DNA of 64,000 bases from Aquimarina agarilytica ZC1 (lineage in GTDB: Bacteria; Bacteroidota; Bacteroidia; Flavobacteriales; Flavobacteriaceae), in contig NZ_JH621253.1 in the NCBI RefSeq assembly GCF_000255455.1, forward strand, positions 69,498 to 133,497, given 5' to 3'. Under the pieces are notes generated by a model. That model saw nothing but the letters and a program-made list of their open reading frames with translations, had not been told where the DNA came from and made no database searches. This document shows, in pieces, positions 1 to 64,000 of the stretch; the first letter of the stretch is position 1; the number at the start of each line of letters is the position of its first letter. The translations under genes were made by a program, and so were the position numbers.

Positions 1-131
1 ACGGTTTTGAGTTTGGTTTAGGTGGTGAATTAGCTATTGGAACAGATAAATTACATCAGCGTGGCCCAATAGGATTGCAGCATTTAGTAACCAATAAATG
101 GTATGTACATGGCGAAGGACAAATCCGTTAA
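1..131 (+). CDS. proA: ProA, gamma-glutamyl phosphate reductase, C-terminal end only
   Basis: A frame opening at base 3 runs to a TAA at 129-131 and encodes the last 42 residues of a protein; the rest lies before the window. The fragment contains [14 protein letters not shown] and ends VHGEGQIR, the conserved tail of glutamate-5-semialdehyde dehydrogenase (the motif LHxRGPxGLxxLTTxKW in the family). ProA reduces gamma-glutamyl phosphate to glutamate-5-semialdehyde, the second step of proline synthesis. The identification is strengthened by the next gene, proB, which encodes the enzyme for the first step and overlaps this one by about 29 bases, so the two are probably translationally coupled. 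Confidence 0.85.
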
Positions 132-894
132 AAAGCGTTTATTGCTTAAAATAGGGAGTAATACGCTTACGCAGGAAACTGATGCCATTTCCAGAGAGAA
201 GTTAGCTGATATAGCTAGTCAGGTAAAACAATTACAAGATGAATATGATTTTATTATTGTAAGTTCTGGGGCAATAGCAGCAGCAAAAGAGTTTGTAAAA
301 TTACAAACAAAAGATACCGATATTCAAGTAAAACAGGCCTTAGCTAGTATTGGTCAACCTTATTTGATGCGGTTATTTCAAGATGCTTTTGCTAAAGAAG
401 CTTTGTTGACATCACAGTGTTTACTCTCTTATGCCGATTTTGAAAATGAAGCGACACAGAAAAATATATCGAATACCATATCCGTATTACTAGCCAATGG
501 TTATATCCCTATTATAAATGAAAATGACACCGTTTCAACTGAAGAAATTAAGTTTGGAGATAATGATAAGTTAGCCGCCTTAACAGCCTCATTATTACAA
601 GTTGATTTGTGTGTAATTGCGACAAATACCAATGGGATTTATACTAAAGCTTCAATGAAATCGGGTGTTCCTGAAACGATTCAAGAAGTAACAGATTTAG
701 AAGCCTTAAAAACTGAAGTCTCTGAAAGTAAATCCTCACACGGAACAGGAGGAATGACCTCAAAAATCCAAGCAGCCGAAATTTTACAAAAAAATAAGAT
801 TGAATTGTGGATTGTGAATGGGTTGGTTGACGGGTTTTTAGTAGATTCGCATCAAGGTAAGAATACGTTTACAAAAATTGATGTAAAAAGATAA
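103..894 (+). CDS. proB: ProB, glutamate 5-kinase (short form without PUA domain)
   Basis: Phosphorylates glutamate to gamma-glutamyl phosphate, the first step of proline synthesis, in the cytoplasm. The 263-residue protein is an amino-acid kinase: [12 protein letters not shown] at about 13-24 is the phosphate-binding strand, IIVSSGAIA follows at about 50, the substrate loop IINENDTVS is at about 136-145, and [12 protein letters not shown] at about 214-225 is the nucleotide-binding loop. It stops after the kinase domain and lacks the C-terminal PUA domain of the roughly 367-residue E. coli enzyme. The start at 103 or the ATG at 109 are both possible; both lie inside the end of proA, so translation is probably coupled. 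A terminator at 994-1023 ends the unit. Confidence 0.9.
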
Positions 895-993
895 AGGAGT
901 AAGATTTTAATATTTAGTGATTTAAAATTAAAATATTTGAGAAAATTAGAAGCTAAATTATAATCATTTAAAATGTGTTTTCTAAATTAAATA

Positions 994-1023
994 AAAAGGG
1001 CTTGATTTAAATCGAGTCCTTTT
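994..1023 (+). terminator. Hairpin terminator after proAB
   Basis: AAAAGGGCTTGATTT (994-1008) pairs with AAATCGAGTCCTTTT (1009-1023) through 15 positions, two of them G-T wobbles. The right arm ends in TTTT and is followed by TGTG. It lies about 100 bases after proB and separates the proline genes from the exopolysaccharide block. Confidence 0.65.
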
Positions 1024-1176
1024 GTGTTTTGTAGGGGTAATTAGTTGAGTAAAACGATGTAGTGAACTTTGTTGTTCTTTTTTTTGTAAGTAAATTATTT
1101 CAAATGCTTACAAGGATTAGGTAAAATATTTGAAAACTACTACATTCGTGCGTATTAAATTTTGCTAAAATAAATT

Positions 1177-2571
1177 ATGATAAAAAATATTTGTTGTATT
1201 GGAGCTGGTTATGTTGGAGGCCCAACAATGGCAGTAATAGCGAATAAATGTCCAGATATAAAGGTTCATGTAGTTGATTTAAATGAGCAGCGAATTGCAG
1301 ATTGGAACGCTGATGATTTTTCAAAATTACCTGTATATGAACCGGGATTGGATGAGGTAGTAAAAGAAGCAAGAGGAAGAAATTTGTTTTTCTCGACAAA
1401 AGTAGATGAAGCCATACAGGAAGCTGATGCTATTTTTATTTCAGTGAATACTCCAACCAAAACTTACGGAGTAGGCAAGGGAATGGCGGCCGATTTGAAG
1501 TATATAGAATTATGTGCTCGCCAAATAGCTTCGGTAGCTACGACCGATAAAATAGTTATCGAAAAATCAACCTTACCTGTACGTACAGCAGAAGCCATTC
1601 AAAATATTCTTAAAAATACTGGTAATGGCGTTAATTTTGAAGTATTATCAAACCCAGAGTTTTTAGCCGAAGGTACTGCAGTTAATGATTTAATGAAACC
1701 AGATAGAGTATTAATTGGAGGAAGTGAAACGCCGGAAGGTCAAAAAGCCATTGAAGCTTTAGTAGCTGTATATGCTAATTGGGTGCCTAAGGAAAATATA
1801 TTAACGACCAATGTGTGGTCTTCAGAATTATCAAAATTAACTGCTAATGCATTTTTAGCACAGCGTGTATCATCAGTAAATGCGTTGTCAGAATTGTGTG
1901 AACATACAGGAGCAGATATTAATGAGGTGTCTAGAGCTATAGGAACAGATTCTAGAATAGGACCGAAGTTCTTAAAAGCCTCGGTAGGTTTTGGGGGGTC
2001 CTGTTTTCAGAAGGATATATTGAATTTAGTGTATATTTCTAAGTCATATGGGCTTACAGAAGTAGCAGATTATTGGGAGCAAGTGATTATAATGAATGAT
2101 CATCAAAAGCGTCGTTTTGCAGCTAATATTGTAAAGACACTTTATAATACGGTATCGGGTAAAGAGATTAGTTTATTAGGATGGGCGTTTAAAAAGGATA
2201 CCAATGATACTCGTGAGTCAGCAGCTATTTATGTATGTGATGAATTATTGAATGAAAGAGCAAACATTAGAGTATACGATCCAAAAGTATCGGCATCAAA
2301 AGTGTATACAGATTTAGATTATTTAGACACACGATCCTCAGAAGAAAATGAATCATTGGTAAGTGTAGTTAATGATCCGTATGAATCCTGCAAAGGAGCC
2401 CATGCGATAGCTATAATGACAGAATGGGATGAATTTAAAACTTATGATTGGCAAAAAATATATGAACAAATGCAAAAACCAGCCTTTATATTTGATGGTA
2501 GGAATTTGTTAGATGTTCCCAAATTAGAGGCTATAGGTTTTAAGGTATACAGTATAGGAATCGGTAAATAA
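1177..2571 (+). CDS. ugd: UDP-glucose 6-dehydrogenase
   Basis: Oxidises UDP-glucose to UDP-glucuronic acid with two NAD+, supplying an acidic sugar donor for the polysaccharide. The 464-residue protein starts with the Rossmann motif [10 protein letters not shown], has the UDP-binding region [11 protein letters not shown] at about 168-178, and the catalytic cysteine in [10 protein letters not shown] near residue 276. The C-terminal UDP-binding domain includes [14 protein letters not shown]. The length and the second motif resemble the longer animal/plant-like class of UGDH rather than the roughly 390-residue E. coli Ugd. It is the first gene of the exopolysaccharide block; the promoter should lie in 1024-1176, but I find no clear consensus there. 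Confidence 0.93.
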
Positions 2572-2581
2572 TCATAATCAA

Positions 2582-3589
2582 GTGAGTTCAAGCAAAACAG
2601 TAAAACACGTAATTCTTACCGGAGGAGTAGGAAGTAGACTTTGGCCTTTATCAAGGAAAAGTACTCCAAAACAATATATTAAGTTATTTAAAGGGAAGTC
2701 ACTTTTTGAAATGACTATTAAACGAAATTTGCAAATAGCTAATGATGTAGTCGTAGTAGGTAATATAGATAATTATCATTTGAGTAATGAGGTGGTTAAT
2801 TCTTTGGGAGTTAGTCCGTTAAATATAATAGAGGCGACTCCACGTAATACAGCAGCAGCTATTGCTTTTGCTGCTTTTGCGACATCAAAAGATGCGGTAT
2901 TAGTGGTGACACCTTCGGATCATATTATTCAGAATGATGAATTGTATGAATTAGCTATGAAAAATGCGATTCAATTAGCTGAACAAGGGAACATAGTTAC
3001 CTTTGGGATTAATCCAACAAAACCAGAAACAGGTTATGGGTACATAGAGTTTGAGGGTAATGATGTGCTTTCATTTCGAGAAAAACCAAACAAAGAAACA
3101 GCAGAATATTTTATAGAACAAGGTAATTTTTTATGGAATAGTGGGATGTTTTGTTTTAAAGCTTCTGTATTATTAGAAGAGTTAAAGAAATTTGAGCCAG
3201 AAGTATATGAAGCTTCAAAAAAAGCATGGGAGCATTCAATAGATGGGAAGCTAAGTATAGAAGATTCAAAAAAGATTCCTTCCATTAGTATTGATTATGC
3301 TGTGATGGAGCGTAGTAAAAAGATAAAAGTAGTACCTGGAGCTTTTGAATGGTCAGATTTAGGTTCCTTTGAGTCGATTTATGATTATTTAAAATCGATA
3401 GGACATTCTATAGATGAAAATGGGAATATGGTCATAGGGAGTGATGTATATACTGCTTTTTTAGGCTTAGAAGATACTATTTTTGTGCATACTAAGGATG
3501 CGAATTTAATTTTACAAAAAGAAAAGGCGCAGCAGGTTAAAAAATTATATAATGCATTGGATCGTGTAGATTCAAGATTATTGGATTAA
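2582..3589 (+). CDS. manC: Mannose-1-phosphate guanylyltransferase
   Basis: Makes GDP-mannose from mannose-1-phosphate and GTP, the precursor for the next two enzymes. The nucleotidyltransferase signature HVILTGGVGSRLWPLSR occurs at about 9-25, followed by STPKQY; EATPRNTAAAIAFAA, VVTPSDHII and FREKPNKETAEYF are typical of ManC/CpsB. At 335 residues it has only the transferase domain and lacks the C-terminal phosphomannose isomerase domain of many ManC proteins. The chosen start is GTG at 2582, ten bases after the ugd stop; no in-frame ATG lies close by, and starting later would cut the GTP-binding loop. Part of a tightly packed + strand operon. Confidence 0.9.
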   Translation: MSSSKTVKHVILTGGVGSRLWPLSRKSTPKQYIKLFKGKSLFEMTIKRNLQIANDVVVVGNIDNYHLSNEVVNSLGVSPLNIIEATPRNTAAAIAFAAFATSKDAVLVVTPSDHIIQNDELYELAMKNAIQLAEQGNIVTFGINPTKPETGYGYIEFEGNDVLSFREKPNKETAEYFIEQGNFLWNSGMFCFKASVLLEELKKFEPEVYEASKKAWEHSIDGKLSIEDSKKIPSISIDYAVMERSKKIKVVPGAFEWSDLGSFESIYDYLKSIGHSIDENGNMVIGSDVYTAFLGLEDTIFVHTKDANLILQKEKAQQVKKLYNALDRVDSRLLD

Positions 3590-3592
3590 TAT

Positions 3593-4546
3593 ATGATATC
3601 AAAGGATTCAAAAATATATATAGCAGGTCATCGCGGTATGGTTGGGAGTGCCATATGGCGTCAATTAAAAGCCATTGGTTATACTAATCTTGTAGGTAAA
3701 ACGAGTAAAGAACTTGATTTGCGAAGCCAAGCAGAAGTTATCTCTTTTTTTAAAGAAGAAAAACCAGAGGTAGTCATTGATGCAGCAGCTAGGGTAGGAG
3801 GTATATTGGCTAATAATGATTTTCCATACCAGTTTTTAATGGAAAATATGCAAATACAGAATAATTTAATAGACACCGCATTACAAGCTGGAGTCGAAAA
3901 ATTTATTTTTTTAGGAAGTTCCTGTATTTATCCCAAGTTAGCCCCACAGCCATTAAAAGAGGATTGTTTGTTAACAGATTCATTAGAGCCAACCAATGAG
4001 TGGTATGCTATAGCAAAAATATCAGGAGTGAAATCATGTGAAGCTATCCGTAAGCAGTTTGATAAAGATTATGTTAGTTTAATGCCTACAAATTTATATG
4101 GTACCCATGATAATTTTGATCTAAAAACTTCACATGTATTACCGGCTATGATACGTAAGTTTCATGAGGCTAAATTAAACAACCATGCGCCTGTTAATTT
4201 ATGGGGCAGTGGTACACCAATGCGTGAGTTTTTATTTGTAGATGATATGGCCGCAGCAGTGGTATTTGCCTTGGAAAATAAATTGCCAGAGCATTTATAT
4301 AATATTGGTACAGGCGAAGATTTGACCATAAAGGCATTAGCAGAAACGATCCAAGAAGTGGTTGGTCATACAGGAGCTATAGTTTGGGATAGTTCAAAAC
4401 CGGATGGTACTCCACGGAAATTGATGGATATATCAAAAATGCATGAATTAGGTTGGAAGCACCAAGTAGACTTAACTACAGGAATAAGAAAAACCTACAA
4501 TTGGTTTTTAGAGAATATAGAAGAGATAAAAGAAGTTAAAATGTAG
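3593..4546 (+). CDS. fcl: GDP-L-fucose synthase
   Basis: Epimerase/reductase that converts GDP-4-keto-6-deoxy-mannose to GDP-L-fucose with NADPH. It is an extended short-chain dehydrogenase of 317 residues: the NADP motif AGHRGMVGSAIWR is at about 11-23, the catalytic triad includes the YxxxK pair in EWYAIAKISG at about 138-147, and GSSCIYPKLAPQP matches the family. The ATG lies three bases after the manC stop. Together with the downstream gmd gene it completes a GDP-mannose to GDP-L-fucose route, so the exported glycan is expected to contain L-fucose. Here fcl precedes gmd, although it acts after it. Confidence 0.93.
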   Translation: MISKDSKIYIAGHRGMVGSAIWRQLKAIGYTNLVGKTSKELDLRSQAEVISFFKEEKPEVVIDAAARVGGILANNDFPYQFLMENMQIQNNLIDTALQAGVEKFIFLGSSCIYPKLAPQPLKEDCLLTDSLEPTNEWYAIAKISGVKSCEAIRKQFDKDYVSLMPTNLYGTHDNFDLKTSHVLPAMIRKFHEAKLNNHAPVNLWGSGTPMREFLFVDDMAAAVVFALENKLPEHLYNIGTGEDLTIKALAETIQEVVGHTGAIVWDSSKPDGTPRKLMDISKMHELGWKHQVDLTTGIRKTYNWFLENIEEIKEVKM

Positions 4547-4593
4547 ATTTTATTTAGAATATAAAATAAAAATACAACGAAACAAAAAAGTAA

Positions 4594-5706
4594 ATGAAAG
4601 TAGCATTAATAACGGGAGTAACTGGCCAAGATGGCGCTTATTTAAGTGAGTTTTTATTAAAAAAAGGGTATCAAGTACATGGGATGAAGCGTAGGACTTC
4701 ATTATTTAATACAGACCGTATCGATCATTTGTATCAAGACCCTCATGTAGATAATCAAAATTTCTTTTTGCATTATGGTGATATGACCGATAGTACGAAT
4801 ATTACGCGTTTAATTAAAGAAATTCAGCCAGATGAGATTTACAATTTGGCAGCGATGAGCCATGTACATGTGTCGTTTGAAACACCAGAATATACAGGTA
4901 ACGCAGATGGATTAGGAACGCTTCGTATTTTAGATGCGGTTCGTTTATTAGGATTAGAAAAAAAGACACGTATTTATCAAGCATCCACTTCTGAGTTGTA
5001 TGGAAAAGTACAAGAGGTGCCTCAGTCTGAAACCACACCATTTTACCCACGTTCACCATACGCAGTAGCAAAAATGTATGCGTATTGGATTACAGTAAAT
5101 TACAGAGAGGCTTATGGAATGTATACCTGTAATGGTATTTTATTTAATCATGAGTCACCATTACGAGGAGAAACCTTTGTAACTCGAAAAATAACCAGAG
5201 CAACCTCACGCATAGCTTTAGGATTGCAGGATAAGTTCTATTTAGGGAACTTAGATGCCAAACGCGATTGGGGACATGCCAAGGATTATGTGCGCATGAT
5301 GTGGATGATCTTACAAGCAGAAGAGGCCGAAGATTGGGTAATTGCAACAGGAAAAACGACTACAGTCCGTGATTTTGTAAAAATGAGCTTTGCAGAAGTT
5401 GGAATTGAATTAGAATTCAAAGGAGAAGGAGTAGATGAAAAGGCTTATGTAAAAGCATGTACTAATCCTGAATACCAATTAGAAATAGGAAAAGAAGTAT
5501 TAGCTGTAGATCCAAAATATTTTAGACCAACCGAGGTTGATTTGTTAATAGGCGATCCTACAAAGGCTAATAAAAAATTAGGATGGATTCCAGAGCATGA
5601 TTTACCATCTTTAGTAAAGGATATGATGCAGAGTGACCTAAAGTTGATGAAAAAAGATCAGTATTTGAAAGATGGAGGGTATGTTACTTTGAATTATTTT
5701 GAGTAG
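4594..5706 (+). CDS. gmd: GDP-mannose 4,6-dehydratase
   Basis: Removes water from GDP-D-mannose to give GDP-4-keto-6-deoxy-D-mannose, the substrate of the Fcl enzyme encoded just upstream. The 370-residue protein shows the NADP motif [14 protein letters not shown] at about 8-21, the loop [16 protein letters not shown], the STSELYG strand, and the YxxxK catalytic pair in [27 protein letters not shown] is a Gmd signature. It is spaced 47 bases from fcl. Lengths and motifs are ordinary for the family, and no residue that I recognise as essential is missing. Confidence 0.95.
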
Positions 5707-5759
5707 TAAATTAAAATTAAAAAAAAAATGAATATAATAAAAGAATAATACTGTTAGCT

Positions 5760-7232
5760 ATGCTAAAAAAAATTGAATCTAAAATAAGACATTTTGATTC
5801 ATTTAAATGGGGTTTTGTTCTAGTGTTTGTTAATATCATCAAACAAATAGTTTTGGTTCCTTTTTTTTTAAGTGGAGTAGGAAAAGAACAATATTCGCTT
5901 TGGTTAATATTTGCTTCTGTAATTTTTTTAATTAGAGCTATAAATTTAGGGCAACTTAATTATAGTTCTAATGTTATAAATATAAATTATCATTCAAAAT
6001 CAGATTTACGGGATGAGATTGGTGCGTCATTAGGGTCTAATTTTATTTTAATAGGATTACAGCTTTTAGTAGGATGTGTAATTAGTATGCCCTTTTTTTT
6101 GACAAAAATAACGGGTTTTAATTTAGATAAAATTTTAGAGCTTAATAGTTCTTTAGTTTTTATGTTATTATTATTTACTAGAATAGCTCATCAATTTTTT
6201 TCGTTGTTTTATTTGAGGCTTTTAGAACCTCTGGGTAAAATCTCTAAAAAAATTAAATATGATGCTATAGGTGAATTTATAGATATATTAGCAACAATGA
6301 TTTTGATTTTTTTAACTAAAAACCTATTATTTGTATCTTTAGGTATTTTAGTTTTTAATTTCATATATTTTTTAATTTCATATAATATTTTGAAAAATCA
6401 ATTAAAATTATTTTTTGTAGGAGTGAAAATTAATTTTAATAAGTCAATTGAGGTTATAGTAAATTCAACATCTTTATTAATTAGTTTTATAATAGAAAAG
6501 CTATATGAAAATGGCTTAAATATTTTTATAACATCGTTTTATTCCCCTTTGAAAGTTCCATTATTTTCAACAACTAGAACTGTTTCAAATTTATCGATAA
6601 GATGTTCTTTGGTTATTTCTGAACCTTTAATGCCTAATCTTCAAAAGAATTTTTCAAATAAAGATTTTGAAGGAATATTTGAAAATTTTATTTATTATTG
6701 GAAAATTACTTTTTTCCCTATACTTGTTGTCTTTTCGTTATTGTTACCCTTTATTGAAGATTTATATGTTTTTTGGACACTTGGTGAAATAAATTTTAAT
6801 TATGAGCTATTTGTATGGGTTTTCTTATCAGTTTTTTTTCTTAATTACTCATCAGTAATTTCCCAATTCTTTAGAAGAACAAATTATGCTAAGCAATTAA
6901 TCTTTTTTAATTTGGTAAAAACGGTTGTCACTTTAGCTGTATTATATTTTTATGGAATAACAGATAATATTACAGGAGCAGGAATTGCTGTTTTTATTGG
7001 AGAGTTTTTAAGTTCATGTATTATTATTTCTTTAATTTATCGAATTTATGGAAGAATATTTTTTCTTAAGATTTTCAAGTATTTTTTAATGTGTATAGCA
7101 TTTTCAATTAATTCTATTTTATTTTTAGAATTAAAGAATTATGTTTTGTTTATTGCTTTAAATTTCTTAATAATATTATATAATGTTAAAGGTTATTTTT
7201 TTAATACAAAAAATAGTTCCAGCAATAGTTAG
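5760..7232 (+). CDS. Polysaccharide flippase, Wzx/MATE-like
   Basis: A 490-residue protein made almost entirely of hydrophobic stretches, about 12 to 14 of them. It fits the Wzx family that flips lipid-linked repeat units across the inner membrane. The start MLKKIESKIRHFDSFKWGFVLVFVNIIKQ has the basic, then amphipathic, opening common in these proteins. Primary sequence is poorly conserved, so the call rests on topology, length and position between the nucleotide-sugar genes and the polymerase and transferases. From here to about 9070 the DNA is even richer in A and T than its surroundings, as often seen for wzx/wzy genes. Its last 50 bases overlap the next gene in another frame. Confidence 0.75.
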   Translation: MLKKIESKIRHFDSFKWGFVLVFVNIIKQIVLVPFFLSGVGKEQYSLWLIFASVIFLIRAINLGQLNYSSNVININYHSKSDLRDEIGASLGSNFILIGLQLLVGCVISMPFFLTKITGFNLDKILELNSSLVFMLLLFTRIAHQFFSLFYLRLLEPLGKISKKIKYDAIGEFIDILATMILIFLTKNLLFVSLGILVFNFIYFLISYNILKNQLKLFFVGVKINFNKSIEVIVNSTSLLISFIIEKLYENGLNIFITSFYSPLKVPLFSTTRTVSNLSIRCSLVISEPLMPNLQKNFSNKDFEGIFENFIYYWKITFFPILVVFSLLLPFIEDLYVFWTLGEINFNYELFVWVFLSVFFLNYSSVISQFFRRTNYAKQLIFFNLVKTVVTLAVLYFYGITDNITGAGIAVFIGEFLSSCIIISLIYRIYGRIFFLKIFKYFLMCIAFSINSILFLELKNYVLFIALNFLIILYNVKGYFFNTKNSSSNS

Positions 7233-7734
7233 AAGAATTCGTAATATAATAAGTTTATTTTGGTGGAAATTATACTTAAAATCGGTTGGAAAAAAGAGTA
7301 AAATTTATAGAAATGTAAAATTTTTAATTCCTAGTAATGTTAGTATTGGTAGGAATTGTTTAATTGATACAGGAGTTAATTTTTCAAGTGAAATTGAAAC
7401 AGGGACTTTGGAGATAAAGAACAACGTAAAGATTAATATAAATGTATTTCTTGATTACTCGGGAGGTGTAATTGTCTCTGATAATGTAGTGATATCAAGA
7501 GATACTTATATTGTTTCTCATTCACATGGTTATGATCCTTTATCTATACCTAAACCTAAACCACTAATAATAGAGGAAGGTGTATGGATTGGGGCTAAGG
7601 TTACAATTTGTGAAAATGTAACAATAATTGGGAAAAATTCTTTGATTGCAGCTGGCGCAGTTGTGACAAAAGATGTAAAGCCTAATACAATAGTGGGGGG
7701 GAATCCTGCAAAACTTATAAAAGTGAAGAGTTAA
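7183..7734 (+). CDS. Left-handed beta-helix acyltransferase (hexapeptide repeat)
   Basis: Likely O-acetyltransferase that decorates a sugar of the repeat unit. The 183-residue protein has a basic N-terminal segment (to about 50), then hexapeptide repeats typical of the LbetaH fold (VSIGRNCLID, GVWIGAKVTICENVTIIGKNSLIAAGAVV). It ends in VGGNPAKLIKV, the usual tail of the WcaF/WcaB/LacA group, with the catalytic-type histidine in SHSHGYDP. The ATG at 7183 lies 50 bases inside the flippase gene; a later start would remove part of the N-terminal helix but not the repeats. Acceptor and acyl donor cannot be read from sequence. Confidence 0.8.
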   Translation: MLKVIFLIQKIVPAIVRRIRNIISLFWWKLYLKSVGKKSKIYRNVKFLIPSNVSIGRNCLIDTGVNFSSEIETGTLEIKNNVKININVFLDYSGGVIVSDNVVISRDTYIVSHSHGYDPLSIPKPKPLIIEEGVWIGAKVTICENVTIIGKNSLIAAGAVVTKDVKPNTIVGGNPAKLIKVKS

Positions 7735-9081
7735 GTGAGTCTAACAATATTTTTTATTGGTATTTGGTTTTTGGTTTTATATTTGAGCGTGAACCGTTTG
7801 AATAAGAATATTGATATTTTTTCTCCAGTGAAATTATTGTCATTTTTATACCTAATTAGAAATGTCCCATACATTTTTTTTACTGCATTAGATATAAATT
7901 TTTTTAATGAAAGGGTTTTAAGATATTTTAATCTATATAATGAAATAACTTTAGATGAAGCTTTTGTAAACTACAGTATTATTCAAACGATTGCTTTTGT
8001 TTTTTTGATTTTGGGTATAAAAAGTGTTTATGTTAAATCAAATGAAGTTACATTAGAGCCATTAATATTTTTTAATAAAAAAGTAATAACTATGACAATT
8101 TATATAGCTTTTTTTATTGGTTTTGGTGGTTTCTTGATTTTTTTAAAAAATGTTGGAGGAATTAATTTTTTATTATCAAACTTAGATGATAGGGTAAATC
8201 TACAAAGTGGTAAGCACACGCTTAAGCTTGCGCCTTTAATGGGTATTTCTACGATATTTTCTATATTACTTATAAAATTGAATGGTTTTAAAAGAATTGA
8301 CTACGTACGTTTTTTTATTTTTTTAATCATTTCTATTATTTGTTTTTCTTCTACAGGAGGAAGAAAGTCTACTTTATATTTGTTAGTGTTATCATTTGCC
8401 TGTTATTCTTACTACATAAAAAGATTTTCTTTGAAAAAGATAAAGAAGAGTAGATTAGTATTTATTTCATCATTGATGTTTTTTTATGTTTTTTTAATGC
8501 CAGTTCTACGTTCCAAAGGAGGTTTTAATAATTTATTAAATGGAGAAGTTAGTTTGGTTGAAACAATAGGCTTAGATAAGTTCTTTTCTACATTATCGTA
8601 CACATATATTGATGTTTTTGCGGTTAATCATTTTAATAAAACAAATCTTTGGAATTTTAGTTCATTATTAACTATTCCATCAAATTTGCTAGATAGAAAA
8701 GCAGCTCAAGATAGACCGCCAATGGATGAAGGTACATATTTTGTTACATCAATAGTAAGGGGTGGAGATTATAAACCCTTAATTGCAAGAAAAGAATTGA
8801 GAGAATTTTCTTTTCCTATTGAAAATATGGGGTTTGCGTATGCAAATGCTTTATTGGTTGGAGTAATTATTTTTTTCTTTCTACAAGGCAAAATATTAGC
8901 ATTACTATACAGGAAGTTCATTCATTCACATTTGAATCCATTTTGGTTTTACATCTATGTATTCTGTGTTTTTAATTTTAATTTTAGCAGTCTTAGGATA
9001 ATGAATTTGTTAACAACGTCATTTTTGTTAATGGTATTTTTTATTTTGTATAAATATATGGAATCAGTTTATGAAAATTAG
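7735..9081 (+). CDS. Wzy-like polysaccharide polymerase (O-antigen polymerase type)
   Basis: A 448-residue integral membrane protein with about ten or more hydrophobic segments and a long hydrophilic stretch around residues 255-365, the layout expected of a Wzy polymerase with its large periplasmic loop. It contains STGGRKSTLY and LRSKGGFNNLL, of the kind seen in oligosaccharide repeat unit polymerases of the WzyE/EpsG type. It starts with GTG at 7735, directly abutting the TAA of the acyltransferase. The polymerase role is inferred from topology and from being the only other polytopic protein beside the flippase in the block; sequence alone does not prove it. Confidence 0.65.
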   Translation: MSLTIFFIGIWFLVLYLSVNRLNKNIDIFSPVKLLSFLYLIRNVPYIFFTALDINFFNERVLRYFNLYNEITLDEAFVNYSIIQTIAFVFLILGIKSVYVKSNEVTLEPLIFFNKKVITMTIYIAFFIGFGGFLIFLKNVGGINFLLSNLDDRVNLQSGKHTLKLAPLMGISTIFSILLIKLNGFKRIDYVRFFIFLIISIICFSSTGGRKSTLYLLVLSFACYSYYIKRFSLKKIKKSRLVFISSLMFFYVFLMPVLRSKGGFNNLLNGEVSLVETIGLDKFFSTLSYTYIDVFAVNHFNKTNLWNFSSLLTIPSNLLDRKAAQDRPPMDEGTYFVTSIVRGGDYKPLIARKELREFSFPIENMGFAYANALLVGVIIFFFLQGKILALLYRKFIHSHLNPFWFYIYVFCVFNFNFSSLRIMNLLTTSFLLMVFFILYKYMESVYEN

Positions 9082-10219
9082 TCAAGTAGTTACTTCGATA
9101 GATATTTCAACAGGTGGACCAGCACGAAGTGTAACCCATTTAATAAGTAATCTATGTGAGAATTTTAACGATAAAACTGTAACTCTAGATACTTTAAAGT
9201 CAGATAATCCTATTATTGAAGACTTTAGATTATCAAATGCAAAAGTTAGGTTTAATGATCAAATACGTTTAGGCTATTCTAAAGAATTAAAAAATAATTT
9301 AAAAAATTCTGATCAAGATTTATTTCATGGTCAAGGAATATGGCAAATGCCTGTGCATCAAATGGCTAAAACAGCCAGAAAAAAAGGAGTTCCCTACATC
9401 ATTACTCCTAGGGGAATGCTTGAACCATGGTCATTGGAACAAAGTAAATTGAAAAAAAAGCTAGCATTTTTTTTATTTCAACATAAAGATTTGAAAAAAG
9501 CAGCTTGTTTGCACGCCACAGCGGAATCAGAAGCTATAAGTATTAGAAAATTAGGATATGAAAACCCCATAGCTGTAATACCTAATGGAATTAATTTAGA
9601 TGAATTTCCTTTATATAATAAAATTAATAAGGAGAAAAAAAAGATTTTATTTTTATCAAGAATCCACCCTAAAAAAGGTATAGAGTTACTTTTTGAAGCA
9701 TGGGAGCAATTATCAAAAGATCAAAAAAATAATTGGATCGTAGAAATTATTGGTAATGGAGAAAAAACATACATAAATGAATTAAAAGAATTAGTAAAAG
9801 CTAAAAATTTAGATAATGAAATAAGCATTAAAAATCCTGTATTTGGAAAAGATAAAGTTACCGCCTATCAAAGTGCTGATTTATTTGTATTACCTACCTA
9901 CAGTGAAAATTTTGGAATTGTAATAGCCGAAGCATTAGCTTGTAATATTCCTGTGATTACAACAAAGGGAACACCCTGGGAAGATTTACAAACCAACAAT
10001 TGTGGTAAGTGGATTGACATTGGTACGGAACCTTTACGTTTATCTATGATTGAAATGATGAGTAAACCTGCCGAAGAATTAAGAATAATGGGTAAAAACG
10101 GAAGGGAACTGATTGAAAAGAAATACAGTATGTTAAGTGTAGCTAAACAAATGGAAGAACTGTATACTTGGATTGTAAAAAGTGATGTTTCTAAACCTAA
10201 TTTTGTAAAATTAGATTAA
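9071..10219 (+). CDS. Glycosyltransferase, GT4 family (GT-B fold)
   Basis: Adds a sugar from a nucleotide donor to the growing lipid-linked repeat unit at the cytoplasmic face. The 382-residue protein shows the GT-B architecture: a first domain with STGGPARSVTHLI (about 14-26) and ITPRGMLEPWS, a linker around IPNGINLDEFP (about 175-185), and a nucleotide-binding second domain with LFLSRIHPKKGIELLFEAW. The GT4 E-x7-E element lies in PTYSENFGIVIAEALA (about 276-291). It overlaps the polymerase gene by 11 bases and abuts the next gene, so it is part of the same transcript. Sugar specificity is unknown. Confidence 0.88.
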   Translation: MKISQVVTSIDISTGGPARSVTHLISNLCENFNDKTVTLDTLKSDNPIIEDFRLSNAKVRFNDQIRLGYSKELKNNLKNSDQDLFHGQGIWQMPVHQMAKTARKKGVPYIITPRGMLEPWSLEQSKLKKKLAFFLFQHKDLKKAACLHATAESEAISIRKLGYENPIAVIPNGINLDEFPLYNKINKEKKKILFLSRIHPKKGIELLFEAWEQLSKDQKNNWIVEIIGNGEKTYINELKELVKAKNLDNEISIKNPVFGKDKVTAYQSADLFVLPTYSENFGIVIAEALACNIPVITTKGTPWEDLQTNNCGKWIDIGTEPLRLSMIEMMSKPAEELRIMGKNGRELIEKKYSMLSVAKQMEELYTWIVKSDVSKPNFVKLD

Positions 10220-10771
10220 ATGCCAGAAGTAGATTTATCAAATTATAATAATGTAATCACCAAAAAACAACAAATAGGACGTTTATTGTTTAAGTTGGTA
10301 TGGTTTTGTTTAGCTAGACCAATCCCTAGGCGAATGTTAAATCCATGGAAATTATTTTTATTACGTTTATTTGGAGCAAAATTACACAGAAAAGCTGTGG
10401 TCTATTCCTCTGCTAAAATATATATGCCATGGAATTTAGAAATGGATGAATATGCTTGTTTAGCACCAGAAGTAGATTGTTATAATGTGGCAAAAATAAG
10501 TATTGGTGCACATACTACAGTATCTCAAAAAACGTATTTATGTTCAGCATCTCATGATATTACAAAATCAAATAATCCCTTAATTATAGCTCCCATACTA
10601 ATTAAAGATCAAGTATGGATAGGTGCTTCAGTTTTTATAGGTATGGGTGTAGAAATTGGACAGGGAGCTGTTGTTGGTGCAACAGCATCTGTTTATAAAA
10701 ATGTAGAAGATTGGGTAATAGTAGGAGGAAACCCAGCTAAATTTATTAAAAAGAGAGAAATAAATGCATAA
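10220..10771 (+). CDS. WcaF-like acetyltransferase of exopolysaccharide synthesis
   Basis: A 183-residue protein with a hydrophobic, membrane-associating N-terminal half (LLFKLVWFCLARPIPRRM, about 23-40) and a C-terminal left-handed beta-helix (IKDQVWIGASVFIGMGVEIGQGAVVGA). It ends VGGNPAKFIKKR. The order of elements, including NPWKLFLLRLFGAKL and the histidine in CSASHDITK, follows the WcaF colanic-acid acetyltransferase group. It starts directly after the stop of the GT4 gene and overlaps the following glycosyltransferase by 8 bases. It is the second acyltransferase of the block, so the repeat unit may carry more than one acyl substituent. Confidence 0.83.
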   Translation: MPEVDLSNYNNVITKKQQIGRLLFKLVWFCLARPIPRRMLNPWKLFLLRLFGAKLHRKAVVYSSAKIYMPWNLEMDEYACLAPEVDCYNVAKISIGAHTTVSQKTYLCSASHDITKSNNPLIIAPILIKDQVWIGASVFIGMGVEIGQGAVVGATASVYKNVEDWVIVGGNPAKFIKKREINA

Positions 10772-11678
10772 TTTATCTTTAACAGCAATCATTTTAACCT
10801 ATAATGAAGAATTGCATTTGGGGAGGTGTTTAAATTCACTTTCAAAATTGTGTGAGGAGATAATTATTGTAGATTCTTATTCTAATGATAAAACAGAAGA
10901 AATTGCAAGAAAATTTGAAACACGTTTTTATCAACATGAATTTAAAAGTCAGGCAAATCAATTGAATTGGGCAAATGAAAATATTCCCATTAATACAGAA
11001 TGGGTGATTCGCGTAGATGCAGATGAGTATGTGACAAAGACTTTGCAGAATAAACTTACTAAGTTAAGTGAAGTATCAAATGATGTTAATGGAATTCGAG
11101 TTAATAGACTGATGTATTTTATGGATAAACCTCTAAGGAAAGGAGGGATGTATCCCATAAAACACCTTAGAATATGGAGAAATGGGAAAGCTTTTTGTGA
11201 ACAACGTTGGATGGATGAGCGTATGGTGTTAACTGAAGGGGAAACAATTGAATTAGAAGGAGATTTAATAGACCATAATTTAAATGGGCTAACTTGGTGG
11301 ACTCAAAAGCATAATAAGTATGCAACTCGTGAGGCAATTGATATTTTAGATAAGTTGTACAATTTTACAAATTCAAAAGTGTTAAAATCTAATTTTTTCG
11401 GAACATCAGAAGAAAGAAGAAGGTGGTTGAAAGAACGTTATTTGAAGTTACCTTTATTTGTTAGACCTTTTGTTTTTTGGAATATCCGTTATTTTATACA
11501 AGGAGGTTTTTTAGAAGGAAAAAGAGGTTTTATTTGGAATATATTGCAATGTTTTTGGTATCGCTATTTGGTGGATGCAAAAATATATGAGGCCTATTTT
11601 AAAGCAGGAAGAGAAAAAGAGGCATTGATAAAATATTTTAAAGATGAGTTTGGTTATGATGTAACTAAAATTAGTTAA
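10764..11678 (+). CDS. Glycosyltransferase family 2 (WaaE/KdtX-like)
   Basis: A 304-residue GT-A fold transferase. It begins SLTAIILTYNEELHLGRCLNSL, then EIIIVDSYSNDKT (about 32-44), and the metal-binding DxD-like element is WVIRVDADEYV at about 76-86. The pattern of early TYNEE plus VDSxSxDxT resembles WaaE-like beta-glucosyltransferases, which lack the typical long C-terminal domain. A hydrophobic stretch near 235-250 may contact the membrane. It overlaps the WcaF-like gene by 8 bases. Donor and acceptor are not predictable here. Confidence 0.85.
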   Translation: MHNLSLTAIILTYNEELHLGRCLNSLSKLCEEIIIVDSYSNDKTEEIARKFETRFYQHEFKSQANQLNWANENIPINTEWVIRVDADEYVTKTLQNKLTKLSEVSNDVNGIRVNRLMYFMDKPLRKGGMYPIKHLRIWRNGKAFCEQRWMDERMVLTEGETIELEGDLIDHNLNGLTWWTQKHNKYATREAIDILDKLYNFTNSKVLKSNFFGTSEERRRWLKERYLKLPLFVRPFVFWNIRYFIQGGFLEGKRGFIWNILQCFWYRYLVDAKIYEAYFKAGREKEALIKYFKDEFGYDVTKIS

Positions 11679-11734
11679 TATATAATGACAAAATTAAAAG
11701 TCAATTACTTAATATTGTATTAAAATAAATTTAT

Positions 11735-12493
11735 ATGAGGCTAAAATTAACAATAATAACAGCAACTTATAACAGTAGTCGTTTTATTGAAGATTGTATG
11801 AATTCTGTATTGTCGCAAGATTATGAGAATATCGAATACCTTATTATTGATGGTGCATCTACAGATGACACTTTATCTAAAGTGAAACTAGCTGCAGCAT
11901 TTAATCCTAAAATAAAAATTATTTCTGAAAAGGATAACGGAATTTATGATGCTCTAAATAAAGGAGTTCGTCATGCAACTGGAGATATCGTAGGTTTTGT
12001 ACATTCTGACGATTTTTTAGCATCAAAAAATATTTTTTCAAATATTATTGATGTATTTGAAAAGAAAGATGTTGATGGCGTTTATGGTGATTTAGACTAT
12101 GTAGATAAGGATAATGTTGATTCTGTAGTTAGGGTTTGGAAAAGTTGTGATTTTTACCCTTCATTACTTAAAAAAGGTTGGATGCCTGCGCACCCTACAT
12201 TATTTTTAAAAAAGCAAGTATATCGTAAACATGGTTCTTTTAATTTAAAATACAAAATAGCAGCAGATTATGATTTTATGGTACGTATTTTTAAAGATGA
12301 AACTTTAAAGTTTAAGTATGTGAATAAAGTGTTCACTAAAATGAGAATTGGTGGGGCATCAAATAGGAGCATAAAAAATATTATACACAAGACTAAAGAA
12401 GATTACTCTGTTATAAAAAGTAACAAAGCTGGAGGTTTGGATGGGATATTAAATAAAAATGTCTCTAAAATCAAACAATTTTTTATTAGATAG
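11735..12493 (+). CDS. Glycosyltransferase family 2 (WcaE-like)
   Basis: A 252-residue GT-A glycosyltransferase: LTIITATYNSSRFIEDCMNSVLSQ (broken here as LTIITATYNSS and DCMNSVLSQ) opens the fold, with IDGASTDDTL at about 38-47, EKDNGIYDALNKG at about 67-79, and the DxD-type element VHSDDFL at about 89-95. The motif SEKDNGIYDALNKGV is typical of the WcaE-type fucosyl/galactosyl-transferase set; given the GDP-fucose genes upstream, a fucosyltransferase role is possible but not shown. It starts with ATG 56 bases after the previous gene, the widest gap in this part of the operon. Confidence 0.83.
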   Translation: MRLKLTIITATYNSSRFIEDCMNSVLSQDYENIEYLIIDGASTDDTLSKVKLAAAFNPKIKIISEKDNGIYDALNKGVRHATGDIVGFVHSDDFLASKNIFSNIIDVFEKKDVDGVYGDLDYVDKDNVDSVVRVWKSCDFYPSLLKKGWMPAHPTLFLKKQVYRKHGSFNLKYKIAADYDFMVRIFKDETLKFKYVNKVFTKMRIGGASNRSIKNIIHKTKEDYSVIKSNKAGGLDGILNKNVSKIKQFFIR

Positions 12494-12516
12494 TCTACTT
12501 TGTTTTATTTTATTAT

Positions 12517-13695
12517 ATGTATTCTTTAAATCAGTTTATATTTGTCCAAAAATTATTTATTTTGAGTGACCATTACCTCTCGTTATTATTGCTTTTAATT
12601 GCTTCGTTTTTTGGGGTGATCTTTGTTATACCTGAAATTATAAGAGTTGTTTTAGGAAAAAAAATTTTTGATTCCCCAGGAGGGAGGAAAATACATGTAA
12701 ATCAAACCCCTAGTATGGGGGGTATAGGTGTTTTTTTTAGCTTTATATTATTAGCATTGTTTTGTGTAGATACCTCTGAAATAGAAGGTGTCAATTATTT
12801 TTATGTTTCAATTACCTTACTTTTTTTTACAGGTTTAAGGGACGATTTATTACCTATAGATTCTCTCAAAAAATTAGTATTGCAAATAGCAGCAGTTTTA
12901 TTAGTGGTTAGTTTATGCGATATCAAAATTGAATCTATGTATTCATTAGATTTTTTTGCATTGGGAAAGTTTTCTGAATGGTTTTCATATCCTTTAACAG
13001 TATTTGTTATTGTAATTTTGATAAATGCATTTAATTTGATTGATGGTATTGATGGTCTTGCAGGTTCCATCGCTACATTATTGTCTTTAGTTTTGGGAAT
13101 ATGGTTTAGTATAAATGGTTTTTGGAGTTATGCTTCCTTATGCTTTATTATGTTAGGAGCACTTTTAGGTTTTTTATATTACAATTGGTCCCCTGCAAAA
13201 ATATTTATGGGAGATACAGGTTCACTTATTATTGGTTTTTTCTGTACGGTAATGCTTATTGTTTTTTTGCAGTTAAATGCTGAAGCTCAATACCAAATAA
13301 ATAACTCAATTTCATTTACTACACTTTTGTTCATATACCCTATTTTTGATACAATTCGAGTAATAATTTTAAGAATGCGAAGAAAAAAATCACCTTTTTC
13401 TCCCGATAAAAGACATATTCACCTTTCGTTAAAACGTTTAGGTTTATCTCATAGACAAATTACACAATCAATTGTTTTAACTAGTCTTTTTTTATTGATA
13501 GGGCATTATATGTTAAGTACTATATTTAAAGTCAATGAAATAATATTAATAATATTAATTGTTTTAGTTTGTTTGTTGATTCATTTTGGATTAATGCAAC
13601 GCATACTAAAATACAAGAAGGATAAAAAGCAAATTGATATCAGTAAATTGTCAATAAGTAAAGTTCAAGTTGTATTAAAAAAGAGAGATAATTAA
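12517..13695 (+). CDS. WecA/MraY-family undecaprenyl-phosphate sugar-phosphate transferase
   Basis: Likely starts the repeat unit by moving a HexNAc-1-phosphate from a UDP donor to undecaprenyl phosphate in the inner membrane. The 392-residue protein has about 10-11 membrane segments and the family motifs: GGRKIHVNQTPSMGGIGVFF at about 52-71, FTGLRDDLLP at about 105-114 (the DD metal/substrate site), NAFNLIDGIDGLAG at about 169-182, KIFMGDTGS at about 228-236, and the basic loop SPFSPDKRHIHLSLKRLGLSHRQ. The HIH element is characteristic of WecA/TagO rather than MraY. It is placed just before the export genes. Confidence 0.9.
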   Translation: MYSLNQFIFVQKLFILSDHYLSLLLLLIASFFGVIFVIPEIIRVVLGKKIFDSPGGRKIHVNQTPSMGGIGVFFSFILLALFCVDTSEIEGVNYFYVSITLLFFTGLRDDLLPIDSLKKLVLQIAAVLLVVSLCDIKIESMYSLDFFALGKFSEWFSYPLTVFVIVILINAFNLIDGIDGLAGSIATLLSLVLGIWFSINGFWSYASLCFIMLGALLGFLYYNWSPAKIFMGDTGSLIIGFFCTVMLIVFLQLNAEAQYQINNSISFTTLLFIYPIFDTIRVIILRMRRKKSPFSPDKRHIHLSLKRLGLSHRQITQSIVLTSLFLLIGHYMLSTIFKVNEIILIILIVLVCLLIHFGLMQRILKYKKDKKQIDISKLSISKVQVVLKKRDN

Positions 13696-14463
13696 ATGAA
13701 AAAAATTAATATAACTATTGTTTTTGTGTTGTTATTATGTTCTTGTGCATCCAAAAAAGATATTCTTTATTTTCAGAATCTTTCCGATTATTCAAGTAAA
13801 CCGGATACTTCAAAAAATGTAGTAATTATAAAAAAAAATGATAAGTTAGCTATATTGGTTTCATCAGAAGATGAAAGAGCAGTTATCCCATTTAATGGAG
13901 TGGCTAACAATAAAACGAGCAGTTTAGAGGTGAGAAGTAATCAGATAATAGAGCCAGAATATATTGTAAATGAAGAAGGATTTATTGTTTTTCCTATTTT
14001 AGGCAAGTTAAAAGTAGCTAACAAAACAAAGTCAGAAGTGGTTGATTTATTGGAAAGTAAATTATCAGCTTATATAAAACAACCCGAAGTTAGTTTAAGA
14101 ATAAGTAATTTTAAAATTTCTGTACTAGGTGAGGTAAACCAACCTGGCTTGTATCCAATTGATGGAAATCGTTTAACAATTTTAGAGGCTCTAAGTTTAG
14201 CAGGTGACATGACTATAAAAGGTAAGCGAGATGATGTGTTGTTGATTAGAGAAGAAAATGGTAAAACTATTTATAATTCGATTGATTTCACAAAAGGGGA
14301 TTTGTTTTATTCTCCTTATTACTACCTGCAACAGAATGATGTGATAGTAGTATCGCCCAATAATGCACAAATTCAGCAATCAAAAAATACGATAAAGAAT
14401 ATTTCTTCGATTAGTGGGATATTGAGTTTGATTGTTTCAGTTGCAGCTATATTAACAAGATAA
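13696..14463 (+). CDS. Wza-like polysaccharide export lipoprotein
   Basis: Outer-membrane export component. The 255-residue protein has a lipoprotein signal peptide ending LLLCSC (lipidated Cys near residue 16). A poly_export domain follows, with KKNDKLAILVSSEDE at about 47-61 and EYIVNEEGFIVFPILGKLKVANK (two parts, EYIVNEEG and FPILGKL) at about 90-112, then one SLBB domain (FKISVLGEVNQPGLYPI, about 139-155). It ends in a hydrophobic helix (SGILSLIVSVAAIL), as is usual for Bacteroidota homologues. It is shorter than E. coli Wza (379 residues). Its ATG directly follows the WecA-like stop, and the Wzc gene follows after one base. Confidence 0.9.
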   Translation: MKKINITIVFVLLLCSCASKKDILYFQNLSDYSSKPDTSKNVVIIKKNDKLAILVSSEDERAVIPFNGVANNKTSSLEVRSNQIIEPEYIVNEEGFIVFPILGKLKVANKTKSEVVDLLESKLSAYIKQPEVSLRISNFKISVLGEVNQPGLYPIDGNRLTILEALSLAGDMTIKGKRDDVLLIREENGKTIYNSIDFTKGDLFYSPYYYLQQNDVIVVSPNNAQIQQSKNTIKNISSISGILSLIVSVAAILTR

Positions 14464-14464
14464 G

Positions 14465-16819
14465 ATGGAAGGTAATTATATAGAAAAGCAGAATAGCGCT
14501 CTATTGTTTAAAAAGAAAATTGATTTGTATTTTTCAAAATGGAAATGGTTCTTTCTATCTTTAATCATAGCTTTGTTTTGTTCGTTTTTATATTTAAAAT
14601 GTGCTACTTTAGTTTATAAAACTAATGCTAAAATCTTAATTAAAGATCCTAGTAGTTCTGGGAGTTTGTCCGAATTTGCTGCGTTTTCAGATATTTCACC
14701 ACTACCAATTTCTAATAATGTAATAGCAGATGAATTAGATATATTTAAATCAAAAAAATTAATATCTGAAGTTGTTAAAAAATATAACCTTAATGTAGAG
14801 CAATTTAAAGAAGAAAAATTTAGGGCAATTGATATTTATGGCAATAGCCCATATTATTTTAGTTTTCTTAAAGAAAAGAAAGCTCAAGGTGTACAAGTAA
14901 CGTTTAATATAGTATCGCCTACATCTTATGAATTAATTACGGAAAAAGGCAAAATATTCAAAGGAGCTTTTGGAATCCCTATGCAGTTTAATAATGGAGA
15001 GTTATTAATTGATAAAAATAAAAATTATAAAGGAGAAAGTAATAATGAGTCTATTTTCTTAAAAATTCATTCTATTCCAAATTATGCTTCTAAAATTCAA
15101 AAAGATGTTACGGTAAATTTAAAAGATAAGGGAAGTAGTGTTGTGGTTTTATCTATGCGAAATACTAATGGTAAAAAAGCAGAAGATATATTAAATGGAT
15201 TAATTAAAGAGTATAATTTTCAGGCTATTGAAGAGCAAAATTTGGTAGCCAAAAACACATCAGATTTTATAGCAGAAAGGCTTCAAATTATAAAAAACGA
15301 ATTAGATGTCGTTGAGGTCAATAAAGTTTCATTCAAAAAAGGGAATAATTTAACCGATATAGCTTCTGAAGCAAAGCTATTTATAGATCAGTCTGGAGAA
15401 TCGCAAGGCAAACTTTTTAATGTTGAAATTCAGCTAGAATTGATTGAAGCTATGATAGTCTACTTGAAGGACAAAAATCGAGATTCAGATTTATTACCAG
15501 CAAATATAGGTATTGAAAATTCAGAGTTAAATGAATTAATGGGGAAGTATAATCAAATGATTTTTGAAAAAAACTCCATGCTTAAGTCATCAACAGAATT
15601 AAATCCATATGTTGTAAAATTGAGTAACGAAATTGAAAATCAAAAGAAAATTTTATTGGAATCTTTGAGAAGCCAAAAAAATAATCAATTGATTGTAAAA
15701 AAAGATATTAAAAAGCTGAATAATAAAATTAAGGGTAAAATTGCATCAATTCCTCAACAAGAGAAAGATTACAGGGTAATTGAAAGGCAGCAAAATGTAA
15801 AAGAAGCGTTATATTTATTTTTATTACAAAAAAGGGAAGAAACATCGCTTTCTATGGCGCGAACACTTCCTAAAGCTAAAATTATAGAAGCTGCAGATAC
15901 TTCAACAATACCAGTGGCCCCAAGTAAAAAAAATATTATTTTGTTAGGATTAATTTTAGGTTTATTTATTCCCTATGGAATTATATATGCTAAGAATTTC
16001 TTTGATACTAAAATTGAAGATAAACTTGAATTGGAAACCGCATTAAAAAATATTCCAATATTAGGAGAATTACCTCGTATTAAAAATGATGGGTTAGGAG
16101 TAATAACAAAGAATGATCGTTCTATTCTGGGGGAATCATTTAGAGTTTTACGCTCAAACTTGAATTATTTTTTAAAAATAAAAAAGAAGGATAACAAAGC
16201 ATTAAAAATCTTTATTACTTCAACAATTAAAGGAGAAGGAAAAACATTTGTAGCGTACAACACTGCATTATCTATTATAGAGGCTTCAAAAAAAGTATTA
16301 GTGATAGGAGCAGATATAAGAAACCCTCAAATGCATAGGTATTTAGATGTTAATCGAAAGATTTCGGGATTATCCGAATTTTTATATGATGATGAAGTTG
16401 AAATTGAAGACATCTTAAATTCAGTACAAATTAACGAAAGTAATATTGATTTTATTTTATCCGGGAGTATACCTCCAAACCCATCAGAATTACTAATGAA
16501 TGGTAGATTTGAAAAGTTAGTAAATGAATTAGAAAGTGTGTATGATTATATTTTAATTGATACAGCACCTACCATGTTGGTAGCAGATACCTTATCAATA
16601 TGTGAATTAGCAGATGTGATGATGTACGTAGTGAGAGCTGGTTTTACCGATAAAAACCTTATAGGTTATATAAATAAACTAAATACAGAAGGAAAAATAA
16701 ATAATGTAGCTTTAGTGTTGAATGATGTAAAAGAAAGTAACATCGGTTATGGCTACAGTTATGGTTATGGGGAATCATCAAAAAAATCAATTTTTCATAA
16801 AATTATAAATAAAGCTTAA
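14465..16819 (+). CDS. Wzc-like polysaccharide co-polymerase / BY-kinase
   Basis: Inner-membrane tyrosine autokinase that controls polymerisation and export together with the Wza-like protein. The 784 residues comprise a Wzz domain with a first membrane helix (WFFLSLIIALFCSFLYL, about 29-45), a long periplasmic coiled-coil part (about 230-445), a second helix near 493-510 (NIILLGLILGLFIPYGI), and a cytoplasmic kinase. The Walker A is STIKGEGKTF at about 585, Walker A' VLVIGADIRNPQ at about 612, and Walker B YILIDTAPT at about 695. The C-terminus NIGYGYSYGYGES supplies the tyrosine cluster for autophosphorylation. It is the last gene of the block, followed by a strong terminator. Confidence 0.93.
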   Translation: MEGNYIEKQNSALLFKKKIDLYFSKWKWFFLSLIIALFCSFLYLKCATLVYKTNAKILIKDPSSSGSLSEFAAFSDISPLPISNNVIADELDIFKSKKLISEVVKKYNLNVEQFKEEKFRAIDIYGNSPYYFSFLKEKKAQGVQVTFNIVSPTSYELITEKGKIFKGAFGIPMQFNNGELLIDKNKNYKGESNNESIFLKIHSIPNYASKIQKDVTVNLKDKGSSVVVLSMRNTNGKKAEDILNGLIKEYNFQAIEEQNLVAKNTSDFIAERLQIIKNELDVVEVNKVSFKKGNNLTDIASEAKLFIDQSGESQGKLFNVEIQLELIEAMIVYLKDKNRDSDLLPANIGIENSELNELMGKYNQMIFEKNSMLKSSTELNPYVVKLSNEIENQKKILLESLRSQKNNQLIVKKDIKKLNNKIKGKIASIPQQEKDYRVIERQQNVKEALYLFLLQKREETSLSMARTLPKAKIIEAADTSTIPVAPSKKNIILLGLILGLFIPYGIIYAKNFFDTKIEDKLELETALKNIPILGELPRIKNDGLGVITKNDRSILGESFRVLRSNLNYFLKIKKKDNKALKIFITSTIKGEGKTFVAYNTALSIIEASKKVLVIGADIRNPQMHRYLDVNRKISGLSEFLYDDEVEIEDILNSVQINESNIDFILSGSIPPNPSELLMNGRFEKLVNELESVYDYILIDTAPTMLVADTLSICELADVMMYVVRAGFTDKNLIGYINKLNTEGKINNVALVLNDVKESNIGYGYSYGYGESSKKSIFHKIINKA

Positions 16820-16835
16820 TTTTATTTAGGCATTT

Positions 16836-16874
16836 AAAAAAGGCTTTTGGAAAATGATTCAAAAGCCTTTTTTT
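16836..16874 (+). terminator. Rho-independent terminator closing the exopolysaccharide block
   Basis: AAAAAAGGCTTTTG (16836-16849) pairs with CAAAAGCCTTTTTT (from 16860) in a perfect stem with a loop of about ten bases, and the descending arm runs into seven T. It lies 17 bases after the Wzc stop. Confidence 0.88.
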
Positions 16875-16888
16875 GTTATGCTAATTCG

Positions 16889-16896
16889 TATTTTTG
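16889..16896 (+). promoter_or_regulatory. Possible -7 element of the argF' promoter
   Basis: TATTTTTG matches the Bacteroidota -7 consensus TAnnTTTG. It sits between the terminator of the previous block and the argF' ATG at 16915, where a promoter is needed. The upstream TTTG (16872-16875) is closer (13 bases) than the usual 19 or so, so the match is partial. Confidence 0.35.
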
Positions 16897-16914
16897 AATT
16901 TCAAAAAAAGAAAA

Positions 16915-17871
16915 ATGAATTATTTCGATATAAATGATATTGATAATTTATCAACTTGGATAAATGAAGCGATAGCATTAAAAGCAAAGCCGCTAGCTCA
17001 TAAATTATTAGGTCAAGATAAAACGATTTGTTTGTTGTTTTTTAATAATAGTTTACGAACACGCCTTAGTACACAAAAAGCGGCCATGAATTTAGGAATG
17101 AATGTAATGGTCATGAATTTTGGTGCCGAAGGATGGCAATTAGAATATGGTGATGGAGAAGTTATGGACCAAGGGAAATCGGAACATGTTATTGAGGCTG
17201 CTCAAGTAGTTTCTCAATATTGTGATATAGTTGCTATACGTGCCTTTGCAAAGTTTGAAAATAAAAAAGATGACTATCAAGAACAAGTATTGAATGCATT
17301 TATGAAATATGCTTCGGTACCCGTATTAAATATGGAAAGTGCTATTGGTCATCCATTACAAGCCTTGACTGATATGATTACCATAACAGAACATAATAAT
17401 AAAACAAAACCGAAAGTGGTATTAAGTTGGGCACCACACCCCAGAGCTTTACCACAAGCTGTAGCAAATAGTTTTGCACAATATGCTAATGCTTCTGATT
17501 TTGATTTTGTGATTACTCATCCAGAAGGTTATGAACTAGATCCTCAATTTGTAGGGAAAGCTACGGTGACCAATAATCAAGAAGAAGCATTTAAAGATGC
17601 CGATTTTATTTATGTAAAAAATTGGAGCCCATTTTCTGATGAAAACTATGGAAAGGTAATTAACACTGATCCTAATTGGCGAATTACATCAGAAAAAATG
17701 GCAATGACTAATAATGCAAAATTTATGCATTGTTTGCCTGTGCGGAGGAACGTTATAGTCGATGATGCTGTTATTGATAGTGAGCATTCATTAGTTATTA
17801 AACAAGCTAATAATAGAACATTTGCGGCTCAAATTGCCATTAAAAAAATATTAGAATCGATTGATAATTAA
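16915..17871 (+). CDS. argF': N-succinylornithine carbamoyltransferase (ArgF')
   Basis: Transfers the carbamoyl group to acylated ornithine in the Bacteroidota variant of arginine synthesis. I choose the ATG at 16915 (318 residues) because the upstream extension to 16894 needs a TTG and overlaps the likely -7 element. The carbamoyl-phosphate loop is SLRTRLS at about 46-52, and HPLQALTDM, WAPHPRALPQAVANSF, THPEGYELDPQF and MHCLPVRRN match the Bacteroides fragilis enzyme closely. In MDQGKSEH the residue at about 89 is Ser, aligned (from memory) with Pro90 of the succinyl enzyme and Glu92 of the acetyl enzyme of Xanthomonas. A non-acidic residue there is reported to favour succinylornithine. Confidence 0.9.
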   Translation: MNYFDINDIDNLSTWINEAIALKAKPLAHKLLGQDKTICLLFFNNSLRTRLSTQKAAMNLGMNVMVMNFGAEGWQLEYGDGEVMDQGKSEHVIEAAQVVSQYCDIVAIRAFAKFENKKDDYQEQVLNAFMKYASVPVLNMESAIGHPLQALTDMITITEHNNKTKPKVVLSWAPHPRALPQAVANSFAQYANASDFDFVITHPEGYELDPQFVGKATVTNNQEEAFKDADFIYVKNWSPFSDENYGKVINTDPNWRITSEKMAMTNNAKFMHCLPVRRNVIVDDAVIDSEHSLVIKQANNRTFAAQIAIKKILESIDN

Positions 17872-17902
17872 TTTGCAATCAAATCATAATTTTTTATTAT
17901 TA

Positions 17903-17951
17903 GCCAAAAGCCAAAAGCCAAAAGCCAAAAGCCAACAACCAACAACTAAAA
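17903..17951 (+). repeat. Heptad tandem repeat in the argF'-argB gap (GC phase 7)
   Basis: Units of exactly 7 bases: GCCAAAA four times (17903-17930), then GCCAACA, ACCAACA and ACTAAAA, ending three bases before the argB ATG. An isolated GC at 17875 is in the same phase. It belongs to the same family as the two-armed arrays at 19845-19926 and 52005-52099, but only one arm is clear here. Confidence 0.8.
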
Positions 17952-17953
17952 AA

Positions 17954-18733
17954 ATGGAAAAGCTATTAGTAGCCAAAATAGGAGGGAACATAGTTGATAA
18001 TGAAGATGCATTGCAAAATTTTTTAAAAGATTTTGCGGCTATAGATCAACCAAAAATTTTAGTACACGGTGGAGGGAAAATAGCAACACGTATTGCCGAA
18101 AAATTAGGAGTACAAACTCAGATGATTAATGGTAGGCGTATCACTTCTAAAGAAAATTTGGATATTGTTGTACAGCTCTATGCTGGCTTAATAAATAAAA
18201 ATATAGTGGCAGCATTACAGGCTACAGCATATTGTAATGCCATTGGATTTACTGGAGCAGATGCAAATGTTATAAAAGCAGTAAAACGCCCCGTTAAAGA
18301 TATTGATTATGGTTTTGTAGGTGACGTAACCGAGGTAAATGAAGATCGTATACATCAATTTATAGCTAATGGGCTAACACCAGTTTTTTGCGCGATTACT
18401 CATGATGCAAATGGACAGTTATTTAATACTAATGCCGATACCATAGCCTCTCAGATAGCAGTGGCTTTAAGTAGTTATTATGAGGTGTCATTGTATTATT
18501 GCTTTGAATTAAAAGGAGTGTTGACAGATATAAAGGATAAAGATTCGGTAATAGAAAAAATAGATACAGAGGAATATTCCAAATTAAAAGCACAAGGTGT
18601 TATAGCAGATGGCATGCTTCCTAAAATGAAAAATTGTTTTGATGCATTGGAAAAAGGAGTAGCAGAGGTACACATTGCAAATGCAGAATTTGTAAACAAT
18701 CAAGATGTAGTACATACCACATTAGTGCTGTAA
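17954..18733 (+). CDS. argB: Acetylglutamate kinase (N-acyl-glutamate kinase)
   Basis: Phosphorylates N-acylglutamate (probably N-succinylglutamate if ArgF' is the succinyl type) in arginine synthesis. With the ATG at 17954 the protein has 259 residues and begins KLLVAKIGGNIVDN, the amino-acid-kinase phosphate loop. ILVHGGGKIATRIAEKLG at about 36-53 and MINGRRITSKENLDIVV at about 57-73 (substrate binding) follow, and INADT-like FNTNADTIASQIAVAL plus ADGMLPKMKNC are ArgB signatures. The frame stays open upstream through the heptad repeat to 17861, but that part encodes only low-complexity QKPKAKSQ and is not a credible N-terminus. Confidence 0.9.
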   Translation: MEKLLVAKIGGNIVDNEDALQNFLKDFAAIDQPKILVHGGGKIATRIAEKLGVQTQMINGRRITSKENLDIVVQLYAGLINKNIVAALQATAYCNAIGFTGADANVIKAVKRPVKDIDYGFVGDVTEVNEDRIHQFIANGLTPVFCAITHDANGQLFNTNADTIASQIAVALSSYYEVSLYYCFELKGVLTDIKDKDSVIEKIDTEEYSKLKAQGVIADGMLPKMKNCFDALEKGVAEVHIANAEFVNNQDVVHTTLVL

Positions 18734-18758
18734 TAAGTATAGAATAAGGAATCAAGTA

Positions 18759-19829
18759 ATGACAATAGCCGAATTAACAACAGAAGCCATTGAGTTTCTA
18801 AAGACATTAATACAAACACAATCTTTTTCTAAAGAAGAACAATTAACCGCAGTATTAATTGAGGATTGGTTTAATAAGAAAGGGATTCCATTTCATAGAC
18901 ATGGGAATAATATTTGGGCCTATAATAAGTTTTTTGATCAAGACAAGCCAACAGTTTTATTGAATTCTCACCATGATACAGTAAAACCAAACAAGAACTA
19001 TACCCGAGATCCTTTTGAAGCTAAAGTCGAAGGCGATCAATTATTTGGATTAGGAAGTAATGATGCGGGAGGTTGTTTGGTATCACTTATGGCTACTTTT
19101 GCTTATTTTTATGAGCAAGCTGATATGGCATATAATTTTATTATTGCGCCTACAGCAGAAGAAGAAATTTCGGGATTAAATGGAATTAAAAGTATTGTAG
19201 ATCAGTTTAAAAATGTAGAATTTGCTATTGTTGGTGAACCTACATTATTGGATTTAGCTATAGCCGAAAAAGGTCTTTTAGTGCTTGATATCTCAATAAA
19301 AGGAACAGCGGGTCATGCCGCACATCGTTACGAAGATCAACCTGTTTTTAATGCACTACCTGTGTTGGAATGGTTCAAAAATTATGAATTTCCAAAAGTT
19401 TCTGAACAGTTAGGTAAAGTTAAAATGACGGTCACACAAATTAATGCAGGTTCTCAACATAATGTAGTTCCTGGCGAGTTAAATTTAGTAGTAGATTGTA
19501 GGGTTACTGATCAATATCAAAATAAGGAAATCTTTGAAATTATTAATGAAGCTATAGGTTCGGATAAAGTAGTAGTTAAAGCGCGTTCATTTCGTTTAAA
19601 TAGTTCATCCATTTCACCAGAACATCCAGTGGTTAAAGCTGGTATAGCTATGGGTAAAAATACCTACGGGTCACCAACATTATCCGATCAAACTAATTTA
19701 ACTTGTCCCTCATTAAAAATGGGACCAGGTGATAGTACACGTTCGCATTCTGCGGATGAGTTTATTTACATTAGTGAAATTAAAGAAGGAATTAAAACAT
19801 ATATTGAGTTATTAGAAAAAATTCTTTAA
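18759..19829 (+). CDS. argE: Acetylornithine deacetylase (M20 family; probably N-acylcitrulline deacylase)
   Basis: M20 metallohydrolase that removes the acyl group from the acylated intermediate; after a succinyl-type ArgF' the expected substrate is N-acylcitrulline rather than acylornithine. The 356-residue protein has the metal-site motifs LLNSHHDTVKP at about 67-77, GLGSNDAGGCL at about 97-107, and TAEEEISG at about 131-138; GEPT at about 159 and the dimerisation-domain KGTAGHAAH follow. The C-terminal metal ligand is in GPGDSTRSHSADE (about 321-333). The neighbouring argB and argH confirm the pathway. Confidence 0.88.
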   Translation: MTIAELTTEAIEFLKTLIQTQSFSKEEQLTAVLIEDWFNKKGIPFHRHGNNIWAYNKFFDQDKPTVLLNSHHDTVKPNKNYTRDPFEAKVEGDQLFGLGSNDAGGCLVSLMATFAYFYEQADMAYNFIIAPTAEEEISGLNGIKSIVDQFKNVEFAIVGEPTLLDLAIAEKGLLVLDISIKGTAGHAAHRYEDQPVFNALPVLEWFKNYEFPKVSEQLGKVKMTVTQINAGSQHNVVPGELNLVVDCRVTDQYQNKEIFEIINEAIGSDKVVVKARSFRLNSSSISPEHPVVKAGIAMGKNTYGSPTLSDQTNLTCPSLKMGPGDSTRSHSADEFIYISEIKEGIKTYIELLEKIL

Positions 19830-19844
19830 TTTTTTTAATGATAC

Positions 19845-19926
19845 GCTTTTAGCAATTGGCTATTAGCAATTTTAAATAAAAATATTGAAAAGCTAAAAGC
19901 AAATTGCTTATAGCCTAAAGCATAAA
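19845..19926. repeat. Two-armed GC-heptad repeat in the argE-argH gap
   Basis: Left arm: GC at 19845, 19852, 19859 and 19866 (GCTTTTA, GCAATTG, GCTATTA, GCAATTT). Right arm: GC at 19892, 19899, 19906, 19913 and 19920 (GCTAAAA, GCAAATT, GCTTATA, GCCTAAA, GCATAAA). The left arm is T-rich and the right arm A-rich, so the arms are roughly complementary and could fold into a long imperfect hairpin. It ends two bases before the argH ATG. Confidence 0.8.
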
Positions 19927-19928
19927 AT

Positions 19929-21209
19929 ATGAAACTTTGGAGTAAAGGATTACCAACAGATCAAAAAATAGATTTTTTTACCGTAGGTAATGATCGTGTG
20001 TTGGATTTAGTAATCGCAAAATATGATGTAAAAGCGACATTGGCGCATGGGAAAATGTTGCATAAAGTAGGTTTATTATCAGATAATGATATTCAAGGAA
20101 TCGAAAAAGGCTTAAATGAACTTGCGCAAGAAATAGAGGCAGGGGAGTTTAGTATTGGTGAAGAGTTTGAAGATGTGCATTCTAAGATAGAATTTGAATT
20201 AACGCAACGAATTGGCGATGCTGGAAAGCGAATTCACACGGCACGTTCTCGTAATGATCAGGTGTTAACGGCAATGCATTTGTATTTAAAAGATGAACTT
20301 TCAGATATTAAATCAAGTGTAAAAGAATTAGGAGCGGTACTTCTGGCAGCAGCCGAAAAGCATAAGGAAGTTTTACTACCCGGTTACACACATTTACAAA
20401 TAGCTATGCCAAGTTCATTTGGCTTATGGTTTTCTGCTTATGCAGAAAGTTTTGTTGATGATTTGTATTTTGTTAATGCAGCATATAAAGTGGTTGATCA
20501 AAATCCTTTAGGTAGTGCCGCAGGTTACGGGAGTTCATTTCCAATAGATAGAGCATATACTACCGAACAATTAGGTTTTGATACATTGAAATATAATGTA
20601 GTCGCTGCTCAAATGAGTAGGGGGAAAGCAGAAAAATCAACAGCTTTTGCAATGAGTACGGTGGCAGGTACTTTATCAAAGCTGGCCATGGATGTATGTT
20701 TGTATATGAGTCAGAATTTTGGTTTTATGAGCATTCCTAGTGAATTTACTACGGGATCGAGTATTATGCCTCATAAAAAAAACCCAGATGTTTTTGAATT
20801 AATTCGTGGAAAATGTAACCGCATTCAAGCCTTGCCTTATGAGTTAAGTTTATTGACAAATAATTTACCAAGTGGATACCATAGGGATTTACAATTATTA
20901 AAAGAAGGTATTGTACCTGCAATTCAAGATCTAAAAGCCTCATTGGAGTTAGCGATATATGCACTAAAAAATGTAGAAGTAAATAATAATATTCTTGATG
21001 ATGATAAATATGATTATTTATTTAGTGTGGATACGTTAAATGAATTAGTACAACAAGGAATGACATTTAGGGATGCCTATGTTAAAATAGGTTTGGATAT
21101 TGAAAATGGAAATTATAAACCAATAAAAAATACCAAACACAGTCATATTGGAAGTATCAATAATATAGGTCTGCAAGAAATTAAAGCAAAATTGGATCAA
21201 ATAAAGTAA
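19929..21209 (+). CDS. argH: Argininosuccinate lyase
   Basis: Splits argininosuccinate to arginine and fumarate, the last step of arginine synthesis. The 426-residue protein has the fumarase/aspartase superfamily regions: DVHSKIEFELTQRIG at about 78-92, HTARSRNDQV at about 99-108, PGYTHLQIAMPSSFG at about 150-164, and the flexible catalytic loop GSSIMPHKKNPDVFE at about 277-291 with the catalytic serine. It is somewhat shorter than E. coli ArgH (457) at the C-terminus, as in other Bacteroidota. No terminator is obvious in the 72 bases before the next gene, so read-through is possible. Confidence 0.93.
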   Translation: MKLWSKGLPTDQKIDFFTVGNDRVLDLVIAKYDVKATLAHGKMLHKVGLLSDNDIQGIEKGLNELAQEIEAGEFSIGEEFEDVHSKIEFELTQRIGDAGKRIHTARSRNDQVLTAMHLYLKDELSDIKSSVKELGAVLLAAAEKHKEVLLPGYTHLQIAMPSSFGLWFSAYAESFVDDLYFVNAAYKVVDQNPLGSAAGYGSSFPIDRAYTTEQLGFDTLKYNVVAAQMSRGKAEKSTAFAMSTVAGTLSKLAMDVCLYMSQNFGFMSIPSEFTTGSSIMPHKKNPDVFELIRGKCNRIQALPYELSLLTNNLPSGYHRDLQLLKEGIVPAIQDLKASLELAIYALKNVEVNNNILDDDKYDYLFSVDTLNELVQQGMTFRDAYVKIGLDIENGNYKPIKNTKHSHIGSINNIGLQEIKAKLDQIK

Positions 21210-21281
21210 TAAAAGAGTTAGTCTAAAGTTTTTAAGTAAAGATTATACTACTTTAAAAACCACTTTATAAAAAATTCACAC

Positions 21282-22460
21282 ATGAAAATAGGTGTTACAG
21301 TAGCTTTGTTATTAGCTACATTATCTGCTTTAGCGCAGAAAAAGGAATTAAAAGAAGCTGAAAAATTAGTAAATACTTCTCAATTCGAAGCAGCAAAACC
21401 TTTACTAACAATTGCAGAATCTAAATTAGAAGCATTAAAACCTGTAGATAAATCTAAATTATATAGGTTAAAAGCATTAGCTTTTTCTGGGAATGCTAAA
21501 AAAGCCTCATTAGATGATTTTAAAACAGCCATAGCGGCATACAATAAAATACTTTCTATCGAAAAAGCATCAAAGAGTATCAAGTATACAGGTGAGGCAT
21601 TGGATGGCTTGAATAAAATAAATTATGATATTGAAACCAAAGCACAAAACTCAATAAGTAATGGAGCGTTTATTGATGCCGCTAGGACCTATGAGTATTT
21701 ATATGCGAAAGATTCAAAAGATACTATTTATTTGTACAATACAGCAATTAGTTATGTTAAGGCAAAGGAATATGATAAATCATTAGAAGCTTATCAAAAA
21801 TTATTGAACTTAGGATATACAGGTAAGGGAACAAGTTATGTGGCTACGCATGTAGCATCTGGTCAAGATCATGAAATTCAGTCTAAAGCTGATATGGATG
21901 CTTTGGTAGCTAAAGGAGAGTATACAGATCCTAGAGAAGTAAAACTGGAATCAAAAAGAGGAATTATAGCCAAGGATATAGCTTTAATACATATAGCCAA
22001 AGGCGATGAAGCTAAAGCTGTAGAAGCTTTTAAAGTTGCCAAACAAGAAAACCCAGATGATAAAAGTGTACTAGATGCCGAAGTAAATATGTATTTAGTA
22101 AAAGCTGTTGAATATTCTAAAACTAAGGATATTGAAAATGCCTTAAAATACTATAAAAAGGTTTTAAGCATAAATCCTTCTCATTCGGATGCTAATTATA
22201 ATATTTCGGCAATTTTACTACAAAAAGACGGGCCAATAGTGGATAAAATTAATGCGCTTGCAAAAACTAAAGCTGCGGACAATGAATACAAAACATTGAG
22301 AAAAGCACGCGAAAATAATTTTAATGAGGCTATTCCATTTATGGAGAAATATTTAGAAAAAAATCCAGATGATAAAGCTTTTGCAGGAAATTTGTTATCG
22401 ATATACAAAGCTGTTAAAAGTCCTAAAACTGAAAGTTTTAAAACCAAACATGGTTTGTAG
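21282..22460 (+). CDS. Periplasmic/secreted TPR-repeat protein
   Basis: A 392-residue protein with a cleavable signal peptide (KIGVTVALLLATLSALAQ, cleavage near residue 19) and repeated helix pairs. TPR-like units are visible around SLEAYQKLLNLGY (about 166-178), AVEAFKVAKQENPDD (about 246-260) and ALKYYKKVLSINPSHSDANY (about 287-306). TPR proteins usually act as protein-protein adaptors; the partner here is unknown. It follows argH on the same strand and has its own terminator. Nothing in it points to arginine metabolism, so the neighbourhood may be only physical. Confidence 0.75.
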   Translation: MKIGVTVALLLATLSALAQKKELKEAEKLVNTSQFEAAKPLLTIAESKLEALKPVDKSKLYRLKALAFSGNAKKASLDDFKTAIAAYNKILSIEKASKSIKYTGEALDGLNKINYDIETKAQNSISNGAFIDAARTYEYLYAKDSKDTIYLYNTAISYVKAKEYDKSLEAYQKLLNLGYTGKGTSYVATHVASGQDHEIQSKADMDALVAKGEYTDPREVKLESKRGIIAKDIALIHIAKGDEAKAVEAFKVAKQENPDDKSVLDAEVNMYLVKAVEYSKTKDIENALKYYKKVLSINPSHSDANYNISAILLQKDGPIVDKINALAKTKAADNEYKTLRKARENNFNEAIPFMEKYLEKNPDDKAFAGNLLSIYKAVKSPKTESFKTKHGL

Positions 22461-22516
22461 GAATTTATAAAATAATTTAGACTAAAATCTAAATTGTTAA
22501 TCAACAAAAGTAATTG

Positions 22517-22545
22517 AAACCATCTGTTTAGGATGGTTTTTTTTT
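22517..22545 (+). terminator. Terminator after the TPR gene
   Basis: AAACCATC (22517-22524) pairs with GATGGTTT (22532-22539), a seven-base loop between, followed by a run of T to 22545. Confidence 0.85.
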
Positions 22546-23188
22546 GTCAACTTATCAAAATTACAAATATTAATTTTGTGTGAAAAAATCATTTTTATAT
22601 TACAAAAACTTAATAATTGACGTTTTGAGTAATTTTTGGACAGTCTTTTTTGTGGTATTTGAGTTGTTTTAGTGTCATTTTTAATGTTTTTTCTACTATA
22701 ATTTAATTTTTGAGAAGATTTTTTAATTTTTTTTTAAACCCGAATAAGTAGGGGGTTGTAAATCAACAATATAGATCAATTGACAAAAAAAAGGGATCAA
22801 AGGAATTGGTTAATTACTAAGAGGTTAATGTTTTTGGATGTTTAGTTTTCTTGTTTGTATATAATGTAGAACACAAGTAAAAATCGCTTAAATACCATTA
22901 AATAAGGAAAGTCTTCTAATTAGATAAGAGATTGTGTTTAGTTGTAGTTTGGTAAAAGTCAAATTTTAGAACAATTTCATTGTTTTTTAAATGTAGGATA
23001 ATACTGTATTTTATTTTTTTGATTTAATAATGTAATCCATTTTTTATTATCATATAGTTATTTTTCCGAAAACATTATAGTTAAATATTCAATAAATTTT
23101 TTAATTTTTTAAGGTATTGATAATTTTTAGTTTTTAATATATTGCACATACAACGATATAGTGCAACTAACTTTTAACTATAATAACT
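22546..23188 (+). other. Long non-coding leader region before SusC/SusD pair 1
   Basis: About 640 bases with no credible ORF, extremely AT-rich. A long untranslated or regulatory region is common before SusC genes. I find no good TAnnTTTG promoter. The one clear structure is the inverted repeat at 23142-23166. A short inverted TTGTAAATCAACAA near 22756 is too weak to name. Confidence 0.6.
23142..23166 (+). promoter_or_regulatory. Inverted repeat in the SusC 1 leader
   Basis: TTGCAC (23142-23147) and GTGCAA (23161-23166) form a 6-bp inverted repeat with a 13-base spacer, 22 bases before the SusC ATG. The placement would suit an operator or an RNA hairpin affecting initiation; the sequence does not say which. 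Confidence 0.4.
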
Positions 23189-26100
23189 ATGATTAAAAAA
23201 ACTAACAAAAACTATTATTTTGTGAAAAAACCTACAATTTTTTTGCTGACTATGTTAGGATCATCAATGGCTTTTGGGAATAATTCGATGAATGATGAGT
23301 TATTAAACAACAGATTGACATCAAGAATAGTCGTAAAAGAAGTAACAGGAATAGTTACAGATGCCAATGGTCAACCACTACCAGGAGCAACGGTTTTTAT
23401 TAAAGGAACAAACAGAGGGACACAAACCGATTTTGATGGTAATTTTACACTAGATGTGCAGGAAGGGGAGATTGTAGCCGTTTCTTATGTGGGATATGAA
23501 ACTCAAGAAGTTTTGTATAATGGGCAACAAACTTTAAATGTGAGTTTACAAATATCAACAGATGCATTAACAGAAGTTGTTGTTGTTGGTTATTCTAGTA
23601 AATCAACAAGAGATATCACTGGATCTGTAGAAGTAGTGGATGTTGAAGAATTACAAAAAACAGCACCATTATCAATTGAGCAGGCTTTGCAAGGTCAAGC
23701 TTCGGGGGTTACAGTAGGAAATCAAGGAGGACCAGGAGGTACAGCTGCAGTTCGTATTCGAGGGTTTTCTTCATTAAATGGTGCAGATCCATTATATGTT
23801 ATTGATGGTACACCAACTGGTAGTGGGATTAATGAAATTAATCCATCAGATATAGAATCAATACAGGTTTTGAAAGATGCATCTTCTGCGGCTATATATG
23901 GTAATAGAGCTGCAAATGGAGTAATTATAGTAACCACCAAAAAAGGAAAGAAAAATCAAAAAGCAAAATTAAGCATCACTAGTTGGTCTGGTGTTGATTA
24001 CATTCCAAATGGTGTGCTACCTGATTTGGCCTCACCACAACAATTAGCGGATATTGAATTTACAAGACAAAGAACAATAAATAGAAATGACCCAAGTTTG
24101 AGTCCTTCGCATCCTCAATATGGAGGTGGAGCACAAGCAGTGCTACCAAATTTTATAATTCCATCAGGTGCCAGTACAGCGGATTTATCAAATTATAGTT
24201 TGGAAAATCCGATATCACGAGCAAATAAAAGTGGTACAGATTGGTTCGATAATTATTTTAATTCAGCGCTTGTTCATAATACCAATATTGGTGTGTCTGG
24301 TGGATCTAAAGATTCTAATTATTATGCAGGTTTAGGAATTTTAGATCAAGATGGAGTTGGTTTGGAAACTTACTACAGAAGGTATAATGCCAGATTAAAT
24401 TCTGAATATTCAATAACTGACAAATTAAAAATAGGTCAAAATATAAATTTTACATATGCTCAATCAGTTCAATTTGAAGGAGAAGGAGATGACAGAAGTT
24501 TGGACAACGCTATAATAAATTTGTACAGAATTCATCCACTTATACCTGTTAGAGATGTTTTTGGAGGTTTTTCGGGAACAAAAGCTAGTAATCTAGGAAC
24601 TGGTAAAAACCCAATAGCCACAGCAATAAATAATAGAGATAATAAAGATAACAGATTTAGAACTACAGGTAACTTTTTTGCTTCATATGAACTAGTCGAT
24701 GGACTTACTGCAAAAACAAATTTGGGTATCGATTATTTAACTTCCGAAAAAAGAATCTTTAAACCAAGACGATTATTTGATGAAACAGTCAAAGCGGGTA
24801 ATGATTTGACAGAAAGATTTTTCGGTAACACAAACTTAACTTGGTTTAATACATTGACTTATGATAAATTACTTGCAGAGAAACATAAAGTGACTGCACT
24901 GATAGGTAGTGAGCTTGTTAAAATAAGAAATAAAAATTTACAAGTTGTAGGTCAAAATTTACTCTCAGATGACGATGTTGATTCTCAGTTTATTGATACC
25001 GCGGATACAACGAATGGTTCTGGTGGAGGACTGCGGTCTGCATTGTTTTCAGTTTTTGGAAAAATAGATTATAAATTTGATGATAGGTATTTGTTATCGG
25101 CTACAATTAGACGGGATGCTTCTAGTAAATTTGGAGCGAACAATAATGATTTGAGAGTAGGTTACTTTCCTTCTTTTAGTGCGGGTTGGCGTGTGTCCAG
25201 TGAAAGCTTTTTGGCAGATTCAAATATAGTTACTAATTTATTGCTAAAAGTTGGTTATGGAGAAATAGGAAATGATGGAATACCAGATGGTTTAGATCAA
25301 AATAGAAGCGGATTGAGTCCTGAATTTGATTTTTATCCTGTTGCGGGAACTTCAACAAGAGGATTTTCTTTAATAAGTAAAGGGAATTCTGATATCACTT
25401 GGGAAACTAAAAAAACAACAAATGTCGGTTTTGACTTAACGTTATTAAATAAGATTGATATAGGGTTTGAGTATTATGCCTCGACAACTGAAGATGTTTT
25501 GGCAATTTTCCAGCTTGATGCAACTGTCTTTGGTCAAAATAATAGAATTGCTGCTAATTCTGGAGAAGTAACAAACAGGGGATTTGATTTAAATTTAGGC
25601 TTTAATCATACTACAAATGTCGGTTTTTCGTATAGAATTGGAGCGAATATTTCTGCATATAAAAATGAAGTTGAATTTATTGACCCAAATAATGATGAGG
25701 CACAAATTTTTGGAACAGATTATGCATTTTCTATTGGACAAATTAATAATACAAAAAAAGGAGAACCTATTGGTTCCTTTTTTGGATTTGGATTTGAAGG
25801 AGTAGATGATGAAGGTAATCCAATTTTTGAAAATTTTAATGGAGATGTCGATGATGAGGGAAATCCAATTATTGACGGAGATGACCGTCAATTTATAGGA
25901 AATCCCCACCCAGATTTTACATATGGCATTAACTTTAGTGCGGATTATAAAAACTTTGATTTATCATTATTCTTGCAAGGATCGCAAGGAAATGAAATTT
26001 ACAATTTGACAAAAGTGTTTACTGATACAGGAATTTTCGATGGCTCTAAGAGCAGGGACTATGTTAGCGCTTGGACACCTAATGCAGCTGGAATAAGTAC

Positions 26101-26440
26101 ACAAGGCCTTGGTATTAGTAGGTTGGGTACACAGGCATCATCTTTTTTTGTAGAAGACGGATCTTATTTAAGATTAAAAAACGTCCAATTGGGTTATACT
26201 TTACCGACAGCTTTTACGGATAACCTTAAGCTTGAAAGATTAAGAATTTATGTACAAGCTAAAAATTTGTTAACATTTACTGATTATTCAGGTTTAGATC
26301 CTGAAGTTTCAGTGAAAAACTTTAATAATTCTGCTGATTTTAGAAACACAACTAGTAATAATTTAAGGTCTTTAGGTGTAGATAGTGGTACATACCCAAT
26401 TTCTAGATCACTGATATTTGGAATTAATCTAACTCTTTAA
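23189..26440 (+). CDS. SusC-like TonB-dependent outer-membrane transporter 1
   Basis: Outer-membrane nutrient importer powered by TonB. The 1083-residue protein has a signal sequence (IFLLTMLGSSMAFG), a carboxypeptidase-like regulatory domain at about 52-128 (TGIVTDANGQPLPGATVFIK; DFDGNFTLDV), and a plug starting ALTEVVVVGYSSKS (about 129-142). The plug region ALQGQASGVTV and RIRGFSSLNGADPLYVIDG is diagnostic of the SusC/RagA family. The rest is beta-barrel ending in ISRSLIFGINLTL with a terminal aromatic/hydrophobic strand. The SusD partner follows after nine bases. Substrate unknown: no glycoside hydrolase lies directly beside this pair. Confidence 0.95.
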   Translation: MIKKTNKNYYFVKKPTIFLLTMLGSSMAFGNNSMNDELLNNRLTSRIVVKEVTGIVTDANGQPLPGATVFIKGTNRGTQTDFDGNFTLDVQEGEIVAVSYVGYETQEVLYNGQQTLNVSLQISTDALTEVVVVGYSSKSTRDITGSVEVVDVEELQKTAPLSIEQALQGQASGVTVGNQGGPGGTAAVRIRGFSSLNGADPLYVIDGTPTGSGINEINPSDIESIQVLKDASSAAIYGNRAANGVIIVTTKKGKKNQKAKLSITSWSGVDYIPNGVLPDLASPQQLADIEFTRQRTINRNDPSLSPSHPQYGGGAQAVLPNFIIPSGASTADLSNYSLENPISRANKSGTDWFDNYFNSALVHNTNIGVSGGSKDSNYYAGLGILDQDGVGLETYYRRYNARLNSEYSITDKLKIGQNINFTYAQSVQFEGEGDDRSLDNAIINLYRIHPLIPVRDVFGGFSGTKASNLGTGKNPIATAINNRDNKDNRFRTTGNFFASYELVDGLTAKTNLGIDYLTSEKRIFKPRRLFDETVKAGNDLTERFFGNTNLTWFNTLTYDKLLAEKHKVTALIGSELVKIRNKNLQVVGQNLLSDDDVDSQFIDTADTTNGSGGGLRSALFSVFGKIDYKFDDRYLLSATIRRDASSKFGANNNDLRVGYFPSFSAGWRVSSESFLADSNIVTNLLLKVGYGEIGNDGIPDGLDQNRSGLSPEFDFYPVAGTSTRGFSLISKGNSDITWETKKTTNVGFDLTLLNKIDIGFEYYASTTEDVLAIFQLDATVFGQNNRIAANSGEVTNRGFDLNLGFNHTTNVGFSYRIGANISAYKNEVEFIDPNNDEAQIFGTDYAFSIGQINNTKKGEPIGSFFGFGFEGVDDEGNPIFENFNGDVDDEGNPIIDGDDRQFIGNPHPDFTYGINFSADYKNFDLSLFLQGSQGNEIYNLTKVFTDTGIFDGSKSRDYVSAWTPNAAGISTQGLGISRLGTQASSFFVEDGSYLRLKNVQLGYTLPTAFTDNLKLERLRIYVQAKNLLTFTDYSGLDPEVSVKNFNNSADFRNTTSNNLRSLGVDSGTYPISRSLIFGINLTL

Positions 26441-26449
26441 AAAATTATT

Positions 26450-28234
26450 ATGAAAAAAATAGGAATAATATTATTGATGGTCAGTCTACTTTATGGCTGT
26501 GAAAATGAATTAAACATCAAGCCTCAAGGTTCAATAACTGATGATTTATTAGAAAGTGATTCAAGTGTCTTGGAAGGTTTTGTTATCGCTGCTTATGCAG
26601 TTTTAGATGGAAACTTGGATAATGCAGATGTTTGGAGAGCATCAGCATCCAATTGGGTTTATGGAGAAGTTACCAGTGATAATGCATACAAAGGAAGTGA
26701 GCCTAATGATGCTCAGGAGATTAATCAATTTGAATCTTATGAGCCATTAGCCACCAATTCATTTTTAAATGTAAAGTGGCGTGCTGTTTATGAAGGTGTA
26801 TTTAGAGCTAATCAAGCAATCCTAAGGGTGAATAGTTCATTTAGTAATGGAAATATTGATAGTAATACAAATGATAACTTAACAGGTGAAGCGTTATTCT
26901 TAAGGGGACATTATCATTTTGAAGCGAAAAAGATGTGGAATAAAATCCCCTATATTGATGAGAATGCAGCAGAAAGTGTTCCAAACAGAGTTGATGTTTG
27001 GGATGACATCGAGGGAGATTTTGAAAGAGCTATTGAGCTTTTACCAGAATCAAGCAAGGTGGGAAGAGCTAATAGTTGGATGGCCAAAACTTATTTAGCA
27101 AAAGCACATATGTATCAATTGGATTACGATGCAGCAAAACCAATTTTGGATGATATCATTAATAATGGCCCGTATGAATTAACGGCACTCTTTAGTGATA
27201 ATTTTAATGCTGAAAAAAATAATAATTCTGAAAGTATTTTTGCAGTTCAATTCAGTGTAAATGATAATTCTGAAAATGATAGTAATGGTCGCTGGGGTGA
27301 TATTTTAAATTTCCCACAAACAGGCGAAGCCGGAGGGGGGTGCTGTGGTTTTTTTCAGCCTTCTCAAAATTTGGTGAATGCGTTCAAGACAGATGCTAAT
27401 GGGCTACCTTTATTGGATGATTTCAATGAAGTTGATGTAACAAGTGAAGAACAGCAATTTAATAAATTCCGATCTGAAAACCCAAATTTTGAAGATAGCG
27501 ATAGCGATAGTGAAAGTTATGATGTAACCTTTCTTCCTGAACAAGGAACCGTTGATCCTCGATTAGATCGAACTGTAGGTAGAAGAGGAATTGACTATCA
27601 GGGATTTGGGATTCATAAAGGTAGAAGTTGGATTAGAGATATGTCAAATGGAGGGTCTTTTTTGCCTCGTAAAAATGTACACATGCAAAGCCAACTTAAG
27701 ACACAATCTACAACTGGAGGTGCCTGGGCGCCAAACTTAAATCAATTAAATTATGTTGTTATTCGCTATGCGGAGGTGTTGTTATGGAGAGCAGAAATTG
27801 CTGCTGCGGAAGCTGATTTAGCAACAGCAGTTGAATTAGTTGATATGGTGAGAGCGAGAGCTTCAAATGAAGAGGATTTCATAACTCAAGTAGATAGTGA
27901 AACTGAAGTAGCTGCTCCTGCAGCAAACTATTTAATTTCAGGATATGGATCTTTCGAAAACCAAGAGCAAGCCATGAAAGCCGTAGCCCATGAACAACGT
28001 ATTGAATTGGCTATGGAAGGACATCGCTTTTTTGAATTAGTACGTCAAAATAAAATGATTGAAATTTTAGGAAAGTATTTAAATGATGAACAATCGAAAT
28101 TTTCTGATACAGGATTGAAGTCTTTTGTTAGAAGACAGCATTTAAATAATGTGGAAATTTCTATTGATGATGAATATTTTCCAATACCTCAAAGAGTTAT
28201 AGATGAATCTAATGGTGTTGTAACTCAAAATTAA
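26450..28234 (+). CDS. SusD-like surface lipoprotein 1
   Basis: Substrate-capturing lid for the SusC protein upstream. The 594-residue protein has a lipoprotein signal with lipobox LLYGC (Cys17), then the SusD/RagB sequence LNIKPQGSITDDLL. TPR-like helices (ALFLRGHYHFEAKKMW, about 144-159) and the C-terminal RagB motif HEQRIELAMEGHRFFELVR (about 515-533) are clear. An acidic and serine-rich insertion (DSDSDSESYDV) near 350 is unusual and may be a surface loop. It is co-transcribed with SusC 1; a terminator follows at 28261-28294. Confidence 0.93.
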   Translation: MKKIGIILLMVSLLYGCENELNIKPQGSITDDLLESDSSVLEGFVIAAYAVLDGNLDNADVWRASASNWVYGEVTSDNAYKGSEPNDAQEINQFESYEPLATNSFLNVKWRAVYEGVFRANQAILRVNSSFSNGNIDSNTNDNLTGEALFLRGHYHFEAKKMWNKIPYIDENAAESVPNRVDVWDDIEGDFERAIELLPESSKVGRANSWMAKTYLAKAHMYQLDYDAAKPILDDIINNGPYELTALFSDNFNAEKNNNSESIFAVQFSVNDNSENDSNGRWGDILNFPQTGEAGGGCCGFFQPSQNLVNAFKTDANGLPLLDDFNEVDVTSEEQQFNKFRSENPNFEDSDSDSESYDVTFLPEQGTVDPRLDRTVGRRGIDYQGFGIHKGRSWIRDMSNGGSFLPRKNVHMQSQLKTQSTTGGAWAPNLNQLNYVVIRYAEVLLWRAEIAAAEADLATAVELVDMVRARASNEEDFITQVDSETEVAAPAANYLISGYGSFENQEQAMKAVAHEQRIELAMEGHRFFELVRQNKMIEILGKYLNDEQSKFSDTGLKSFVRRQHLNNVEISIDDEYFPIPQRVIDESNGVVTQN

Positions 28235-28260
28235 TTCAATTACATATTTTATAATCAATA

Positions 28261-28294
28261 AAGAGTCTCTAGTAATTATTTGCTAGAGGCTTTT
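28261..28294 (+). terminator. Terminator after SusD 1
   Basis: AAGAGTCTCTAG (28261-28272) pairs with CTAGAGGCTTTT (28283-28294), with a wobble pair, a ten-base loop and a T-rich end. The next gene starts only 27 bases later, so termination may be partial. Confidence 0.7.
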
Positions 28295-28320
28295 GATTTA
28301 TATATTTTTAAGAAAATAAA

Positions 28321-31300
28321 TTGACTCATACTTTGAAATCCATAATAGACATATATAAATTCTTCTGTATTATTTCATTTGCAATGTTTTTTTCTTGTAA
28401 AAATGTTACAAATGGGGAAAGGCAATTCAATCAATTGTCTCACAAAAAAACAGCGATTGAATTTAAAAATAAGCTTACTGAAACAGATTCATTAAATTAT
28501 TTTACCTATTCGTATTTGTATATGGGTGGAGGAGTAGCAGTGGGAGATATTAATAATGATGGTTTAGATGACTTATTTTTTACAGGAAATCAAGTTTCTA
28601 ATAAGCTATATATCAATAAAGGGAATTTAGAATTTGAAGATATTACTGATAAAGCAGGAGTTAATGGGAGTGATAAATGGTATACCGGTGTTACAATAGC
28701 AGATGTTAATAATGATGGTTTTTTAGATATTTATACTTGTGTAGCTGGTAAAAGTGGAAATAAAAAAAATGAACTTTATATAAATAATAAGAATAATACA
28801 TTTACTGAAAGTGCCGAAAAATATGGATTGGCAAATGTAGGTAACAGTGTTCAAGCTACTTTTTTTGATTATGATAAAGATGGTGATTTAGATGTGTATG
28901 TAGCTAACTATCCACCAACTTCATTTAATGCATCTAACACCTATTATCGTTTTAAAATGAGAGATGTTAGTGATGTAGATTCGGATAAGCTTTATCGCAA
29001 TGACGGAGGTAAATTTGTAGATGTAAGTGTACAAGCTGGTGTAGCTTCGTTTGGGTTAAGTTTAAGTGCAACAGTTGCAGACTTAAATAATGATAATTGG
29101 CCCGATATATATGTTTCTAATGATTTTTCTACTCCCGATTATCTATATATGAATAACCAGGACGGAACATTTACCGAGCAAATAAAAAAAGCAACTAAAC
29201 AGACTTCATTTTATGGTATGGGGGTAGATATTGCCGATTACAATAATGATGGCCTTTTGGATATTTTGCAAGTAGACATGTCTGCTCAAAACAATAGACG
29301 TTCCAAGGCGAATATGGCTAGTATGAATCCCGCTTTATTTTGGGGTACAGTTAATGCAGGTTTTGGATACCAGTACATGCAAAATAGTTTGCAATTAAAT
29401 AGAGGTAATGTTCAAAAAGATACGGCTATTCCTCATTTTAGTAATACGTCTCGTTTAGCAGGAATTTCGTCAACAGATTGGAGTTGGGGGCCTTTGTTTG
29501 CCGATTTTGATAATGATGGGTGGAAAGATATTTTTATTTCTAATGGAACAAGACGCGAAATTAACAATAGAGATTATTTTGCAAAATTATCAAAATCAAA
29601 AAATAAGAAAGATAGCTTGTTACAAAAAGCAATGGCTATTCCATCGGAAAAAATTGAAAACTTTATTTTAAAAAACAATACAGATTTATCATTCAGTAAA
29701 ATGAATAAGGAGTGGGGCGTAACCTATTCTGGTTTTTCAAATGGTTGTGCTTACAGTGATCTGGATAACGATGGTGATTTAGATATTGTAGTTAACAATA
29801 TTGATGATTATGCCTCTGTTTTTGAAAATAAAAATAAAGAACAGAATAATTTCTTATCTATAAGTTTTAAAGGAATAGTAAAAAATGAATATGGGATAGG
29901 TACACGTGTAACTATAGTCACAGATTCAATTAAACAAGTAGGAGAATTAACCCAAACTAGAGGTTTTCAATCAGCAGTAGCACCAAAACTTCATTTTGGA
30001 GTAGCAAAAGCAGAGCGTATTGATTCATTAGTAATTGATTGGCCTAATGGAAAACAAGAAATACGCACGCATTTAAAAATAAATCAACACCTTCAAATTA
30101 GCTATAGTGAAAGTAATACTTCAGATAAAAAAGAAATCACAAGTAATTCCTTAAGTAAAGCTTTTACAAGCTTTTCAAAAGATACAATCTTAATACATAA
30201 GCACACAGAAAATAGATTTAATGATTTTAAATTTCAAGTTTTATTACCTCATAAATTATCAAATTTAGGTCCAGCACTTGCTGTTGCAGATGTTAATGGA
30301 GATGGAAAAGATGATTTATTTGTTGGAGGAGCTAAAGATTTTTCAGGAAGTTTATATATACAAGGAGTAAAAGGGTTTAAAAAAAATCAAGAATCGTTGT
30401 GGGAAAAAGAAAAAAAGTATGAAGACATAAAAGCAACATTTACAGATTTTGATAATGATGGAGATCAAGATTTATATGTAGTTAGTGGTGGTTATGAATT
30501 TTCTCCAAAAAGTGAATTTTTAAAAGATCGAATTTATAGAAATGATGGAGGAGGAAGTTTTACTAAGCTAACAGAAGCGTTACCCGATTTTTTAATTAGT
30601 GGAGGAGCAGTAGCTGTGGCAGATTATGATAAGGATAATGATGTTGATGTTTTTGTTGGGGGTAGATTAATTCCGGGTAATTATCCAACGGCTGCCAGTA
30701 GCTTTTTATTAAAAAACGAGAGCTCTTCCAATAAAATTGGTTTTGAAAAAGATAAAAAATCCATATTTAATGATATAGGGATGGTTACAGGAGCCGAATG
30801 GTTCGATTACAATAATGATACATGGTTGGATTTAGTGGTCGTAGGTGAATGGATGACTCCTCAGATTTTTAAAAATAATCATGGGAAATTGGAAAACGTT
30901 ACTAATGATTTGGGACTTGATAATTTTCATGGTTGGTGGAATACAGTAAAAGCAGCCGACTTTGATAATGATGGAGATTTAGACTTTGTTGTGGGTAATC
31001 TGGGGTTAAATTATAAATATAAAGCATCAGAAGAAAAAACATTCGACATGTATGTGAATGATTTTGATAAAAATAAACAGAACGATATTGTACTAAGTTA
31101 TTATAACGAAGGTAAGCAATATCCAGTTAGAGGTAGAGAATGTTCCAGTCAACAGATACCAACAATTAAACGAAAATTCAAAAACTATGATTCATTTTCC
31201 AAAGCGACTGTATTAGATGTTTATGGGGAAAAGAATATTGAAAATTCTACACATTATAAAGCAGAAACTTTTGCCCATACTTATTTTGAAAATGTTTCAG

Positions 31301-31632
31301 GAAAATTTAAACCGCATCTGTTACCTAAGCTTTCTCAATTATCATCTATCAATCAAATATTAATTGATGATTATACAAATGATGGTTTTTTAGATATTTT
31401 AACTGTAGGTAATTTACATGAAGCTGAAGTTGAAACACCGAGAAATGATGCCAGTATTGGTTTATTATTAGCTAATAATAAAAAAGGAAATTTTGATGTA
31501 GTAAACTCGAGACAAAGTGGTTTTTATGCTTCGGGAAATATAAAAGGAGCAACTGAAATTAAAATTAAAGGGGAAAAATATATAATAGTGGCAAAAAACA
31601 ACGATTATTTACAATTCATAAAACGTAATTGA
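28321..31632 (+). CDS. FG-GAP/VCBS repeat lipoprotein with ASPIC/UnbV domain
   Basis: A 1103-residue protein of the CRTAC1/UnbV class. The start is TTG at 28321: only this gives a signal peptide (FFCIISFAMFFSCK, lipobox Cys near 26); the next ATG at 28384 falls inside it. Two sets of FG-GAP beta-propeller repeats rich in Ca-binding-like DxNxDGxxD (VGDINNDGLDD, VADVNNDGFLDI, FDYDKDGDLDV; again VADVNGDGKDDLFV) lie at about 70-490 and 655-1080. Between them is an ASPIC/UnbV domain at about 509-600 (DWPNGKQEIR). Such lipoproteins commonly sit next to SusC/SusD genes in marine flavobacteria, but their role is not established. Probably cell-surface exposed. Confidence 0.85.
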   Translation: MTHTLKSIIDIYKFFCIISFAMFFSCKNVTNGERQFNQLSHKKTAIEFKNKLTETDSLNYFTYSYLYMGGGVAVGDINNDGLDDLFFTGNQVSNKLYINKGNLEFEDITDKAGVNGSDKWYTGVTIADVNNDGFLDIYTCVAGKSGNKKNELYINNKNNTFTESAEKYGLANVGNSVQATFFDYDKDGDLDVYVANYPPTSFNASNTYYRFKMRDVSDVDSDKLYRNDGGKFVDVSVQAGVASFGLSLSATVADLNNDNWPDIYVSNDFSTPDYLYMNNQDGTFTEQIKKATKQTSFYGMGVDIADYNNDGLLDILQVDMSAQNNRRSKANMASMNPALFWGTVNAGFGYQYMQNSLQLNRGNVQKDTAIPHFSNTSRLAGISSTDWSWGPLFADFDNDGWKDIFISNGTRREINNRDYFAKLSKSKNKKDSLLQKAMAIPSEKIENFILKNNTDLSFSKMNKEWGVTYSGFSNGCAYSDLDNDGDLDIVVNNIDDYASVFENKNKEQNNFLSISFKGIVKNEYGIGTRVTIVTDSIKQVGELTQTRGFQSAVAPKLHFGVAKAERIDSLVIDWPNGKQEIRTHLKINQHLQISYSESNTSDKKEITSNSLSKAFTSFSKDTILIHKHTENRFNDFKFQVLLPHKLSNLGPALAVADVNGDGKDDLFVGGAKDFSGSLYIQGVKGFKKNQESLWEKEKKYEDIKATFTDFDNDGDQDLYVVSGGYEFSPKSEFLKDRIYRNDGGGSFTKLTEALPDFLISGGAVAVADYDKDNDVDVFVGGRLIPGNYPTAASSFLLKNESSSNKIGFEKDKKSIFNDIGMVTGAEWFDYNNDTWLDLVVVGEWMTPQIFKNNHGKLENVTNDLGLDNFHGWWNTVKAADFDNDGDLDFVVGNLGLNYKYKASEEKTFDMYVNDFDKNKQNDIVLSYYNEGKQYPVRGRECSSQQIPTIKRKFKNYDSFSKATVLDVYGEKNIENSTHYKAETFAHTYFENVSGKFKPHLLPKLSQLSSINQILIDDYTNDGFLDILTVGNLHEAEVETPRNDASIGLLLANNKKGNFDVVNSRQSGFYASGNIKGATEIKIKGEKYIIVAKNNDYLQFIKRN

Positions 31633-31724
31633 TCTTGTCAAATTTTTTAAACTAGCTTTTATAGTCTAAATTCGTCATATATGAATATTCAGCTTTACAA
31701 AGAATATTAGTTATTATTTTGTTT

Positions 31725-32741
31725 ATGTCTTCTCTATTAAAAAAAATATACGATTTACAAAATGTGCCTTCTATTTCTAAACATGAACAAATTGTTTTAG
31801 GAATAATAGCTGCTATAGACTCAGATGATCTAAAAATTGGCGACAAATTACCATCAATTAATGAAATGGTAGCAGAAGTAGGCTATGCTCGAAAAACGTT
31901 TGTTAAAGCATACAATGATTTAAAAGAACGAGGACTAGTAGAGTCCAAAAGTATGAAAGGATACTTTGTAATAAGTAATAAAACAAATGTGAAGCTTAGA
32001 GTAGCCTTGGTTTTATTTGCTTTTCATAGTTTTCAAGAAGATTTTTATAATACCTTCAGAAAAGAATTAGGAGAGAAATATCATATTGATATTTTTTTTC
32101 ATCATAATAATGTTTCTTTATTAAAAACAGTTTTAGAAAATATATCACGAAAATACGGGATGTATGTAGTAGCTCCTATCCAAAAAGAGGAAGTGAGTGA
32201 AATGCTAATGCAGTTTGAATCGGATAAATTATTAGTCATTGACCGGCATTTAAAAATGCCTAAAGAGTACTCTTATATTACCCAAGAGTTTGAAAATGTT
32301 ACCTATCAAAAATTAGTAGAATTAAGTTCCAGTATAAAAAAGCACGAACGTTTTGTGTTATTTTATAAAGATAATTCCGATTACCCACCAGATATTTTAA
32401 AGGCCTTTAATCGATTTGTTGAAGAGTATGATGTTGATGGAACGGTACTTGATAGTTATGAGCCCAATACGTTAAAACGGAACACGGTCTATTTTTCAAT
32501 AAGTGATACCCAATTATGGAAAGTGTTGAAAGATGCCCGGAATATGGAATATCGATTGGGTAAAGATATTGGTATACTGGCTCATGATGATAATATTATT
32601 AAAGAGATCGCTTTCGGAGGGATATCAACAATATCAACCGATTTTACTTACATGGCTAAAAAAGCTGCTTTTTTTGTAAAAGAAGGAAATCCAATTCAAG
32701 AAACCGTACCTACTTATTTAAGACAACGCAATTCTTTATAA
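31725..32741 (+). CDS. GntR-type transcriptional regulator with sugar-sensor-like domain
   Basis: Likely local regulator of the second uptake locus. I start at the ATG at 31725 (338 residues); a TTG six bases earlier is in frame but less likely. Residues 1-75 form a GntR winged helix: LGIIAAIDSDDLKIGDKLPS, then INEMVAEVGYARKTFVKAYN and LKERGLVESKSMKGYFV. From about 85 onward the protein resembles the periplasmic-binding (LacI-type) effector domains of Bacteroidota GntR regulators (LRVALVLFAFHSFQEDFYNT; GILAHDDNIIKEIAFGGIST). The next genes on the same strand, SusC 2 and beyond, have repeated TAGCATA sites in their control region. Confidence 0.87.
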   Translation: MSSLLKKIYDLQNVPSISKHEQIVLGIIAAIDSDDLKIGDKLPSINEMVAEVGYARKTFVKAYNDLKERGLVESKSMKGYFVISNKTNVKLRVALVLFAFHSFQEDFYNTFRKELGEKYHIDIFFHHNNVSLLKTVLENISRKYGMYVVAPIQKEEVSEMLMQFESDKLLVIDRHLKMPKEYSYITQEFENVTYQKLVELSSSIKKHERFVLFYKDNSDYPPDILKAFNRFVEEYDVDGTVLDSYEPNTLKRNTVYFSISDTQLWKVLKDARNMEYRLGKDIGILAHDDNIIKEIAFGGISTISTDFTYMAKKAAFFVKEGNPIQETVPTYLRQRNSL

Positions 32742-32955
32742 TTTTTTAGTCAATTATTTTAAGGCTATCTCACAGACTTTTAATTCTTTAGTACTAAGTA
32801 GTTTATCTTATATTTGAGCATTTTTTATTAAAATTTTAGCATATCAATTTATGTTTTAACAATTTATTTGTGGGATTTTTCTTGTTGTGTAAAATGAATT
32901 ATTATTAATTTTATCGGTTTATAATTTGTAATAATTAAATATTAAGGCTTTTTTT

Positions 32956-32987
32956 TTGATTATATGTCATTTTTTTTATTACTTTTG
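32956..32987 (+). promoter_or_regulatory. Promoter candidate for the SusC 2 operon
   Basis: TACTTTTG at 32980-32987 fits the Bacteroidota -7 consensus TAnnTTTG exactly, with TTG at 32956-32958 twenty-one bases upstream as the -33 element. Transcription would start near 32994, giving a leader of about 65 bases. Confidence 0.6.
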
Positions 32988-32991
32988 AAAA

Positions 32992-33015
32992 GTAGCATAG
33001 TGTATCATAGCATAC
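32992..33015 (+). promoter_or_regulatory. Possible operator: paired TAGCATA boxes
   Basis: TAGCATAG at 32993-33000 and TAGCATA at 33008-33014 are direct repeats 15 bases apart, placed on the predicted transcription start. Another copy lies upstream at 32837-32843 and one at 37948-37955 before the glycosidase gene. The upstream and far copies share a longer TTTTAGCATA context. A binding site for the regulator encoded at 31725 is an inference. Confidence 0.4.
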
Positions 33016-33059
33016 TTTGTTTTGGTTATGATTAAGTACCAACTAAAAAATTAACAGCA

Positions 33060-36000
33060 ATGAATCTAAAATTATACACGAAATTAATAATGCTTTTTAT
33101 AATGGGAATTACTTCCATAAAAGCGCAACAATCAGTTTCTGGTGTGGTCAGTGATAAAAACTTTCCGCTTCCACAGGTAAACATTTCAATTGAAGGAACA
33201 ACAAAAGGAACTACAACTGATTTTGATGGTAACTATACATTGAATAGTATAGAAACTGGACAGACTATTGTTTACAGTTATATAGGTTACACAACAAAAA
33301 AAGTTCTATTTAACGGACAGAAAAAAATTGATGTAGTCCTTGATGAGGATACGGCATCATTGAGTGAGGTGGTTATTGTAGGTTATGGTTCGCAGATTAA
33401 AAAGGATTTAACTTCGGCAATATCTACCTTAAAAGCAAAGGAAATAACCCAAACAGCAGTAGCTAGTAATCCTGTTACTGCATTACAAGGGAGGGCGCCA
33501 GGAATTCAAGTGGAAAGTTTTGGTGGTCAGCCTGGGGGGAAAGCAAATGTTTTTATCCGAGGTGTAAATTCATTGAGTAATGCATCTCCACTTTTTTTAG
33601 TTGATGGTTTATTTGTCGATGACATGCAGTTTGTAAATCCGAATGATATAAAAAATATATCAATTCTTAAGGATGCAGCGGCTGCGGCTATTTATGGGTC
33701 AAGAGCTGCCAATGGAGTAATACTTATTGAGACAAATCATGGTAGATATAATGACAAAATTGAAGTAAAGTTTACATCCAAAATAGGGGTCGATACCCCA
33801 AGTAAAAAATTAGATTTTATCAATGGGCAACAATATACAGCATATTTAAATCAACGTTTTAGGAATGATCAAGATCCAACTTCAACAGAACCAGTGCCGC
33901 AAGTTACATGGAATGGTGTAGATACAGATTGGCAAGATGAAAATATATCACCGGCTTTAGTTCAGGATTACGGATTAACCGTATCAGGCGGGGGAGCAAA
34001 TTCATCTCAATTTTTTTCGTTCAATTATTTTGATCAGGATGGGATATTAGTTGGATCTGGTTTCGAACGTATTAATCTTAGATTTAATAGTAAATATGAT
34101 AAAAATAAATTTCATGTTACTCAATCTGTAGGTGTAGCCCAAGGTAAATTACAAGAAAATAACTGGTATGGATTTGATGGTACTACTGCTCCAACGGTGG
34201 CGTTGCGAAACCCAAATAATGAAGGAGGTTTTGAAGCTCCATCAACCCAAGTTCAAGGTCCAGGAGGAGTAAATCAGTTTGCTTTAGCTTCGTTGGAAGA
34301 AAATGAAACCACTACCAGAACAATTTTTGGTAATGTTAAACTTGAATATGATCTTACGGATTACTTAACAGCGGGAGTGACTTTTGGTGTGGATTATAGA
34401 AATATCAGAAACTTTCAATTTACTCCTACTTTTGTACAAAGTAGAGATGTGGATCCAGTTCGGAATCTAAATGAACAAAATGATCTCACCGATTTTAGAA
34501 CAGAAGAATTAAATTTTCAAGTAGAACCAACACTTAATTTTAATAAGGATTTTGGAAGGCATAAACTAGGAGCAGTTTTAGGATATACCTATTTTGAAGA
34601 AAATTCAAGTAGCGGTGGATTATATGGTCAGAATACGCCAGCAAATTCTGTACAGGTAGTTAGCGCTTTGCCACCGTCTGACCAAATAATACTTCTAGGC
34701 GAAGAAAGTGAAGCGGCTTTAATCTCATATTTTGGTAGAATTAATTATAATTACGACAGTAAGTATTTATTTTCAGCAACAATGAGAAGAGATGCCTCAT
34801 CACGTTTTGCTGAAGAAAATAGAGTAGGTTATTTTCCTTCTTTTTCTGCAGGTTGGAATATTAGTAATGAAGGTTTTTGGAAATCGGAAGTTGTCAATTA
34901 TTTAAAATTACGAGCATCCTATGGTGAGTTAGGATCATATTCAGATGTGGCCTTTCCTTTTAGTGACGTATTTACACCAAATCAATCAAATACTTCTTTT
35001 GGTGGTCAACAAGCTAATGGTTTAGTAAAAACAACGGTATCAGACCCAGATATTAAATGGGAGACAACCAAAACATTTGACATAGGTGTTGATGCTTCTT
35101 TCTTTGATAATGCGGTTAACTTTTCGGCAGATTATTATGCGAAAGATATTGAGGATGTTTTAGTCGAAATAGCAATTCCATCAACAGCAGGGACAGATAT
35201 TGCTACTACTAGAAATGCAGGAAATTTAATAAATAAAGGGATAGAGTTTAGTTTAGATTATAAAAAGCGCAATGGTGATTTTACGTTTAAAGTTGGAACT
35301 AATTTTTCTTTTAATATTGAAAGCCAAGCGGGTAATATACCTAATCCTATTTTAGGCCCCACAATTGATGAGGATTTAAGAATAGTAAATAGAACTGACT
35401 CCAACCAACCCATAGGAGCTTTTTATGGATTTATCGTTGAGGACAGCGTAAATCCTACTACTGGTGATTTTGTTCGAAAAAATTTAAATGGCGATTTGGA
35501 TGCAGACGGTAATGATATTATTGATGAAGATGATTTAACTGTTATTGGAGATCCAGTTCCCGATTTTACCTATGGTTTTACTTTTGATGCCGAATACAAA
35601 AATTTTGATTTAGGATTGAATTTTGTAGGTGTTCAAGGAAATGAAATTTACAATCTAAGTAGGTATTACAATATTTTATGGCAAGATGGAGGAAAATTAA
35701 CCGATGTGCTCAATGCGTGGACTCCTAGTAATACGAATACTAATATACCCAGAGCTAGTGTAAGTGATGGAGCAGATAATAAAGCACCTTCGTCATTTTT
35801 TGTAGAAGATGGTTCGTATTTTAGGTTGAAAACCTTAGAAATTGGATACAATTTTAAAGATGGAATTTTAGGGAATGATTTGATAAAAGATCTTCGATTA
35901 TCATTTAATATCCAGAATGTATTTGTACTTACTGATTATTCAGGTTATGATCCCGATGTTTCTTCAACAGATGGAGGAAGGGCGAGTTTAAATTCTGGTG

Positions 36001-36107
36001 TTCCAGGAGTTAGGGACGAAGTGAATCCATTACTGGGAAGAGGCTTAGACGCCAGAGCATATCCCAATGCACGTACTTTTACACTAGGTATTCAAGCTAC
36101 ATTTTAA
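33060..36107 (+). CDS. SusC-like TonB-dependent outer-membrane transporter 2
   Basis: Outer-membrane importer of 1015 residues. The signal peptide ends GITSIKAQ (about 23). A carboxypeptidase-like regulatory domain follows (SGVVSDKNFPLPQVNISIEG; DFDGNYTLNS), then the plug with LSEVVIVGYGSQIKKDLTSA and ALQGRAPGIQV, VFIRGVNSLSNASPLFLVDG. The barrel includes FSATMRRDASSRFAEENRVG and ends ARTFTLGIQATF with a terminal Phe, as outer-membrane proteins require. SusD 2 follows after 11 bases. It differs clearly from SusC 1, so the pairs are not a recent duplication. Downstream genes suggest a small alpha-galactoside as cargo (inference). Confidence 0.95.
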   Translation: MNLKLYTKLIMLFIMGITSIKAQQSVSGVVSDKNFPLPQVNISIEGTTKGTTTDFDGNYTLNSIETGQTIVYSYIGYTTKKVLFNGQKKIDVVLDEDTASLSEVVIVGYGSQIKKDLTSAISTLKAKEITQTAVASNPVTALQGRAPGIQVESFGGQPGGKANVFIRGVNSLSNASPLFLVDGLFVDDMQFVNPNDIKNISILKDAAAAAIYGSRAANGVILIETNHGRYNDKIEVKFTSKIGVDTPSKKLDFINGQQYTAYLNQRFRNDQDPTSTEPVPQVTWNGVDTDWQDENISPALVQDYGLTVSGGGANSSQFFSFNYFDQDGILVGSGFERINLRFNSKYDKNKFHVTQSVGVAQGKLQENNWYGFDGTTAPTVALRNPNNEGGFEAPSTQVQGPGGVNQFALASLEENETTTRTIFGNVKLEYDLTDYLTAGVTFGVDYRNIRNFQFTPTFVQSRDVDPVRNLNEQNDLTDFRTEELNFQVEPTLNFNKDFGRHKLGAVLGYTYFEENSSSGGLYGQNTPANSVQVVSALPPSDQIILLGEESEAALISYFGRINYNYDSKYLFSATMRRDASSRFAEENRVGYFPSFSAGWNISNEGFWKSEVVNYLKLRASYGELGSYSDVAFPFSDVFTPNQSNTSFGGQQANGLVKTTVSDPDIKWETTKTFDIGVDASFFDNAVNFSADYYAKDIEDVLVEIAIPSTAGTDIATTRNAGNLINKGIEFSLDYKKRNGDFTFKVGTNFSFNIESQAGNIPNPILGPTIDEDLRIVNRTDSNQPIGAFYGFIVEDSVNPTTGDFVRKNLNGDLDADGNDIIDEDDLTVIGDPVPDFTYGFTFDAEYKNFDLGLNFVGVQGNEIYNLSRYYNILWQDGGKLTDVLNAWTPSNTNTNIPRASVSDGADNKAPSSFFVEDGSYFRLKTLEIGYNFKDGILGNDLIKDLRLSFNIQNVFVLTDYSGYDPDVSSTDGGRASLNSGVPGVRDEVNPLLGRGLDARAYPNARTFTLGIQATF

Positions 36108-36118
36108 AAAAAAGAATC

Positions 36119-37711
36119 ATGAAATTATCATTTAAAAATAACAAGAGAATAAAAATTATACTGTTATCGACAATTATGTTTTTAGGTTGTTCTGAAGACT
36201 TATTGGATAAAGAAAATAATAATGGGACTTCAACGGATAATTTTGGAACAAATATTACGCAAATTGAATCAGCCATAAATGGTGCTTTTCATCCATTAAC
36301 TACGGCATTTTGTTGGGGTAGAGTATTACATACAGGTGCATTTCTAAGGTCTGATGAATTTAATGTATTTGAATTTGGGAGAAACACGGCCATGGCAGGT
36401 TTAAAAGCATCACCAACAGATCGTTGGGCATTAGAACCTTGGCAACAAATGTATAAGTCTATAGGGAGGTGTAATACAGTAATTGATAGAATTCAAACAA
36501 ATTCAGAGGATAATCTTGAAAAACTTGTAGGTCAAGCTCATTTTTTAAGAGCCTTTAATTATTGGTATTTATTGCATTTGTATGGCAATGTTCCTCTCGT
36601 ACTGGGAGAACCAAACCTTGATGCGTTACAACCAGAACAAGCAGATCCGAATATAGTAAGGCAAGCTATTATTGACGATTTAAGAAAGGCTTCGGAAATG
36701 CTTCCAAATCAATGGTCGGGTGATGATGCCGGGAGACCAACGGAATGGTCGTCAATTGGATTATTAGGAAAAACGTATTTGTACAATAAAGAATGGGATA
36801 AAGCACGAATTGAATTTCAACGCATAGTTGACGAAGGAGACTTTTCGTTATTACCCACAGAAATGTATGGAGAAAATTTTGGTATAACCAATGAAAATAA
36901 TCAAGAGTCCTTATTTGAATTACAATTTTTAGCAGTAGAGTCTTTTGTATGGGGAGTGGATATTCCGGGTACAGGGACTCAAGGGAATTATCATATAGAT
37001 TATGCATTACCAACAAAATCACCAGACAGAGGACATGTAATCAACCCCTGGTTAAGGGATTTATTTGAGAGTAACAATGATGTGGTTAGAAGAAATGAAA
37101 CCTTACTTTATGACTACCCAGGAGCAACAAGTTATGGTGGGTTATCCTTTACAGAAGATTTAAATACTGTCCGTAATGACGCAGATGGACAACCTATTCA
37201 AACGGATGTCCAAATAGCAGAAGCAGCAGGAGTGGAACCTATTTTTTCAAAAAAGTATGCAGGTATGGATTTAGGAGCAAGAGCTGATGTTAATTTTTTG
37301 GGTGCAAATGTTGGAAATAATTGGCGTGTTATAAGGTATTCAGATATATTATTAATGCTTGCCGAGTCCTTAAATGAATTGAATAGAACAGGTGAGGCAG
37401 AAGTATTAGTTAATCAGGTTCGAGAAAGAGCAGACATAGATTTATTGAGTGGATTAAATAAAGAAGAAATGACCCAAGCTATTATCGATGAGCGTGCTAT
37501 GGAGTTGGCAGGTGAAGGTCATCGCTTTCTTGATTTAGTACGCTGGGGATTAGCCGATGAATTTTTAGGAACTCCCTCATTACATGGAGGAGCATATCAC
37601 CCAAAATCATTAGTAGGAGGAGCATTTCAATCTAATAGGGATGAACTAATTTGGATTCCTCTTGGTGAAATATCAACTAACCCCAATTTAAAACCCAATC
37701 CAGGATATTAG
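36119..37711 (+). CDS. SusD-like surface lipoprotein 2
   Basis: Partner lipoprotein of SusC 2, 530 residues. The signal peptide ends in lipobox MFLGC (Cys near 24). SusD/RagB features: LGQAHFLRAFNYWYLLHLYG-type helix (AHFLRAFNYWYLLHLYGNVP) at about 140-159, AIIDDLRKASEMLP at about 181-194, SIGLLGKTYLYNKEWDKARI at about 211-230, and the C-terminal DERAMELAGEGHRFLDLVRW at about 459-478. It ends GEISTNPNLKPNPGY, the familiar RagB finish. A strong terminator (37750-37790) follows, so the glycosidase gene downstream probably has its own promoter. Confidence 0.94.
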   Translation: MKLSFKNNKRIKIILLSTIMFLGCSEDLLDKENNNGTSTDNFGTNITQIESAINGAFHPLTTAFCWGRVLHTGAFLRSDEFNVFEFGRNTAMAGLKASPTDRWALEPWQQMYKSIGRCNTVIDRIQTNSEDNLEKLVGQAHFLRAFNYWYLLHLYGNVPLVLGEPNLDALQPEQADPNIVRQAIIDDLRKASEMLPNQWSGDDAGRPTEWSSIGLLGKTYLYNKEWDKARIEFQRIVDEGDFSLLPTEMYGENFGITNENNQESLFELQFLAVESFVWGVDIPGTGTQGNYHIDYALPTKSPDRGHVINPWLRDLFESNNDVVRRNETLLYDYPGATSYGGLSFTEDLNTVRNDADGQPIQTDVQIAEAAGVEPIFSKKYAGMDLGARADVNFLGANVGNNWRVIRYSDILLMLAESLNELNRTGEAEVLVNQVRERADIDLLSGLNKEEMTQAIIDERAMELAGEGHRFLDLVRWGLADEFLGTPSLHGGAYHPKSLVGGAFQSNRDELIWIPLGEISTNPNLKPNPGY

Positions 37712-37749
37712 TTGTTTATCGACATTATATCATAGTTTAGTTAGTTTGT

Positions 37750-37790
37750 GAACTAGGCAAACAAAAATAAAGTTTGCCTAGTTCTTTTTT
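37750..37790 (+). terminator. Strong terminator after SusD 2
   Basis: GAACTAGGCAAAC (37750-37762) and GTTTGCCTAGTTC (37772-37784) form a perfect 13-bp stem with a 9-base loop, followed by six T. Confidence 0.92.
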
Positions 37791-37800
37791 AATTTCTTAA

Positions 37801-38045
37801 AATCGAATTATACATTAGAACTTAGTTAATAGACTTTTTAATACATAATTCGGGTTTAAACTTCTTTTAATTTTTTAACCCGAATTATGCATTGAAACTT
37901 TGTCATGAGGCTGTGATATACAATAAATACTAGTGTTTTCTTAATTTTAGCATAGCACCGTTATGGTTAAATTAAAAAATATAGTTTACGATAGTATTTG
38001 AAGTAGATCACAGACGTAATAGATTTTTTAATACATAATTCGGGT
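37801..38045. repeat. Cluster of alternating CGAATTAT / ATAATTCG repeats
   Basis: Four copies of one motif in alternating orientation: AATCGAATTATACATTAGAA at 37801, the reverse (AATACATAATTCGGGTT) at 37840-37856, the forward form (AACCCGAATTATGCATT) at 37877-37893, and the reverse (AATACATAATTCGGGT) at 38030-38045. Copies 2 and 3 form a 17-bp inverted repeat around a 20-base loop. Copies 3 and 4, with inner CTGTGAT (37911-37917) and ATCACAG (38006-38012), bound a 169-bp symmetric element. This fills most of the 417-base gap before the glycosidase gene. No ORF lies in it. Confidence 0.65.
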
Positions 38046-38128
38046 ATAAGTCATAGCTTAAAAATAAAAGCAGGTTAATATCACTCAATGCACATTTTAT
38101 AAATTGATTTTTAATACGAAGAGAACGT

Positions 38129-39892
38129 ATGAAAAAAAATAAGCCATATCAAATTGAAATTTTTAAAAATACCGATGATTTTAAGGTAACAAGCAATTTG
38201 ATAAAACAATATGGAAAGGTGGCTATTTATGAGCTTCATTTTTTTTCTGATATTGAATTTGAACCGCAAAAAACTACTTTTAAATGGAAATATCCCGCCA
38301 TCAACGTAAAAGGGGTCTGGAAACCAACCTCCGATTTTTCAAAACGTATTATGGACGATTGGGAGTTGGATCATATGCAAGCTAGGATAGCAGTGGATTC
38401 ACCAGTAATATCAGTTTTTGGGCATAATGATGCTAATAGCATGACTTTTGCTTGCTCGGATGCTATTAATACCACAGCATTAAACGTGTTGTATAGAGAA
38501 GAAGATAATTATATGTATTGTCATGTTTCTTTTTTTACAGAAAAACACCATAAAATAAAGAACTATAAGGCACAATTAATTATTGATACTACAGATTATC
38601 ATTTTTCAAATGCATTAGATAAAGTAAGTCAATGGTGGAGTTCTTTTGATCAATTGTCACCTATAATGCCAGTAAGTGAAGCCGCAAAACTACCAGTATA
38701 CTCTACTTGGTATCAATTTCATCAAAATTTGGATACAACCACGCTAATCGAAGAATGTAACAAGGCAAATAAATTAGGCTTTGGATTGATTATTATTGAT
38801 GATGGTTGGCAGACTAATGATGACAATAGAGGTTATGATTTTACAGGAGATTGGGAATCCGATCGTATACCAGAAATGAAAAGTTTTGTAGCGCAAGTAC
38901 ATCAAACAGGAATGAAATTAGCACTATGGTATTCAGTACCATTTTGTGGTAAAAAATCAAAGGCATATCAAAAGTTTAAAAATATGCTTTTAGTCGATGA
39001 ACATCGATGGGCACCTGTTTTTGACCCTAGATATCCAGAGGTTCGAGATCATTTAATTACTATTTATGCCAATGCGTTAAAAGAATGGAATTTAGATGGA
39101 TTTAAATTAGATTTTATTGATGAATTTAGGGTATATCCCAATACGATATTAACTATGGAAAATGGTAGAGATTATGCCTCTGTCAATTTAGCAGTAGATC
39201 GTTTAATGACAGATATAACAAAGACATTAAAAGGAATAAAATCAGATTTAGTTATTGAATTTAGACAAAAATATACGGGGCCTGCTATGCGAAAATATGG
39301 AAACATGTTTAGGGCATTTGACTGTCCAGGAGATTCAGTAATGAATAGGGTACGCATTGCCGATTTAAGAATGTTAAGTGGTGAAACTGCTGTTCATAGT
39401 GATATGTTTACTTATCACCCAAATGAATCTACTGAAATTAAAGCATTACAAGTAGTAAATACACTATTTGGAGTTCCTCAATTATCAATTTTACTAAAAA
39501 ATGCTTCTGAAAATGAGTTAAAAATGATTGCCTTTTATACTAATTACTGGAATAAAAATAAAGCAATTTTGCTCCAAGGGAAATTTACTCCGTTAAAACC
39601 ATTAGCTAATTATCCTATTATAAAGGCAGCGACTAATGCCCATTCAATAATAGGAGTTTATGATGATTATATGTTGGATATTGATATGAATGTTGATCGA
39701 ATTGATATTATAAATGCTAAAATATCCGAAGAAATAGTCTTAAATTATAACACAATTCATAGCGCTTATACATGTATTGTTTATGACTGTATGGGGAATG
39801 AAGTAAATCAATTTTCTATGCAAATGAATGAGGCTTTTAAACCTATTAAAGTCCCTCCATGTGGACTAGTTGTTTGTTCAAAAAATAAGTAA
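38129..39892 (+). CDS. GH36-like alpha-galactosidase, cytoplasmic
   Basis: A 587-residue enzyme of the clan GH-D type (melibiase/GH36). An N-terminal beta-rich domain (to about 190) precedes a barrel with LGFGLIIIDDGWQTN at about 214-228, LALWYSVPF at about 268, and WNLDGFKLDFIDEF at about 320-333. The K326-x-D328 pair has the spacing of the GH36 nucleophile motif KxD. The acid/base is probably the Asp in RAFDCPGD or RIADLRML; I cannot decide. There is no signal peptide (MKKNKPYQIEIFKNTDD), so it acts in the cytoplasm on imported substrate. Downstream genes for glycerol use and a symporter point to an alpha-galactosyl-glycerol. Six bases separate it from the kinase fusion. Confidence 0.75.
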   Translation: MKKNKPYQIEIFKNTDDFKVTSNLIKQYGKVAIYELHFFSDIEFEPQKTTFKWKYPAINVKGVWKPTSDFSKRIMDDWELDHMQARIAVDSPVISVFGHNDANSMTFACSDAINTTALNVLYREEDNYMYCHVSFFTEKHHKIKNYKAQLIIDTTDYHFSNALDKVSQWWSSFDQLSPIMPVSEAAKLPVYSTWYQFHQNLDTTTLIEECNKANKLGFGLIIIDDGWQTNDDNRGYDFTGDWESDRIPEMKSFVAQVHQTGMKLALWYSVPFCGKKSKAYQKFKNMLLVDEHRWAPVFDPRYPEVRDHLITIYANALKEWNLDGFKLDFIDEFRVYPNTILTMENGRDYASVNLAVDRLMTDITKTLKGIKSDLVIEFRQKYTGPAMRKYGNMFRAFDCPGDSVMNRVRIADLRMLSGETAVHSDMFTYHPNESTEIKALQVVNTLFGVPQLSILLKNASENELKMIAFYTNYWNKNKAILLQGKFTPLKPLANYPIIKAATNAHSIIGVYDDYMLDIDMNVDRIDIINAKISEEIVLNYNTIHSAYTCIVYDCMGNEVNQFSMQMNEAFKPIKVPPCGLVVCSKNK

Positions 39893-39898
39893 AAAATA

Positions 39899-42800
39899 AT
39901 GAGTGAAAAATATATAATTGCTTTTGATCAAGGAACAACAAGTACCCGAGCGATCATTTTTGATACTAAAGCTCAAATTTGTGGCATTGCCCAAAAAGAG
40001 TTAACTCAAATATACCCTAAATCCAGCTGGGTAGAGCATGACCCACTTGAAATATATACCCATCAACGTGAAGTTTTTGAAGAGGTATTAGCAAATTCTA
40101 AAATTTCGGCAACTCAAGTGGCAGGAATAGGAATTACAAATCAACGAGAAACCACAGTTGTTTGGGATAAAAATACAGGAGAGCCTATTTATAATGCTAT
40201 AGTATGGTTAGATAAACGGACGTCAGAGATTTGTAAAAAACTAAAAAAGGAAGGTTTACAAGACTATGTTTCAAAAAATACAGGACTTATTATTGATTCT
40301 TATTTTTCGGGAACCAAATTAAAATGGATTTTAGATCATGTTGAAGGAGCAAGGGAAAAGGCCGAAAAAGGAACCTTGTTATTTGGAACCATTGATACTT
40401 GGCTTATTTGGAAATTTACTAACGGAAAGCACCATGCCACCGATCATACCAACGCCTCTCGCACCATGTTATTTAATATTCATGATTTGGATTGGGATAC
40501 TCATTTATTAAAAAAATTAGGTATTCCTAAATCGATGATGCCTAAGGTGCAATATTCTTCATCGGACTATGGGACTATTGATTATAATAACGTACAAATT
40601 CCTATTTATGGAGTAGCTGGTGATCAACAAGCCTCCTTGTTCGGGCAAGGTGGTTTTAAATCTGGTATTGCTAAAAATACGTATGGTACAGGGTGTTTCC
40701 TGTTATTAAATACAGGAAAAAAAGCCTATCAGTCCAAAAATGGATTGCTTACTACTTTATGTTGTAGTTTGCCCGATAAAAAAATAAAATATGCCTTAGA
40801 GGGTAGTGTTTTTGTTGCAGGAGCATCAGTAAAATGGTTGAGAGATGAATTGCAAGTAATTTCAAAAGCATCAGAAACTGCACAGATTTGCGAAAACACA
40901 CCTTCATCAAAAGGGCTATATGTCGTTCCTGCATTTGCGGGACTAGGTGCACCATATTGGGATATGAATGCGAAAGGAGCCATTTATGGTTTAGGTTTAG
41001 AAACTGGAAAGAATGAAATTATAAAAGCCACAATTGATGCCATAGCATACCAATCTAGAGATGTGTTAGAAGCTATGATTGAAGATAGCGGTAAATTAAT
41101 GAGTGAATTGCGAGTCGATGGTGGCGCATCTGCAAACAATTATTTGATGCAGTTTCAATCGGATATTTTAAATATTCGTGTCAATAGGCCAAAAATGTTG
41201 GAAGTTACTGCTTTAGGAGCCGCTTTTTTAGCAGGAATAAAAGCTAATATATGGTCTACAAAAGATATAAAAGCACTAAATAAGATAGATAAAAAATTTA
41301 CTCCCAAAATCACAGAATATGAACGCACAGAAAAATATACAGGTTGGAAACAAGCTGTAGAGCGTACTAAAACAGAAAATATAAAAATGCTTGCCGTACA
41401 AGGAAATGAACCTATTCGATTTTCTGTATTAGATAGGTCACGACAGTTGAAGCAAGCGGAGCATACCAAATATGATCTGGTAATTATTGGAGGAGGAGTC
41501 ACAGGAGCAGGCATAGCTTTGGATGCAGCTTCACGTGGTATGAAAGTATGTTTAATCGAAAAAAACGATTTTGCATCTGGGACCAGCAATAAATCAACCA
41601 AATTGATTCATGGGGGGCTACGTTATTTAAAGCAAATGGAAATTGGATTAGTAAAAGAATCTGGGAGTGAACGTGCCATTGTACATAAGTTAGCACCACA
41701 TTTAGTAGTACCCGAAAAAATGTTATTACCTTTAATAGAAGGGGGAACCTATGGTAAAATGATGACAGCCATTGGATTAAAAGTCTATGATTTTTTAGCC
41801 AATGTAGAGGATATTGATAAGCGTAAAATGCTTAGCGCAGAAGAAACATCTCAAAAGGAACCTTTACTAAATGCGAACATCCTTACTGGAGGTGGTTATT
41901 ATGCGGAATATCGAACCGATGATGCCCGGTTAACAGTTGAACTATTAAAAAAAGCAAGTTATTACGGAGCAAGTAGTATTAACTATTGCGAAATGACTTC
42001 GTTTGACTATGATGATGAAGGGAAAATAAAAAGTGTTGAATGTTTTGATTATAACTCAAAAGAAGCTTTTAAAATAAAAGCACATAACTATGTGTCTGCA
42101 GCAGGTCCTTGGGTCGATTTATTACGCGAAAAAGATCACTCAATGAATAATAAGCATTTGCACTTGACTAAGGGAGTGCATATTGTTTTTTCTAGAGAAA
42201 AATTTCCATTAACACAATCCATTTATTTTGATGTTCCCGATGGGAGAATGATTTTTGCCATTCCAAGAGGGAGAGCAGTATACGTAGGAACAACGGATAC
42301 TAATTACAATGCAAGCTTAAATAGAGTAGTAGCGACCTTGGATGATGCGAACTATTTATTGGATGCAACAAACAATATGTTTCCAAATGTAAATTTGGTA
42401 TTAGAAGATATTGAATCTAATTGGGCAGGTTTACGACCTTTAATTCATGAAGATGGTAAAGATCCATCTGAACTTTCTCGTAAAGATGAAATTTTTCAAT
42501 CCCAAACAGGCTTAATATCCATAGCAGGGGGGAAGTTAACGGGGTATCGAAGAATGGCACAACGTGTTATTGATACGGTACTAAAAACCATGAGTGCCAA
42601 AAAGCAAGAAAGTTTTACAAAGTCTTTCACTAAAAAGATTTCATTAACCAGTGCGCCTTTAAAAGATACAGATGAAGTAGAAAAGTATACAGAGGAAATA
42701 AGTATTAAACTTAAAGAATTAGGGAATCAAGATCCGTATTACGGCTGGTATTTATCAACAAATTATGGGAAACAATCGGACATAATTATTAATAAAATTA

Positions 42801-43078
42801 ATTACTTTTTAAATGATGCGATTGAGGAACGATTGATTAGAGCTGAGGTTTGGTATGGAGTTCATTTTGAAATGATAAATAGTTTAGCTGACTTTTTTGT
42901 AAGAAGAACAGGTAGGCTTTATTTTGATATAGATAGTGTGCGTCAATTTAGATCTATTGTACAAGAAGATTTAGTGAAATATTTAGGTTGGAATATAAAA
43001 CGAGTGGAGGAGGAAAATAATTATTTAGACCTTTTGCTACAAGATGCTTCTACATTTTATGAAAAAGAAGTAATTTAA
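39899..43078 (+). CDS. Glycerol kinase / glycerol-3-phosphate dehydrogenase fusion (GlpK-GlpD)
   Basis: One uninterrupted reading frame of 1059 residues joins two enzymes. Residues 1 to about 497 are glycerol kinase: IIAFDQGTTSTRAIIFD at about 6-22, GITNQRETTVVWDKNTG at about 80-96, DHTNASRTMLFN, GDQQASLFGQ, and GGASANNYLMQFQSD. After a short linker, residues from about 506 are a FAD-dependent GlpD: LDRSRQLKQ, IIGGGVTGAGIALDAASRG at about 527-545, STKLIHGGLRYLKQ, AIPRGRAVYVGTTDT, GLRPLIHEDGKDPSE, and ADFFVRRTGRLYFDID near the end. Together: glycerol to glycerol-3-phosphate to dihydroxyacetone phosphate, electrons going to the quinone pool. An in-frame ATG at 41387 (residue 497) could also start a separate GlpD. 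Confidence 0.92.
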   Translation: MSEKYIIAFDQGTTSTRAIIFDTKAQICGIAQKELTQIYPKSSWVEHDPLEIYTHQREVFEEVLANSKISATQVAGIGITNQRETTVVWDKNTGEPIYNAIVWLDKRTSEICKKLKKEGLQDYVSKNTGLIIDSYFSGTKLKWILDHVEGAREKAEKGTLLFGTIDTWLIWKFTNGKHHATDHTNASRTMLFNIHDLDWDTHLLKKLGIPKSMMPKVQYSSSDYGTIDYNNVQIPIYGVAGDQQASLFGQGGFKSGIAKNTYGTGCFLLLNTGKKAYQSKNGLLTTLCCSLPDKKIKYALEGSVFVAGASVKWLRDELQVISKASETAQICENTPSSKGLYVVPAFAGLGAPYWDMNAKGAIYGLGLETGKNEIIKATIDAIAYQSRDVLEAMIEDSGKLMSELRVDGGASANNYLMQFQSDILNIRVNRPKMLEVTALGAAFLAGIKANIWSTKDIKALNKIDKKFTPKITEYERTEKYTGWKQAVERTKTENIKMLAVQGNEPIRFSVLDRSRQLKQAEHTKYDLVIIGGGVTGAGIALDAASRGMKVCLIEKNDFASGTSNKSTKLIHGGLRYLKQMEIGLVKESGSERAIVHKLAPHLVVPEKMLLPLIEGGTYGKMMTAIGLKVYDFLANVEDIDKRKMLSAEETSQKEPLLNANILTGGGYYAEYRTDDARLTVELLKKASYYGASSINYCEMTSFDYDDEGKIKSVECFDYNSKEAFKIKAHNYVSAAGPWVDLLREKDHSMNNKHLHLTKGVHIVFSREKFPLTQSIYFDVPDGRMIFAIPRGRAVYVGTTDTNYNASLNRVVATLDDANYLLDATNNMFPNVNLVLEDIESNWAGLRPLIHEDGKDPSELSRKDEIFQSQTGLISIAGGKLTGYRRMAQRVIDTVLKTMSAKKQESFTKSFTKKISLTSAPLKDTDEVEKYTEEISIKLKELGNQDPYYGWYLSTNYGKQSDIIINKINYFLNDAIEERLIRAEVWYGVHFEMINSLADFFVRRTGRLYFDIDSVRQFRSIVQEDLVKYLGWNIKRVEEENNYLDLLLQDASTFYEKEVI

Positions 43079-43107
43079 TTTGTTTTTAAAATTAATTAAG
43101 CACATTT

Positions 43108-44754
43108 ATGGGACTCATTTCATTTATTGGATTTACACTTTTAGTAGCAATAGTAGCATGGTGGGCTACCCGAGGAACTGATGAAAAATCAGCCAAGGGA
43201 TATTATTTAGGAGGCCGTAGTTTAGGAGCAATAACTATTGCAGGTTCGTTACTATTGACTAATCTTTCTGCAGAACAAATAGTGGGCTTAAATGGACAAG
43301 CTTTTACAGAGGGAGTATTAGTAATGGCGTGGGAAACCCTAGCAGCTATTGCTATGATTATTACAGCTGTTTTTCTGCTACCGAGTTATATGAAAGGCGG
43401 TATTACCACAATTCCGGAATATGTGGAGAATCGTTTTGATCACCAAACTAAAGCCATACTTACGGTATTATTTTTAAGTGGTTATGTTATTGTTATTATC
43501 CCATCAGTATTATATTCAGGATCATTAGCCTTTAGTACCATGTTCGATATTCCTGAAATGTTAGGAGTTTCACAAATAAATGCCATTCGCATTTGTTCAT
43601 TAACTATTGGAGCTATTGGTATCGTTTATGCTATTTTTGGAGGATTAAAGGCAGTAGCAGTTTCCGATTTGATCAATGCAATAGGTTTGTTAATTGGCGG
43701 GATGTTAATTCCAGTTTTTGGATTATTATTAATAGGTGACGGCAGTATTGTTAATGGGATGGATATGCTATGGGAATCGAATCCCGAAAAATTTGTAGCC
43801 GCTGGAGCCGCAGATGCTTCAATTCCTTTTGGAACAATTTTTACAGGAATGATGTTAGTTCAAATGTTTTATTGGGGAACTAATCAAGCTATTTTACAAC
43901 GAGTATTTGGCGCAAAAAGTTTAAAAGAAGGTCAAAAAGGGATGATTTTGGCAGCATTAATAAAATTTTTAATTCCAATAATCGTAGTCCTTCCAGGGAT
44001 TATTGCATGGCATGTTTTTGATGGCGATTTAAGTAATCCCGATCAAGCTTATCCATCATTGGTTAAAAAAGTATTACCTGCGGGATTAGTTGGTTTTTAT
44101 GCGGCAGTGTTATTTGGAGCTGTATTAAGTTCTTTTAACAGTTTATTAAATAGTAGTGCAACCTTGTTTGGTTTTGACTTGTATAAACAATACTTCAAAA
44201 AAGAAGCAACAGAACATCAAACGGTTAGAGCAGGGAAAATGTTTGGTCTAATTTTAGGAATAGTAGGTATGATGGTAGCTCCATTAATTGCAAATGCTCC
44301 TAAAGGTTTGTTTGCTTGGTTGCAAGAAGCAAATGGGTGTTATAGTATTCCAATATTAACAGTAGTAGTTATTGGATTTTTTACAAAAAGAGTTCCTGCC
44401 ATTGCTGCCAAAGTGGGCGTTATTTCGGGAGTGGTTTTATATTCGATAAGTCAGTTTATAATAAAACCTAAAATGATAGCCAGTGCTCTTGAAAAAGCGA
44501 AAGCTTCGGGAATAACAGATACTTCATCATTAAGCTTAATAGAAGCAGATGCTTATCCACACTTTTTACATGTAATGGCAATTTTATTTGTATTGAATAT
44601 TAGCATTATGCTAGTTATAGGAAAACTATATCCAATGGAAGAAGCCTATATTGGGCAAGAGACTAAAGAAGTTGATATTACTCCTTGGAAATATGCCTTA
44701 CTTTCCGGTGGAATTATTACTGTTTTGGTACTGAGCACTTACCTAATTTTTTAA
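43108..44754 (+). CDS. Sodium/solute symporter (SSS family, SGLT-like)
   Basis: Inner-membrane importer of 548 residues with about 13-14 hydrophobic segments. LLLTNLSAEQIVGLNGQAF at about 50-68 matches the conserved SSS/SGLT region (NxSAExxxGxxG), followed by MAWETLAAIAMII. GGLKAVAVSDLINAIGLLIGG at about 172-192 and FGAVLSSFNSLLNSSATLFG at about 331-350 (the Na2-site SSFNS-type element) are typical of sugar-transporting members. It is 29 bases after the fusion gene and completes a glycosidase, glycerol enzyme, transporter operon. A galactosyl-glycerol or a free sugar are both possible cargoes. The C-terminus has an extra helix. Confidence 0.88.
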   Translation: MGLISFIGFTLLVAIVAWWATRGTDEKSAKGYYLGGRSLGAITIAGSLLLTNLSAEQIVGLNGQAFTEGVLVMAWETLAAIAMIITAVFLLPSYMKGGITTIPEYVENRFDHQTKAILTVLFLSGYVIVIIPSVLYSGSLAFSTMFDIPEMLGVSQINAIRICSLTIGAIGIVYAIFGGLKAVAVSDLINAIGLLIGGMLIPVFGLLLIGDGSIVNGMDMLWESNPEKFVAAGAADASIPFGTIFTGMMLVQMFYWGTNQAILQRVFGAKSLKEGQKGMILAALIKFLIPIIVVLPGIIAWHVFDGDLSNPDQAYPSLVKKVLPAGLVGFYAAVLFGAVLSSFNSLLNSSATLFGFDLYKQYFKKEATEHQTVRAGKMFGLILGIVGMMVAPLIANAPKGLFAWLQEANGCYSIPILTVVVIGFFTKRVPAIAAKVGVISGVVLYSISQFIIKPKMIASALEKAKASGITDTSSLSLIEADAYPHFLHVMAILFVLNISIMLVIGKLYPMEEAYIGQETKEVDITPWKYALLSGGIITVLVLSTYLIF

Positions 44755-44791
44755 TTCAGTTATGTAAAGCTATTGTAGCATTCTATAATTT

Positions 44792-44827
44792 AAAAAAAGG
44801 GCATTTAGAAATTACTACTAAATACCC
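44792..44827 (-). terminator. Terminator of the carboxypeptidase gene (- strand), possibly bidirectional
   Basis: GGGCATTTAG (44799-44808) and CTAAATACCC (44818-44827) pair with one wobble; the A run at 44792-44798 is a U run when read on the minus strand. It lies between the convergent symporter and carboxypeptidase genes. Confidence 0.75.
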
Positions 44828-44844
44828 ATTATTAAAATTAGCAG

Positions 44845-47001
44845 TTAGTGTTTTAAAAATTTGATTTTTTTATTGGTTTCTCCATTAATAACGATTAAAA
44901 AATACAATTCAGGAGATAGGTTACTAACATCGATAGTTCCATTAGAATTTATAATGCCTGTCTGAACTTGTTTTCCTTGCGTGTCAAAAATTTCATAGTA
45001 AGTTAGTTTTGTTTTATCTTCTTTATTTAATTCAATAAATAAGATATCTTTTACAGGGTTTGGGAAAAAGTAAAAAACACTTGCTTCTTGATTAAAATTA
45101 GGAACACTTAAGGTATCATCTTTATTAGTTTTAAAAATTAAAGAGTCACTATAATTGGAACAGTTATTAGCTATTTGCACTTCGTATGTAGTGTTAGCTT
45201 CTAATTTATTAATAGTTGTAGTCGTTGTATTTGGTGTTTGTACCGTAATCCAGTTACTAGTTCCTTGTACTTTGTAGCGTAATTTATAGGCATCATTATC
45301 GGTGCTGTTCCATTCTAAAGTAGTAGTTGTATCTGTTATGCTTACAGTTTTTAAGGCTTTTGGGCTAGCACAAGCAGTTGTAGTATTGCCTTCAAAGCTT
45401 AGATTAACAGTTCTAGTATAATCCCATATTCCATTAGTTACTTTTATTTTTATTGGGATTATTTCATTTTTAGGGGTGTTTGCGTTTAATTCAAAACTAA
45501 TGCTACCATTAGTTTTTTCGAACATTTTTAATGTATTAAAACTAACAGGTGTTCCTAAGGTTTTAACGTACGGGGAGTCAGATGTAAGGCTAACAGTCCA
45601 GTTTGCATTTTTTAAGCTAAAGCGCTCAATATCAAAATTAATAACTCCTGTGATATCTTTGGTAGTTTCATTTTGAGAAGTTACTTTAGCATATAGAGCA
45701 GCCATGCGTATTAGCTTAGCGTTTAAATAAAAAGATGCTTCACATAAAGGAATAATTCGGCTAGAGGCAGGCCAAAACCCATCATCTCTAGATCCAATTT
45801 CAGGCGTCATTGCTAAAATTTTTGGTTTCTCAGTTTCTTCTCCATACATCCAATCATCACTTGCGCCAAAATCAAATACTCCAAGTGTTTGGTGGGGCGT
45901 TCCGTATGTATACTTGTTTTCCGCAGTCATGTATTTTGCCATGGTTACAAATATATCATTGTCTGGAGTGAAACTATTTGGAGCATAGCCCCAAGGGTGA
46001 ATTAACAAATTACTAAATGAATGGTAATTTAAGGCTACAGAAAATTTACGCGAGTTTACAAACTTTTTAATAGCAGTGGTTTCTGGTTCCGAAAAAGCTT
46101 TAGTTCCTCTATAGGCTTGCGAATTGGTATTTAAAGGATTATTTGGTTCCCATAAATAGCCATAATTTCTATTTAAATCAACGTCAAAAGTACCATTACC
46201 GTTATCACGTCTGTTTTTTCGCCAAAAACCGCCGCCGTTTGGGTTAGTAGATTCATTATGCACATATCCATCGGGGTTTATAACAGGAACAAAATACAAA
46301 GCAGTATTATTGACTAATGTTTTAATTTCATCATCAGTTTCATAATTTTCTAATAAATGCCACATGTAAAAAATCATTTGAGACAATCCAATAGGTTCTC
46401 TAGCATGGTGTATTGCAGTAAATAATACTTCTTCTTCATTAGCCTCTTCTACAGTAGGGTTATCACTAATTTTTACCATATATATCGGTCTATTTTCGAT
46501 AGAGTTCCCCAATGAAGATTTTAGGGTAATTAGGTTTGGATATTTTTGCTGCATTTGATCTAAAATAGCTAAAGCCTCATCAAGTGTAAAAAAGCCTCCC
46601 ATACTTCCAAGTTCAAAATTATTAGGAGTTTTAATACTTTTATAATTACTTTGTTTTACTATTTTTTTGGATGATTTTCTTAAGGCTTTTCTATCCGTTC
46701 GTTTATTTCTTTTAGGAAGTCTTTTTCCTAAATTTCTAATTTTTATTTTAAGTTTTACATTATTCGCTTTAAGTAAATCGAGATCACTTTTTGAAATTTC
46801 AGCAGTAATTATTCCATTTTCAGAATGAAAATGATCTATTTCTAAGCCTTTTTGCTTAAGTTTTTTTACTTGCTCTGTTGTTAATTGAGCTTCTATTCGA
46901 TAAAATTTTTCGATGTTTTTATGTTGCGCTTTAGAGGCAATGGAAACAATTAAAAAAATCCAAAAGACTATTGGTTTTATGTATAAGTTTAATGATTTCA
47001 T
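44845..47001 (-). CDS. Secreted M14 zinc carboxypeptidase with T9SS sorting domain
   Basis: Extracellular metallo-carboxypeptidase of 718 residues. A signal peptide (IVFWIFLIVSIASKAQ) is followed by a propeptide to about 120. The M14 domain (about 130-440) shows the zinc motif AIHHAREP (HxxE), the third ligand in ALNYHSFSNLLIHPWG, substrate-binding NRNYG, and the catalytic glutamate in MTPEIGSRDDG. A fibronectin type III domain (LEWNSTDNDAYKLRYKV; LEANTTYEVQIANN) lies at about 548-625. The C-terminus is a type A T9SS signal (FFPNPVKDILFIEL to KKIKFLKH). Secreted through the gliding/T9SS route to take up peptides. Transcribed from the divergent region shared with the protease at 47426. Confidence 0.9.
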   Translation of the reverse strand: MKSLNLYIKPIVFWIFLIVSIASKAQHKNIEKFYRIEAQLTTEQVKKLKQKGLEIDHFHSENGIITAEISKSDLDLLKANNVKLKIKIRNLGKRLPKRNKRTDRKALRKSSKKIVKQSNYKSIKTPNNFELGSMGGFFTLDEALAILDQMQQKYPNLITLKSSLGNSIENRPIYMVKISDNPTVEEANEEEVLFTAIHHAREPIGLSQMIFYMWHLLENYETDDEIKTLVNNTALYFVPVINPDGYVHNESTNPNGGGFWRKNRRDNGNGTFDVDLNRNYGYLWEPNNPLNTNSQAYRGTKAFSEPETTAIKKFVNSRKFSVALNYHSFSNLLIHPWGYAPNSFTPDNDIFVTMAKYMTAENKYTYGTPHQTLGVFDFGASDDWMYGEETEKPKILAMTPEIGSRDDGFWPASSRIIPLCEASFYLNAKLIRMAALYAKVTSQNETTKDITGVINFDIERFSLKNANWTVSLTSDSPYVKTLGTPVSFNTLKMFEKTNGSISFELNANTPKNEIIPIKIKVTNGIWDYTRTVNLSFEGNTTTACASPKALKTVSITDTTTTLEWNSTDNDAYKLRYKVQGTSNWITVQTPNTTTTTINKLEANTTYEVQIANNCSNYSDSLIFKTNKDDTLSVPNFNQEASVFYFFPNPVKDILFIELNKEDKTKLTYYEIFDTQGKQVQTGIINSNGTIDVSNLSPELYFLIVINGETNKKIKFLKH

Positions 47002-47351
47002 AGAGATAATGATTTGTGAGTTTTGTGAGTTATTGATTTGTGTTTTGTATATTAATAACCATCATTTTGGTAACAGTTATCGTTTTATCGTATAACATGC
47101 TTAAAAAAAAGTTATTGTGTTTTTGTAAGAATTAATGGGTATCACAAAAAAAATGTATTTTTTTTCTTATCCCGTAATTTTAAAATGAAAAGCAGGTATA
47201 AATACCTAAAATACGGTTAAGCTTGATTATGTGTTTTTTTTCGTTTTAATAATGAAGTTTTTATCGTACGATTGTTATTGTTTATAGAATTTTTTCTAGG
47301 TACTAATTAGGCTTTTTGAGACGTTTACTACTGAATTAAACAAAAATTAAT
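47002..47351. other. Divergent intergenic region between two secreted peptidase genes
   Basis: About 350 bases without a credible ORF; it must carry promoters in both directions, but I find no consensus -7 element. Small symmetric elements are present: AGGTATAAATACCT at 47194-47207 (nested inside CCGTAATTTT at 47172-47181 and AAAATACGG at 47208-47216), and the perfect palindrome ATCGTACGAT at 47263-47272. Their meaning is unknown. Confidence 0.5.
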
Positions 47352-47398
47352 CCCACTTTTGGCTTAAGCTTTATAAAATTCCATAAAGATAAAGTGGG
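47352..47398 (+). promoter_or_regulatory. Stem-loop just upstream of the S1 protease gene
   Basis: CCCACTTT (47352-47359) pairs with AAAGTGGG (47391-47398); inside it CTTTAT (47369-47374) pairs with ATAAAG (47383-47388). It ends 27 bases before the ATG, without a T run, so it looks like a leader structure rather than a terminator. Confidence 0.45.
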
Positions 47399-47425
47399 GA
47401 ATAAACACAATTCAAAAACAACATT

Positions 47426-48466
47426 ATGAAAGCAGGAAACTTTATTTCAGTAGGTTTATCCGTTACAATAGGTCTTTTAAGTACACTATCGGGAAATGCT
47501 CAAACACAAACCAAATTTAAAAATCAAACTTCAAAAAGAATAGTTAACGGAAGTGATGTATTCATAGAAGATCATCCATATCAAGTTGATCTAGGAGGTT
47601 GTGGAGGTGCTATTTTAGGTGCTAGATGGATAATAACCGCAGAACACTGTATTAAAGGAGATGGCTCGAATATCACAGTTAGAGCTGGTATAACCAAAAA
47701 GAGTGAGTTTTATACGGGGCAAACAGTAAAGGTGAAAAGAGCAATTTTAAACCCTAATTCCAATAGTGATATGGCGCTTTTGGAATTAGAAACTCCTTTA
47801 GATTTATCTGGCGATTTTGCTAAGGCTATTACTTATGCATCACCATTAGTTTTTAATGAAGGATTAGTTGCAAAAGATAAACTATGTACATCTACAGGTT
47901 GGGGAATGACAGACCCAAATATAAGTAATTCTTCACCAGATCACTTGCAAGGGGCTGTTTTAAAGTTTGGAAATGTAGCCTTATCTGATGATCGTATACG
48001 AGTGGAAGAATATCAAGAAAGAATGGCATGTAGAGGTGATAGTGGAGGGCCATTAGTTGTAGATTCTGTTGATAAATCTAAGTTTATATTAGTTGGAACT
48101 GTTAGTGGAGGTGAAGGTGACCCTTGTAGCGATTATGGTTTTTGGGGAAATGTAGCTAAAGCTTCGAGTTGGATTGAATCCCAAACAGGAATAAAGCCTT
48201 ATAATGGAAATACAGTTTTAAGTAGTAATGATTATACAACAAAGGAAGGTGCTACATTTAATATTTGGCCTAATCCAGCAACAGGTGTTATAAATATTGA
48301 TTCTGGGGAACCTATTAATGAGATAAAAATTTATTCTATTTTAGGTGAAGAAGTACTTAGTACAGAAGGATCAAATAAAATAGACATTAGTCAGTTGACT
48401 AGTGGAACTTATATCATTCAAGATACAGATTCATTAAAAAGTGGTTTGTTTATTATTGAAAAATAA
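47426..48466 (+). CDS. Secreted S1-family (trypsin-fold) protease with T9SS sorting domain
   Basis: Chymotrypsin-fold serine protease of 346 residues. Signal peptide to about residue 25 (LSTLSGNAQ), a short propeptide, and an activation site KR-IVNG with cleavage expected between R38 and I39. The catalytic triad is visible: H74 in TAEHC, D115 in SDMALLEL, S206 in CRGDSGGP. The residue six places before the catalytic serine (chymotrypsin position 189) is Met200, not the Asp of true trypsins, so Arg/Lys specificity is unlikely. A T9SS type A domain (NIWPNPATGVINID to GLFIIEK) takes up the last 80 or so residues. Secreted, probably for feeding on protein like its M14 neighbour. Confidence 0.9.
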   Translation: MKAGNFISVGLSVTIGLLSTLSGNAQTQTKFKNQTSKRIVNGSDVFIEDHPYQVDLGGCGGAILGARWIITAEHCIKGDGSNITVRAGITKKSEFYTGQTVKVKRAILNPNSNSDMALLELETPLDLSGDFAKAITYASPLVFNEGLVAKDKLCTSTGWGMTDPNISNSSPDHLQGAVLKFGNVALSDDRIRVEEYQERMACRGDSGGPLVVDSVDKSKFILVGTVSGGEGDPCSDYGFWGNVAKASSWIESQTGIKPYNGNTVLSSNDYTTKEGATFNIWPNPATGVINIDSGEPINEIKIYSILGEEVLSTEGSNKIDISQLTSGTYIIQDTDSLKSGLFIIEK

Positions 48467-48495
48467 TTCGCTTGATATAAAAGGGTTAAAATAAA

Positions 48496-48524
48496 AATCG
48501 AGTAAGCGTAATGCTTACTCGATT
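48496..48524. terminator. Bidirectional terminator between convergent genes
   Basis: AATCGAGTAAGC (48496-48507) and GCTTACTCGATT (48513-48524) form a perfect 12-bp stem with a 5-base loop. Its flanks are A-rich on the left and modestly T/A-rich on the right. It sits between the protease (+) and the acyl-CoA dehydrogenase (-). Confidence 0.85.
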
Positions 48525-48547
48525 AATAAACTAAATTTAAAAAAGTA

Positions 48548-50350
48548 CTAAAAACAGTATTTATTTTCTGCAGTAACCTTATCGGCAATAATATTACGCA
48601 AGGCCACTACATTAGGCATATTTTGATATTTGGTAAAACGCTTTAATCCCATAAGCATCATACGTTGTTCATCGCCTTCAGCAAAACTAGCAATACCTTC
48701 TTTAGCTTTACTAGTAATGTCTTCAATGGCATTAAATAAATATAATTGAGTCATAGCAATTTGTGCTTTTTGAGACTCTTCACCAAAACGTTTTATATTT
48801 TTTTCAGTTCTTAAAATAGTAGATTCTGTCATGTATATTTCGATCAGAATATCACTTGCTGCTAAAAGTAATTGTTGATGTTCTTCTAATTGAGGGCCAA
48901 ATTTTTGTACGGCACTACCAGCAACCATTAAGAATACCTTTTTAAGTTTAGCCAAAATAGCTTTTTCTTCAGAAAGTACTTCAGAATAATCAGGCGTGTC
49001 AAATGAAGGAATACCCGTTAATTCATCGGCTACTGCCATAGCAGGACCTAATAAATCTACATGTCCTTTCATTGCTTTTTTAACTAACATTCCTACACAA
49101 AGCATACGGTTAATTTCGTTAGTACCTTCGTAAATACGAGATATACGAGCATCTCTCCAAGCAGACTCCATTGGAGTATCGGCAGAGAACCCCATACCTC
49201 CATATATTTGAATTCCTTCGTCGGAACAGTTTTGAACATCTTCAGAAACAGCCACTTTTAGTATAGAACATTCTATAGCATATTCTTCAACGCCTTTTAA
49301 TTCGGCTTCTTGATGCGAATTTCCAGAAGCTTCACGAATAGCTATACGATCTTCGATATTTTTGGCAGCACGGTATGATGCGGATTCACCAGCATAACAA
49401 TTAGTAGCCATTTCAGCTATTTTTTTACGAATAGCACCAAATTGAACAATAGGTGTTTTAAACTGAATACGTTCGGCAGCATAATTTACACCACTAGTAA
49501 TTACCCTACGTTGTGCATCTAAACAAGCAGCGGCTAATTTTATACGACCAACATTTAAGGCATTCATGGCAATTTTAAACCCATTCCCTCTTTCCGAAAG
49601 CATATTTTCGGCAGGGACCCTGGTATCACTAAAAAATACCTGTCGGGTAGAGGAAGAATGAATTCCTAATTTATGCTCTTCTTCACCCATGGTAATACCA
49701 TTACTAGGATCATTTTCAACAATAAATCCAGTAATGTTTTTATCATCTTCAATACGTGCAAAAACTATGAATACATTACAAAATCCTGCGTTTGAAATCC
49801 ACATTTTTTGTCCCGAGATACTATATGATTTTCCATCATCACTTAACACCGCTTTTGTTTTACCACTATTGGCATCAGATCCAGCACCTGGTTCGGTTAA
49901 ACAATAAGCACCAAACCATTCACCAGTAGCTAGTTTTGGAACATATTTTTTACGTTGTTCTTCGGTTCCATATAAGGTAATTGGCATAGTACCAATACCT
50001 GTATGTGCACCAAAGGCAGTACCTATTGATCCTGTAGCTCCAGAGATATAATCACATACCAACATGGTAGAAACAAATCCCATTCCAAGACCATCATATT
50101 TTTCTGGTACAGCAACCCCTAAAAATCCAAGTTCTCCTGCTTTACGCATAACTTCTTCGGTAAGGGCATAGTCTTTCTTTTCAAAACGATCTTTATGCGG
50201 CCAGACTTCACGGTCAACAAATTCAGTAACCGCTTCTTTCATCATTTTTTGTTCCTCCGAAAAATCTTCAGGAGTAAACACATCTTCACATTTTGTTTCT
50301 TTAACAAGGAATTGTCCTCCTCGTAATATGTCTTTTTCTGTTGTTTCCAT
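48548..50350 (-). CDS. Acyl-CoA dehydrogenase
   Basis: FAD enzyme that makes the trans-2-enoyl-CoA in the first step of beta-oxidation. At 600 residues it is longer than the 380-residue standard form, with an extra C-terminal helical region (about 440-600) like VLCAD/FadE-type Bacteroidota homologues. Visible motifs: YCLTEPGAGSDANSGKT at about 149-165, KMWISNAGFCNVFIVFARI at about 180-198, QIYGGMGFSADTPMESAWRD at about 380-399, and RIYEGTNEINRMLC at about 403-416, which carries the catalytic-base region. It is the last gene of the fad operon on the minus strand and is separated from the thiolase by the four-helix-bundle element. Confidence 0.93.
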   Translation of the reverse strand: METTEKDILRGGQFLVKETKCEDVFTPEDFSEEQKMMKEAVTEFVDREVWPHKDRFEKKDYALTEEVMRKAGELGFLGVAVPEKYDGLGMGFVSTMLVCDYISGATGSIGTAFGAHTGIGTMPITLYGTEEQRKKYVPKLATGEWFGAYCLTEPGAGSDANSGKTKAVLSDDGKSYSISGQKMWISNAGFCNVFIVFARIEDDKNITGFIVENDPSNGITMGEEEHKLGIHSSSTRQVFFSDTRVPAENMLSERGNGFKIAMNALNVGRIKLAAACLDAQRRVITSGVNYAAERIQFKTPIVQFGAIRKKIAEMATNCYAGESASYRAAKNIEDRIAIREASGNSHQEAELKGVEEYAIECSILKVAVSEDVQNCSDEGIQIYGGMGFSADTPMESAWRDARISRIYEGTNEINRMLCVGMLVKKAMKGHVDLLGPAMAVADELTGIPSFDTPDYSEVLSEEKAILAKLKKVFLMVAGSAVQKFGPQLEEHQQLLLAASDILIEIYMTESTILRTEKNIKRFGEESQKAQIAMTQLYLFNAIEDITSKAKEGIASFAEGDEQRMMLMGLKRFTKYQNMPNVVALRNIIADKVTAENKYCF

Positions 50351-50371
50351 TTTATTTTAGATTTTAAAAAA

Positions 50372-50402
50372 AGAAGAGAGAAAATAGAGGATAGAAAATA
50401 GA
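50372..50402 (+). repeat. Heptad array AGA x5, one arm of an inverted repeat
   Basis: AGA occurs at 50372, 50379, 50386, 50393 and 50400, exactly 7 bases apart. The 31-bp stretch matches the reverse complement of 50772-50802 at 24 of 31 positions. The two arms bracket the small gene at 50404-50757. Confidence 0.8.
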
Positions 50403-50403
50403 T

Positions 50404-50757
50404 TTATTTAAGTCTATTTTGAAAACCCATAGCCATTCGCTGGAATTCTTCTATTTTTTCTTCAAGTATTGTTAAATTTTCTTTGTTTATATATTTTCTA
50501 TGCAACGCGATTAATAATTGAGTACTCAATTCAAAAGAAGAGCCTAACGAAATGTCTAAAAAATGGCTGAATGATTTGTCTGTTCTAGAAGATCCTTCAG
50601 CAATATTACTTGGTATGGAAATAGAGCACCTACTTATTTGTGAGCTTAAATCATATCTTTCGTGTTTTGGAAAATTTTGAATTAAGTCAGAAATACTATT
50701 TGCGATCTCCAAACTAAGTTGCCATATTTTTAGATTTTTATAATTATGTCTCTTCAT
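50404..50757 (-). CDS. Four-helix bundle protein (S23/IVP family)
   Basis: A 117-residue all-helical protein. KIWQLSLEIANSISDLIQNF at about 10-29, FPKHERYDLSSQISRCSIS at about 29-47, IPSNIAEGSSRTDKSFSHFL at about 48-67, and the ELSTQLLIA helix are the signature of the four-helix-bundle family first seen in 23S rRNA intervening sequences, related in fold to the Avd accessory protein of diversity-generating retroelements. Its function is not known. It lies inside the beta-oxidation operon between thiolase and acyl-CoA dehydrogenase, and is bracketed by inverted heptad arrays that end 1 base after its stop and begin 14 bases before its start. This suggests arrival as a unit. Confidence 0.9.
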   Translation of the reverse strand: MKRHNYKNLKIWQLSLEIANSISDLIQNFPKHERYDLSSQISRCSISIPSNIAEGSSRTDKSFSHFLDISLGSSFELSTQLLIALHRKYINKENLTILEEKIEEFQRMAMGFQNRLK

Positions 50758-50771
50758 TATGATTTTTAAAG

Positions 50772-50802
50772 TCTATTCTCTTTCTTCTATAGTCTTTTTT
50801 CT
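50772..50802 (+). repeat. Heptad array TCT x5, second arm of the inverted repeat
   Basis: TCT occurs at 50772, 50779, 50786, 50793 and 50800, exactly 7 bases apart, mirroring the AGA array at 50372-50402. It ends three bases before the thiolase stop codon (50806-50808 on this strand). Confidence 0.8.
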
Positions 50803-50805
50803 TAA

Positions 50806-51996
50806 TTAAGAAAGAAACTCAAATATCCCACAAGCACCTTGTCCAGTACCTACGCACATGGTTACTGCACCGTATTTACCTTGCATGTTTTGTTTACGCA
50901 TTTCATCAAATAACTGTACCGAAAGTTTTGCTCCTGTACAACCTAGCGGGTGACCCAATGCTATGGCTCCACCATTTACGTTTACAATGTCTTTATTAAG
51001 CCCAAGCTCTCTAACTACAGCTAAGGATTGCGAGGCAAAGGCTTCGTTTAACTCAATTAATGATAAATCATCTTGCTTTAAACCGGCTTGTTTTAATGCT
51101 TTTGGAATTGCTTTAACTGGTCCAATTCCCATAATTCGGGGTTCAACTCCTGCAGCTGCATAGTTCACTAAACGAGCTATTGGCTCTAGGTTAAGTTCCT
51201 TAACCATGTCCTCACTCATTACCATTACAAATGCAGCACCATCACTCATTTGTGATGAGTTACCAGCAGTAACACTTCCGCCTTGAGCAAAAACAGGACG
51301 CAATTTAGCCAGGACTTCCAGACTAGTTCCTTTACGGGGACCTTCGTCTTTAGTAACCGTATAGGATTTGGTAGCTTTTTTACCATTTTCATCTACATAT
51401 ACTTGTTCTACATTAATAGGTACAATTTGATCTTGAAAACGATTTTCGGCTTGCGCTTTTAAGGCTTTCATGTGTGAATTATAAGCAAACTCATCTTGAT
51501 CCTCACGTGATACCTTGAATTGGTTAGCTACAGCTTCGGCCGTATTTCCCATTCCCCAGTAATAGTCCTCATGGCCTGATTGCGCAATATCGTAATTCAA
51601 TTCGGGTTTATTTCCTGTCATAGGAACAGAACTCATACTTTCAGCTCCACCGGCAATAATACAATCGGCCATTCCGGCCTGAATTTTTGCAGTGGCAATA
51701 CCAATAGTTTCAATCCCCGAAGAACAAAAACGATTCACCGTCACCCCAGGAACATCAATAATATCTAATCCCATTAAGGAGATTAATCTGGCCATGTTTA
51801 GTCCTTGAGAACCTTCGGGCATGGCATTACCAACAATTACGTCATCAATACGTTTTTTATCTAATTGAGGTAATTCTTTCATCATGTGTTGAATGGTTTC
51901 TGCGGCCAATTCATCACTTCGCTTAAATCGGAAAACGCCTTTTGGTGCTTTTCCAACCGCTGTTCTATATGCTTTTACTATATATGCTTGTTTCAT
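50806..51996 (-). CDS. fadA: Acetyl-CoA C-acyltransferase (thiolase)
   Basis: Thiolytic cleavage of 3-ketoacyl-CoA, last step of beta-oxidation. Starting at the ATG at 51996 gives 396 residues beginning KQAYIVKAYRTAVGKAPKG; the frame continues upstream to 52029, but that part comes from the intergenic heptad repeat. The nucleophilic cysteine is in VTVNRFCSSGIETIG at about 82-96; the other catalytic residues are in ALGHPLGCTGAKL (His) and CVGTGQGACG (Cys) near the C-terminus. NEAFASQSLAV is the usual oxyanion-region motif. The upstream gene encodes the partner hydratase/dehydrogenase. Confidence 0.92.
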   Translation of the reverse strand: MKQAYIVKAYRTAVGKAPKGVFRFKRSDELAAETIQHMMKELPQLDKKRIDDVIVGNAMPEGSQGLNMARLISLMGLDIIDVPGVTVNRFCSSGIETIGIATAKIQAGMADCIIAGGAESMSSVPMTGNKPELNYDIAQSGHEDYYWGMGNTAEAVANQFKVSREDQDEFAYNSHMKALKAQAENRFQDQIVPINVEQVYVDENGKKATKSYTVTKDEGPRKGTSLEVLAKLRPVFAQGGSVTAGNSSQMSDGAAFVMVMSEDMVKELNLEPIARLVNYAAAGVEPRIMGIGPVKAIPKALKQAGLKQDDLSLIELNEAFASQSLAVVRELGLNKDIVNVNGGAIALGHPLGCTGAKLSVQLFDEMRKQNMQGKYGAVTMCVGTGQGACGIFEFLS

Positions 51997-52004
51997 TATA
52001 TTTT

Positions 52005-52099
52005 GCTTTTGGCTGTTAGCAATTGGCAATTGGCTTTCAGCGCACTTAATTATTAAACTTTTTAGCCAATGGCTAATAGCTAAAGGCTTATAGCATGAG
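52005..52099. repeat. Two-armed GC-heptad repeat between thiolase and hydratase/dehydrogenase genes
   Basis: Left arm: GC at 52005, 52012, 52019, 52026, 52033 and 52040 (GCTTTTG, GCTGTTA, GCAATTG twice, GCTTTCA, GCGCACT). Right arm: GC at 52065, 52072, 52079, 52086 and 52093 (GCCAATG, GCTAATA, GCTAAAG, GCTTATA, GCATGAG). The right arm resembles the reverse complement of the left at about 20 of 28 positions. It fills the gap between the two genes and lies 8 bases from the thiolase start. Confidence 0.82.
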
Positions 52100-52101
52100 A
52101 T

Positions 52102-54507
52102 TTAATTTCTCAATGGTTTACCTCGTTTTAACATGTGTTCGATGCGTTCTAATGTTTTACGTTCGGTACATAGACTTAAAAAGGCTTCACGTTCCAAATC
52201 CAGTAAATATTGCTCAGTGACTAAGGTTGGCTCAGATAAATCACCACCAGCCATTACATAGGCTAATTTGTTAGCGATTTTTTTATCGTGTTCACTAATA
52301 TAATTACTAGCTTCCATAGAGTCTGTTCCCACTAAAAACATTCCCAAAGCTTGTTTTCCAAGTACTTTTACATCTTTTCGTTTTACGGGTTGCGTGTAAC
52401 CTTGTTCTGCCATTAATTTAGCATAAGATTTTGCTACTCCAATTTGACGGTCTTTATTGACTACAACTATATCTTTTCCTTTTTGAAGAATTCCTGTATC
52501 GTATGCTTCATAAGCAGAAGTAGACACTTTAGCCATTCCAATAGTTAAAAAGTGTTCTTGCAAAACGTTTAATTCAACATCTCCTTTTTGGAAATTATCG
52601 CTTGCACGAAGTGCCATTTCCTTGGAACCTCCACCACCAGGAATGACACCAACACCAAATTCAACCAGACCAATATATGTTTCTGCAGCAGCAACAACTT
52701 TATCGGCATGTAATGAAAGTTCACAACCGCCACCTAAGGCCATTCCATGTGGCGCGGCAATAGTTGGAATAGAGGAGTAGCGCATACGCATCATGGTATC
52801 TTGGAAATATTTGACAGCCATATTAAGCTCATCATATTCTTGCTCTACAGCCATCATAAATATCATTCCGATATTGGCGCCAACTGAAAAGTTTGCCGCT
52901 TGATTTCCTACAACCAATCCTTGGTAATCTTTTTCGGCTAAATCGATAGCTTTATTTAAACCAGCCAAAACATCACCACCAATGGTATTCATTTTGGATT
53001 GGAATTCTACATTTAAAATACCGTCACCTATATCTTCAACAACAACACCAGAGTTTTTAAATACTTCATTTGATTTTCGGATGTTATCCAAAATAATAAA
53101 TGAATCTTGCCCCGGTTTTTTTGATTGTGTTTTAGAAGAAATATCATAAAAATAAGTAGCGCCTTCTTTTACGCTGTAAAAGGTATCACTTCCGCTAGAA
53201 ATCATATCAGTAACCCAATCTGCTACCTCTAAACCTTCTGCTTTTATAAATTCAATTCCTTTTTTTACACCTACAGCATCCCATATTTGAAAAGGACCGT
53301 GTTCCCATCCGAAACCAGCTTTCATGGCATCGTCAATTTTATACAGGGCATCAGTAATTTCGGGAATACGAAAAGAAACATATGAAAACAATGCAGCAAA
53401 GCTTTTACGATAAAATTCACCAGCTTTATCTTTACCACCTACTAAAACCTTAAAACGATCGACAACTTTGTCAATTGACTTTGTCATTTCAAGCGTAGGG
53501 AAGGAAGCGCGTTTTTTAGTTCTATAATCTAATGTATCTAAGTCAAGCGAAAGGATTTCAGTTTTTCCTTCGGCATTTTTAGTCTTTTTATAGAAACCTT
53601 GTCCTGTTTTACTTCCTAACCATTTATTTTCCATCATTTTTGTAATGAAATCAGGAAGCTTGAACAAGTCATGTTGCTCATCATTAGGGCAATTGTCAAA
53701 AATACCATTAGCCACATGTACTAAAGTATCTAAACCAACAACATCAACCGTACGGAAAGTAGCTGATTTTGGACGACCAATAACAGGTCCAGTTAGTTTA
53801 TCTACCTCTTCAATAGTTAGGCCTAAATCTTTAACCGCATGAAATAAACTTTGTATACTAAAAATACCAATTCTATTTCCAATAAATGCAGGAGTATCTT
53901 TGGCAACTACGGAAGTTTTTCCTAAAAATTTATCCCCATATCCATTAAGGAAATCCAATACCGATTGATCTGTTTTAGGGCCAGGAATAATTTCGAATAA
54001 TTTTAAGTAACGAGCAGGGTTAAAGAAGTGAGTTCCACAAAAATGTTTTTGAAAATCATCACTACGACCTTCGCTCATAAATTTAATAGGAATTCCGGAA
54101 GTATTACTTGTAATTAAAGTTCCCGGTTTTCGATGCGCGTCTAATTTTTCAAATACGGATTTTTTAATATCCAAACGTTCCACCACCACTTCAATAATCC
54201 AATCAACTTCGCTCACCTTAGCAATATCATCTTCTAAATTACCAGTAGTAATGCGTTTAGCTAAGCTTTGGTGGTATATTGGAGATGGTTTTGATTTTAG
54301 TGAAGTAGTTAAAGCAGTGTTTACTAATCTGTTTCGAACTACTTTATCTTCTAATGTTAGGCCTTTAGCTTTTTCCTTATCATTTAATTCTCTAGGAACA
54401 ATGTCCAGTAATACTACTTCCACACCAATATTAGCAAAGTGGCAAGCAATACCGGAACCCATAATTCCCGAGCCAATGACGGCTATTTTGTTTATATTTC
54501 TTTTCAT
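52102..54507 (-). CDS. 3-hydroxyacyl-CoA dehydrogenase / enoyl-CoA hydratase bifunctional protein
   Basis: Carries out the two middle steps of beta-oxidation. The 801-residue protein has the dehydrogenase first: NAD motif IAVIGSGIMGSGIACHFA at about 8-25, SNTSGIPIKFMSEG, HFFNPARYLKLFEIIPG at about 160-176 (catalytic His), and FIGNRIGIF. The crotonase domain is at about 490-700 (FSVGANIGMIF; APHGMALGGGCELSLHAD; GLVEFGVGVIPGGGGSKEMA). This order is the reverse of E. coli FadB (hydratase first) but usual in Bacteroidota. The hydratase glutamates lie in GGGCELSLH and GLVEFGVG. It is downstream of the MarR gene and upstream of the thiolase on the minus strand. Confidence 0.93.
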   Translation of the reverse strand: MKRNINKIAVIGSGIMGSGIACHFANIGVEVVLLDIVPRELNDKEKAKGLTLEDKVVRNRLVNTALTTSLKSKPSPIYHQSLAKRITTGNLEDDIAKVSEVDWIIEVVVERLDIKKSVFEKLDAHRKPGTLITSNTSGIPIKFMSEGRSDDFQKHFCGTHFFNPARYLKLFEIIPGPKTDQSVLDFLNGYGDKFLGKTSVVAKDTPAFIGNRIGIFSIQSLFHAVKDLGLTIEEVDKLTGPVIGRPKSATFRTVDVVGLDTLVHVANGIFDNCPNDEQHDLFKLPDFITKMMENKWLGSKTGQGFYKKTKNAEGKTEILSLDLDTLDYRTKKRASFPTLEMTKSIDKVVDRFKVLVGGKDKAGEFYRKSFAALFSYVSFRIPEITDALYKIDDAMKAGFGWEHGPFQIWDAVGVKKGIEFIKAEGLEVADWVTDMISSGSDTFYSVKEGATYFYDISSKTQSKKPGQDSFIILDNIRKSNEVFKNSGVVVEDIGDGILNVEFQSKMNTIGGDVLAGLNKAIDLAEKDYQGLVVGNQAANFSVGANIGMIFMMAVEQEYDELNMAVKYFQDTMMRMRYSSIPTIAAPHGMALGGGCELSLHADKVVAAAETYIGLVEFGVGVIPGGGGSKEMALRASDNFQKGDVELNVLQEHFLTIGMAKVSTSAYEAYDTGILQKGKDIVVVNKDRQIGVAKSYAKLMAEQGYTQPVKRKDVKVLGKQALGMFLVGTDSMEASNYISEHDKKIANKLAYVMAGGDLSEPTLVTEQYLLDLEREAFLSLCTERKTLERIEHMLKRGKPLRN

Positions 54508-54623
54508 GTGTAACTAATTCTATTTTAAAGCGATTGTATTAGAAATCTGACTGTTTTTTTATTCAACTTATAGCATCCTAAAAATTTGACTAAGTGTTTC
54601 ATGTAAATGATTTTAATTAGTGA

Positions 54624-55064
54624 TTATTTTGAGTTATAAATTTTTTTGTTTGATATCAAGTCATTGATTGTATGGAATACTTCTACAAACGTGTCTAATT
54701 TATCGCTTGGAATGGCATCTTTAACTGCATTATCAAATTTAAAAACAACTTCTTTTGAAAATTCTCTCATTTCTAAACCAAAATCAGTTAAACCAATAAG
54801 TACACTACGGCCATCTTCGGGATTTTTTTTTCGGGTAATTAAACCTTTTTCTTCCATTGTTTTTAGCGTTCTAGAAAGACTGGTGGCTTCCATGCCCATT
54901 TTAGGGCCTAATGAAGTAGAAGGGGTTCCTTTTTCGGGATCAATACTCAACAAAGCAAAACCTGTTGACATGGTACTCCCTTTTTTTCCAGCTTCTTCAT
55001 TATACATTTTTGCCACCGCCATCCATGTGGAGCGCAATAAATAATCTATAGTGAGTTCTCTCAT
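54624..55064 (-). CDS. MarR-family transcriptional regulator
   Basis: Probable regulator of the beta-oxidation operon and of itself. The 146-residue protein shows the MarR winged-helix: STGFALLSIDPEKGTPSTSL at about 34-53, recognition-helix region LGPKMGMEATSLSRTLKTME at about 53-72, and the wing KGLITRKKNPEDGRSVLIGLT at about 74-94, where the DxR (DGR) motif is diagnostic. Gene order MarR, hydratase/dehydrogenase, thiolase, acyl-CoA dehydrogenase on one strand suggests a single transcript with the regulator first; the gap to the next gene is 116 bases. A long palindrome lies 81 bases upstream of its start. The ligand could be an acyl-CoA (inference). Confidence 0.9.
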   Translation of the reverse strand: MRELTIDYLLRSTWMAVAKMYNEEAGKKGSTMSTGFALLSIDPEKGTPSTSLGPKMGMEATSLSRTLKTMEEKGLITRKKNPEDGRSVLIGLTDFGLEMREFSKEVVFKFDNAVKDAIPSDKLDTFVEVFHTINDLISNKKIYNSK

Positions 55065-55144
55065 TTATAATTGTATAGTTTATACTCTACGTCTGGTATT
55101 TAATTAAGGCAACCACAAGTACTAGAGTTTACGTAAATATAAAA

Positions 55145-55172
55145 AATTTTATTATGCGTGCATAATAAAATT
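55145..55172. promoter_or_regulatory. 28-bp palindrome, likely MarR operator
   Basis: AATTTTATTATGC (55145-55157) and GCATAATAAAATT (55160-55172) are perfect reverse complements of 13 bases with a 2-base centre. It lies in the MarR promoter region and lacks a T run, which fits a dimer-binding site rather than a terminator. Dyads of this type are typical for MarR proteins. Confidence 0.7.
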
Positions 55173-55221
55173 AATTTTATTTGTGGAAGCCTCCATCAAT
55201 TTAGTTAATAAATATGAAAAC

Positions 55222-55252
55222 AAAAAAAAACTCTCCTATTTAAGGAGAGTTT
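55222..55252 (-). terminator. Terminator of fadD (- strand)
   Basis: AAACTCTCC (55228-55236) and GGAGAGTTT (55244-55252) form a perfect 9-bp stem with a 7-base loop; the A run at 55222-55230 is the U tract when read on the minus strand. It separates fadD transcription from the MarR operon. Confidence 0.88.
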
Positions 55253-55344
55253 GGTAATAATTTAAGACTTATATAACAGAATAAGTAATTAAAATCAATT
55301 ATTATGGTTTAAACTGTTATTCTAAATACTTAGTATTGATTTTG

Positions 55345-57117
55345 TTAACCGTAAATTTCGGTGTATAAATCTTTATGTATTTCTTTAATGATCTTTCTTT
55401 TTAATTTAAAAGTAGGCGTTAGATGACCAGAATCTACACTCCATTCTACAGGTGTTAATTCAAAACGTTTTACTTGTTCCCATTTTCCAAATTTAGCATT
55501 GTATTGATCAACTTCTTCTTTAATTCGTTTAATAACATCAGCATTTTGACAAATTTCGGTAAACGAATTACCAATAGTTATGTTTTTAATTTCTGCCCAA
55601 TCTTTTATGTAAGAAAAATTTGGTTGTATGAATGCCGCAGGCATTTTTTCACCTTCACCTATTACCATTAATTGTTCAATAAAAGGCGATTGTTTTATAG
55701 TATTTTCAACCACTTGAGGTGCTACATATTTACCACCAGAGGTTTTAAACATTTCTTTTTTACGATCTGTGATTTTTAAGAAGCCTTCACTGTCAATTTC
55801 ACCTATATCACCCGTATGAAATTTTCCATTTTGTATCTCTTCTGCTGTTTTTTCAGGGTTTTTATAGTATCCCATCATTACACTGGCTCCTTCTACAAGT
55901 ATTTCTCCATCTTCGGCTATAGTAACTGTAGTTTCATCAAGTACTTTTCCAACAGTACCTATTTTAAAACCATTGTTTCGGATATCATTTACCGAAATTA
56001 CAGGAGAAGTTTCTGTAAGTCCATAACCTTCCATGACATTGATTCCTGCAGCATTAAATACACGGGCTAATCGTGATTGTAATGCGGCGCTACCCGAAGC
56101 TATAATTTTTAAATTTCCACCAAGGCCTTCTTGCCATTTGCTAAAAATGAGTTTACGTGCAATTCCTAATTTAAATTCATACCAGGCTCCATTTTGTCCG
56201 TAAGGTTCATAAATTAAGCCTAAATCAATTGCCCAAAAGAAGAGTTTCTTTTTAATACCAGTCAAAGCTGTTCCTTTTGCATATATTTTATCGTACACTT
56301 TTTCTAGCAAGCGCGGTACGGCAGTCATTACATCAGGCTTCACTTCTTTTAAATTATCACTAATAGCCTCAATGGATTCGGCAAAGTAAATAGAAATTGA
56401 TCTGTACTGATATAAATAAAGTAACATGCGCTCATATACATGACATACAGGTAAAAAACTTAAGGCTTTTGCATTTCCTTCATCAATATCAAAACGTTTT
56501 GAGCTGTTGATGGCATTACGAACAATATTGCGATGACTAAGCATCACTCCTTTTGGTCTTCCGGTAGTGCCAGAGGTGTATATTAAGGTAGCTAAATCAT
56601 TTTCGTTAATGGAATCCATTAAATTTTGGACTTCATTCTGGTTGCTATCATCCTTTCCAAGTTCTAAAACCTCACTCCAATTTGCGCAAGCATTAATCGT
56701 ATCAAATGAATATACTCCTTTTATACTGGGAACTTGATCTTTAATATTCATTACCTTGGTATATACTTCATCATCGGAAACAAACACGTACGTTGATTCG
56801 GAATGATTAAGTACATATTGGTAATCTTCTTCAGAAATTGTAGGGTAGATGGGGACATCCTGAGCTCCAATTTGTAAAACACCAATATCAACAATATTCC
56901 ACTCGGTCCTATTGTTTGTGGAAATAATAGCAATTTTATCATTAGGTTTTACGCCTAAACGTAATAAACCTCTACTAATTTGATTGGCTTTATTAATATA
57001 ATCTTGTGTTGATGTTTCTTCCCAAACACCATTCACTTTAGTAACTAGTGCATTGGATAAATTTCCTTTATCTAGCTGATAGTATGGAAAGTCGAATAGT
57101 CTTTTAATTTCTGTCAT
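55345..57117 (-). CDS. fadD: Long-chain fatty acid-CoA ligase (AMP-forming)
   Basis: Activates fatty acids to acyl-CoA with ATP, feeding the beta-oxidation enzymes encoded downstream. The 590-residue adenylate-forming enzyme has the P-loop-like motif LIYTSGTTGRPKGVMLSHRN at about 178-197, VCHVYERMLLYLYQYRSI at about 225-242, MEGYGLTETSPVISVND at about 355-371, HTGDIGEIDSEGFLKITDRKK at about 435-455 (ATP/hinge, split here as HTGDIG and ITDRKKE), and the C-terminal lysine region near LTPTFKLKRKII. It resembles the long-chain ACSL/Faa group. It has its own terminator and probably its own promoter. Confidence 0.93.
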   Translation of the reverse strand: MTEIKRLFDFPYYQLDKGNLSNALVTKVNGVWEETSTQDYINKANQISRGLLRLGVKPNDKIAIISTNNRTEWNIVDIGVLQIGAQDVPIYPTISEEDYQYVLNHSESTYVFVSDDEVYTKVMNIKDQVPSIKGVYSFDTINACANWSEVLELGKDDSNQNEVQNLMDSINENDLATLIYTSGTTGRPKGVMLSHRNIVRNAINSSKRFDIDEGNAKALSFLPVCHVYERMLLYLYQYRSISIYFAESIEAISDNLKEVKPDVMTAVPRLLEKVYDKIYAKGTALTGIKKKLFFWAIDLGLIYEPYGQNGAWYEFKLGIARKLIFSKWQEGLGGNLKIIASGSAALQSRLARVFNAAGINVMEGYGLTETSPVISVNDIRNNGFKIGTVGKVLDETTVTIAEDGEILVEGASVMMGYYKNPEKTAEEIQNGKFHTGDIGEIDSEGFLKITDRKKEMFKTSGGKYVAPQVVENTIKQSPFIEQLMVIGEGEKMPAAFIQPNFSYIKDWAEIKNITIGNSFTEICQNADVIKRIKEEVDQYNAKFGKWEQVKRFELTPVEWSVDSGHLTPTFKLKRKIIKEIHKDLYTEIYG

Positions 57118-57536
57118 AGTAGTTATATGCTATATCTTAGGTGTTTATTATTAAATATAATTAAAAAGGAGCTAAAAACAGAGCTCCTTTTGGCAAAATA
57201 GTTAATTTTTTATGATTTTTTTGATTTATGGATTTAGTTTTATTTAAATGAAAGCTATTAAGTGAGCTTTTTTAAAAGAAAATAAATAGGTTATTCATGT
57301 TTAATTAATTAGTCTTTTCAGGCTTATATAAAATGAGTCGAGGGGATTGTCTAATAAACATGTGGATTATGTTTTGTTGTAATTAGCTTAAGGGTATTAA
57401 AAAAAATAAAATTTATGTAAAATATTGAATATGAGAAATATGGTGTAGTTGTACATTTTTTATCTAAAAAAAATGAAAAATAAAATAGGGATATCATAAT
57501 TATAAGGGTTGTATTGTTTTACACAAAATCATGATT
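57118..57536. other. Divergent intergenic region between fadD and the first BspA-like gene
   Basis: About 420 bases without a credible ORF on either strand. It contains a perfect hairpin at 57164-57191 close to fadD, a weaker hairpin AAAGCT/AGCTTT at 57251-57270 followed by T, and, nearer the right end, the segment AAAATAAAATAGGG that recurs before the second BspA-like gene. Confidence 0.5.
57164..57191 (-). terminator. Hairpin with U tract in the fadD leader (attenuator-like)
   Basis: AAAAGGAGCT (57164-57173) and AGCTCCTTTT (57182-57191) form a perfect 10-bp stem with an 8-base loop. Read on the minus strand it ends in a U-rich tract, 47 bases before the fadD start. It is either a leader attenuator or the terminator of a short unannotated minus-strand transcript. 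Confidence 0.6.
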
Positions 57537-59198
57537 ATGAAAAAATTTATTTTACAATTTACGCTGTTATTTACAAGCTTTATGTTTGCTCAAACGGATC
57601 CCAATGCATTTATTTTAAAGTACGAAGTTACTATGGATACAGACAATGTCCATATCGGAATAAATAAAGATTTTACTGGTTATAATTTTGATATTAATTG
57701 GGGTGATGGTACATCGGATACAAATATATCAGATGATATTATACACCAATTTACTGCTAAAGGAGAATATATAGTAAGTATAACGGGAGATTTTCCAGCC
57801 TTGCAAATGGGATCAACTGTAAATGAAACACTAACTGCAATTGAACAATGGGGTACTAATGAGTGGCAATCCGGTGATGGCATGTTTAAAAATTGTTTTT
57901 CACTGAAAACAATAAATGCTACTGATTTACCAAATTTTACAAAAGCCACAAGTTTAAAAGCAATGTTTGTTAATTGTGTAAAATTGGAAGCGGATATAAG
58001 TAAATGGAACGTAAGTACAATTGAGGATATGAGCTTTTTGTTGAATAATGCAAAAAAGTTCAATAGTCCATTGAATGATTGGGATATGAGTAATGTGAAA
58101 ACCATAGCTGAGATGTTTACTAATGCTGAAACATTTAATCAAATTTTGGATAAATGGGATGTATCCAAAGTAACTGATATGTCTGGAGCATTTTCAGGAA
58201 TCAATAATTCATTTAATAGGCCTTTAAATAATTGGGATGTGAGTAATGTGAAAACTATGGAAGGAATGTTTGTCAATTCTAAAGTATTTAATCAGCCGCT
58301 CGATAAATGGGATGTATCAAACGTGGTAGATATGAGCAAAATGTTTTTTGGAACAGCTTCATTTAACCAAAATATAAATAATTGGAAGACTGTTTCTTTA
58401 GAAAATGCAAAATTAATGTTTGCAAGTACTGGGATGTTTAATCAACCTTTGGATGCTTGGGAAATGGGTAAAGTAATCAATATTGAAAGTATGTTTCAAG
58501 ATGCCAAGGCATTTAATAAAAATATTAATGGTTGGAATACAGCTAATGTAGAACAAGCTAGTTTTGTTTTTAGAAATGCACTAAAATTTAATCAGCCTTT
58601 AAATAATTGGAAGGTGGCTCAAATTACAAGTAAATTTGAGTCTGTATTTGAGGGAGCTGTTTCTTTTGATCAGTCTTTGGAGCAATGGTATCCCAGAAAT
58701 GAAATATCAATGAGATTCTTTTTCAATAACTCAGGAATGTCAAGTGAAAATTATACTAAAACGCTAGTTTTTTGGATAAAACAACCTGATATTGCAAGCA
58801 ATGTAAGACATTTTTCTGCAGAAGCTGTAACCTATTGTGAAGAAGCTGTAAACCCAATATCTATACTGAAAAATGAGTTGAAATGGACTTTTTATTTTGA
58901 TGGAGGTTTAGATGCAACTTGTGGAGGAAATACATTAAGTTCAGAAAATTTTGATAAAATAAAAAAAGATCAAAATACAATGTTTTTTAATTATAATACT
59001 AAGTCGTTAACTATAGATGCGGAGTCTAACAAAGAATTATCTGTGTATGACTTATCAGGAAGAGAAGTATTGACCAAGCAAATAAAAGTAGGTGCATCTA
59101 CTCAAAGTTTGAATGAATTAAGACCAGCAGTGTATATATTAAAATTGCAAAATAAAAATTTAGAAGAAAAAGAATTATTAAAGATAATATTGAATTAA
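57537..59198 (+). CDS. BspA-like repeat surface protein with T9SS sorting domain (copy 1)
   Basis: Predicted secreted or surface protein. I start at 57537 because its first residues, KKFILQFTLL, are the same as in the next gene; an ATG six bases earlier is also in frame. After the signal peptide (ending TSFMFAQ) comes a PKD-like beta domain (NWGDGTSDTNISDDIIHQF). DUF285/BspA-type repeats of about 25 residues, consensus MFxxAxxFNQPLDxWDVSNV, occupy about 120-410. The last 80 residues are a T9SS type A signal (LSVYDLSGREVLTKQI; AVYILKLQNKN). BspA-type proteins of other bacteria bind host or matrix proteins; an adhesin role is inference. Confidence 0.85.
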   Translation: MKKFILQFTLLFTSFMFAQTDPNAFILKYEVTMDTDNVHIGINKDFTGYNFDINWGDGTSDTNISDDIIHQFTAKGEYIVSITGDFPALQMGSTVNETLTAIEQWGTNEWQSGDGMFKNCFSLKTINATDLPNFTKATSLKAMFVNCVKLEADISKWNVSTIEDMSFLLNNAKKFNSPLNDWDMSNVKTIAEMFTNAETFNQILDKWDVSKVTDMSGAFSGINNSFNRPLNNWDVSNVKTMEGMFVNSKVFNQPLDKWDVSNVVDMSKMFFGTASFNQNINNWKTVSLENAKLMFASTGMFNQPLDAWEMGKVINIESMFQDAKAFNKNINGWNTANVEQASFVFRNALKFNQPLNNWKVAQITSKFESVFEGAVSFDQSLEQWYPRNEISMRFFFNNSGMSSENYTKTLVFWIKQPDIASNVRHFSAEAVTYCEEAVNPISILKNELKWTFYFDGGLDATCGGNTLSSENFDKIKKDQNTMFFNYNTKSLTIDAESNKELSVYDLSGREVLTKQIKVGASTQSLNELRPAVYILKLQNKNLEEKELLKIILN

Positions 59199-59236
59199 TC
59201 ATATATTTTTTCCCATAGAGAAAGAATTTTAGTTTC

Positions 59237-59266
59237 AAAAGCTGCCTATTTTAGGTGGCTTTTTTT
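59237..59266 (+). terminator. Terminator between the two BspA-like genes
   Basis: AAAAGCTGCC (59237-59246) pairs with GGTGGCTTTT (59254-59263) with wobble pairs, a 7-base loop and a T run, so the two paralogues are separate transcripts. Confidence 0.82.
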
Positions 59267-59385
59267 AGTTAAGTTCATTTTTAGTTTTTTATTTATTTGT
59301 TGAATTTTTAATAAGAATAAAAATAAAATAGGGTGATTACAATTTAAGGTGTTGTTAAGCTATACAATACACAAAATTTTTAATT

Positions 59386-61167
59386 ATGAAAAAATTTATT
59401 TTACAATTTACTTTATTAGTAACAAGCTTTATGTTTGCTCAAACAGATCCTAATGCGTTTATAATAAAGTATAAAACCGAGGCTAAAAGATTAAAGGCTA
59501 TAATTGAGATTGACGATAAATTCGCAGGATATGATTTTAATGTAAACTGGGGTGATGGTACCACAGATACTAATATAACAGATGATGTAACGCATGAATA
59601 TGCCACCGTAAGGGAATTTACTGTAAGTATTACAGGTGTTTATCCAGCATTAGAATTAGGAGGTAAATCTACAGGAGCTCCGGTAATTTCTGTTGAGCAG
59701 TGGGGAACTAACGAATGGCTTTCTGGAGAAAAGATGTTTGCCTTTATTAAAGAATTTAAAACTATAAATGCTACCGATATTCCAAATTTTAGTAAAGCTA
59801 CTTCATTAAAAGCAATGTTTTTTAGTTGTAAAGAGTTTAATAGTGATATAAGTAAATGGGATGTGAGTACAATTAAAGATTTCAGTGATATGTTTTTAAA
59901 AACTGAAAAATTTAATAGTCCTTTAAATGATTGGGATGTTTCAAGTGCTATTTTTATGGAGCGTATGTTCTTTTCTTCAGATATATTTAACCAACCGCTT
60001 AATGATTGGGATGTAAGTAATGTTACAAATATGGCTAGTATGTTTAAAGCTACCATAGGATTTTCTGGCCCAAGTGAGTTTAATCAACCTTTAGATAAAT
60101 GGGATGTAAGCAATGTAACTAATATGAGATCTATGTTTGAAGGTGCAGATAAATTTAATCAACCATTGAATAGTTGGAATGTTAGTAAAGTAACAATTAC
60201 GTCTGATATGTTTAGTGGTGCACTTAAATTTAATCAGCCCCTAGATAAATGGGATGTTAGTAATGTAGAAGTTATGGGAGGTATGTTTGCAGGGGCTGAG
60301 TCATTTAATCAATCTTTAAATTCTTGGAATGTTGGAAAGGTAACAGAGATGAGTTCAATGTTTAGTGGAGCTAAGGAGTTTAATCAACCTTTAAATAACT
60401 GGGATGTGAGTAAAGTGATATCTATGGGAGGTATGTTTTCAAATGCCGAAGTTTTTAATCAAAATATTAATACATGGGATACAAGTAGTGTAGAAGAGTT
60501 ATCTTATATTTTTGCAGAAGCTAAAGCATTTAATCAACCTTTAGATAATTGGGATTTAAGTAATATTTCATCTGTAGAGCATGATGGTGTATTTAGAGGA
60601 GCGACCTCTTTTGATCAACCTTTAGAAAACTGGTATCCAAGGCAGGGTAGTGGTGTTAAAAATATGCGTTTATTTTTAAGTGAATCGGGAATGTCAAGTG
60701 AAAATTATACAAAAACCTTGATTGCATGGTCAAAAGCTCCGGATATTATTGATGATAGTGCTGTTGAATTTGGTTTAAATTTGGAGGCAAAAGGGGTTGA
60801 TTATTGCGATGAAGCTATTTCGGCAATTGAAATCCTTGAAAACGATTTGAATTGGTTTATTGAACATGGTGATATTGATCCAGATTGTTCTGGCCCAACA
60901 CTAAGTACTAATGACTTTAGTACTATTGCTGATAATGATACAACAATGTATTTTGATTATCAAACAAATTCAATAGCTATTCAAACAGAAACAAAAGCAG
61001 CTTTAACCGTGTATGATCTATTTGGAAGAGAAGTAATAGTAAAGCAAATTGCATCAGGAATTTCAAGTGAAAATTTGAGTAGTTTACAACCTGCATTATA
61101 TATAGTGAAACTAAAAAATAATGGAGTTGCAGGAAAAGATAAATTATTAAAAGTAATTCTCAATTAG
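59386..61167 (+). CDS. BspA-like repeat surface protein with T9SS sorting domain (copy 2)
   Basis: Paralogue of the preceding gene, 593 residues. The signal peptide is almost the same (KKFILQFTLLVTSFMFAQ), as are the next residues TDPNAFIIKYK. The PKD-like domain (NVNWGDGTTDTNITDDVTHE) and DUF285 repeats follow; this copy has about ten regular repeats (FNQPLDKWDVSNVTNMRSMF and variants), more uniform than in copy 1. The tail region GMSSENYTKTL and the T9SS domain (LTVYDLFGREVIVKQI; ALYIVKLKNNG) align with copy 1. It is 38 residues longer, mainly through extra repeat material. Has its own terminator at 61206-61241. Confidence 0.87.
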   Translation: MKKFILQFTLLVTSFMFAQTDPNAFIIKYKTEAKRLKAIIEIDDKFAGYDFNVNWGDGTTDTNITDDVTHEYATVREFTVSITGVYPALELGGKSTGAPVISVEQWGTNEWLSGEKMFAFIKEFKTINATDIPNFSKATSLKAMFFSCKEFNSDISKWDVSTIKDFSDMFLKTEKFNSPLNDWDVSSAIFMERMFFSSDIFNQPLNDWDVSNVTNMASMFKATIGFSGPSEFNQPLDKWDVSNVTNMRSMFEGADKFNQPLNSWNVSKVTITSDMFSGALKFNQPLDKWDVSNVEVMGGMFAGAESFNQSLNSWNVGKVTEMSSMFSGAKEFNQPLNNWDVSKVISMGGMFSNAEVFNQNINTWDTSSVEELSYIFAEAKAFNQPLDNWDLSNISSVEHDGVFRGATSFDQPLENWYPRQGSGVKNMRLFLSESGMSSENYTKTLIAWSKAPDIIDDSAVEFGLNLEAKGVDYCDEAISAIEILENDLNWFIEHGDIDPDCSGPTLSTNDFSTIADNDTTMYFDYQTNSIAIQTETKAALTVYDLFGREVIVKQIASGISSENLSSLQPALYIVKLKNNGVAGKDKLLKVILN

Positions 61168-61205
61168 AGTAAATTAGAAGAAATAAAGACAAAAGAGTTG
61201 TTTTG

Positions 61206-61241
61206 AAAAGGCCGTTTAAGAGAAATCTTAAGCGGTTTTTT
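61206..61241 (+). terminator. Terminator after the second BspA-like gene
   Basis: CCGTTTAAGA (61212-61221) pairs with TCTTAAGCGG (61226-61235) around a GAAA loop, with one wobble; flanked by AAAAGG on the left and TTTTTT on the right. Confidence 0.85.
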
Positions 61242-61333
61242 AATTTTTCTTATTTTATTAAATTTTTTTTAGGGTAAACTCAAATAAAGATGTTTTATAA
61301 TAGAACAAGCAATTATATTTCATACTTAAAATT

Positions 61334-61373
61334 AGCCGTCCATTTTGTTAGTGTTTTTTGGACGGCTTTTTTT
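61334..61373 (+). terminator. Second terminator with no gene directly before it
   Basis: AGCCGTCCA (61334-61342) and TGGACGGCT (61359-61367) form a perfect 9-bp stem with a 16-base loop, followed by six T. It lies about 90 bases after another terminator, with no ORF between. The rest of 61168-61546 shows no gene and no clear promoter. Confidence 0.8.
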
Positions 61374-61546
61374 AAGTCTAGGCTTTAATGAATAGAGTCT
61401 CGAAAATAAGTATGATGTATTTTTCTACTTGCTTGCGAAATATTTTCTTCAGTTTTATGCCATAAATTAATTTTTTAGAGCATATATTGTGACTTTAATA
61501 AAAAATCTTAATGAACTTATTTTAAGGTTTTAGGTCAAGAATATAA

Positions 61547-62155
61547 ATGTATAAATTAGTTATAAAAAGAAGTTTTGATTTTTTTGGAGCTTTGTTATTA
61601 ATACTATTGACTTTACCAGTATTTATTGTTGTTGCTCTATTGTTAATTATTGCTAACAAAGGTACTCCGTTCTTTATTCAAAAAAGACCTGGAAAAAATG
61701 AACGTATTTTTAGTATTTTGAAGTTTAAAACCATGAATGATGCTAAGGATGTATATGGTAATTTATTACCCGATGGTGAGCGTTTAACTAAAATAGGAAG
61801 TGTTATTAGAAAAACATCATTAGATGAAATTCCTCAATTATTGAATGTACTAAAAGGTGAAATGAGTTTTATAGGTCCAAGACCATTATTAATTAGATAT
61901 TTGCCATACTATACAGAGCAAGAAAAGAAACGACATGACATTAGACCAGGTATCACGGGTTTAGCTCAAGTTTCTGGTAGGAATTTATTACATTGGGAAG
62001 CGCGTTTGTCAAAGGATGTTTATTATGTTGAGAACTTATCACTGGTATTAGATGTGAAAATTGTTTTTAAAACCATAATAAATGTATTGTCGTCAAAGGA
62101 CATAGTTATTGACCCAAGTTCAACATTACAAGATTTGGATGAGTACAGAAAATAA
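61547..62155 (+). CDS. Initiating sugar-phosphate transferase, PglC/WcaJ C-terminal type
   Basis: Transfers a sugar-1-phosphate to undecaprenyl phosphate to start a glycan. The 202-residue protein is the minimal bacterial sugar transferase: a re-entrant membrane helix near the N-terminus (KRSFDFFGALLLILLTLPVF, about 7-26), the basic KRPGKNERIFSILKFKTM at about 45-62, SLDEIPQLLNVLKGEMSFIG at about 95-114 (catalytic DE pair), PRPLL, and RPGITGLAQVSGRN at about 139-152. It is of a different type from the WecA-like enzyme at 12517, so two separate glycan pathways probably start in this window. First gene of a cluster running off the right end. Confidence 0.92.
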   Translation: MYKLVIKRSFDFFGALLLILLTLPVFIVVALLLIIANKGTPFFIQKRPGKNERIFSILKFKTMNDAKDVYGNLLPDGERLTKIGSVIRKTSLDEIPQLLNVLKGEMSFIGPRPLLIRYLPYYTEQEKKRHDIRPGITGLAQVSGRNLLHWEARLSKDVYYVENLSLVLDVKIVFKTIINVLSSKDIVIDPSSTLQDLDEYRK

Positions 62156-62744
62156 AAAAATAAATTGGGCAATTCTGGTTACAGGATGGGGACGTAATGC
62201 AAAGGATATATTGGATGCTTATGAGCAGGGCGTATTAAAAAAGAGTACTATTAAATTAGTAATTTACGAATCTAAACCTTGTGGAGCTGCAGAAAAAGCT
62301 GCAGAATTAGGGATAGAAACTTTACTGCTCAAAAAAACAGACTTTCCTGATTTAATTACCTATCAAAAAGAGTTGATTAAAGAGTTGAAAAATAAAGGGA
62401 TAGATTATATTTTTATGCTCAATTATAAATATGTGATTAAACAAGAAATGCTTCGAGCTTTTCCTAATAAAATTCTTAATATTCATCCTTCATTGTTTCC
62501 TAGTTTTTTAGGCACAAAAACGGCTATTCAAGATGCAATAGCTTACGGAGTGAAAGTTACGGGGGTTACAACTCATATTATTGATGATAAACTTGATGAG
62601 GGAATTATTTTAGCTCAAAAAGCAATTAAAGTAAATGATGATGATGATTTTGATAGCTTATATCCCAAATTTGTTAAAAATGGAAAAAAGATCATTGTGA
62701 AGACTATAAAAATTATAGAAAAGCGTCATTTTATTTCTTTGTAA
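62139..62744 (+). CDS. Formyltransferase-like protein of sugar modification
   Basis: I choose the ATG at 62139 (201 residues), overlapping the sugar transferase by 17 bases; the frame extends to a TTG at 62109, which is less likely. The protein resembles methionyl-tRNA formyltransferase-type enzymes: NWAILVTGWGRNAKDILDAY opens a Rossmann-like fold, and ILNIHPSLFPSFLGTKTAIQ at about 129-148 carries the Asn-x-His-Pro-Ser/LLP-like formyltransferase motif, followed by VKVTGVTTHIIDDKLDEGII with the conserved VTxHxxDxxxDxG. Such domains N-formylate amino sugars on nucleotide carriers or resemble GART. Given its neighbours, modification of an amino-sugar is plausible; the substrate is unknown. Confidence 0.8.
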   Translation: MSTENKKINWAILVTGWGRNAKDILDAYEQGVLKKSTIKLVIYESKPCGAAEKAAELGIETLLLKKTDFPDLITYQKELIKELKNKGIDYIFMLNYKYVIKQEMLRAFPNKILNIHPSLFPSFLGTKTAIQDAIAYGVKVTGVTTHIIDDKLDEGIILAQKAIKVNDDDDFDSLYPKFVKNGKKIIVKTIKIIEKRHFISL

Positions 62745-62843
62745 AAAATGATTTAAAACAGGTTTTCTATAAATTGTAGTTGTATTACTTCTCCGTAAGG
62801 TGTATAGAAAACTAATGAATAAAGCTTTTGACAAAAAAGATGT

Positions 62844-63938
62844 ATGAGTAAAGATTTACGTATTGTACCAGTAACTAAAGCTGAGTTAAGAAAGGCAGTT
62901 GAAAAAAATACGTATTGGGAAACAAGTATGGTTCCTATACCAAAAAGTAAAGCCATTTGGCTACTTTCAAATACCCGTATTGAAGAGGAAGATTATTGTG
63001 GTGTTTTTGGGTTTGAAGGTGATAAAATGGTGGCATTTATTTATATGTTTCCTGATTTGTTCAATTTTGGAAAGCAAATAGAAAAAGGATATTGGGAGCT
63101 TTTATGGTGGGTTGATCATGCTTATAAGGATACTGTTTTAGGGACTTATATATTTAATGAAGCTTTGAATTTAGCCAATAAGAAAGTAATTGTAAAATCA
63201 TATGCAGAAAGTGTTAATGATTTTTACGAAAAACAAGCGTTTAAATTAATTCAATCTAGGCTAAGACATACCATTTTTTTTAGTCTTGATACCAATATAT
63301 TATTAGGGCGATTTTCATTTTTAAAGTATTTTAAACTTATTTTAAAGGGAGCAGATAAGCTTGTTGGAGCATTAGTAAATAAATTAAACAAGCTTAAAGC
63401 CAAAAAGAGAACTGCTACTCTTGAGTATCACTATCTGAATAAATTGGATCAAGCAACTTGGGAGTTTATTAAGCCTTTATGCCAAAATGATTTAGTACAT
63501 AAAACAAAAGAATACATTGATTGGCAATTGGATAATAGCCAATACACACAAATACCAGTTGTTAATAAATTTAAGCAGCATTCTTTACAAGTTGGCATTG
63601 GACATAATATTAGAATTCATAAAGTCAAAATTGTTCAAGATGAGACAATAATTGGTTTTATATCTTATGTAATTAATCATAAAGAATTTAATATAAAATA
63701 CTTTCTAGTTAGTGATCAAAGTAACTATGATAAGTGTGTTGATGCACTCATCGCTCATTTTACTCAATCGGGAATGAATTTTATATTTACAGACGATACT
63801 GAGTTGTCCAATAATATAAATAAACGATTTACTACAATATTTACATATAAAATAGCCAAAAAAGCTTTAGCGCACGATTCTATTGAATTTGGTAATGAAG
63901 CTTTAAAAATATACAATAGGGATGGACATTTTTATTAA
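62844..63938 (+). CDS. GNAT-like acyltransferase protein of a glycan cluster
   Basis: A 364-residue soluble protein. The N-terminal half has GNAT-like features: CGVFGFEGDKMVAFIYMFPD at about 53-72, ELLWWVDHAYKDTVLGTYIF at about 87-106, and NDFYEKQAFKLIQSRL at about 129-144, which matches the usual GNAT ending (a residue pair before FYEKxGF). The C-terminal half (about 190-364) seems to be a second domain of similar size (VQDETIIGFISYVINHKEFN). It may add an acyl group to an amino sugar, but I do not recognise a named family. It follows the formyltransferase gene after 99 bases and is probably part of the cluster that continues beyond 64000. Nothing is seen in 63939-64000. Confidence 0.6.
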   Translation: MSKDLRIVPVTKAELRKAVEKNTYWETSMVPIPKSKAIWLLSNTRIEEEDYCGVFGFEGDKMVAFIYMFPDLFNFGKQIEKGYWELLWWVDHAYKDTVLGTYIFNEALNLANKKVIVKSYAESVNDFYEKQAFKLIQSRLRHTIFFSLDTNILLGRFSFLKYFKLILKGADKLVGALVNKLNKLKAKKRTATLEYHYLNKLDQATWEFIKPLCQNDLVHKTKEYIDWQLDNSQYTQIPVVNKFKQHSLQVGIGHNIRIHKVKIVQDETIIGFISYVINHKEFNIKYFLVSDQSNYDKCVDALIAHFTQSGMNFIFTDDTELSNNINKRFTTIFTYKIAKKALAHDSIEFGNEALKIYNRDGHFY

Positions 63939-64000
63939 AAGTAGAAGATTTATTTTGTATGTCTTGTATTTTATAAAGATAGAATTAAAGTAATAAAGTG

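Follow-up and report, generated by a model that had tools for sequence, protein, structure and literature searches.

Our results suggest that the four-helix-bundle (4HB) gene located between a thiolase and an acyl-CoA dehydrogenase (ACAD) gene of Aquimarina agarilytica ZC1 belongs to a small cassette of about 430 bp, composed of the 4HB gene and its own inverted arms of 7-base repeats, which is probably mobile and would spread to the same site in a homing-like manner. Judged by sequence comparison, it is well supported that the gene and its arms form a unit and that this unit is turned over at the same site, and movement at the same site between species is seen.

The unit occupies positions 50372-50802 (431 bp) of the window, i.e., the whole stretch of 64,000 nucleotides of contig NZ_JH621253.1 that was analysed (Table 1). 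AGA recurs in 7-base steps at 50372, 50379, 50386, 50393 and 50400, with out-of-phase AGA also at 50375 and 50377, and TCT recurs in 7-base steps at 50772, 50779, 50786, 50793 and 50800, with extra TCT also at 50777 and 50783. As an inverted repeat, the two arms agree at 24 of 31 positions, and a looser and longer alignment of the same arms extends over 44 nt at 73%. One arm is 1 base past the 4HB stop and the other is 14 bases before the 4HB start; the heptad steps, the inverted match, this spacing and the location between thiolase and ACAD are all as described in the initial annotation of this DNA. When the two gaps around the 4HB gene were dinucleotide-shuffled 400 times, an equal 31-mer inverted match arose 3 times, and the lag-7 identities in the arms (33/48) were reached in 3 of 5000 shuffles. 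The window copy alone is only moderately unlikely by shuffling, and the case rests on the other copies. The 4HB gene is the only ORF of at least 80 aa between the arms, and there is no transposase gene in the unit. The neighbours of the unit in the window are protein genes, not rRNA, and the Rfam scan of 50200-52200 gave no rRNA and nothing above the gathering score, only one sub-threshold match to another family. The window also contains a gene-less inverted heptad pair, for which 0 of 60 shuffles were as good.

Table 1. Features of the window around the 4HB cassette
Feature	Position in the window	Strand	Basis
Downstream host gene, acyl-CoA dehydrogenase (ACAD)	48548..50350	-	ORF; name read from the sequence
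Right arm in operon sense (4HB stop to ACAD start), heptad-phased	50372..50402	-	AGA on the + strand, five times, every 7 bases
4HB gene, 117 aa, PF05635 / TIGR02436 family	50404..50757	-	ORF list and profile scores
Left arm in operon sense (thiolase stop to 4HB start), heptad-phased	50772..50802	-	TCT on the + strand, five times, every 7 bases
Upstream host gene, thiolase, from ATG	50806..51996	-	ORF (listed as 50806-52029 from TTG); name read from the sequence
Gene-less inverted heptad pair, one arm, in the HADH-thiolase gap	52004..52035		75% complementary to 52064-52095
Gene-less inverted heptad pair, other arm, in the HADH-thiolase gap	52064..52095		Pairs with 52004-52035
Host gene, 3-hydroxyacyl-CoA dehydrogenase/enoyl-CoA hydratase (HADH)	52102..54507	-	ORF; name read from the sequence

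The 4HB protein of the window matched PF05635 with 114.6 bits (cut-off 33.8, E 3.2e-33) and TIGR02436 with 103.7 bits, and its Pfam/NCBIfam matches included no nuclease family and no Y1 transposase domain. The AlphaFold2 model (mean pLDDT 94.5) was similar to XCC0516 of Xanthomonas campestris (PDB 2gsc, TM 0.88-0.93), to 2rld of B. thetaiotaomicron (TM 0.78-0.81) and to Avd (4dwl, TM 0.74-0.77, E 0.07-0.4). Foldseek matched Avd both alone and in the DGR ribonucleoprotein (4dwl, 8ub7; TM 0.61-0.85 over the listed chains, E 0.05-0.8), in agreement with the resemblance of the family to Avd that had been stated in the initial annotation and that is also noted in the literature (PMC10053308). The X. 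campestris relative is a homopentamer, and PF05635 proteins are said to have no known function (PMC4990558). The differences at codon positions 1/2/3 of the 4HB frame were 299/178/831 in 24 operon pairs and 217/154/492 in 10 pairs of copies nested in host genes, and this third-position bias indicates that the 4HB protein is maintained by purifying selection.

Of 91 genomes, among them that of the window, 66 had PF05635; copy numbers within the genus ranged from 0 to 20 per genome, and a family match was found in 235 of 296 genomes phylum-wide. The genome of the window has five PF05635 genes, all of them, by eye, between same-strand genes and with heptad arms differing from copy to copy. The genus/order set consisted of 125 distinct genes among the best matches listed (131 hits minus identical ones; five from the window's genome), 123 of which had full flanks, and the phylum set of 48/48 fetched loci. 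The named set was made of the best 80 of 513 relatives of one nested 4HB query (78 or 77 with full flanks); these best 80 span many phyla, including Verrucomicrobia, Planctomycetes, Acidobacteria, Clostridia, Proteobacteria, Chloroflexi and Spirochaetes. The Chlorobiota set contained 26 genes of one family from 29 loci (24 with full flanks), and its phylum label rests on the 100% match of one 4HB protein.

The autocorrelation of the flanks peaked at lags 7, 14 and 21 in every set, with a smaller peak at lag 8 in the genus/order set; units of 8 bases instead of 7 were observed in some copies (L016, L017). Lag-7 identity was 0.415 in the named set, as compared to 0.264 at lag 6 and 0.247 at lag 8, and 0.43 in the Chlorobiota family. 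The left arm matched the right arm of its own copy better than those of other copies in the genus/order set (30.8 vs 22.0), where 52 of 123 copies exceeded the 95th percentile and 17 the 99th, as compared to 8/123 in the same orientation and 1/116 for segments 400 bases farther out. The same was true of the phylum set (36.4 vs 20.5; 30/48 above the 95th percentile, 4 in the same orientation), the named set (40.1 vs 24.8; 27/78, 4 in the same orientation) and, with only 7/24 above the 95th percentile against 3/24 in the same orientation, the Chlorobiota set (32.2 vs 20.0). Within junctions, the self match amounted to 2597 in total vs 2264 (sd 53) after permutation, a value reached in 0 of 2000 permutations; at 3 of 10 junctions there was no excess of the self match over the cross match. 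Only 15 of 123 genus/order copies had their own right arm as the top match among all, perhaps owing to arm types shared by the copies at a junction, and 51 of these 123 copies showed no clear period. Strict arrays, for which flanks at least 300 nt away from the arms served as controls, were found upstream in 45/77 and downstream in 38/77 copies of the named set (controls 8/126 and 6/117), in 16/24 and 13/24 of the Chlorobiota set (1/34 and 1/27) and in 10/48 and 12/48 of the phylum set (5/63 and 4/56). In the genus/order set the downstream side had 37/123 vs 23/246, and the upstream side (15/123 vs 20/244) was not clearly above the control. The arms of detected arrays most often had 4-5 heptads. 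Heptad arms are thus carried by other copies of the family, whose lack of them had been considered beforehand as an outcome against the unit; many copies fall below the strict detector, though.

The thiolase-ACAD junction was recovered in 30 loci of 52 genomes, of which 29 were readable (all but L145), 28 without the window's own. The 4HB gene was present in eight of the 29 readable loci, the window among them, and two of the eight belong to another PF05635 branch (L140 confirmed, L142 broken). The gene of L142 is a decayed one, related to the intact one of L140. The junction had no 4HB gene in 21 of the 28 readable relatives; the gap was bare and 30-37 nt long in three of them and longer in the other 18. 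The gene is thus not always carried at this site by relatives; its constant presence with unconserved flanks was the other outcome that had been envisaged as speaking against the unit. Inverted arms without a gene were detected in 8 of 18 gene-less gaps of at least 50 nt, at a threshold of no more than 3/60 shuffles with about one expected by chance, and not every one of them is visibly heptad. In L166 only a right arm is left, like that of L151 by eye.

Heptad arrays also occur apart from 4HB genes. We found 25 lag-7 arrays in 400 kb of the window's genome, three of which are arms of 4HB genes and six of which come from one tandem region, as compared to 0-7 arrays at each other lag from 4 to 13. 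Arrays without a 4HB gene are located at 7748-7784 and 17887-17956 of the window and on three other contigs of the same genome (C8, C10 and C11), and two of the lag-7 arrays of this genome are more than 500 bases long. An intergenic 91-base unit (13 x 7, by eye) without a 4HB gene was noticed at L009:1297-1830, with TCT heptads between GTT-type and AAC-type arrays. Eight genus mates with 0 to 20 4HB copies had 0-2 arrays per sampled 100 kb, and the idea that the 4HB copy number drives the number of arrays was unsupported in these samples. A restriction of arrays to co-directional gaps was unsupported as well (12/472 co-directional, 2/101 divergent and 1/75 convergent gaps).

Both neighbours were on the same strand in 118 of the 122 copies of the 125-gene set with two neighbours; the cassettes lie in sense direction, with median gaps to the neighbours of 42 and 38 nt. 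By gene names that are our reading of the sequences (thiG, hisH etc.), the set has 19 copies at thiG-thiH, 18 at HADH-thiolase (all outside the window's genome), 12 at hisH-hisA, 9 at N8-N6, 8 between metH halves, 6 each at panB-rluA and thiolase-ACAD, 5 at thiD-thiE and 3 at sdhA-sdhB, and further junctions also occur. At L005 and other metH junctions, methionine synthase is split in two ORFs with the cassette between them. A four-helix-bundle gene between guanylate kinase and nicotinate mononucleotide adenylyltransferase appears for two genomes in a listing of phage regions (PMC5524665), and this placement would fit the operon-junction pattern.

In the 4HB tree, from which two of the 125 genes were left out for length or stops, each of 7 of the 11 junction groups could be separated from the rest by a single branch. 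The resolution is weak, with 27 of 120 inner branches starred and the thiG-thiH grouping itself without support. On this weakly resolved tree, 12 junction changes were needed for all 11 groups, the least possible being 10 and the shuffled mean 63, and HADH-thiolase needed 5 changes, thiolase-ACAD 3, N8-N6 and metH 2 each. Because copies at one junction mostly cluster on this tree, free transposition is unsupported. Of the earlier claim that gene and arms are one transposable or RNA-processed unit, the part on gene and arms as one unit was supported, as the arms tend to follow the 4HB gene, and the part on transposition was not supported in the sense of free transposition.

Arm similarity followed 4HB identity given host identity at thiG-thiH (partial r 0.80) and HADH-thiolase (0.78; 0/500 permutations each), the junctions with most turnover, and more weakly at hisH-hisA (0.27, 31/500) and N8-N6 (0.38, 15/500). 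Three pairs at HADH-thiolase had hosts of 97-98% amino-acid identity (86-88% DNA), 4HB proteins of 38-40% and different arms, and by eye the break was at the stop and start codons with the whole gap swapped. The reverse case, 4HB genes of 94-99% DNA identity in hosts of 79-88%, was also found. In L053/L028, with a 4HB gene 98.9% identical and a host 83.2% identical, close similarity reaches from 71 bases ahead of the 4HB start to 80 bases beyond its stop (1 difference before, about 4 in 378 bases and 0 after), and the host beside this stretch is 10-24% different; as the gaps are 47 and 40 bases, about 25 and 40 bases of host sequence were carried along. A differing left arm beside a 4HB gene that is nearly identical over most of its length was found in L081/L032 and, less markedly, in L092/L064, which indicates that arms can change alone. 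The turnover test was conducted on 382 pairs with hosts at 75-92%, which share loci and are not independent. The identity of the element exceeded that of the adjacent host by more than 0.08 in 8 of the 382 pairs, as compared to 0 and 0 in two host control segments, and by more than 0.06 in 17 pairs, as compared to 1 and 7. An element deficit below -0.15 was found in 40 of the 382 pairs (0 and 0 in the host controls), and these low-identity pairs may partly come from faster evolution of the 4HB gene. The pattern seen is that of same-site transfer with short co-conversion tracts, which ordinary homologous recombination could also give, and no recombinase and no target duplication were found for the cassette.

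Some 4HB genes are nested in a host ORF. In 29 of 276 rows, which correspond to 28 distinct loci since L169 and L258 have the same sequence, a host ORF of at least 220 codons spanned the whole 4HB gene plus 45 bases on either side without a stop; L303 is doubtful, its host being mainly downstream, and L278 and L286 begin near a contig end. The query of the named set is itself nested, and the nested share in that set is therefore biased upward. The host frame was always in the same phase relative to the 4HB gene, and among the 276 rows no antisense frame was open in the nested ones and no alternative frame was open in the others. A strict heptad array was present in at least one flank of 16 of the 28 loci. 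Hosts were scanned for 17 of the 28 loci, and 16 of these 17 are DNA methyltransferases of defence systems. PADLOC identified 9/9 hosts of one group as PglX; of the further hosts, those of L264, L270 and L286 are PglX as well, those of L173, L200 and L326 are type III methyltransferases, that of L213 had DrmMI as best match, and that of L303 is a downstream ABC ATPase. Plasmid pglX genes without the insert were found at two sites. In L169 the insert, 148 codons long, separates host residues 273 and 276; this pglX also has a second insert in frame, of about 30 codons, which contains no 4HB gene and is a heptad array at the DNA level (24/28 at lag 7). The PADLOC model PDLC02522 (PglX) was observed to match the insert region of unrelated methyltransferases, i.e., the hosts of L173, L213 and L326, and this profile appears to contain a translated-through 4HB insert. 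As the host frame is open across the 4HB gene, nested copies are probably read through rather than excised, and intron-like splicing of them was judged unlikely for the same reason.

These data bear on several other explanations. The initial annotation had proposed that the arms pair in RNA and loop out the gene, and an RNA-level intervening sequence (IVS), in which the mRNA would form a stem from the two arms and RNase III would remove or detach the 4HB segment between cistrons, would be in line with the sense orientation between same-strand genes and with the IVS of Coxiella burnetii, which has the same ORF family, an inverted stem and heptamers and is cut by RNase III (PMC4990558). We consider this reading unlikely. 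Selection on a sense-RNA stem was not supported: in the arms of 140 loci with alignable arms, G:U pairs did not exceed A:C on the sense strand (176 vs 234; genus/order 59 vs 101, phylum 36 vs 47, named 58 vs 71), save in Chlorobiota (23 vs 15), and mismatched left-right pairs had the same lean in every set. Moreover, the host frame is open across nested copies, and excision would not call for this. Looping out or excision in RNA was not supported; RNA processing may occur in operon copies. A purely mutational origin, in which slippage makes the arrays, template switching at quasi-palindromes makes the inverted matches and 4HB genes are passengers, accords with this lack of an RNA-pairing signature, with the arrays without 4HB gene in the window's genome and with the gene-less inverted arms at the thiolase-ACAD junction. 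However, outside the close relatives of the window, arrays are concentrated at 4HB genes in the named and Chlorobiota sets and the arms go with the 4HB lineage, and we regard a purely mutational origin as improbable.

Vertical inheritance with frequent loss and ordinary homologous recombination of the flanks, with no element-specific mover, could account for the clustering by site and for the correlation of host and 4HB identity at N8-N6 (0.89) and hisH-hisA (0.78). The same correlation is only 0.49 at thiG-thiH and 0.46 at HADH-thiolase, and the excess above 0.08 is centred on the element in the eight non-independent pairs and appears in no host control segment, and we regard this explanation as unlikely. 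A retro-mobile element, with the Avd-like 4HB protein as partner of a reverse transcriptase encoded at another place in the genome, draws on the fold that the predicted 4HB model appears to have in common with Avd. The protein scored 29.6 bits against the Avd equivalog NF033474, below the cut-off of 80, and PF00078 had no match in three copy-rich relatives (G014, G004 and G048, with 20, 11 and 12 copies), where a divergent reverse transcriptase could be missed; a PF00078 enzyme in trans is ruled out as a requirement by these three genomes, and we hold a retro-mobile origin to be very improbable. The preferred reading is the homing-like cassette.

The closest known system is the IVS in the 23S rRNA of Coxiella burnetii, of 428-444 nt, with a 28-bp stem, an S23p ORF, tandem heptamers GACAGAT before the ORF and a cut by RNase III, which has been termed selfish and horizontally acquired (PMC4990558). 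The cassette is similar to it in size, terminal inverted repeats, the PF05635-type ORF and heptamers. Unlike this IVS, which lies in rRNA and has a decaying and probably unexpressed ORF (PMC4990558), the cassette lies between protein genes or inside ORFs and its 4HB gene is under purifying selection, and its arms show no RNA-pairing signature. Insertion sequences in CPR rRNA include PF05635 ORFs in both 16S and 23S genes, and those of LAGLIDADG kinds have ORF-bearing and ORF-less forms at shared sites; in the part of that report considered they are confined to rRNA and the annotated ORFs are mostly homing endonucleases (PMC11270868). MacGregor described in 2015 intergenic direct repeats of the heptamer TAACTGA near start codons, also in some Bacteroidetes, with other heptamers there too, and one set reversed just after a stop codon (PMC4679880). 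The description is centred on one heptamer in direct repeats; in the available part of PMC4679880 no arm pairing around a gene is seen and the terms 'four helix bundle' and 'intervening' are absent, and the corresponding part of PMC10910872 merely names the domain. In the open-licence literature searched, we found no paper linking operon 4HB genes with heptad arms. Avd of diversity-generating retroelements has the four-helix-bundle fold in common with the 4HB protein; unlike Avd systems, the 4HB gene of the window has no reverse transcriptase among its neighbours and fails the Avd equivalog cut-off. RAYT transposases with REP sequences are another case in which a gene lies between inverted palindromic repeats and gene-less repeats occur elsewhere. 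Unlike RAYT, the 4HB protein has no Y1 domain, and the copy-rich genome G004 (11 copies) has no PF01797 match. A Y1 transposase acting in trans was rejected: PF01797 was found in 10 of 12 genomes and neither in G004 nor in G015, which has 0 copies.

If the cassette spreads in a homing-like manner to the same site, its flanks would supply the homology. The arms may form hairpins in the DNA or serve as binding sites. The 4HB protein, with its predicted fold of the homopentamer and of Avd, may bind nucleic acid and protect or mobilise the hairpin. The heptads would grow and shrink by slippage, with the left-right identity renewed within a copy at the DNA level, and the same element, placed in a different transcribed site, would be seen in the rRNA IVS with a 4HB ORF. 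A broader and rather doubtful proposal, which we put forward tentatively, is that heptad-armed 4HB cassettes are bacteria-wide homing elements without a known recombinase, in which a ring-shaped 4HB oligomer would read the 7-nt register, fold the arms into a DNA hairpin and promote its copying at the allelic site that lacks it. This proposal draws on the 4-5 heptads most common in arms with a detected array and on the pentamer of the closest solved relative. A single family would then comprise the operon cassettes, the IVSs of rRNA, the heptad hairpins that have no gene and the dual-coding inserts of methyltransferases from BREX, type III and DISARM systems.

The PF05635 family, which was named for its rRNA setting, gains a general habitat of operon junctions and host ORFs in many phyla. 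The nested class consists of overlapping gene pairs in defence methyltransferases, and the heptamer arrays of unrelated bacteria become linked to a protein family. The cassette may serve as a unit with ends and with a testable behaviour, that of same-site exchange.
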